Source: a virus
Strand: one strand, 5' to 3'
Length of the DNA: 25,772 bases
Virus record (IMG/VR): IMGVR_UViG_3300017605_001043
Span: 1 to 25,772 of that record
In this document: positions 1 to 25,772 of the stretch, one piece after another
How positions within the stretch are numbered: position 1 is the stretch's first letter
Layout of the letters: every line of letters begins with the position of its first letter
Made by a program: the position numbers and the translations under genes
The notes under the pieces: model-generated
Told to the model about the DNA's origin: nothing
Databases searched by the model: none
What the model saw: the letters and a program-made list of their open reading frames with translations, nothing else

Positions 1-3000
1 GCAGGACCTCGTCGCCCGGCTTGAGCTCCGGGGAGGGACCACCGTGGAGATCCCAGAGGCGCTGCTGAAGGACCTCTAGCCTATCGTTCAGCTCCGGGAA
101 TTGCTTGATAGTGGGCGCATAGGTGATGAAGCGGCGCCAAGCTTCCTTCCCGCTCTGCTTGGGATCGTTTAGCATCAGGAAAAGATGCTGCATCTGCTGC
201 TCCCCACTCAGCATCCGGAAGTCCATGTCGGTCAGGTTGGTGGTACCGATGCGCTGTTCACGGGGGAGTTTGTCTACCTCGTGCGCGAGGTCCTCGGCGG
301 CGGGAATGAGGGTATTGGTCTTGGGATCGTAGTTGATCCCGGGCATGAAGCGGTGGTTGACCACAGCTTCCACGCCGCTCTTGGTAAAGACGCCCAGTTC
401 CTGCCCGGTGCCAAGGTGGGTGACGCGGAAACGAAGGGGCGCGGTGGCATCCTCATTTCCGTCGTCGTCACGGTAGCCAATTGGTTCAATCTTGAAGGCG
501 GGATGGGGGGAGATATCTGTGCCTACCGAATGGGATGAATAGTGCCCAATGGTGGCACCGCTGGCGTCTCGGAGCTCGAAGCGGAGGGGCCGAAGGTCTC
601 CCCGCTTGGCCGCTTCCTGAAGCTGCGGGTAGCGGTGCTCAGGGTAGGCGACAATCTGCACCGACCCCGGGGGTCGCGTGGGGCCGTCCTCCGGGGTTCG
701 GCGCACCCTGCCCATAGAGGGGGGAGTCTTCTGCGGGAACGGGGGGTTATTTAGATCAACGCCTCGACCGTTGAGCTCGGCGTTGAATTGGCGGTCCCGC
801 TCCAGTAGAGTGGCGTTGTTCCCGTCCTTCTGGAGCGCCTCCCGGTTGGCGCGCCATGCCTTCAGGAGATTGTCCGTCCTGAATTGCTTCAGGTAGGGGA
901 TGGTTTGCTTCGGCGGCTCCGCCTGAAACGGATAGGGGAAGCTGCCCTGAGCGGGGTTGGGTTCGGGCTGACCGTTGGCTAGCTGGCGTTCCAGATCGGC
1001 GAGGCGGGAGATCGAAAGGCGGAGATCGTTCTGGAGGCGCTTGTCATCCGGGCGCGCCTGCAAGAGGCGGGTGATGCGGTCGATATCGGACTTGGCGGCG
1101 ACCGGGGTGAGCTGGTCACCTTGCTTGCTGTTCACCAAGCGGGAGGCGACGGCTTGCGGGAGCTGGCCGCGACCGAAGAGCTGCATCTGGCCAAAGGCAT
1201 CCTCGTGGAGAGCGTGGGTGCGGTTCGGCGGCGGGGGGATGTAGAGGGAGCCGTCTGGACTGCGCTGCATATACCGAAAGAGGGAGGAGAGCTCCGCGGT
1301 GCTCATGTTTAAGGAGCGGGCAACTTCTCCAAAGGGCTTGCGGTCGCCAGCCACCCTACCGTTGTGGTCCACACCAAGGAGATCGCGGACAGCCGCGGCC
1401 TTGGTGGGCGTGAGGCGGTCCAGCTCCTCCACCAATTGAGCGCGGTTTTCCTCGCCCGTTCCAACAAGATGGCCCCAGAGCTCGGTGGGCAGGAGGGAAC
1501 GCTTGCGGCCGCTGACTTTGGCGGGCTGCTTGGGGGCGGCTGGGACGGCGGTGGCGGTCGGGATGGTGGAGGAGGGCGCTTCCGGAGCAGCCGTAGGCGG
1601 AGGCGGCGCAGCCATTCCCTGACCGGGGGTGATCACCTCGGCGGTGTTGTGCCCAGACTTGGACATCCCAGAGGTGTCCTGCCGTTCCACTTCGGTGATG
1701 TCGGTGCCCTTCGCTTGGGCAGACTTGACGATATCGCGGGCGGCGTTGAGAGCCACTGTCCGAATGGAGGGTGGGGTGCTCTTCTTCTCCATGTGGGTGA
1801 GGATGTCGGTGATCACGCGGGTGACGGCAACGTCGCGCTTGGTACCGCCCTCCGGGGCGGCTTCCGAGAGAGCAGCGCCATGTTTCTCCGCCACCATATC
1901 GAAGATGCGCTCCACTTGAGACTGCACGTCGTCGTAGCGCTCCGGGTTGGATTCGGCGAGACGGAACATTTCCGCTTGGAGATCGTCGAAGGACGGCCCG
2001 GGAGGCTTGTCAAAGAGCTGCGCATCCATGGTCTCAAGAGGGATAGATTTGGTGCCTAGCTGGCCGAAGGGGACTCGGTGCTCATAGGGCACCATGCCCG
2101 GCAGGACGAGCTGACCGGTGGGTTCCTGAAGTGGCGGAGTCATCCCCGGGACGGTGTAGGCGGGGCCGAGCAGGCCACGCTCAATGGCACCGTAAGCGTC
2201 CGGGCGCTCCTTGAAGAGCCCCTCCGGGTCGGTCAGGTAGCGATCAAATGCATGGGCGAGGTCCTCGGCTGGGTTGCGGCGGTAGTGGTCGATGTGGAGA
2301 TCAAAGGCTTCGGATTCTGAAAGAGGCCGCATCCAGATGTCATTGGCGCCCTTTTTGAAGCCGGAGCGGCTGGTGAAGACATAAGGCTGATCGTTTAGAA
2401 CGTCGATTCGGCTATAGGGGTTGCCAGTAAAACTTTCATCGAAATTTAAGCCGGTTTCATTCGCCGGCCTCCACCCAAGTGCCTGCGCAGCCTGCCCTCC
2501 CCGGAGGGGATCCGCCGTCACCCAAGCGTGCTGGTACTCATGGGCGATGGTCTTGGCGAGGGCGTGCCAGATGTCCCGGGTGCCGTACAGATCCTTGTTC
2601 CACTTGGCCGAACTGCTGTTGGTGTTCAAAAAAATGGTGCCCGTATCTGCGTTCCACTGTCCGAAGACGCTTTCCGGGCCGTAATCGTCCATCACTATGT
2701 GGCGGACCGCTCCCTTGTATTCATCCGGAAGCACCGAATGAATAGCGCGCCACGCCTTCTGGATGTCTGCTTCCGATGCAGATCCCGGCCTGATCATTCC
2801 CACCTCCCCGTTGTCACCGAGTGAGATTTCTTTCAGGGGCTTATCGAGGTTTCGCGGCGTATATGAAGCCGGCTGGACGGCGGGGCCAGCAGGAAATGGG
2901 GAGTTAAAGGTGCCATCGGGTGCGTCTGTCAGCGGGGCTTGCCCGGGCGGTGCTTGCACCTTAAACAAATCCGCAGCAGCCTTCTGATCAAGGACGCGCA

Positions 3001-4351
3001 TCTTCTGAAGATCGCGCTGGTCCACCACTTGGTAGGAGATGCCGGCGCGCTGGCGGTCGTTCACGCGGCGGACCACGGCGGCGCCATCCGTTGAAAGGTG
3101 GTGCAGCTCGAAGATTTGCGAGTTGCCAGCCTTGTCGGTTTTGACGAGCAGATCCCCCGGGGCGATGCGGCCCACCTTGGGAAGGGTGGCGGTGCGTGGA
3201 GAGGGGGGCTCAGCGAGCATGATCGGCGAACCGGGGCTGTAGTCGCGCAGCATCCCGTTCTGAAGGCGTACGGAATAGCGGCGCTTCCCGTTGGCGTCTA
3301 GATCAACGGACTCAATGGTGCCCGGCATCTGCATCCGCCCCTTGGTAGGGTGGCTTACGATGAAGGGGACGGTGTCTCCGGTCTGCGGGGCGTGGCCGTT
3401 CAGGAGCGCGTTGAGACCAACGTCCCAGATCGCCTGATCGTAATAGGGATTTCCGGTCAGATGAAAGGGAGCAGTAGACTGGGGTTTGCCGGTCAATGCC
3501 TCAGAGGCCGCCACCTGTGCAGCTCCGACCGCGGTTGCACCCCCGATCATACGCAAGGGATTGGGGGTCCATTTGCCCTCTAGGATACGGGCGTCGCTGA
3601 CCGTCTGGGTGGGACCAAGGAGGGCGCCGAAACCGGCGGCCATACCCAGCTGGGTGGGGTCGATTTTACCGGAGGCGATCAGCTGCGAAAGGGAATTGGT
3701 GACGGCGCTAGTGGCGGCGAAGAGACCGGCATTGGTGACGTTGGGAAAGGTTTTACCGGTGGCGATTTCTTCTAGGATGCGGCCAGCGCGGCCGGCCTTC
3801 AGAATGGTGGAGCCAGCGGCGGCTCCGCCCTTTAGCCAATTGAGAACGGTTCCGAACGACTTAATCCCACCGAAGAGATTGCCAGCCTCGAAGGTGGTGC
3901 GGCCCACTGCATCCTCGGGCGGGGGGATGAGCTTGTCGGTGAGGCCGAAGGTGCGGCCGGAAGCGAATCCCTGCGCGGCCCGCCCAATGCCGGCGAGCTC
4001 CGGACCACCGGTGGGGGACGGCTCCGCGCCGACCGAGGACTGGCCGAACATGTCGTTAAGTCCTTGACCGATCTCGTCCGGAGAGAGGCGCGTCTGGGCG
4101 AGGTTGGTGGCGAAGGGATCCGAGGGAACAGGGGGAGCTTGTGGGACTGGATCGGTAAAGAGCCGGGCCTGTGCAGAGAGGGCGTCGCCGGCGGGAGCGG
4201 CGTTCTCTCCGAAGAGAGAAGCCTGCTCCTTGAGGATACGGGCACGCTCCTCGGTTTCAGCCGCAGGCCCCTTTAGTTTAGCGAGGGCGAGGCGCTCTTC
4301 AGGGGTAGCCATGGCCCAGTTGAGATCCTCCTTCGAGGGCGGCGACGGCAT
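1..4351 (-). CDS. Very large internal virion (ejection) protein with metallopeptidase motif, partial
   Basis: The frame is open from the ATG at 4351 to the window edge: 1450 codons and no stop, so the C-terminus is missing. The N-terminal third is Ala/Gly-rich and helical (about residues 110-260). About residues 330-420 look like small beta domains. Residues 604-608 read HEYQH, an HExxH zinc-binding motif, and E696 in PAEDLAHAF is a plausible third zinc ligand, as in gluzincin-type peptidases. A Pro/Ala linker lies near 913-940, and a helix-turn-helix-like stretch near 1000-1030 (GEVARSLNMSTAELSSLF). Size, position at the end of the virion operon and multidomain make-up suggest a protein ejected with the DNA, like the polyvalent proteins described in phages. 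The start lies 6 bases after the preceding stop and has no good Shine-Dalgarno site. The zinc motif is seen directly; peptidase activity and ejection are inferred. Confidence 0.85.
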   Translation of the reverse strand, partial: MPSPPSKEDLNWAMATPEERLALAKLKGPAAETEERARILKEQASLFGENAAPAGDALSAQARLFTDPVPQAPPVPSDPFATNLAQTRLSPDEIGQGLNDMFGQSSVGAEPSPTGGPELAGIGRAAQGFASGRTFGLTDKLIPPPEDAVGRTTFEAGNLFGGIKSFGTVLNWLKGGAAAGSTILKAGRAGRILEEIATGKTFPNVTNAGLFAATSAVTNSLSQLIASGKIDPTQLGMAAGFGALLGPTQTVSDARILEGKWTPNPLRMIGGATAVGAAQVAASEALTGKPQSTAPFHLTGNPYYDQAIWDVGLNALLNGHAPQTGDTVPFIVSHPTKGRMQMPGTIESVDLDANGKRRYSVRLQNGMLRDYSPGSPIMLAEPPSPRTATLPKVGRIAPGDLLVKTDKAGNSQIFELHHLSTDGAAVVRRVNDRQRAGISYQVVDQRDLQKMRVLDQKAAADLFKVQAPPGQAPLTDAPDGTFNSPFPAGPAVQPASYTPRNLDKPLKEISLGDNGEVGMIRPGSASEADIQKAWRAIHSVLPDEYKGAVRHIVMDDYGPESVFGQWNADTGTIFLNTNSSSAKWNKDLYGTRDIWHALAKTIAHEYQHAWVTADPLRGGQAAQALGWRPANETGLNFDESFTGNPYSRIDVLNDQPYVFTSRSGFKKGANDIWMRPLSESEAFDLHIDHYRRNPAEDLAHAFDRYLTDPEGLFKERPDAYGAIERGLLGPAYTVPGMTPPLQEPTGQLVLPGMVPYEHRVPFGQLGTKSIPLETMDAQLFDKPPGPSFDDLQAEMFRLAESNPERYDDVQSQVERIFDMVAEKHGAALSEAAPEGGTKRDVAVTRVITDILTHMEKKSTPPSIRTVALNAARDIVKSAQAKGTDITEVERQDTSGMSKSGHNTAEVITPGQGMAAPPPPTAAPEAPSSTIPTATAVPAAPKQPAKVSGRKRSLLPTELWGHLVGTGEENRAQLVEELDRLTPTKAAAVRDLLGVDHNGRVAGDRKPFGEVARSLNMSTAELSSLFRYMQRSPDGSLYIPPPPNRTHALHEDAFGQMQLFGRGQLPQAVASRLVNSKQGDQLTPVAAKSDIDRITRLLQARPDDKRLQNDLRLSISRLADLERQLANGQPEPNPAQGSFPYPFQAEPPKQTIPYLKQFRTDNLLKAWRANREALQKDGNNATLLERDRQFNAELNGRGVDLNNPPFPQKTPPSMGRVRRTPEDGPTRPPGSVQIVAYPEHRYPQLQEAAKRGDLRPLRFELRDASGATIGHYSSHSVGTDISPHPAFKIEPIGYRDDDGNEDATAPLRFRVTHLGTGQELGVFTKSGVEAVVNHRFMPGINYDPKTNTLIPAAEDLAHEVDKLPREQRIGTTNLTDMDFRMLSGEQQMQHLFLMLNDPKQSGKEAWRRFITYAPTIKQFPELNDRLEVLQQRLWDLHGGPSPELKPGDEVL

Positions 4352-4357
4352 TTTAGT

Positions 4358-5692
4358 TTAGTGGACTCCGGGGATCTTTCGGAGCTCGATGACACGCTGT
4401 TGTTCGACGGGAGTGAGGAGCTCTCCTCGATCATGCTTGGCTTTGAGGGCGTCCAGCTCAGCTTGCGGATCCGTCCCAAGGGGGCCTTCCTGACGGCCTA
4501 GCGGGCCACCCGGAGCGGTGGGGACTTCTTGCGGAGCGGAGGCGCCCGCGGCTCCGAAGGGCGTGTTGAACATGCCGAAGAAATGAGAGGTGTCCACACC
4601 CAGCCACTGGCGAAGGGCGGTCATGGCGGCTTCGGTGTCGCGGTCCCCACTGGTAATGCGCTGACCTACTCCGGGGGCTACCAACGTTCCCATGGCCATG
4701 GCGATGGCAGGGGGGACCTTGTTATTCTGCACCGCGTCCTCCCAGTCCTTTGCCTGTACCTTCTGGGCAACAAGGCCCTTCATGAGGGTGATAAACTCGC
4801 CCTCCTTGCCCTGCGCGCGACGCAGAGCGGCCTCGGCGGTGAGTTCCTTGGAAGTGGGAATGGTGTCAACGATTTTCTGGATGCTGGGATCCAGCGGCTT
4901 AGACTGATCCCCAAAGTACCAATCGAGATACTGGTTGAGGCCGGCCCGCTGCTCTGGGGTGTCTGGAGCGTACTTGTCGCGAATTTCCGCGCGCGTCTGC
5001 AAGCGGCGCAGAGCGAGCTCACTGTTCATGGTGTTGATGCGGCTCTGCTCGAAGCCAAGTATCTTGGAGCGCTCGTCCAGATTGCGGCGCTCTAGATCGT
5101 AGCTTTTTTCATACTGAGCCTGCCGCTGGGCGAGATCGCGGGCAAACTGGGATTCCTGCTGTCCCTGCTGAGCGGTGAATTGCTGTCCCTGCTGCTGCTG
5201 TCCCGCCGTGAGGACACCACCAGTCTGTCGATCAAAGGCAGCCTGCCGTCCCGGACGGCTCACATCGGGGATCTGACCAGAGAGGTTGGGCTGGATGAAG
5301 TTGAGAGCGGCTTCCTCTCCCGGGCTGAGGTTGGGGTCGCCTGCGGCAACCTTGCGCATTGCTGACTGGGCCGCCGGGCCGAAGCGAACACGCTGAAAAA
5401 GATTCTGAAGCTGCTGATCCTGAGCAGCTTGTCGGGCCCCTTGGAAAGACTGGGCGCCGCCCGCAATCGCCTTCAGAACCTCGGCCACACCACTCGTAGG
5501 TACAGGCGAAACCGTGGGCGGTCCGATATTGACCTGCGAGAGGGCAGGGCCGAGGTTCTGAAGGAAGCCGCGTAGCCGCGACTGGGGGGCCTGCGGCGGG
5601 GCGGCGTTCGACGGCGCAGACGGAGAAGGAGCTCCTCCCCCGAGCTGGGGAAGGAGCTGCTGGTACATCCAAGGAAGCGTCGGAAGGGCCAT
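4358..5692 (-). CDS. Putative internal virion / DNA-ejection protein, Gln-rich coiled coil
   Basis: 444 residues. The N-terminus is Pro/Ala-rich (about 20-65). A Gln-rich, strongly charged stretch at about 165-245 (for example QQQQGQQFTAQQGQQ) should form a long coiled coil. A helical domain follows, then a Pro/Gly linker (about 390-415) and a short charged tail. No enzyme motif is visible. Its place between a glycine-zipper protein and the giant HExxH protein fits an inner-core or ejection protein of a short-tailed phage, but no specific family was recognised. The start follows the upstream stop by 18 bases with only a weak GGGA site. Confidence 0.8.
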   Translation of the reverse strand: MALPTLPWMYQQLLPQLGGGAPSPSAPSNAAPPQAPQSRLRGFLQNLGPALSQVNIGPPTVSPVPTSGVAEVLKAIAGGAQSFQGARQAAQDQQLQNLFQRVRFGPAAQSAMRKVAAGDPNLSPGEEAALNFIQPNLSGQIPDVSRPGRQAAFDRQTGGVLTAGQQQQGQQFTAQQGQQESQFARDLAQRQAQYEKSYDLERRNLDERSKILGFEQSRINTMNSELALRRLQTRAEIRDKYAPDTPEQRAGLNQYLDWYFGDQSKPLDPSIQKIVDTIPTSKELTAEAALRRAQGKEGEFITLMKGLVAQKVQAKDWEDAVQNNKVPPAIAMAMGTLVAPGVGQRITSGDRDTEAAMTALRQWLGVDTSHFFGMFNTPFGAAGASAPQEVPTAPGGPLGRQEGPLGTDPQAELDALKAKHDRGELLTPVEQQRVIELRKIPGVH

Positions 5693-5710
5693 GGTGCTAT
5701 CCCGTTGGGT

Positions 5711-6046
5711 TTACGCGGCGGCGGGCGTGTTTTCCTTCACGGCGTCGCCGAGAGCCTGCGAGGAGGTCTCCAGCTTGTCGGCGAGGGCGAGAATATCCGC
5801 GGTCACCCCGGGGGTGTCACGGATGGTCTGGGCGATTTCCTTGATGAGGACCGCGGCAGACTCGTCCACGGTGAGAACCTGAGCCACCTTTCCACGGATG
5901 ACTTCGACAGCGGCGGTAAGATCGGACATTTCTCGGTCTCCTTTGGCCGCATGAGCAGCCTGAAGCTTGATGAGTGTTTCCAGATTCGCGTTGATGGTCA
6001 GCAAAATGTTGACTAGCGGCCCGAAAAAGTAGTCGAGGAAGCTCAC
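5711..6046 (-). CDS. Small helical phage protein, unknown function, two possible starts
   Basis: 111 residues from a GTG that directly follows the upstream TAA (TAAGTG), so translation is probably coupled. The first 35 residues are hydrophobic and amphipathic (FFGPLVNILLTINANLETL) and could sit at a membrane. The rest is a regular Ala/Leu/Val helix ending in ENTPAAA, a style common in small phage proteins from virion operons. An internal ATG at 5929 has a strong AAAGGAG site 8 bases upstream and would give a 72-residue form starting MSDLTAAV. Either start or both may be used. No function is assigned; a membrane or holin-related role is only a guess. Confidence 0.7.
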   Translation of the reverse strand: MSFLDYFFGPLVNILLTINANLETLIKLQAAHAAKGDREMSDLTAAVEVIRGKVAQVLTVDESAAVLIKEIAQTIRDTPGVTADILALADKLETSSQALGDAVKENTPAAA

Positions 6047-6826
6047 TTATTTCCCGGCAATCGTCTGGCCGGCCTTCTGACCGACCGCGGCTCCGGCGGG
6101 ACCGCCAAAGTAGGCGCCCGCGACCGCCCCACCGGTAGATAAAAGGGCGGAGAGCAACTGGGAATTCTGCGACTGCCCATACTGCGGGTACATCCACTGG
6201 CCGCTGCCGGCGCCGATTAGATTGCCGCCTCCCAGTAGAAAACTCAAAAGGCGCTCAAGGTCAGCGGTGCCCACCGACTGGCTGTAGGCACCTGCGCCGA
6301 AGGCGTCCTTCAGGAGGCCCTGCTGCTGACCGGCAGCAAACTGGCTAGCTCCAAGGCGCATTTGGTCGCGCTGCTGCTGGAGCCCGAGGAGCTGGCTATT
6401 TAGATCCGTGGAAACGCGCTCACCCGCCCTGCTAAGGGACTCGGCAACGGGCGTTCCGAAGCGTACTCCATACTGGGCACCGAGGCTTTCCCTGATACCG
6501 GGCGCGATATCGTTCTTGAAAGTGGACTGTGCCTGCTTGACGTAGGGAGAGCTGTCCAGCTGGTCCTTACCGCTAATGAGATCCTGAAGATAGGTGTTGG
6601 CAGCCCCGTAGGGACCGTTGCCGAGATCCTGACCGGTGAGTAGTCCCTGATACTGCTGCATGACCGCGTTGCCCATGGGGTTCACTGGGGACTGAAGAGG
6701 ATTCTTACCGGAGGTCATGAAGCCGGAGAGGATGCTGTTTAGATAGTTTCCAAAGGAGCTGGTATAGGCGGAAGCCGCCTTACTCTGGAGATTGACCGGC
6801 TTGATCTGACCAGAACCCATACTCAT
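6047..6826 (-). CDS. Putative internal virion protein with C-terminal glycine zipper
   Basis: 259 residues, rich in Ala, Gly, Ser and Gln. The C-terminus holds a glycine-zipper-like segment at residues 232-249 (GGAVAGAYFGGPAGAAVG), a pattern that packs helices in membranes and occurs in phage ejection proteins. The middle is helical with a Gln-rich heptad-like stretch (about 140-170). The start overlaps the upstream stop by 4 bases (ATGA), indicating coupling. Position between the GNAT-like protein and the coiled-coil protein supports an inner-core role. The function is inferred from context and composition, not from a recognised family. Confidence 0.75.
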   Translation of the reverse strand: MSMGSGQIKPVNLQSKAASAYTSSFGNYLNSILSGFMTSGKNPLQSPVNPMGNAVMQQYQGLLTGQDLGNGPYGAANTYLQDLISGKDQLDSSPYVKQAQSTFKNDIAPGIRESLGAQYGVRFGTPVAESLSRAGERVSTDLNSQLLGLQQQRDQMRLGASQFAAGQQQGLLKDAFGAGAYSQSVGTADLERLLSFLLGGGNLIGAGSGQWMYPQYGQSQNSQLLSALLSTGGAVAGAYFGGPAGAAVGQKAGQTIAGK

Positions 6827-7410
6827 GTGGGGACTTCCTCTTTGGCTATCGAATAGACGAAGGCATCTTCACGCATCCCGGAGTATACCACAACTCCGCG
6901 TAGAAGTCCATCTCTATTCCAACGGAGGCGCTCGGCGAGTTTCCACGCCGGCTTGAAACGAACAGGGATCCAAGCGCCAATATAGGCTAGATTAAAAGTG
7001 GCAAAGGCCCATCGAGTGGCGTCTAGGAGGAGACGATCTAGGTCTGGGATGGGGCGGCGAAAGGGGATAACGATGTGCACCAAGGCATATCCATTTGGTT
7101 CCACGTTCTCAAGAATAATAAGACCCTTTTCATCACCAACTTCTAGGATGATGGTCTTCGGATCGAGGAGATAGCGGGCGAAGCCGTTGGGGCCGCCGAA
7201 GCGGTCGTCCCAGAATTGGGGGAGGGAGAAGATACGGCCACCGAGACGGCGGAATTTTTCCTCGCTGAATACGAACGGGCGGAGGCCGTTCGGCAGACCT
7301 ACTTCTCGCCCCGAACGTGGTAATGAAGGGTGATCTCCTCCACTTGGGGAAACTGCTCGCTCGCTGTGCTGTTGGCGATTCGGATTCGGAATTTCGTCCC
7401 AGTTAGCCAT
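6823..7410 (-). CDS. GNAT-fold acetyltransferase-like phage protein
   Basis: 195 residues as written. The C-terminal half resembles GNAT N-acetyltransferases, in particular the final strand-helix-strand region RDGLLRGVVVYSGMREDAFV, like the RimJ/RimL-type ending. GNAT-like proteins are known beside the internal proteins of short-tailed phages; T7 has one in its virion operon. The acetyl-CoA loop is not clearly recognisable, so catalysis is uncertain. The only canonical start is the ATG at 7410, which makes the first 37 codons overlap the 3' end of the stabilisation gene in another frame. A shorter product would need a non-standard CTG near 7288. It ends with a 4-base ATGA overlap with the next gene. 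Confidence 0.75.
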   Translation of the reverse strand: MANWDEIPNPNRQQHSERAVSPSGGDHPSLPRSGREVGLPNGLRPFVFSEEKFRRLGGRIFSLPQFWDDRFGGPNGFARYLLDPKTIILEVGDEKGLIILENVEPNGYALVHIVIPFRRPIPDLDRLLLDATRWAFATFNLAYIGAWIPVRFKPAWKLAERLRWNRDGLLRGVVVYSGMREDAFVYSIAKEEVPT

Positions 7411-8894
7411 ACGTCGAAATTAATCTCCCCACCGCTTGAGGGGGCTTCACCGCTGACCGAGGCTGAATAAGTTGCACCCCCATCTACCGAAACCCCTAGG
7501 CTAATGGTGGGCGTGGCGCCGCTGGAGCGCAGCCGTAGTGTAACACGGGAGAGGGTTTTGTAATCAACGCCGGTGATGGGACGGCCGTTCTGGCTGATCT
7601 GGCCGGCCATGTCTTCATCCTTGGATTCCCAGTAGGCTGAGATGCCCGCACCGTTGTCGTTTGGCACGAGATAGGTGTATTCATCAGTGGTGAGGTCGGC
7701 CATGCCGAGAATAGAAGTAGGGGCACCGACGACATCCAAGGCATCCCAGCTGACGGAAGCGTAATCCTCCCACGTTCCGGTGACGGTGATCCAAGTGGGA
7801 CCGCCAGAGGTAACAGCCCGGAAGCCGCAGGTTGCCCCTTGGGGAAGGTCCCAAATTGTCCAGTGACGCTCAGCCCAGTTAAAGACGTAGGCACGGCTGG
7901 GAACGGTGCTGGAACCAACGGGAACGAATAGCCAGTATTCGCTGTTCAGGGGTGAAAGGACAGAAAAGACTTGTCGAAGTGCGCTGGCGTTGATGCCACG
8001 AAGATCCGGACGAATTGGCTCCCCAATGGGGCGGAAGCCGGCACCGTCGAATTCGTAGACATCGTCGTAACTAAGGAAAAAATGGCGGTCGAAGGCAGAG
8101 GCCACACTAAAGGGAGCGATGGCGCCAACGTCTCGGCTTCTCAAGGAGAACCTAATGGGGAGCTCTGGGATGCCGGTTTCGCTGCCGATAAAGATGGAGC
8201 GCTCCTTGTAGATAACAAGGTTGCTCCCCAGCATGAGAAGCTTGGTGATGGGATCTGGGGTTTCTACAAGATCCACCTCTCCATAGGTGGCACCGCTCCA
8301 GGTGTCGGCATCGCCATCCGCGCTCCACGCAAAGCGGCTCCCGCGGATCTGGGTGCCATCGTAGATGTTTCCAGCGCAGAGGCGGTTGGCAAATGTACAA
8401 AGAGTGCGGGCGGAGCCGGGGGCGGCTGCTATATTAGAGAGTGTGGTCCCATCCCACTTTAGGATTTCTTGGGTGGCGATGCTATTGAACCCGTTGCTAA
8501 TATAGAGGTTATCGATGCGGGTGGGATTGGGGGCGATTGCTGCATCGTATGGATCAAGGGCGGTACCTACCATGGTGACGGCCCCGGTATTATCGGTCCA
8601 CGCACCGCCGGCGGTGCTGGTGTAGAATTTTCGGTTCCCTCCTGCCGCTCCACCAGTCACGGCAATTAACTGGGTGGTCCCCGCCTCCTGCTTATATTCA
8701 AAGCCGCTCACGATGGTTCCGGCGAGGGTGCCGGAAGCGTAAGCGCGAGACCCCGGGCGCTTTTGGAGGACGCCATCTCGAATGCGGATATTGGAGAGCG
8801 CGGGGGAAAACTGGGGTGGACGGCGCACTTGGTCTAGGCCACGGTGGACTCCCCCATTAAGGGGGTTAAGGGAGGTGCGGTTATATCTAGCCAA
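7299..8894 (-). CDS. Tail/neck stabilisation protein (P22 gp10-like, beta-propeller type)
   Basis: 531 residues from a TTG at 8894; the frame also allows an ATG at 8948 (549 residues), but that overlaps the previous gene by 62 bases. The N-terminal pattern, with a Leu/Arg/Pro-rich lead and then IRIRDGVLQKRPGSRAYA, is typical of packaged-DNA stabilisation proteins of short-tailed phages that close the neck. It is followed by repeated beta blades with Trp/Tyr/Asp turns (FAWSADGDADTWSGATYG, VYEFDGAGFRPIGEPIRPDL). The C-terminal 150 residues form a separate beta-sandwich-like domain. The family call rests on the repeat pattern and the position after the adaptor. The start is uncertain because no strong Shine-Dalgarno site exists for either codon. 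Confidence 0.75.
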   Translation of the reverse strand: MARYNRTSLNPLNGGVHRGLDQVRRPPQFSPALSNIRIRDGVLQKRPGSRAYASGTLAGTIVSGFEYKQEAGTTQLIAVTGGAAGGNRKFYTSTAGGAWTDNTGAVTMVGTALDPYDAAIAPNPTRIDNLYISNGFNSIATQEILKWDGTTLSNIAAAPGSARTLCTFANRLCAGNIYDGTQIRGSRFAWSADGDADTWSGATYGEVDLVETPDPITKLLMLGSNLVIYKERSIFIGSETGIPELPIRFSLRSRDVGAIAPFSVASAFDRHFFLSYDDVYEFDGAGFRPIGEPIRPDLRGINASALRQVFSVLSPLNSEYWLFVPVGSSTVPSRAYVFNWAERHWTIWDLPQGATCGFRAVTSGGPTWITVTGTWEDYASVSWDALDVVGAPTSILGMADLTTDEYTYLVPNDNGAGISAYWESKDEDMAGQISQNGRPITGVDYKTLSRVTLRLRSSGATPTISLGVSVDGGATYSASVSGEAPSSGGEINFDVWLTGTKFRIRIANSTASEQFPQVEEITLHYHVRGEK

Positions 8895-9198
8895 GGTAAA
8901 CCCACGCGCCGCCAACGGAGCCTTGAAAGTTTTGGCCGGCGACCTCATCGCTGACGCAGATTACCGCTCCCTCTCCGGCGGCGCCAGCGGTAGGCTTGGT
9001 GGCGATTGTATAAACGCTCAGACGAAGCTCCCCGGAGAGGGCCTGAGGAAACTGGTGCTGATGGGTGGAAAACGATACCTGAAGGGACTTCACTAAATCC
9101 CCAAGCCAGCCAACTAGACTGCGGCTGTCCTCAGCTGCGGAAGGCGGAGCCGGGAGCTGAACAATCCTCAAAGAGGGGGCCTTGGCCGGGGGGGCCAT
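8887..9198 (-). CDS. Small phage protein, unknown function
   Basis: 103 residues. The start is in a TAAATG junction with the holin-like gene, with GGAGC nearby. The N-terminal 30 residues are Pro/Ala-rich. The C-terminal part (GAAGEGAVICVSDEVAGQ followed by GGAWVYLG) resembles the ends of small virion-associated phage proteins in which a Gly-rich loop precedes a Trp-containing strand. It lies between the lysis genes and the stabilisation protein. It may be a small virion or appendage protein, but no firm assignment is possible. Confidence 0.7.
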   Translation of the reverse strand: MAPPAKAPSLRIVQLPAPPSAAEDSRSLVGWLGDLVKSLQVSFSTHQHQFPQALSGELRLSVYTIATKPTAGAAGEGAVICVSDEVAGQNFQGSVGGAWVYLG

Positions 9199-9408
9199 TT
9201 AGAAGCTCCAGCGAGAAATGACAGTCAGAACAAGGCTGGCAACAAAGCCGGCCGCTGCCCCCCAGATGGCGGACTTGGTTTTGAGAATCGCCACGTCCAC
9301 ACGAAGGGCCATGACCTCAACGCGCATCGCGGTGAGCTCGATTTTATTCTCCTCCAAACTGCGCAGGACCAGACGCTGGTATTCGGGCCAGCCGTTCTCG
9401 CCGCTCAT
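9199..9408 (-). CDS. Holin-like / XhlA-like small membrane protein
   Basis: 69 residues. Residues 10-45 form a charged heptad-like helix (LRSLEENKIELTAMRVEVM) and residues 47-65 a single membrane segment (AIWGAAAGFVASLVLTVI) followed by a short basic tail. This layout, a coiled coil and then one C-terminal membrane helix, matches the XhlA-type proteins that act with phage lysis enzymes. Its start overlaps the lysozyme stop (AAATGA), giving an endolysin-holin pair. Holin activity itself is inferred from topology and neighbourhood. Confidence 0.7.
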   Translation of the reverse strand: MSGENGWPEYQRLVLRSLEENKIELTAMRVEVMALRVDVAILKTKSAIWGAAAGFVASLVLTVISRWSF

Positions 9409-9890
9409 TTGACAAGGTCTCCGTAAGCGGTGACTACTGCGTTGATGTAGAGCGGATTCACATGGGCGTCATCCGGACGCCCGGTGTTGTAAGCATCTGC
9501 GATACCCGCAACGGTAATACGGGGGAAGCGATCAAGGATACGACGGTTCATATAGCGGACCACAAGGGGGAGCGCGATGGTGTCGTCGTTTAGATCGGTG
9601 GGCTTCCCATTGAATCCCAGCTCCCGGGCCGTGATGTACATGATCTGCCAGCTTCCAAATGAACAGTGGGCAAGGCAGCCGTATTTCTCGGAGGCGGCCC
9701 GAAGGTCATCTCCGTTGGGAGACTTGTAGTAGAAACCCCCATAGCAATAGGCGGACTCATGCCGGGGACATTCCCGGCGCTCACCTTTTTGACTCTCCAC
9801 CTCGGCAATCGCAACCAGTAGAGCGGCCCCATCGATTCCCTCTGGAACGTGGAGATCAAGGGCGGCCATCTGGACATCTGATTTGTCCAC
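9405..9890 (-). CDS. Lytic transglycosylase / lysozyme-like endolysin
   Basis: Predicted to cut the peptidoglycan glycan strand, either for lysis or entry. From the GTG at 9890 the protein has 161 residues. It carries the SLT-type signatures in order: AIAEVES with candidate catalytic E32, GSWQIM at 79-84 (equivalent of the GxxQI motif) and AYNTG at 133-137. Four cysteines between 40 and 76 could form disulfides. The GTG is preferred because GGAG lies 6 bases upstream and it directly follows the previous stop. Longer in-frame starts (10022, 10136) would read through the 3' end of the upstream gene. The overlapping holin-like gene downstream supports a lysis role; a virion-associated role remains possible. 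Confidence 0.8.
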   Translation of the reverse strand: MDKSDVQMAALDLHVPEGIDGAALLVAIAEVESQKGERRECPRHESAYCYGGFYYKSPNGDDLRAASEKYGCLAHCSFGSWQIMYITARELGFNGKPTDLNDDTIALPLVVRYMNRRILDRFPRITVAGIADAYNTGRPDDAHVNPLYINAVVTAYGDLVK

Positions 9891-9892
9891 AT

Positions 9893-10531
9893 CTAGCTCC
9901 AAGTTGGTGTAAATGGTTCCGGTTCCACCCAAGAGGGCGAAGAGGGCGAGGCGGGGGACCACGCGGAGGAGGTGCCGCCAAATCTTACCCAGATATCCGG
10001 GCGGTAGTCGATTTCTGCCCATAGTGCGGTGACAATTCCCTGTGAGGTGCCGCCCTCGTAGATACCAAACTCGATCATACCGGCCTCGAAATCGGAGACA
10101 TCCCAGATTTGCCCGGTAGTGGGATCGGTGTTCCAAGTCGTAAGTATATCTTGGTAACTGGTCGTGAGGGTAAGCTGGTTGGCGGCGTCCATGATGATGG
10201 TAGAGGGGGCGTTGCGGTAGACAAATAGTTTAGCCACGCCCGTTCCAACACCACCCCGTCTAATCCTCATTCCTACCCGGATGCTATTGATGTGGGTTCC
10301 GAATCCGATACCCAGCGATGCCGGGGAGACCATTTTAAACGACCAGCGTGCGGGGTCGGGAGCGCCTAGACCAAAGGCGATGAAACTATTGTCATCGTCA
10401 TAGGTGGTGGGATCCTCGTCGATTACAAAGGGGGCGAGGGCGATAAGCTGGTTAACACCGCCGCTAGTCACCGTCCCGGTAAGTGGGATGTGGGAACCGT
10501 TTTCAACCGGGTAGAGAGAAGTGACGGCCAT
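9893..10531 (-). CDS. Virion/appendage beta-sandwich protein, unknown
   Basis: 212 residues, rich in Thr, Ser, Gly and aromatic residues, with the alternating pattern of beta-sandwich proteins (for example INSIRVGMRIRRGGVGTG and AGMIEFGIYEG). The C-terminal tail is Ser/Pro/Trp-rich and probably flexible. It starts with ATG overlapping the upstream stop (TAATG). With its two upstream neighbours it forms a run of three beta-rich proteins just before the lysis genes, which suggests tail fibre, appendage or head decoration components. No family recognised. Confidence 0.75.
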   Translation of the reverse strand: MAVTSLYPVENGSHIPLTGTVTSGGVNQLIALAPFVIDEDPTTYDDDNSFIAFGLGAPDPARWSFKMVSPASLGIGFGTHINSIRVGMRIRRGGVGTGVAKLFVYRNAPSTIIMDAANQLTLTTSYQDILTTWNTDPTTGQIWDVSDFEAGMIEFGIYEGGTSQGIVTALWAEIDYRPDIWVRFGGTSSAWSPASPSSPSWVEPEPFTPTWS

Positions 10532-11115
10532 TAGAAGCTCGAAATAATATCACTGGAGACGGCGCCGGGCTCATCGCCGATGACGTAAACTTCGTAAACG
10601 CGGATGAAAAAGTACCCCTGACCGGGAGATCCAGTACCGGTAACCCGCTGTTGCTGTCCACCGATCTTCAGCCGGAGGTTGGTGAGGTCGGGGTAGTTGG
10701 AGCTGGAGAGGGGACTGGGGAATGCAAAGGTGGTTAGAATGCTACTACCTTGCGCTTTCGCCCCAACGAAGGTGGCAACGGCCGTGGTGGGAGCGCCGGC
10801 AGTGTTGGCGTGGCTGATAAATAGCGTAAAGCCCTCTGGGTTGAAATTGGCAATCGCAGTCCCATAGGCTTCTACCACCACGCGAATAACACGGCTAGGA
10901 TAGACAGCGGCAGAGAGATTAGGTGTCCAGCCTGTAAACTCAATGTAGGGAAGCTGGGGGCGGAACCAATATTGGTAATTGGCGGTGGTGTTGGTCATGT
11001 GCCCGAATGTCCCGGTGTTGGAATCGGATCCATCCGGAAGCATATTCAGGGCGATGATGTCGGGTGTGCCCGGCGAGTTGAAAAACGTCGCCGTGGCCGG
11101 CCGGCTAACAGCCAT
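10531..11115 (-). CDS. Virion/appendage beta-rich protein, unknown
   Basis: 194 residues, beta-rich and low in charge. The final strand (GYFFIRVYEVYVIGDEPGA) precedes a short Ser/Asp tail. The N-terminus starts MAVSRPATATFF, similar in style to the next gene (MAVTSLYP), so the two could be distant relatives or partners. A GGAGG site lies 5 bases before the ATG, which overlaps the upstream stop by one base. Probably a structural protein of a receptor-binding or decoration assembly, by position only. Confidence 0.7.
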   Translation of the reverse strand: MAVSRPATATFFNSPGTPDIIALNMLPDGSDSNTGTFGHMTNTTANYQYWFRPQLPYIEFTGWTPNLSAAVYPSRVIRVVVEAYGTAIANFNPEGFTLFISHANTAGAPTTAVATFVGAKAQGSSILTTFAFPSPLSSSNYPDLTNLRLKIGGQQQRVTGTGSPGQGYFFIRVYEVYVIGDEPGAVSSDIISSF

Positions 11116-11858
11116 TAGAGCCTCCGAGCGTAGATGTAAACGATGAGGTCGGCGGTGCTGGTGCCGGTGCTGATGATGTCTAGACCAAGCTCACGGCCCG
11201 CCGCCAGTGTGTAAAAGGTGGTTCCACCGGCGCCATTGTAGAAATCCGTCGCTCCCGCCTTGGTAACCGAATAGTTGCCAGCGGCAGCAAGGGTAGGGCG
11301 ATGGCCGGGCTCGAAAATAGACTGACCGGCAACGGCGAAGCGATCCACGGCGTCGGCGGGCCCTCCTAGGTCTAGGAGATCCACATCAAGGGTACCCGAG
11401 CCGGGGCGGGTTCCCACGACCAACTGGACGGAGTAGATTTCCATATTGCGCGGTGTATCGAAGAGAACCTTCTGACGGCCGCTCGCAAGGGTGCTTCCGA
11501 TTCGGAAAACGATGCTCCCGCTGTGTTTATGGCCGGGGTCGGTTCCTGTGGTAACCCCCGGGGCGGTGAGGGTGGTAGCGTTGGTCATATCGATGACCGT
11601 ATCGGAGCTAAAGTCCACCAGCTTGGTGGAGCGGTCGGAGCGGTAGATATGGGGGCCGCCGTTCGGCCCATAGCCCGCCACATGCTTCCCGTCGTCGTTC
11701 TCTTGTGCATTGCTAACAGGGTCGGCGTTAGCCATGTAGTGACCGCCCTGCTTGGTGCGCTCGCTGGTGTTAACGCGGTCTTCCCGCATTTTGTCATCGC
11801 CGCTGCTAACCTGATCGCCGCTGGCGGGGGTGGTGTTAATCCACTGATTGGCGGACAT
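11115..11858 (-). CDS. Putative tail fibre / appendage protein
   Basis: 247 residues. The N-terminal 45 residues (WINTTPASGDQVSSGDDKM and the following RE/R-rich helix) resemble the short leader seen in many phage tail and appendage proteins, where a Gly-Asp turn leads into a charged helix. Residues 109-114 read GHKHSG, a His-x-His pattern typical of trimeric phage fibre and collar regions that bind metal. The rest is beta-rich and repeats Gly/Thr turns. A GGAGAG site stands 8 bases before the ATG. The receptor-binding role is inferred. Confidence 0.65.
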   Translation of the reverse strand: MSANQWINTTPASGDQVSSGDDKMREDRVNTSERTKQGGHYMANADPVSNAQENDDGKHVAGYGPNGGPHIYRSDRSTKLVDFSSDTVIDMTNATTLTAPGVTTGTDPGHKHSGSIVFRIGSTLASGRQKVLFDTPRNMEIYSVQLVVGTRPGSGTLDVDLLDLGGPADAVDRFAVAGQSIFEPGHRPTLAAAGNYSVTKAGATDFYNGAGGTTFYTLAAGRELGLDIISTGTSTADLIVYIYARRL

Positions 11859-12500
11859 TTAGCGGGCTCTCCAAGTCGTAAGGGGGCCGAGAACGGGGGC
11901 AGCGACCTCATCGCTATCACGGAGGGCTTCCCTGATGCGGTCGAGGCGGGAGGCGATCATTTTGTCCAGCTTGGCTTCCTCACGGAGAGAAGCATCGTTC
12001 TGGTCCATCCAGCTTAGCATTCTGGCAAACGCCCCTTGAATAATGACTTCATCCCACTCTCGGGGGAGGTCGGAGACAGAGGTGGTTGCTGAAAGCGGAG
12101 GAAGGCGCTTCATATAGCGCATCTGGATAACCGTGCTACTGTCATCCGGAGTGGGGGAGAATGTGATATCCCCGCCGTACCAAATGTATTCCCGAGGAGG
12201 ACCGTTGGAAACAGAGCCCTTGCGATCCAACGCCTGATGGGACCGCTGTTTAAGGGGGACGGTGTCGGTGACATTACGGAGAAAAATGGGGTAGACAAAG
12301 TCAGTCGGCCCGATATAGGTAGAGATTCCCTCGGTGAGAACGACGCTGGCGACTCCTTGGTTCTCTGGTAGGAGAATGCTGGTCACAAGGCTGTCATAGG
12401 ACATCTTGACGGCGTCCGTGATAAGGCTATCGACATTGGTGGGGTTACCAATGCGAAACTTAACGTGGGTCTCCATTGTACTGCGCGTAAGGTCGCCCAT
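11859..12500 (-). CDS. Head-tail adaptor (P22 gp4-like)
   Basis: 213 residues. The helical arrangement with an early VDSLITDAVKMSYDSLVTSI helix, a central beta region with FVYPIFLRNV and YIWYGGDITFSP, and a late WDEVIIQGAFARMLSWMDQ helix matches the small adaptors that attach below the portal in short-tailed phages. A charged C-terminal helix would contact the portal. It stands alone after a 30-base gap, with no Shine-Dalgarno site but an extended -10 element just upstream. Known family behaviour: it forms the ring on which the stabilisation protein and tail assemble. Confidence 0.7.
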   Translation of the reverse strand: MGDLTRSTMETHVKFRIGNPTNVDSLITDAVKMSYDSLVTSILLPENQGVASVVLTEGISTYIGPTDFVYPIFLRNVTDTVPLKQRSHQALDRKGSVSNGPPREYIWYGGDITFSPTPDDSSTVIQMRYMKRLPPLSATTSVSDLPREWDEVIIQGAFARMLSWMDQNDASLREEAKLDKMIASRLDRIREALRDSDEVAAPVLGPLTTWRAR

Positions 12501-12506
12501 CGTCTT

Positions 12507-12515
12507 ATTATACCA
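12507..12515 (-). promoter_or_regulatory. Extended -10 promoter element before the adaptor gene
   Basis: On the minus strand the bases read TGGTATAAT, a perfect TATAAT with the TG extension. The end of the element lies 7 bases from the ATG at 12500, so transcription would start at or next to the A of the start codon and give a leaderless message. The adaptor gene has no Shine-Dalgarno site, which fits. No -35 element is evident at the normal distance, as is usual for extended -10 promoters. A chance match is possible. Confidence 0.4.
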
Positions 12516-12530
12516 CTGGTTGGGGTTGGA

Positions 12531-12788
12531 CTACCCGGGTTCCCCGTCTACAATAGGGGCAGGGGGATCAAGAAACCGGATACCCACACGAGCGCCGGTA
12601 TTGGGATCGATAGCGGTTTCGGAGAGCGGGAAGGGAAATCCGGAGCGGGCACAGATGACCCAAGGTTCCTCGGCGGCGCGGCCGGTGATGCCGGAGTCCT
12701 CATCGGGGTCCGGGGCGGAGTCGGCGGGGTTCTCTAGCTGGCTGTCACCAGCGCCCGGCTGGGTAGTATCCCACCAGACGCGAGCCAT
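12531..12788 (-). CDS. Small phage protein with N-terminal RVWWDTT motif, unknown
   Basis: 85 residues, acidic and Pro-rich, low in hydrophobic residues and probably poorly structured except for two short strands near PWVICARSGFPFPL and RVGIRFLDPP. The first nine residues (MARVWWDTT) resemble RIWWDRTG near the start of the 563-residue beta-helix protein, suggesting a shared binding or docking peptide. The start overlaps the upstream stop (TAATG), with AGGA nearby. No function recognised. Confidence 0.65.
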   Translation of the reverse strand: MARVWWDTTQPGAGDSQLENPADSAPDPDEDSGITGRAAEEPWVICARSGFPFPLSETAIDPNTGARVGIRFLDPPAPIVDGEPG

Positions 12789-14731
12789 TAGTCGATCCTG
12801 ATGGGGGGCGAGGGGAGACCGGCGGAAATCCAGACTGGATTGGGCTCGCCCGGCGGCGAGAGTCCATAGTCTTCGTCGGCACCGATTTCATTGCCTGCAC
12901 CGTGAGGACGCGCCTCCCCGTCGATGTCATCCGAGGGCCCGGTAGCATTCCCGGTGTCAAAGGCGGGGTTTCCAACGTTGGGCTTCAGATGGAGATCCCA
13001 GTGACTCTTGAGACCGCTGGCGATATCGAGAAAGAAAGCGGTGGTTGGGGCGCCGTTGTCGGAGCAGACGTTTCCAACCCGGGTGCCGCCGTTGTTGAAG
13101 CCGGCGATGCCAGCACAATTATAGGTGGTTCCGTTGTTGTTTACGATATTCCCGCCCAGATTCTCATTGGTAATGAGATTGCTAATAATGCGGGATGTGC
13201 TGGCATTGGCGGTGATGGTCAGGCCGACGGTGGGGGAGTTTTCCTTGTTGGAACGGACGACGAGGTTGTTGCGAACCACGTAGTCTACGCCCGCGTTCAG
13301 ACCGTCGATCTTGATGCCCCACTTTGTATTATAGACGGTGTTATTCTGGATGATGGCTTCATTTCCGGTGGCACGGGCGAGCTGAACGGAAATGGCGGGC
13401 TGGGAGGCGTTATCCCATCCACGCAGGAACCAGAGCATGTTGTTCTCGATTAGAACATTGTTGGCCGCGTTGGGGTTGTTAAAATGCACCCAGAGCGGGG
13501 GGTCCTGAAACATGCCATTGATGCCACTATCGTAGTTTCCATCAATCTGGCCGAAGATGCGATTTCGGCGGATGGTGATGTCTTTGGTGGTGACGGTGCT
13601 GGCACCGTTGTTCCCGTTGTTGACGTTGATGGCGCCTAGACAACGACCGGAAGATTTATCTACCCGGTAGATCCCCGGACATCCTATGATGTTGTCTTCA
13701 ATGGTAACACCAACGTGGTTGTCTTCAATCGAGATCCCTTGATAGAAGTCCAGCATGGTGTTGCGGCGGAAAATCTTGTTGTAATAATTGAAGTCGTTGC
13801 TGATGATGTCAACGTTGTAGAAAAGGCTGTCTTCTACAATCGAGGAACCCGAGATGGTTCCGTTGTTGTTTCTAAAGGTGCTGGCGCAGGTGTGGTGGAC
13901 GGAGATGTGGCGGAAGGTAACGGTGTCCACCAAGTCGTTGATAAAGAACATGTTACCGCCCTGATCGTAGCAATCTGGATCGGCAACGTTCTGCGCGGAC
14001 CACATCTGCCAAGACATCTTGCGGACTTCGATACCGTCGAAGATGAAATTATTGGGCCCGTGCGTCATGTTCCAAATGTCGGTGGCACCGTAGAAACGCT
14101 CGAAAATAAGGTGACGCACCCCGTCCATATCCCAACGGCCATCGAATGTCCAATAGGAGCGAGCGGCGGCGAAGGTGAGGACACCGCGGACATCCACGGT
14201 GGACTCCGGATAGGCGTTGTTATTGGAGTCGCCGTTTAGAATAACGGTGTCGCAGCTGTCTACGTCGCAGAACGCCTTGACGCTGATGGGGTTTCCAAGG
14301 GTTCCGCTGGACAAAAGGGTAAGCCAGTAGGTACCGCTGGTGGTGAGATTATAGGTAGCAGTGCTGGCGCCATCGCAGGCGTCCGCACAGAGATAGACGT
14401 TGTCGGCTGGAGCGAGCTCTGCTGTCAAAAGGGTTCCTGCACCCCCATCTTGCATGGCGGCGAAGGAGACGCGCTGTGAACCGGGAGGGCGCGTGGAGGT
14501 CTGTTCAGCCAAACCCTCCGGATCAAGGCACCAAGGGTTTGCGGAGCTACCCCGGGGGACGGCGGCGTTGGTACATCCATTGAATCCCACCCCACCGTTA
14601 TCGCAGGCAGAACCTGCCGGGGCGGTGTTGGTGGGCCAGCCGCAGTTGGAGAAGTAGTAATCCGTAGCGAGGGCGGGAGCGGCCCAGCCGGTAAAGATGA
14701 GGAGAAAGAGGAGAACAGCTCGCCTAATCAC
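12788..14731 (-). CDS. Exported right-handed parallel beta-helix protein with Sec signal peptide
   Basis: 647 residues from a GTG that overlaps the previous stop by 8 bases. Residues 1-22 are a clear Sec signal peptide: RR, then the hydrophobic AVLLFLLIFTGWAA, then ALA before T23. The mature part has about 14 cysteines, unlike the virion neighbours, consistent with an oxidising extracytoplasmic setting. The body shows repeated short strands with Asn turns (IIQNNTVYN, VLIENNMLWF, TIEDNIIGC), typical of NosD/pectate-lyase-like beta-helices. The end (DDIDGEARP and EIGADE) resembles the closing motif of bacterial extracellular beta-helix proteins. It could modify or mask the cell surface, act as an exported depolymerase, or be a virion spike with a signal-like N-terminus. 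No catalytic set can be fixed. Confidence 0.75.
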   Translation of the reverse strand: MIRRAVLLFLLIFTGWAAPALATDYYFSNCGWPTNTAPAGSACDNGGVGFNGCTNAAVPRGSSANPWCLDPEGLAEQTSTRPPGSQRVSFAAMQDGGAGTLLTAELAPADNVYLCADACDGASTATYNLTTSGTYWLTLLSSGTLGNPISVKAFCDVDSCDTVILNGDSNNNAYPESTVDVRGVLTFAAARSYWTFDGRWDMDGVRHLIFERFYGATDIWNMTHGPNNFIFDGIEVRKMSWQMWSAQNVADPDCYDQGGNMFFINDLVDTVTFRHISVHHTCASTFRNNNGTISGSSIVEDSLFYNVDIISNDFNYYNKIFRRNTMLDFYQGISIEDNHVGVTIEDNIIGCPGIYRVDKSSGRCLGAINVNNGNNGASTVTTKDITIRRNRIFGQIDGNYDSGINGMFQDPPLWVHFNNPNAANNVLIENNMLWFLRGWDNASQPAISVQLARATGNEAIIQNNTVYNTKWGIKIDGLNAGVDYVVRNNLVVRSNKENSPTVGLTITANASTSRIISNLITNENLGGNIVNNNGTTYNCAGIAGFNNGGTRVGNVCSDNGAPTTAFFLDIASGLKSHWDLHLKPNVGNPAFDTGNATGPSDDIDGEARPHGAGNEIGADEDYGLSPPGEPNPVWISAGLPSPPIRID

Positions 14732-15044
14732 AGTAGATGATCATCGTGGCCGGGGTAGCCCAAGCCGTCCCGATGGCATCCATGTAGAGCCCGCGGCACC
14801 AGATGGGCTTCTCCGGCGTGAAAGTAAACGTATAGCTGGCAGAGTTGACGTTGATGAAGCGGAATTTCACGTCCCCGGAGGCGTTGTCTTCCCGGAGGAC
14901 GATATTCCCCGCCCCCGCCCCGGAGGCTCCCATGACTAGGATCGCCTTGATGGCGATTAGCTCAGGGGTTTTCTTGATCTCCCGCGCACCGGTGGTGTTC
15001 AGGTCGATGACAATTTCCCGAAGTCCGTAAAGGCCGTCAGCCAT
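14724..15044 (-). CDS. Small beta-rich virion-associated protein, unknown
   Basis: 106 residues with regular beta strands (IVIDLNTTG, IKAILVMGASG, VKFRFINVNSASYTFTF, GLYMDAIGTAWATPATMIIY), the pattern of a small beta-sandwich such as a decoration or fibre-cap protein. The junction with the preceding gene contains AGGTAGAAAAATG; the same GTAGAAAAATGGC string stands before the gene at 17798. It lies between the two beta-helix genes and may help one of them attach to the virion. This is inference from position. Confidence 0.7.
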   Translation of the reverse strand: MADGLYGLREIVIDLNTTGAREIKKTPELIAIKAILVMGASGAGAGNIVLREDNASGDVKFRFINVNSASYTFTFTPEKPIWCRGLYMDAIGTAWATPATMIIYCD

Positions 15045-15048
15045 TTTT

Positions 15049-16740
15049 CTACCTGAGAATCACCCAATCTGCGGTGGTGGTGGAGGCGCCGTTGCTGGAC
15101 GTGATGAGGAAGCCGCTCGGATGCTTGAGGGTGACCGAGAAGGTCTCGTTGGCGACGTTGGTGGAGGTGACGGCGACCCGGTAGCTAGAATCCGGCTGGG
15201 TGTTGATGGTCTGGGTGCCGAGCTTGGCGGTGCCGACGGCGGTGGAGCCGCGGTAGTTTTCCTCAAGCGAAAGGGTGGTGGCAGAAACAGCTCGGATACG
15301 GGTCCACGCAGAGTCGGTATCGGTAGAGAGCCTGACAAAATCACCCGGCTTGAAGATGGTATCGAAAGAGACTCCACCAGTTACAGAGGTGGAGACATTG
15401 CTGAAAGAGGCGGCGACCTCAGAGGTGTTGCCCCCGTCGGTGATCAGAAGAATCCGGGCGACGCCAGCCGCGAGGGTAGCTCCACCGGCCTGCCGGCCCG
15501 GTTCAACGGTAGTGAAGCTGCCCACTGCAATGGCGTTCGCGCCCGCGCGCGTCCACCCACCGGCAGAGCTGATATTCCCAGTCCACTTGATGGTCGGGGA
15601 GCCAGAGCCGGCGCTGTGGATAATGTTGCCGCGCTTGTGACCGGTGCCGAGAGTTTCCTTCAGGGAATTCCCAGTTATATAGTGGACCTGAGAGTTATTA
15701 GTAGATGCTAGCTGAAGGACACCAACGGTACCGGTTTTCTGTGTGATGCTGCCCGCCTCGATGAGCAAGTTGTTGCCCGCGAGCGTGAGGGAGGCGGCGG
15801 CAGCGGTGGAATTAATACGGGCAATTAGACAGATACGGCTGCTGGCATCGAAATCGCCAGAGACAACGGCGTGAAGCGTAGTCCCCACCACTTCAACGGA
15901 GTGGCCGCTTCCTACACTCACGCAGCAAACGCCCGTGGACGTAGTGGAGGTATCCTCGGCGTGAAGGTGGGAGCCCCAAATTTGAATGGGCCCGTTGGTC
16001 TGAAGGGCGAAGACCGGGACGGCATTTCCAGCGAACTGCGTGGTATCACTACGCTCACCACGAAGATCCGAGGAGAAAATATGCCACGTCTCGGACGCGG
16101 TACGAATACCGTTGGTGCCTACGAAACGGCTATTGAAGACCTCAATGAGGTTACCGGCCGTGTTGGTCTGTGCCCACACCGAATAGGTGATGGCCGTGCA
16201 CTTCATGGAGTCAAAGCGCACGTCGTCCGTGTTGTCGAGGAGCGCGGCGGTGGAGCTGGCCGTCCCCACGGTGGAGGCATTAGCGCCGGTAAGTGCGTCA
16301 AGCCAGATTCCACGTAGGCAGATATTCGTAGAGCCGGAGAGATCGAGCAGGGTGGAAAGCACGCCGGTCGTATAGACAGAGGAGGCGAAGCGGATTACAG
16401 TGTGCTCAAAGCCCGCCCCCTCTAGATTCACACCCACCGCGGAGGTGAGAGATAGACCGGTGTTCACGGTGTAAAGACCCGGCATAAATCGGACCGTGAC
16501 TGGGTTGGTGGCCGTCCCCCGGGCCTTGGCTGCCGTGAGGGCAGCCTGAATCATGGGGGAGGAGTCTACCGTGCCAATCTGGGGTGTGAGCGGCGGGCTC
16601 ACCCAGATGGTGCGGTTATCGTCGATGACAAACGGGGTACCCGGCTGGACGGTGCTATCCGAGAGACCGGCGACATCAAGACCGGCTCCGGTGCGATCCC
16701 ACCAGATTCGGTCGTAGCGACTAAAGGTAGGGTTACCCAC
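15049..16740 (-). CDS. Tailspike-like parallel beta-helix protein (pectate lyase 3 type)
   Basis: 563 residues from a GTG with GGAGG 6 bases upstream. The N-terminal 60 residues hold RIWWDRTG and an Ile/Val/Pro-rich segment, probably a virion-binding part. Residues about 60-120 show the usual entry of a pectate-lyase-type helix: DSSPMIQAALTAAKARG, FMPGLYTVNTGLSLTS and VNLEGAGFEHTVI. Coils follow to about residue 390, then a beta domain ends the protein. Phage proteins with this fold are commonly tailspikes that bind or cut surface polysaccharide. Its place among capsid decoration genes, before the adaptor, also allows a head-fibre role. Catalytic residues were not identified. Confidence 0.75.
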   Translation of the reverse strand: MGNPTFSRYDRIWWDRTGAGLDVAGLSDSTVQPGTPFVIDDNRTIWVSPPLTPQIGTVDSSPMIQAALTAAKARGTATNPVTVRFMPGLYTVNTGLSLTSAVGVNLEGAGFEHTVIRFASSVYTTGVLSTLLDLSGSTNICLRGIWLDALTGANASTVGTASSTAALLDNTDDVRFDSMKCTAITYSVWAQTNTAGNLIEVFNSRFVGTNGIRTASETWHIFSSDLRGERSDTTQFAGNAVPVFALQTNGPIQIWGSHLHAEDTSTTSTGVCCVSVGSGHSVEVVGTTLHAVVSGDFDASSRICLIARINSTAAAASLTLAGNNLLIEAGSITQKTGTVGVLQLASTNNSQVHYITGNSLKETLGTGHKRGNIIHSAGSGSPTIKWTGNISSAGGWTRAGANAIAVGSFTTVEPGRQAGGATLAAGVARILLITDGGNTSEVAASFSNVSTSVTGGVSFDTIFKPGDFVRLSTDTDSAWTRIRAVSATTLSLEENYRGSTAVGTAKLGTQTINTQPDSSYRVAVTSTNVANETFSVTLKHPSGFLITSSNGASTTTADWVILR

Positions 16741-16751
16741 CGATGACCTCC

Positions 16752-17186
16752 TTAGTCGTTGGCTTCGTCAGTCTGGGGGTAGTCTTTGACCCAGAGGGCG
16801 ATACAAACGGTGAGCCCGGTGGCCACCGTAGATCCGCCCACGTCGGTGAAAACGACGCTAATGAGCTCGCCTTTGGCGACGTTGCGGTTAGCGGTGGCGA
16901 CAGCAGTGATGTCAACAAACTCGCTCGTGTTGGACGGGACGGCACGACCGGTGAAGAGGGCCCCAGTGGTGGTCGTCACATCATAGGTGGGCGAGCCGGT
17001 ATTGGCCGCGGAGGTGGCAGCGGTAACGCCCTGAATACGGCAATCAAAGGGCGCACGGCAGCTCACCGTATGGGTGGCGTCAACAGTGCCCGCCGGTCCC
17101 CCAAGGGTGAACAAAAGGGGAACCACGCTTCCAGTGGAAGGACCACGGTTCGGACTACGAGTGAGAGTACGATCTCCGAAGGCCAT
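16752..17186 (-). CDS. Putative capsid decoration protein
   Basis: 144 residues, rich in Thr, Val, Ala and Gly with few charged residues, reading as a beta-sandwich (VVPLLFTLGGPAGTV, ISVVFTDVGGSTVATGLTV, CIALWVKDYP). Two genes after the major capsid protein and directly before the beta-helix gene, it is a candidate head decoration or cement protein, or an adaptor for the spike. AAAGGA lies 6 bases before the ATG. No family recognised with certainty. Confidence 0.7.
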   Translation of the reverse strand: MAFGDRTLTRSPNRGPSTGSVVPLLFTLGGPAGTVDATHTVSCRAPFDCRIQGVTAATSAANTGSPTYDVTTTTGALFTGRAVPSNTSEFVDITAVATANRNVAKGELISVVFTDVGGSTVATGLTVCIALWVKDYPQTDEAND

Positions 17187-17195
17187 TGGTTTCCT

Positions 17196-17798
17196 TTACT
17201 GGCAGAAGTACAGGCGGCCAGAGCCGGTGCGGATAATGGAGTCCGAGAAGATGAAGCGCGCCCGAACGTTGGTGTCGCCGATCACGCCGTGACCAGCCTG
17301 CGTGGACTCTCCGTCGAAGCCGTAGCCAGCCTCGACGATATAGCCCATGGAGTTGTTGTTGCTGACATCGCTGGAGATAACAAACTCCCCGGTGTCCATG
17401 AGGACCACACCCACCACCAATCCAAGGTCGGTCACGTCGAGAACGTTGGCAACAGCGGTGGTTCCATCAACGGTGGCGCCAAAGTTGGCCTCGAAGATGT
17501 TGTTCGGGTGCGCGAGAGCGACCACGACGTTGTCGTTGGCCGCGGCGGCGCCTAGACAAACGCCCGCCAGAAGACCCTCGCCGGCGGCGGTCAGGTCGCT
17601 GACATCGATGTGATCATCGGTGCCGGCAGTCTGGAGAATGGTGCCATCGCACTTGGCGAGCTTGTTGGTGGAATTGACCAGCACGACAACATCACCAGCA
17701 ACAAGGGCCTCTCCGGCCTGAAAACGCTGCGCAATGGGCGGAGCGCCGGTGATCGTCTTGACGGCACGCATCCTACGGGTGAGAAGAGTCTGGGCCAT
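17196..17798 (-). CDS. Putative head decoration / capsid-associated protein
   Basis: 200 residues. After a basic N-terminus (LLTRRMRAVKTI) comes a beta-rich domain with RFQAGEALVAGDVVVLVN and LLAGVCLGAAAANDNVVVAL, close in style to DUF2190-type capsid decoration proteins that follow phage capsid genes. The C-terminal half is more divergent and could be a second domain. It is the first gene after the major capsid gene, separated by two hairpins, so its level may be set apart from that of the capsid protein. A decoration role is inferred from position and composition. Confidence 0.65.
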   Translation of the reverse strand: MAQTLLTRRMRAVKTITGAPPIAQRFQAGEALVAGDVVVLVNSTNKLAKCDGTILQTAGTDDHIDVSDLTAAGEGLLAGVCLGAAAANDNVVVALAHPNNIFEANFGATVDGTTAVANVLDVTDLGLVVGVVLMDTGEFVISSDVSNNNSMGYIVEAGYGFDGESTQAGHGVIGDTNVRARFIFSDSIIRTGSGRLYFCQ

Positions 17799-17816
17799 TT
17801 TTCTACTGTCCTATAT

Positions 17817-17865
17817 CCTCCCTTCATCAGGGAGGCATAACACCGGGGGGCTCATCACCCCCCGG
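17817..17865 (-). terminator. Two tandem hairpins after the major capsid gene
   Basis: In the gap between the capsid stop and the next start, the first hairpin met by the minus-strand transcript pairs 17858-17865 with 17843-17850 (8 bp, all G/C); its loop reads TGATGAG. The second pairs 17830-17835 with 17817-17822 (6 bp) with loop TGATGAA. The first stem is followed by TGTTAT, a weak U-tract, so it may be a partial terminator or a stabiliser of the capsid message. The near-identical loops are unusual. The second stem ends close to the next gene's ribosome-binding region. Confidence 0.55.
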
Positions 17866-17876
17866 CTATTGGTTAA

Positions 17877-18782
17877 CTACGGAGTGCCGTCCGTGCCGTC
17901 AATGCCCCTCCACTCGCCCCAATCGGACTTGGCGATGGAGAAGTAGGTCTTGTGCTTGGCGTCGCCGGTGTCGAAGTCGTCACCGCTGGCAAACACGGGC
18001 TTCTCGCGCCAGAACATGTTGATATCATGGTCGGAAGCGAGGAGGAACCACGCCGTGGTGCTGGTGAGGAAGTGCCACTCGCGGAACATGAGGCCCTCGT
18101 CCCGGATGGCATTGATGGTATTCTGATTGGTATAGGGGAGCTCCGGGGTCTTCAGGATCTCCTTGGCGACATAGCGAAGATCCACCGGGATGACGAGGAG
18201 ACGCGGCTTGATGGGGGTGTTGAAACCACGATCAGAAACCGTCTTCTCCATGCGAATAACGGCAGCCTGCAAGCCAGCCACCGAAAGGGCCACATCCGTG
18301 GAGGGGCGGTTGGCATAGGTACCACCGCCAAGCAGCGCGTGGCTGGTCGAGCAGAGGGACTCCCCGGTGACGAAGCCGGCGAAGCTGGTCGAGAAGGCGT
18401 TGTTATATGCACTCGCCCCGAGGATGTTGACACTCTGCTTGACGGAGCGCCCAAGGTGGGATGACATCTTCTTCAGCTGCCCGTAGCGCTCATCGCGGAC
18501 GGCCTCGTGCGTGGACCGGAAGCCCATGCCAAAGTTAACCGGATCGTAGCGCTTCGTGGTCCCCGGGATGGGGGCATCGTAGCTGATGGGCTGGCCTTCC
18601 GGCTTCTGAGGAATCAGCCCGAAGTAGGCCATCTTGTAGTCCGTGAAGTAGGGCTCGTCCATCGTCTCGACATTGACGAACGGGCCATACTCGTCGGCAA
18701 CCATGGCCATGTTATCGGAGAAGATCCGACGCAGGCCGGGATCCAGCAGGCGGGAAAGAGTGGTGGTGACAACAGTGGACAT
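17877..18782 (-). CDS. Major capsid protein (HK97-fold type)
   Basis: 301 residues. It has the layout of phage major capsid proteins related to the Mu gpT-like group: an N-terminal segment (LSRLLDPGLRRIFSD) leading to an extended loop, then the long-helix region near LQAAVIRMEKTVSDRGFNTP, and then the strand and linker KPRLLVIPVDLRYVAKEIL followed by NTINAIRDEGL. It sits between scaffold-region genes and decoration genes. The start is in a TAAATG junction with GAGGG upstream. This fold forms the icosahedral shell; the family call is by pattern and position. Confidence 0.85.
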   Translation of the reverse strand: MSTVVTTTLSRLLDPGLRRIFSDNMAMVADEYGPFVNVETMDEPYFTDYKMAYFGLIPQKPEGQPISYDAPIPGTTKRYDPVNFGMGFRSTHEAVRDERYGQLKKMSSHLGRSVKQSVNILGASAYNNAFSTSFAGFVTGESLCSTSHALLGGGTYANRPSTDVALSVAGLQAAVIRMEKTVSDRGFNTPIKPRLLVIPVDLRYVAKEILKTPELPYTNQNTINAIRDEGLMFREWHFLTSTTAWFLLASDHDINMFWREKPVFASGDDFDTGDAKHKTYFSIAKSDWGEWRGIDGTDGTP

Positions 18783-19142
18783 TTAGCCCTCGTCCTCAAC
18801 GGTGCGGATCCCCGCGGCGGCCGCGGCGTCCTTGAAGCCTTCTTTGACGTTCATTAGCTGCTTATGTGGATTGCTGCGATCCGCCCTTTCTTTATTCCGG
18901 GCCTCCACCATGTCCCGGGGACAAGACATCAAAACAAGGTCGCCGACGCGCACAAGGCCGTCCACGCCCTTACCGCGAAAGTCGTCTTTGAATCGGTCCC
19001 CCTCCTGTGAAACGAGGACACGCTCGTAACCGCGCGCCTGCGCAGCGTGGTATTCCAGTTTGTCATCCCGGACCCAGCTATAGACCTTGTTGGGGTCCTT
19101 TTTGGATTCCTCAATGCGCAGTGCGAGATCCATGTCGCTCAT
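18783..19142 (-). CDS. Conserved head-region protein, unknown
   Basis: 119 residues, highly charged. A central part (VYSWVRDDKLEYHAAQARGY and RVGDLVLMSCPRDMVEARN) resembles small proteins that phages encode between scaffold and capsid genes. The C-terminus is a charged helix. TAA of the scaffold gene and the ATG are directly adjacent. It may help capsid assembly or be a minor head protein; the sequence gives no clearer role. Confidence 0.75.
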   Translation of the reverse strand: MSDMDLALRIEESKKDPNKVYSWVRDDKLEYHAAQARGYERVLVSQEGDRFKDDFRGKGVDGLVRVGDLVLMSCPRDMVEARNKERADRSNPHKQLMNVKEGFKDAAAAAGIRTVEDEG

Positions 19143-19817
19143 TTAAACCGTCCCCCTGATCCAAATACCATCGTCCGTGGTGCCCTCCAGACCTTTCAGC
19201 GCATCCTCCGGGGCAACCTTGAGTTTGGCAAGGATGTGCAGCTGACGATCAGAAAACTTCTGCTTCCCCGCATCCGCCCCCGGGGCGCCGGCAGCCTGAC
19301 CACTCACAGAGGCGAGAGCGGCAGCGCGGTCAGCTTCGGCACGCTGCGCGAGGGCCGCCTCGGTGCGCTTCTTGATAATGTCATCAAGATGATCCGCCCG
19401 AACCATGTCCAGCATTTTCTCATAGGCGCCGGGCTGGGAGAGCGTTTCCACCGGGATGCGGTTATCGCGCACCATCTGCTCAACGGCGCTGCCGAATTCT
19501 CGCCAATCTTCAGCGCGCTTGAGGGCAACCAGCTCCTTCTGGGTGCGGGCGCCCACTTCCGCCTGCTGCTTCAGAAGGGGGCCGGCCTTTTTCTCGAAGA
19601 GGTAGTTGACCGCCTTCTCCGGATCGGTGACGACATCCGGCATTTCCTCTTTCTGCTCAACCGGTAGGGGTGCGGTGGCCGCGGCGGCGAGAATAGAGAG
19701 CTGTCCCTCCAGTCGTGCCACGCTTTCTGCGGTACGCTGCGCAGCGGCGAGGGCCTCAGCCCCCTTATCCGGGGCGGGCGTCTGTTCGGGGGTCTTTTCA
19801 GTGGTATTCGTGTCCAT
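19143..19817 (-). CDS. Putative capsid scaffolding protein
   Basis: 224 residues from the ATG at 19817, chosen because GGAGG lies 5 bases upstream; an ATG at 19829 would add four residues but has no such site. The protein is acidic to mixed-charge, Ala/Glu/Lys/Gln-rich and almost wholly helical (AEALAAAQRTAESVARLEG and similar), with a small basic C-terminal region (KQKFSDRQLHILAKLKVAP) that could bind the capsid protein. Composition and place two genes before the major capsid gene fit a scaffold. No protease signature is visible. It is preceded by a near-consensus promoter. Confidence 0.75.
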   Translation of the reverse strand: MDTNTTEKTPEQTPAPDKGAEALAAAQRTAESVARLEGQLSILAAAATAPLPVEQKEEMPDVVTDPEKAVNYLFEKKAGPLLKQQAEVGARTQKELVALKRAEDWREFGSAVEQMVRDNRIPVETLSQPGAYEKMLDMVRADHLDDIIKKRTEAALAQRAEADRAAALASVSGQAAGAPGADAGKQKFSDRQLHILAKLKVAPEDALKGLEGTTDDGIWIRGTV

Positions 19818-19827
19818 TGCGGCCTCC

Positions 19828-19856
19828 ATTTTACCCTAACTTGGGCTTGTTGTCAA
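19828..19856 (-). promoter_or_regulatory. Near-consensus sigma-70 promoter before the scaffold gene
   Basis: On the minus strand TTGACA (19856-19851) is followed after exactly 17 bases by TAAAAT (19833-19828), 11 of 12 consensus positions. It lies in the last codons of the upstream small gene. The predicted start would be near 19821, only a few bases before the ATG at 19817 and downstream of its Shine-Dalgarno site, so the resulting message would be almost leaderless. It could give extra scaffold and capsid transcription. Prediction only. Confidence 0.5.
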
Positions 19857-20076
19857 GCTCACGTTTGATCAACGCCTGAAATCCCTCATAAGCCTCCCGG
19901 GCCCCCCGGTGGGCCAGCGCCTGCGCCTTGAATTGGTCCGGCGGGAGCCGCGGATCCACCGCCACCTCCGCCTTCAACTGGACTACCGCCTGCGCCTGCA
20001 CCAGCTCCAGCAGGACCGCCCAACCCGGCTGCCTGAGCAAATCCCTGAGCGAAGCCAATTGCTCCGATTTGAGCAT
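19831..20076 (-). CDS. Small phage protein overlapping the portal 3' end
   Basis: 81 residues, helical (EQLASLRDLLRQPGWAVLLE, AREAYEGFQALIKRELDN), resembling small helical proteins that follow portal genes. The first 191 bases overlap the last 63 codons of the portal gene in a different frame. A strong GAGGAG lies 4 bases before the ATG, and third codon positions are strongly G/C, so it looks truly coding. The role is unknown; a link between portal and scaffold is possible. Confidence 0.7.
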   Translation of the reverse strand: MLKSEQLASLRDLLRQPGWAVLLELVQAQAVVQLKAEVAVDPRLPPDQFKAQALAHRGAREAYEGFQALIKRELDNKPKLG

Positions 20077-21844
20077 AGAGCTCCTCTAAATCTGGAATAA
20101 TTTCATCCGCCTGTCGGTTTTCAAAGCTCTCTAGGATGTCCTGCATGAGAATCTTGGCGCCCTTGGCCATTTGAACGCCCATTTCAATGAGGGGCGGGGG
20201 CTGCCCGGGCATTGCAAGCTGCTGGGCGAGCTGGAACGACTGGGCGTAGAGGCTCATTACGATCTGGAATAGCGAAATGGAGTCCTGCCGCTTCACTTGG
20301 CGGTTGACGGCGGCGGAGTTAGCAATAACTTCCACGCTCACCGCCTCTTCCAACGGGGTATCCTCCGGGAAGGCGACGTTAATCATGTTGAAAGACTCAC
20401 CAGCCGGCCCGAGGACCTCCAGTTGTCTCCCCTCCGGGTACACCTGCTGGATCATTCCCAGCACGGTCATGCCAATCTCGCCCATTCCCCGGCGCATATC
20501 CGACACTTGGAAGTCGAATTTGCGGTTTCCCTCTTGGATAATGGCCAGCGTCCCGGTGGCGGTACCGCGGCGGCTGGCGGAGGGCTCCCTACCGAGGCCG
20601 AAATCGCTGATGCCGGTGCGGCGCTCCGCATAACTCCTGATATATTCTTCCAGCGGCAGGGAGGTGGCCTTCATCGGGCCCACTTCAATGACGCTCACGT
20701 CGCTGTCGGAGACCTTCGGAATGCGTTTCGCAGGATAGATCCCGCTCTCAAGGGCCTCCCACGCGGGCGATCCCTGTCTCACAGCAAACATCTGGCAGAT
20801 TGAAACGGTGGTAGCATCAATCATCTGGTTATGGACAGTGTTGGCTTCCTCGTTCAGGTCGCCAATTTGATCCCCCACCCCCAGCCCGGTGATCGAATGT
20901 TCCCTACACTCCAGACGGAGCGCCGCGAACGGACGCCGCCTGTTCAGAACCGGGTTCGGCTGGAGTGCAGCAAACACGCCCAGACTCGGCTCCACCATTG
21001 CCTTGACCTTGACCAGCTCTCCATTCACCTCTGTGTCGGCCCAGACCTCGTAGATTTCTACAAACTCCCGGTCTGAGGCAAAAATACCCTCGTTTTTCTC
21101 AATCTGGACAACAATCCGGTCGTCCACTGCATAGCCAGCTGTGGCAAGAATGAGCTCCCGGTTCTGGACAAAGTGGCTGCGCTTAAAGAGATGTCTAAGC
21201 TGGAGCGGCGACAGCCTGTGGATCTGCGCCACCCACTCCGCGGTCTGAATATCTGTAGCCCCCGGGGACCAAACGAACATGTGAGGTGCAACCGCCTCTA
21301 CTAACGGCTGGTTCTTGATCACCCCCTTTTGCTCGACAAGGCGCATCTTCCCATCCTTGCCGCGCTGATACTTCCTGATCGGGCCCTCCTCGCGGACCCA
21401 AGATGCTTTCAGGATGCCGAGATTCAGCTTTACTGCGTCCCATACCGCGTCCCGCACGGCCTCGTAAAGGCCCATTTCATTGCGGGCACTCCAGTCCATG
21501 TACTCTGTGGCGGCCTTGGCGAAGTCCTGAAAAAGAGGCGACTTGGCTTTGACCGTCCAAACCGGCTCCTGCCCAAACGCCGAGGTCATAAAGCGCGCGT
21601 GGATGGCGCTCGCGTGCGTAGATACCAGCGGAATGTGCGTATTGGCCGCGTCCACCCAAGGGGTGGTCTTCGCCGGCCGAATGCCCTCAAATAGCTTGTG
21701 CGCCCTTTCCCAGCGCGCTTCCAGCTCAGAGCGGTCGGCCTTCGCCCTCTTTACCTTGGTGGCCAGATCCTCCGCAAGGCGAGCGCCTTCCTTGGCCCCG
21801 ATCTTCAAGGGCTGATAAAGATTATCAATAAGGGCTTCAGCCAT
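19886..21844 (-). CDS. Portal protein
   Basis: 652 residues. Forms the ring at the capsid vertex through which DNA is packaged and ejected. The N-terminal helix (RARWERAHKLFEGIRP-like charged region), the helix around NEMGLYEAVRDAVWDAVKLN, the region MFVWSPGATDIQTAEWVAQI and the long C-terminal helices match portal proteins of short-tailed phages. Position after terminase and before scaffold supports this. The last 45 residues are an unusual Gly/Ala/Pro-rich low-complexity tail, which is also the part that overlaps the next gene in another frame. Confidence 0.85.
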   Translation of the reverse strand: MAEALIDNLYQPLKIGAKEGARLAEDLATKVKRAKADRSELEARWERAHKLFEGIRPAKTTPWVDAANTHIPLVSTHASAIHARFMTSAFGQEPVWTVKAKSPLFQDFAKAATEYMDWSARNEMGLYEAVRDAVWDAVKLNLGILKASWVREEGPIRKYQRGKDGKMRLVEQKGVIKNQPLVEAVAPHMFVWSPGATDIQTAEWVAQIHRLSPLQLRHLFKRSHFVQNRELILATAGYAVDDRIVVQIEKNEGIFASDREFVEIYEVWADTEVNGELVKVKAMVEPSLGVFAALQPNPVLNRRRPFAALRLECREHSITGLGVGDQIGDLNEEANTVHNQMIDATTVSICQMFAVRQGSPAWEALESGIYPAKRIPKVSDSDVSVIEVGPMKATSLPLEEYIRSYAERRTGISDFGLGREPSASRRGTATGTLAIIQEGNRKFDFQVSDMRRGMGEIGMTVLGMIQQVYPEGRQLEVLGPAGESFNMINVAFPEDTPLEEAVSVEVIANSAAVNRQVKRQDSISLFQIVMSLYAQSFQLAQQLAMPGQPPPLIEMGVQMAKGAKILMQDILESFENRQADEIIPDLEELYAQIGAIGFAQGFAQAAGLGGPAGAGAGAGGSPVEGGGGGGSAAPAGPIQGAGAGPPGGPGGL

Positions 21845-21855
21845 TTGGCGGGGTA

Positions 21856-21975
21856 CTAACGGGCCTTCTTCAGTTTACCGGCCATCTTCTTCGCGGTCAT
21901 CTTCTTCTGAAGCTTGGCCGCCGCGGCCTTCCCTGCTGGCGTGTACGGAAACTTCTTTCCCCCAACGTTCGGCAT
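21856..21975 (-). CDS. 39-residue lysine-rich phage protein
   Basis: Runs from an ATG overlapping the upstream stop (TAATG) to TAG, 39 residues with about 12 lysines and no acidic residue. It begins MPNVGGKKFPYTPAGKAAAA and continues as a basic helix. Small proteins with this kind of start (PxVGxKKFxYTxxGK) are common in phage genomes near packaging and portal genes. Probably nucleic-acid binding, perhaps a minor head component; no tested role is known to me. Confidence 0.75.
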   Translation of the reverse strand: MPNVGGKKFPYTPAGKAAAAKLQKKMTAKKMAGKLKKAR

Positions 21976-22259
21976 TATCTACCCTTTCGCAGGCGCTTGC
22001 TGATCTCAACCGCCCGCAGTTGTTTAATGGCACCCGCTTTACTCTTGGGTTTCTTGCTGAGCGGCCTCCCGCTCTCTGAGAACGCCTTCCAACCCCCTCC
22101 CACTTTCTTTACAAACGCCGTAATGGTCGTCATCTGGCGCTCCTTTGGGAGCCGGGAGTTGGCCGCCAAAAAGCCAATCGCCTTCGATATCTTCTTCCGA
22201 CGCGGCCCCAAGTAGATCGTCCCCCCAAAACCCACGATGTCGTCCTCGCCTTCCGGCAT
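21975..22259 (-). CDS. Small basic phage protein, unknown
   Basis: 94 residues. GGGGGTG lies 5 bases before the ATG. The first 30 residues contain GFGGTIYLGPRRKK. The second half (AFVKKVGGGWKAFSESGRPL followed by KAGAIKQLRAVEISKR) resembles small phage proteins in which a short beta unit is followed by a basic helix that begins near a Lys/Ala-rich turn. An internal ATG (MTTITAF) would give a 52-residue form. It is the first gene after a near-consensus promoter. Function unknown. Confidence 0.7.
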   Translation of the reverse strand: MPEGEDDIVGFGGTIYLGPRRKKISKAIGFLAANSRLPKERQMTTITAFVKKVGGGWKAFSESGRPLSKKPKSKAGAIKQLRAVEISKRLRKGR

Positions 22260-22276
22260 GGAAACACCCCCGCTTG

Positions 22277-22305
22277 TTTATAGCACAATTAGGCCGAATT
22301 GTCAA
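22277..22305 (-). promoter_or_regulatory. Near-consensus sigma-70 promoter between terminase and portal genes
   Basis: On the minus strand TTGACA (22305-22300), 17 bases, then TATAAA (22282-22277): 11 of 12 consensus positions in a GC-rich setting. It fills the 52-base gap after the terminase stop. The start would fall near 22270, leaving a leader of about 10 bases with the GGGGGTG ribosome site. It would drive the small genes, portal and downstream head genes separately from terminase, and would be readable by the host polymerase. Confidence 0.65.
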
Positions 22306-22311
22306 TTTTGG

Positions 22312-23886
22312 TCAGTACCCACCCACCAGATTCTTACCCGCCCGTCTGGCCTTGTTCGCCCAGTCCAGCGCCTCGTCCCTCCCCTTTCTGCCCTCATGGC
22401 GCCTAAAGATCCAAAGCTGGTCGCTGAGCGAGAACGCATCCAGAATATCACGCGGCGTAGTGGGGTCCGGGAACCAGCTATATTCCTCGATCCAGTCCGC
22501 CATCTCCCGTCGAATAAAGGTGCGGCCCGCGGCGCAAGTCTCCCCGACAATCTGGTTGATCCTCGCTTCTTTCGCCCCTGCACTCTGTGCCCCCTTGACC
22601 TCCACGATGGGAAGCCACTTGGACTTCTCCTTCGCCATCCGGTCAAGGCTCCCCATCAGGAGCTTTGCATATGTAACCGCTTCAACCCCCACTTGCATGG
22701 GGCGCCATTTATCATAAATATTGTAAACATCATGCAGGGCCTCATAAGGGTCCTTGCGGAGGCCCACCGCATCTAGGATGAAAATTCTTCCAATAGGATC
22801 AATCCCCGTCACCACGATGCCCGTCCTATCGGAGCGACTGCCGGCGCTCGCCGCCGGATCCATGACCATGTAGACAAAGAGCTCGTCCCGTTTGACCGTA
22901 GTCCCATCGTCTAGTATCAAATCTCCATCGCTCTGAATCTGGTAGTAGCGCAACCAGCTCAACCGGAAGGCGGAATTCTCCGCGTCCTTCGGGTCATTCA
23001 TATACTGGCAGGCGTATTTAAAGGGGCCCAGCTTGGCCCGAATTTTTTCTAGCTCCTCCAGTGGAAATCTCTCCGGCCACACCGGCTTGCCCGCTAGCGG
23101 ACCCTCATCATGGATCGCCTTGTGGTGCATGATGAGACAGTCGCTCTCATGCTCTCGGATCCACCCATTCACATCCCGCCGCCCCCACCGGTTCCCAATA
23201 GTATCCAGCCAGTCCCGGGTCGGCTCAACAAGGAGCGGAAACGCATACTGATGCCAGTCGATGCGCTTCTTGACCTCGATTTCGCTCTCCGCAATCGTCT
23301 CATCCACGAGGTCGTCCTCAATAATCCCCCGGACATGGAGCCCCGTCATCTTTCCGCCCACACCGAAGGCATAGATAGACGGTCCGGGCTGCTCCGCCCC
23401 ATGGACGCGCATCTGCATGGTGTTCCAGATTGTTGCCTTATAGTCGGGCGGGATCAGCTCCGGAAAGAGCCACTGGAAGAGTTTGTTATCTGTAAACTCA
23501 TGTTGGATCGCCTGAAGGTTCAGGGAGGCCAGCTCGGCGCTGCTCTGCACCAACAGCATCGTCTCGTTCGCACCGTAGAACATCGGCGGCGCCGGCTTCT
23601 GAATCAACCTCCAGATCGGCTTCCCCCTTGTTCCGATGGTCGTCTTCAGGTGACCGCGCGGCCACTCCAGCAGCCTGCGTCGAATCAGTGGGTCTTGGAT
23701 CTCGCTGCAAAGCTGCCGGTGAAAGGTGGGCGTCAGATCCCGGTTCCCCAGCACCGCCTTGCAGAAGAAGTAAAGGCTCGCCCTCGACTTCTGCCTCAAT
23801 TGCTGCCGGATCTCCTCCGGGTCCTGCTTGGCTTCCTTCCCCAACTGCCGTGCGAATTCTGCTGTCTTGATCATCTTCCGCCGCAA
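22312..23886 (-). CDS. terL: Terminase large subunit
   Basis: 524 residues from a TTG; an ATG at 23874 (520 residues) is the alternative, with GGCGGAAG touching it. The packaging motor and nuclease: Walker A-like WPRGHLKTT at 75-83, Walker B IIEDDLVDE at 188-196, the coupling motif near TIGNRWGRRD (229-238), and an RNase H-like nuclease with D343 (VMDPAAS), E402 (VGVEAV) and D483 (ILDAFS). The GHLKTT form is typical of the Terminase_6/large-terminase group. An in-frame TAA lies 9 bases upstream of the TTG, so the start cannot be earlier. It overlaps the small-subunit frame. Confidence 0.92.
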   Translation of the reverse strand: MRRKMIKTAEFARQLGKEAKQDPEEIRQQLRQKSRASLYFFCKAVLGNRDLTPTFHRQLCSEIQDPLIRRRLLEWPRGHLKTTIGTRGKPIWRLIQKPAPPMFYGANETMLLVQSSAELASLNLQAIQHEFTDNKLFQWLFPELIPPDYKATIWNTMQMRVHGAEQPGPSIYAFGVGGKMTGLHVRGIIEDDLVDETIAESEIEVKKRIDWHQYAFPLLVEPTRDWLDTIGNRWGRRDVNGWIREHESDCLIMHHKAIHDEGPLAGKPVWPERFPLEELEKIRAKLGPFKYACQYMNDPKDAENSAFRLSWLRYYQIQSDGDLILDDGTTVKRDELFVYMVMDPAASAGSRSDRTGIVVTGIDPIGRIFILDAVGLRKDPYEALHDVYNIYDKWRPMQVGVEAVTYAKLLMGSLDRMAKEKSKWLPIVEVKGAQSAGAKEARINQIVGETCAAGRTFIRREMADWIEEYSWFPDPTTPRDILDAFSLSDQLWIFRRHEGRKGRDEALDWANKARRAGKNLVGGY

Positions 23887-24169
23887 TCGCCATTAGGGCC
23901 CGTAACGTCTCTGGGTCGAATGAAATCTGCTCCTTCACCGCCACCTTCTGGATGGGTGAGTACCCCGACCGATCCAGCCATCTGTCCGCCGCGTAAGCCC
24001 GGGTTTTCTCATTCTCGCCCGCGATCATGATATCCAGCTGGGCCTTCAGCGCGTGCGGCACCCCCTTGCGGAGAATCTCCCTGACATCCTCATCTCCCAT
24101 TCCATCCGCTTCAGCCCCCACCAGCTCAAGGAGCTCCCGGAGTACGGTACTAGTCCGCTGAATAGCCAT
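23498..24169 (-). CDS. terS: Terminase small subunit, with unusual 3' overlap into the large-subunit gene
   Basis: The first 100 residues look like a small terminase subunit: an N-terminal helical region (TSTVLRELLELVGAEADG), a DVREILRKGVPHALKAQLDI helix, and the conserved-looking AADRWLDRSGYSPIQKVAVK followed by FDPETLRALMAI. It should bind phage DNA and recruit the large subunit. The frame then runs on for 389 bases inside the large-subunit gene as low-quality Gly/Ala/Glu-rich sequence, which is probably not normal protein. The natural end may be near 23898, where a TAA stands one frame over, so a sequence error, a programmed frameshift or a true long overlap must be considered. No strong Shine-Dalgarno site. 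Confidence 0.7.
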   Translation of the reverse strand: MAIQRTSTVLRELLELVGAEADGMGDEDVREILRKGVPHALKAQLDIMIAGENEKTRAYAADRWLDRSGYSPIQKVAVKEQISFDPETLRALMAIAAEDDQDSRIRTAVGEGSQAGPGGDPAAIEAEVEGEPLLLLQGGAGEPGSDAHLSPAALQRDPRPTDSTQAAGVAARSPEDDHRNKGEADLEVDSEAGAADVLRCERDDAVGAEQRRAGLPEPSGDPT

Positions 24170-24311
24170 CTAGATCAATCGCGCCCGCATCGATTAGGAC
24201 CTGAGCCGCCGCCCTTGCAGCCGCCCGGGCCGCATCCCTATCCCCTTCGATATAAGGATCCATGGCCTCCTCGACTACCTCTAGAAACTCCTTGTATTCA
24301 GCCAGCGTCAC
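24150..24311 (-). CDS. Small 53-residue helical protein before the terminase genes
   Basis: Starts with GTG, 4 bases after the stop of the zinc-ribbon frame, with GGGAG 9 bases upstream. The sequence is acidic at the start (LAEYKEFLEVVEEAMDPYIE) and then Ala/Arg-rich (DRDAARAAARAAAQVLIDAG), a two-helix design. It overlaps the start of the small terminase gene by 20 bases, suggesting translational coupling. No family recognised. Confidence 0.6.
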   Translation of the reverse strand: MTLAEYKEFLEVVEEAMDPYIEGDRDAARAAARAAAQVLIDAGAIDLDGYSAD

Positions 24312-24315
24312 TTAG

Positions 24316-24501
24316 TCAGTCTCCCGAACAATTCTCAACAATGGAGCGGCAGTTGCAGCAAACGAGCTTACACTTCACCGCCTCAGCCTCGCCCCCACAA
24401 GCGGGGCAGAAGGAGAGGGCCGACAGGCGGGGGCCGACCCTCCCCTTCCTTCTATCACCCGCCGGGAGGAGGAGGCCGGCAGGCAGCTTGGCTAGGCTCA
24501 C
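24316..24501 (-). CDS. Small zinc-ribbon protein
   Basis: 61 residues from a GTG at 24501. The C-terminal part reads FCPACGG, then CKLVCCNC, then VENC: paired CxxC knuckles 12 residues apart, typical of a zinc ribbon. The N-terminal 30 residues are Leu/Pro/Arg-rich and not distinctive. The frame stays open much further upstream into the GC-rich structured block, but that part is Arg/Pro-rich and probably non-coding. The start is therefore uncertain. It may bind nucleic acid or a protein partner; it is the first gene of the minus-strand operon. Confidence 0.5.
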   Translation of the reverse strand: MSLAKLPAGLLLPAGDRRKGRVGPRLSALSFCPACGGEAEAVKCKLVCCNCRSIVENCSGD

Positions 24502-24550
24502 CCGCCCATTATCGCCCCTATATGTTGTGGATAGCGGAGCCGGATGAATT

Positions 24551-24572
24551 TTTCCCGTTGGGAAATTTTTTT
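24551..24572. repeat. AT-rich inverted repeat with T-run in the divergent gap
   Basis: TTTCCC (24551-24556) and GGGAAA (24560-24565) form a 6-bp stem with a 3-base loop, followed on the plus strand by seven Ts. It is the most AT-rich spot in the divergent region. It could be a weak terminator, an operator, or part of the start region for the minus-strand operon. No convincing promoter could be fixed here. Confidence 0.4.
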
Positions 24573-24616
24573 GCGCAAATAGGAGGCTGGTCCTGTGCGC
24601 GCGGTCGCCTCGCTCT

Positions 24617-24830
24617 GGGGGGGTGGTAGGGTGCCTCGGGCTGCGCCCACCGACTGGCAGCACCGCGGTCGAGGCCCGGTCGAGCCGCCCGGCGACCAGC
24701 CGACCGGTGCCAGCGGCTCCCGGGCCTAGCGCTCCCGGCGAGCAACGCGCCACCCGCCACGACCCTGCGGGAGACGAGCATGGGTTTTAGTGACAGCACT
24801 ACACATTCCCCCCTTGAATGGGGGCTTTTG
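24617..24830 (+). ncRNA. Highly structured GC-rich block, candidate non-coding RNA
   Basis: No convincing gene lies between 24502 and 24843. A central hairpin pairs 24673-24679 with 24720-24726 and 24682-24688 with 24713-24719 (14 bp, one 2-base bulge), with an inner stem 24690-24693/24699-24702. An outer helix is possible between 24619-24633 and 24751-24765 (GTGG with CCAC, GGGTG with CACCC). Side hairpins: 24638-24641/24645-24648 and 24731-24734/24740-24743. Bases 24655-24659 can pair with 24708-24712 in the central loop, a possible pseudoknot. A terminator-like hairpin follows at 24809-24829. It matches no RNA family I can recognise. A packaging, origin or leader role at DNA or RNA level is also possible. 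Confidence 0.4.
24809..24829 (+). terminator. Terminator-like hairpin before the first plus-strand gene
   Basis: Five Cs (24809-24813), loop TTGAAT, five Gs (24820-24824), then CTTTT. The polarity fits the plus strand only. It could end a transcript of the structured block, or act as a leader hairpin of the gene that starts at 24844; GGAGG follows 8 bases later. The T-run is short, so full termination is uncertain. Confidence 0.4.
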
Positions 24831-24843
24831 GCGGAGGTGCCAA

Positions 24844-25176
24844 ATGTCGAATCAGGCTCCGAAGGGACCGCAGTTCACGCTCCATGCGGACAAGAAAGAA
24901 CTCCCGGCGGATCTGGCGAAGAGGAAGCCCGCAATGTCGTGGGTGGAGATCATCGCCGAAGATCAGACCGGGAAGTCCGTGGACGACGGTGAGCGGCGGA
25001 GGATGAGGGCGGGACACCTGACTCTCATCGTGAAGTTCCTGAGTCAGTACCCGGATCTGAATCCGGGGACCGACAAGGAACACCCGGCTCTGGCGAGGAT
25101 GCGGGAAGTCTCGCTGTCGGCGATGGTGGGCAAGCCCACCAAACCCGACGTGGTGAAGACCACCCGGCTTTCCTAG
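24844..25176 (+). CDS. Small protein of unknown function, C-terminal VKTTRLS tail
   Basis: 110 residues. GGAGG lies 6 bases before the ATG. The N-terminal 30 residues are basic and Pro/Lys-rich; residues 31-75 contain MSWVEIIAEDQTGKSVDDGE and a helix HLTLIVKFLSQYPDLNPG. The last seven residues (VKTTRLS) recur at the end of the next gene. It is the first gene on the plus strand, divergent from the virion operon, so probably an early or regulatory class gene. No family recognised. Confidence 0.7.
   Translation: MSNQAPKGPQFTLHADKKELPADLAKRKPAMSWVEIIAEDQTGKSVDDGERRRMRAGHLTLIVKFLSQYPDLNPGTDKEHPALARMREVSLSAMVGKPTKPDVVKTTRLS
25151..25169 (+). repeat. 19-base direct repeat, copy 1 (3' end of the first plus-strand gene)
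   Basis: TGGTGAAGACCACCCGGCT is identical to 25524-25542. Both copies sit in the same frame and position, just before the stop codon, and encode VKTTRL. Confidence 0.9.
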
Positions 25177-25182
25177 CCGATT

Positions 25183-25208
25183 GGGGAGGGGGAGTAATCC
25201 CCCTCCCC
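25183..25208 (+). terminator. Perfect 10-bp G/C hairpin after the first plus-strand gene
   Basis: GGGGAGGGGG (25183-25192) pairs with CCCCCTCCCC (25199-25208) around loop AGTAAT. It lies 7 bases after the stop. There is no U-tract, so it is either a Rho-type or pausing structure, or a 3' stabiliser. It stands directly before a second hairpin. Confidence 0.45.
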
Positions 25209-25212
25209 CCTG

Positions 25213-25243
25213 CCAGAAGTATCCCGTAAGGGGATATTTCTGG
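25213..25243 (+). promoter_or_regulatory. 13-bp leader hairpin touching the next ribosome site
   Basis: 25213-25225 pairs with 25231-25243 around loop GTAAG, with a single G-U pair at 25219/25237. The 3' arm ends inside the GGGAGGTG ribosome-binding sequence of the gene at 25256, covering its first two Gs. This could modulate translation or mark an RNA processing site. Confidence 0.5.
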
Positions 25244-25255
25244 GAGGTGACTACC

Positions 25256-25549
25256 ATGGCGCAGGACAGATGCGTCTATGGGCATCATCTCGCGGAGTGC
25301 GACCGCCGCCATGAGGCGTTCTACGCCCAGAGGGCAAGGGTGAATCCCCTTGCTCAAGGGGGAGCGCCCAGACAGAGCGCGGAGGCGAGCAATCTGCGGG
25401 AGCGTGTCCACAGGGCCAGCAATCCGCAGCGATTCATGCGGGCAGAGCGGGCCGCAGACTACCTTTCCGAGCAGGTGCGGAAGGGGGAGGTAAAACTCCG
25501 CAAGCCGCCGCACTATGGGCCGATGGTGAAGACCACCCGGCTCGGGTAG
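25256..25549 (+). CDS. Small Cys/His-containing protein, C-terminal VKTTRLG tail
   Basis: 97 residues. GAGGTG lies 6 bases before the ATG. The N-terminus (CVYGHHLAECDRRHEAFY) places Cys, His, His, Cys and His close together and may bind a metal. The remainder is very basic (RERVHRASNPQRFMRAERAA) and helical, which suggests nucleic-acid binding. The last seven residues (VKTTRLG) match the tail of the previous gene. No family recognised. Confidence 0.7.
   Translation: MAQDRCVYGHHLAECDRRHEAFYAQRARVNPLAQGGAPRQSAEASNLRERVHRASNPQRFMRAERAADYLSEQVRKGEVKLRKPPHYGPMVKTTRLG
25524..25542 (+). repeat. 19-base direct repeat, copy 2 (3' end of the second plus-strand gene)
   Basis: Identical to 25151-25169, 373 bases apart, again encoding VKTTRL directly before the stop. 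Confidence 0.9.
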
Positions 25550-25563
25550 GACGCGGCTGATCT

Positions 25564-25596
25564 AGCCGGGGGTGGCGGGCGCCCCGGCTTCTCCTT
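25564..25596 (+). terminator. Terminator-like hairpin after the second plus-strand gene
   Basis: AGCCGGGG (25564-25571) pairs with CCCCGGCT (25582-25589), 8 bp, followed by the pyrimidine run TTCTCCTT. It lies 15 bases after the stop. The run is not pure T, so termination may be partial. Confidence 0.45.
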
Positions 25597-25620
25597 GGGA
25601 TTGGGGGGGATTGCGCAAAA

Positions 25621-25634
25621 TGGGCCTAGGCCCA
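25621..25634. repeat. Perfect 14-base palindrome
   Basis: TGGGCCTAGGCCCA reads the same on both strands. It lies in the 152-base gap before the possible third plus-strand gene and could be a dimeric repressor operator. A second small stem (25640-25645 with 25652-25657) and a purine-rich AGGAGGAG follow. Confidence 0.5.
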
Positions 25635-25701
25635 GCGCCCCCCTCTTCTCGGAGGGGAGGAGGAGTTTACGGCGCAGAGCCTTTTGAAACGGCGAGGGCG
25701 C

Positions 25702-25772
25702 ATGGCTACCTCTGGTAAACGTGGTCACCATGTAGTCAACGGGGTGGCAAAGGAGAACCACGAACGCTCACC
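25702..25772 (+). CDS. Possible third small plus-strand gene, partial
   Basis: An ATG starts an open frame of 23 codons up to the window edge (MATSGKRGHHVVNGVAKENH and on). Only a weak GAGGG precedes it, and a TTG six codons upstream is an alternative. It follows the same pattern as the two genes before it: hairpins, then a small basic protein. Too short to be certain. Confidence 0.4.
   Translation, partial: MATSGKRGHHVVNGVAKENHERS

Follow-up and report, generated by a model that had tools for sequence, protein, structure and literature searches.

Why would a phage fit a Sec export signal to a product of its virion operon? The fibres and spikes of tailed phages are assumed to be produced and put together within the cytoplasm, and everything that a lytic phage makes there is freed at lysis anyway. 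An export signal therefore points to a protein that either acts before lysis or folds outside the cytoplasm. The question is raised by a 25,772-nucleotide stretch of viral DNA (IMG/VR record IMGVR_UViG_3300017605_001043, positions 1 to 25,772; hereafter the window), in which a gene for a 647-aa protein (12788 to 14731, minus strand) lies among virion genes and opens with what appears to be such a signal.

The signal-bearing ORF starts with GTG, and the plus strand of the same interval holds no reading frame. An in-frame TGA 9 nt 5' of the GTG closes the frame and the next ATG, GTG or TTG is codon 48; with no start before that codon, the signal lies inside the only sensible reading of the ORF. 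A later start that removes the signal had been named as a possible objection, and none was found nearby: starting at codon 48 would open a gap of ~140 nt where the gene now overlaps the stop of its upstream neighbour by 8 nt. The 3' end overlaps the following gene by 1 nt. Because the start overlaps the upstream stop and no clear Shine-Dalgarno precedes the GTG, translation is probably coupled to that of the upstream gene. A consensus scan for sigma-70-type sites found no promoter or terminator at the borders of the gene, which, together with the overlaps on both sides, suggests that it is expressed with the operon.

The N-terminus of the protein reads MIRRAVLLFLLIFTGWAAPALA followed by TDYYFSNCGW; the first of these segments has two arginines, a hydrophobic core free of charged residues, and ALA ahead of the probable cleavage site. 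Signals were called not by SignalP but with a simple home-made heuristic, which misses some obvious signals (for example in L021, in L018 and in a 251-aa ORF of phage G005) and accepts some false ones (for example the tape-measure N-terminus in L194). By this heuristic, the true N-terminus has the positive n-region, the hydrophobic core and the AXA site of a Sec/SPI signal peptide, predicted to span residues 1-22 (14666 to 14731, minus strand) with cleavage between ALA and TDYY. When this N-terminus was shuffled, 1.7% of the shuffled sequences passed the heuristic and 0 of 20,000 were as strong. Among the distinct six-frame ORFs from all loci, 177 of 11,864 passed and four, the 647-aa protein among them, were as strong; within the window two of 131 ORFs passed, and only the 647-aa protein was strong. 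The preliminary description had claimed a Sec signal from the paired arginines, the core and the ALA, and the features are indeed present, with a very low probability of chance occurrence in both the shuffles and the ORF survey.

The same description had placed the gene in a phage virion operon, and its surroundings agree. The window carries a terminase large subunit (22312 to 23886, minus strand; phrog_38, 7.5e-71), which marks the packaging/virion operon, as well as a portal, a capsid, an SU10 adaptor and a tail/stabilisation-type protein. The 647-aa gene occupies a variable slot that separates the capsid/cement genes from the tail adaptor, bordered upstream by the major capsid protein (17877 to 18782, minus strand) and downstream by the adaptor of SU10/Pam1 type (11859 to 12500, minus strand; PF24175, E 3.5e-16). 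The window capsid shares 26-34% identity with the capsids of Alcaligenes phage QDWS535, Planktothrix phage Pag-Yong1, Caulobacter phages and Manatee Spring phages, whose gene order runs terminase, portal, further genes, capsid, cement-like protein, variable slot, adaptor. The content of the slot in these relatives ranges from a handful of small genes to as many as a dozen, annotated tail fibres included, and related phages keep their fibres and spikes there. In eight annotated phages with related capsids, the slot proteins that were tested all lacked a signal. Searches for relatives of the window terminase and tail protein, and of the nozzle and fibre of phage G019 (see below), gave almost nothing new.

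The 106-aa ORF just upstream, whose end runs 8 nt into the signal-bearing gene (14724 to 15044, minus strand), resembles small slot proteins of L220 and L219. Beyond it, a 563-aa protein without a signal peptide (15049 to 16740, minus strand) is pectate-lyase/tailspike-like by sequence pattern, with no Pfam or PHROG match, and is probably a conventional spike; its weak local similarity to a spike of L050 is not significant. On the other side, an 85-aa ORF (12531 to 12788, minus strand) matches, in place and partly in sequence, a small ribbon-type ORF found just ahead of the adaptor in several Pam1-like phages, L220 among them (L231:20012-20257, L233:13645-13887, L220:9748-9990). This ORF encodes a zinc-ribbon-like CxxC protein, most of whose cysteines have been lost in the window phage.

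Neither Pfam nor PHROGs returned a match for the 647-aa protein, and no docking domain was recognised after its signal. AlphaFold without an alignment was uninformative (pLDDT 33) and was set aside. We then used an alignment of the protein with 13 phage and bacterial relatives, which places an N-terminal TYYV-type cap, helix repeats and a C-terminal D.DG..RP...IGA.E motif. The resulting model is of low confidence (mean pLDDT 46, pTM 0.51), with a regular strand pattern and a pLDDT of 60-80 for much of residues 310-520. VIA-align gave Z scores of up to 17.1 over residues ~98-522, and the matches listed are right-handed parallel beta-helices, RbmB first (Z 17.1), then PfbA, NosD, AlgE epimerases and tailspikes. 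The parallel beta-helix that had been read from the sequence is borne out by these structural matches of a low-confidence model, and we assign the predicted right-handed helix to approximately residues 97-571 (13019 to 14443, minus strand). Foldseek against PDB or BFVD gave nothing at E<=0.001, and a PDB sequence search with the protein gave chance matches only. Both adhesins and lyases occur among the fold matches, no enzymatic motif or active site was identified in the protein, and the common fold does not settle its function.

Behind the helix, residues ~586-619 (12872 to 12979, minus strand) resemble the C-terminal motif of the choice-of-anchor Q family (NCBIfam NF041518), at E 0.0023 and 18.2 bits against a cut-off of 25 (5e-6 and 22 bits in a one-record search). 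Like the members of that family, the protein combines an N-terminal signal, a beta-helix and a C-terminal D.DG..RP.....(D/E)IGA.E motif; unlike them, it falls below the curated cut-off, which other phage relatives do exceed, ends by our reading in a short Pro-rich tail, YGLSPPGEPNPVWISAGLPSPPIRID, with no sorting or anchor signal after the motif, and is encoded in a phage virion operon. Judged by sequence, it resembles choice-of-anchor Q and we do not file it as a member.

Other features had been taken to point outside the cell. The motif (DDIDGEARP, EIGADE) had been called a bacterial extracellular type; the weak choice-of-anchor-Q match supports the resemblance, but signal-less phage relatives share the motif, which is thus no evidence for export, and we dropped it as a sign of extracellular bacterial origin. 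Signal-less family members begin at the same mature N-terminus (for example MTLYYVSTTGN or MATYYVKTTGS), and, where the N-terminus of a viral choice-of-anchor-Q protein is visible, inspection by eye shows a signal or a membrane segment in about half of the cases. Cysteine richness was likewise dropped as export evidence: the count, put at about 14, is exactly 14, but signal-less and signal-bearing viral relatives are alike in cysteine density (1.67% vs 1.71%, p=0.36). Host capture of the gene, which had also been suggested, is possible, but the comparisons do not demonstrate it. The bacterial family members, which come from Chloroflexota, Acidobacteriota, Bacteroidota and other groups, are large adhesins, most of them with signals. 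No close bacterial relative of the 647-aa protein was found, and its bacterial similarity is limited to the C-terminal motif and the helix repeats. Viral contigs, genomes and annotated phages yielded no close homologue either, and members of the family are already common across phage contigs.

Signals recur in the same place in other phages. In L220, the nearest phage found, the capsid is 35% identical to that of the window, the SU10 adaptor matches at E 3e-10, and the portal and tail protein are also similar. In the identical place (L220:7148-9745) it encodes a signal-bearing protein of 865 aa, followed by an 80-aa ORF and the SU10 adaptor. This protein probably starts MIFRKVLGTLALLVLAPLIAEGQTKTTITG, with GGAGG shortly 5' of that ATG. 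It is a tail-repeat protein with a pectate-lyase-type helix (PF12708, 1.8e-8) and thus belongs to another helix family than the window protein, yet the signal is present. Phage G005, with a P22-type capsid (phrog_283, 6e-66), repeats the order of the window with a 738-aa signal protein, a 72-aa ORF and the adaptor. Several consecutive ORFs between its capsid and adaptor have signal-type N-termini, one of them encoding a beta-helix of the choice-of-anchor-Q type and another a fibre-type protein. A Microcystis phage homologue of the first domain of the G005 fibre starts at the domain, without a signal. Since several other phages have the same arrangement, export of the 647-aa protein is likely; it is probably genuine and favoured by selection, but unevenly spread among phages.

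How common such signals are was surveyed in 80 loci gathered through the first domain of the G005 fibre, blind to signals. The expectation that phage spikes normally lack signal peptides held as a base rate, for 74 of the 80 loci have none, most beginning within a few residues of the domain, and the slots of the eight phages mentioned above have none either. A minority do carry signals, however: in 6 of the 80 loci (5 phages) a signal is joined directly to the domain. ORFs beside these signal-bearing fibre-domain ORFs have signals themselves more often (7/38 vs 24/738, p=4e-4; 6/38, p=0.002, without a tape-measure N-terminus that is likely a false positive). The set also showed a small rise in cysteines within the domain (p=0.012) that is absent over the whole protein (p=0.13). 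Among phages collected by their P22-type capsid, signals are rare (16/582 ORFs, several of them spurious). Judged by these N-termini, the trait is patchy but recurrent, in unrelated phages and on one protein class. L194, a siphophage with tape-measure and head-tail genes, has three signal-bearing ORFs consecutively, led by a 914-aa protein whose N-terminus resembles the pectate lyase PelN. In G019, a docking domain sets in at residue 22, directly after a signal; it has homologues in the tailspikes and fibres of Salmonella phage SPN1S and of Pelagibacter phages.

A few further loci are worth recording. G019 also encodes a T7 gp12-type tail nozzle (L050:14559-16937, minus strand; phrog_376, E 1.7e-185), the frame of which opens with MNTMRLGCMVFLWIASAVLAQ, a signal-like stretch that precedes the canonical LPVMQSNFTGGELSP, although translation could really begin at an internal ATG. 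In the siphophage G021, about eight consecutive ORFs (L052:6476-17058, minus strand) mostly have signal-type N-termini, and the next virion cluster (L053) holds a J-like central tail fibre, which is the place of lom in lambda. At L164:3405-7581, three consecutive signal-bearing ORFs (569, 269 and 554 aa), the last with the phage fibre domain, are adjoined by an integrase (8839-10029).

What the analysis shows is the gene and its place, the sequence features of its signal, the class of its fold, and that signals recur on related slot proteins. From these we propose that the 647-aa protein is a Sec-exported member of the variable fibre/spike slot of a Pam1-like podophage and that it acts at the cell surface before lysis, a proposal to which we give an even chance. 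The protein would be made late, together with the virion genes, would cross the inner membrane and then lose its signal, and would fold as a beta-helix in the periplasm. From there it may reach the envelope or surface of the still-living cell, where the exported helix would most likely bind or cut a surface glycan or mask a receptor. The effect could be to limit superinfection or re-adsorption, or to open the polysaccharide layer of the cell, and at lysis the protein would spread with the particles. Against this proposal stand the signal-free slots of the eight annotated phages with related capsids and the rarity of signals among phages with P22-type capsids.

We favour a surface role directed at glycans or receptors, and its main rival is delivery to the virion through the periplasm. 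The protein would then be a spike that is exported, folded in the periplasm and added to particles at or after lysis, with the signal aiding folding or withholding the spike from the cytoplasm to the last. The gene does lie in the fibre slot, and some tailspikes, such as that of P22, join finished heads in vitro. Elsewhere signals sit on virion-type modules, namely the LKQSTAV/DGVTAETGL fibre domain, the epsilon15/Pelagibacter-type docking domain of G019, the L220 tail-repeat protein with its pectate-lyase helix and possibly the T7-type nozzle, although the last could begin at its internal ATG past the signal-like stretch. The 647-aa protein, however, has no recognisable docking module, its helix family starts right after the signal as in secreted bacterial proteins, and a signal-less spike-like neighbour (15049-16740) is already there. 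On balance we consider virion delivery rather unlikely.

Still less probable, in our view, is a moron in the manner of lambda Lom, an adhesin gene captured from a bacterium whose secreted product would change the host surface mainly in lysogens. Lom has a signal peptide, and its gene, located in the midst of tail genes, is expressed during lysogeny (PMC12309495). Most bacterial choice-of-anchor-Q proteins are exported adhesins, and in L164 an integrase lies beside the signal-bearing cassette. But Lom is a beta-barrel outer-membrane protein, whereas the 647-aa protein is a predicted beta-helix coupled to the late operon. Its gene is locked into that operon by overlapping neighbours, with no promoter or terminator of its own in the sigma-70-type scan, which makes a Lom-like role less likely. 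No integrase was seen in the window, a 25.8-kb fragment, no close bacterial relative was found, and many phages carry the family without a signal. Slightly more improbable again is a signal that does not work: the stretch would be either a membrane or assembly segment that is never cleaved or an extension due to chance, and the protein an ordinary cytoplasmic spike. The signal is read from sequence features only, the GTG lacks a Shine-Dalgarno, and signal-less relatives start where the mature protein would; yet so strong a signal is very unlikely by chance, no start lies ahead of codon 48, the same-place signal of L220 follows a good Shine-Dalgarno, and signals cluster in other phages.

Among known systems, the tailspikes of P22, Sf6, HK620 and CBA120 share the right-handed beta-helix fold class and the genomic neighbourhood of the 647-aa protein, which differs in having an export signal and no recognisable head-binding domain. 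Sec export of phage late proteins is known for endolysins such as fOg44 Lys44 (PMC6116005), exported by the host Sec system as we propose here; the 647-aa protein is not a lysis enzyme. The tail-fibre-like MAT fibres of Bdellovibrio (PMC10769870) and the tailspike-like WceF of Pantoea, which uses Tat (PMC7949094), are exported too, but these are bacterial genes with export signals and the 647-aa gene belongs to a phage. In the open-access literature we found no description of Sec signals on the spikes or fibres of tailed phages. The uncultured window phage would be an example of something uncommon that nevertheless recurs among tailed phages, the attachment of export signals to proteins of fibre or spike type, which implies that these have a role outside the host cytoplasm before the burst. 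Such signals, grafted precisely onto modules in the host-recognition slot, would mean that receptor-binding proteins are deployed at the surface of the infected cell or that spikes are assembled via the periplasm. More tentatively, a minority of tailed phages might send whole fibre/spike-type sets through host Sec, to fold in the periplasm and there block receptors or be loaded onto particles at lysis; if so, tail parts would be built on both sides of the inner membrane.

Two other regions of the window deserve mention. A probable lysis pair lies within the structural operon (9199-10136, minus strand). One member, of 69 aa, is holin-like, with a membrane segment at its C-terminus; the other is Cys-rich, matches SLT transglycosylase weakly and has a hydrophobic stretch at its N-terminus. 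At 2-4351 (minus strand), a virion-type protein of 1450+ aa runs off the window; it contains a metalloprotease-like stretch (a sub-threshold HExxH family match) and is possibly an injected internal protein.
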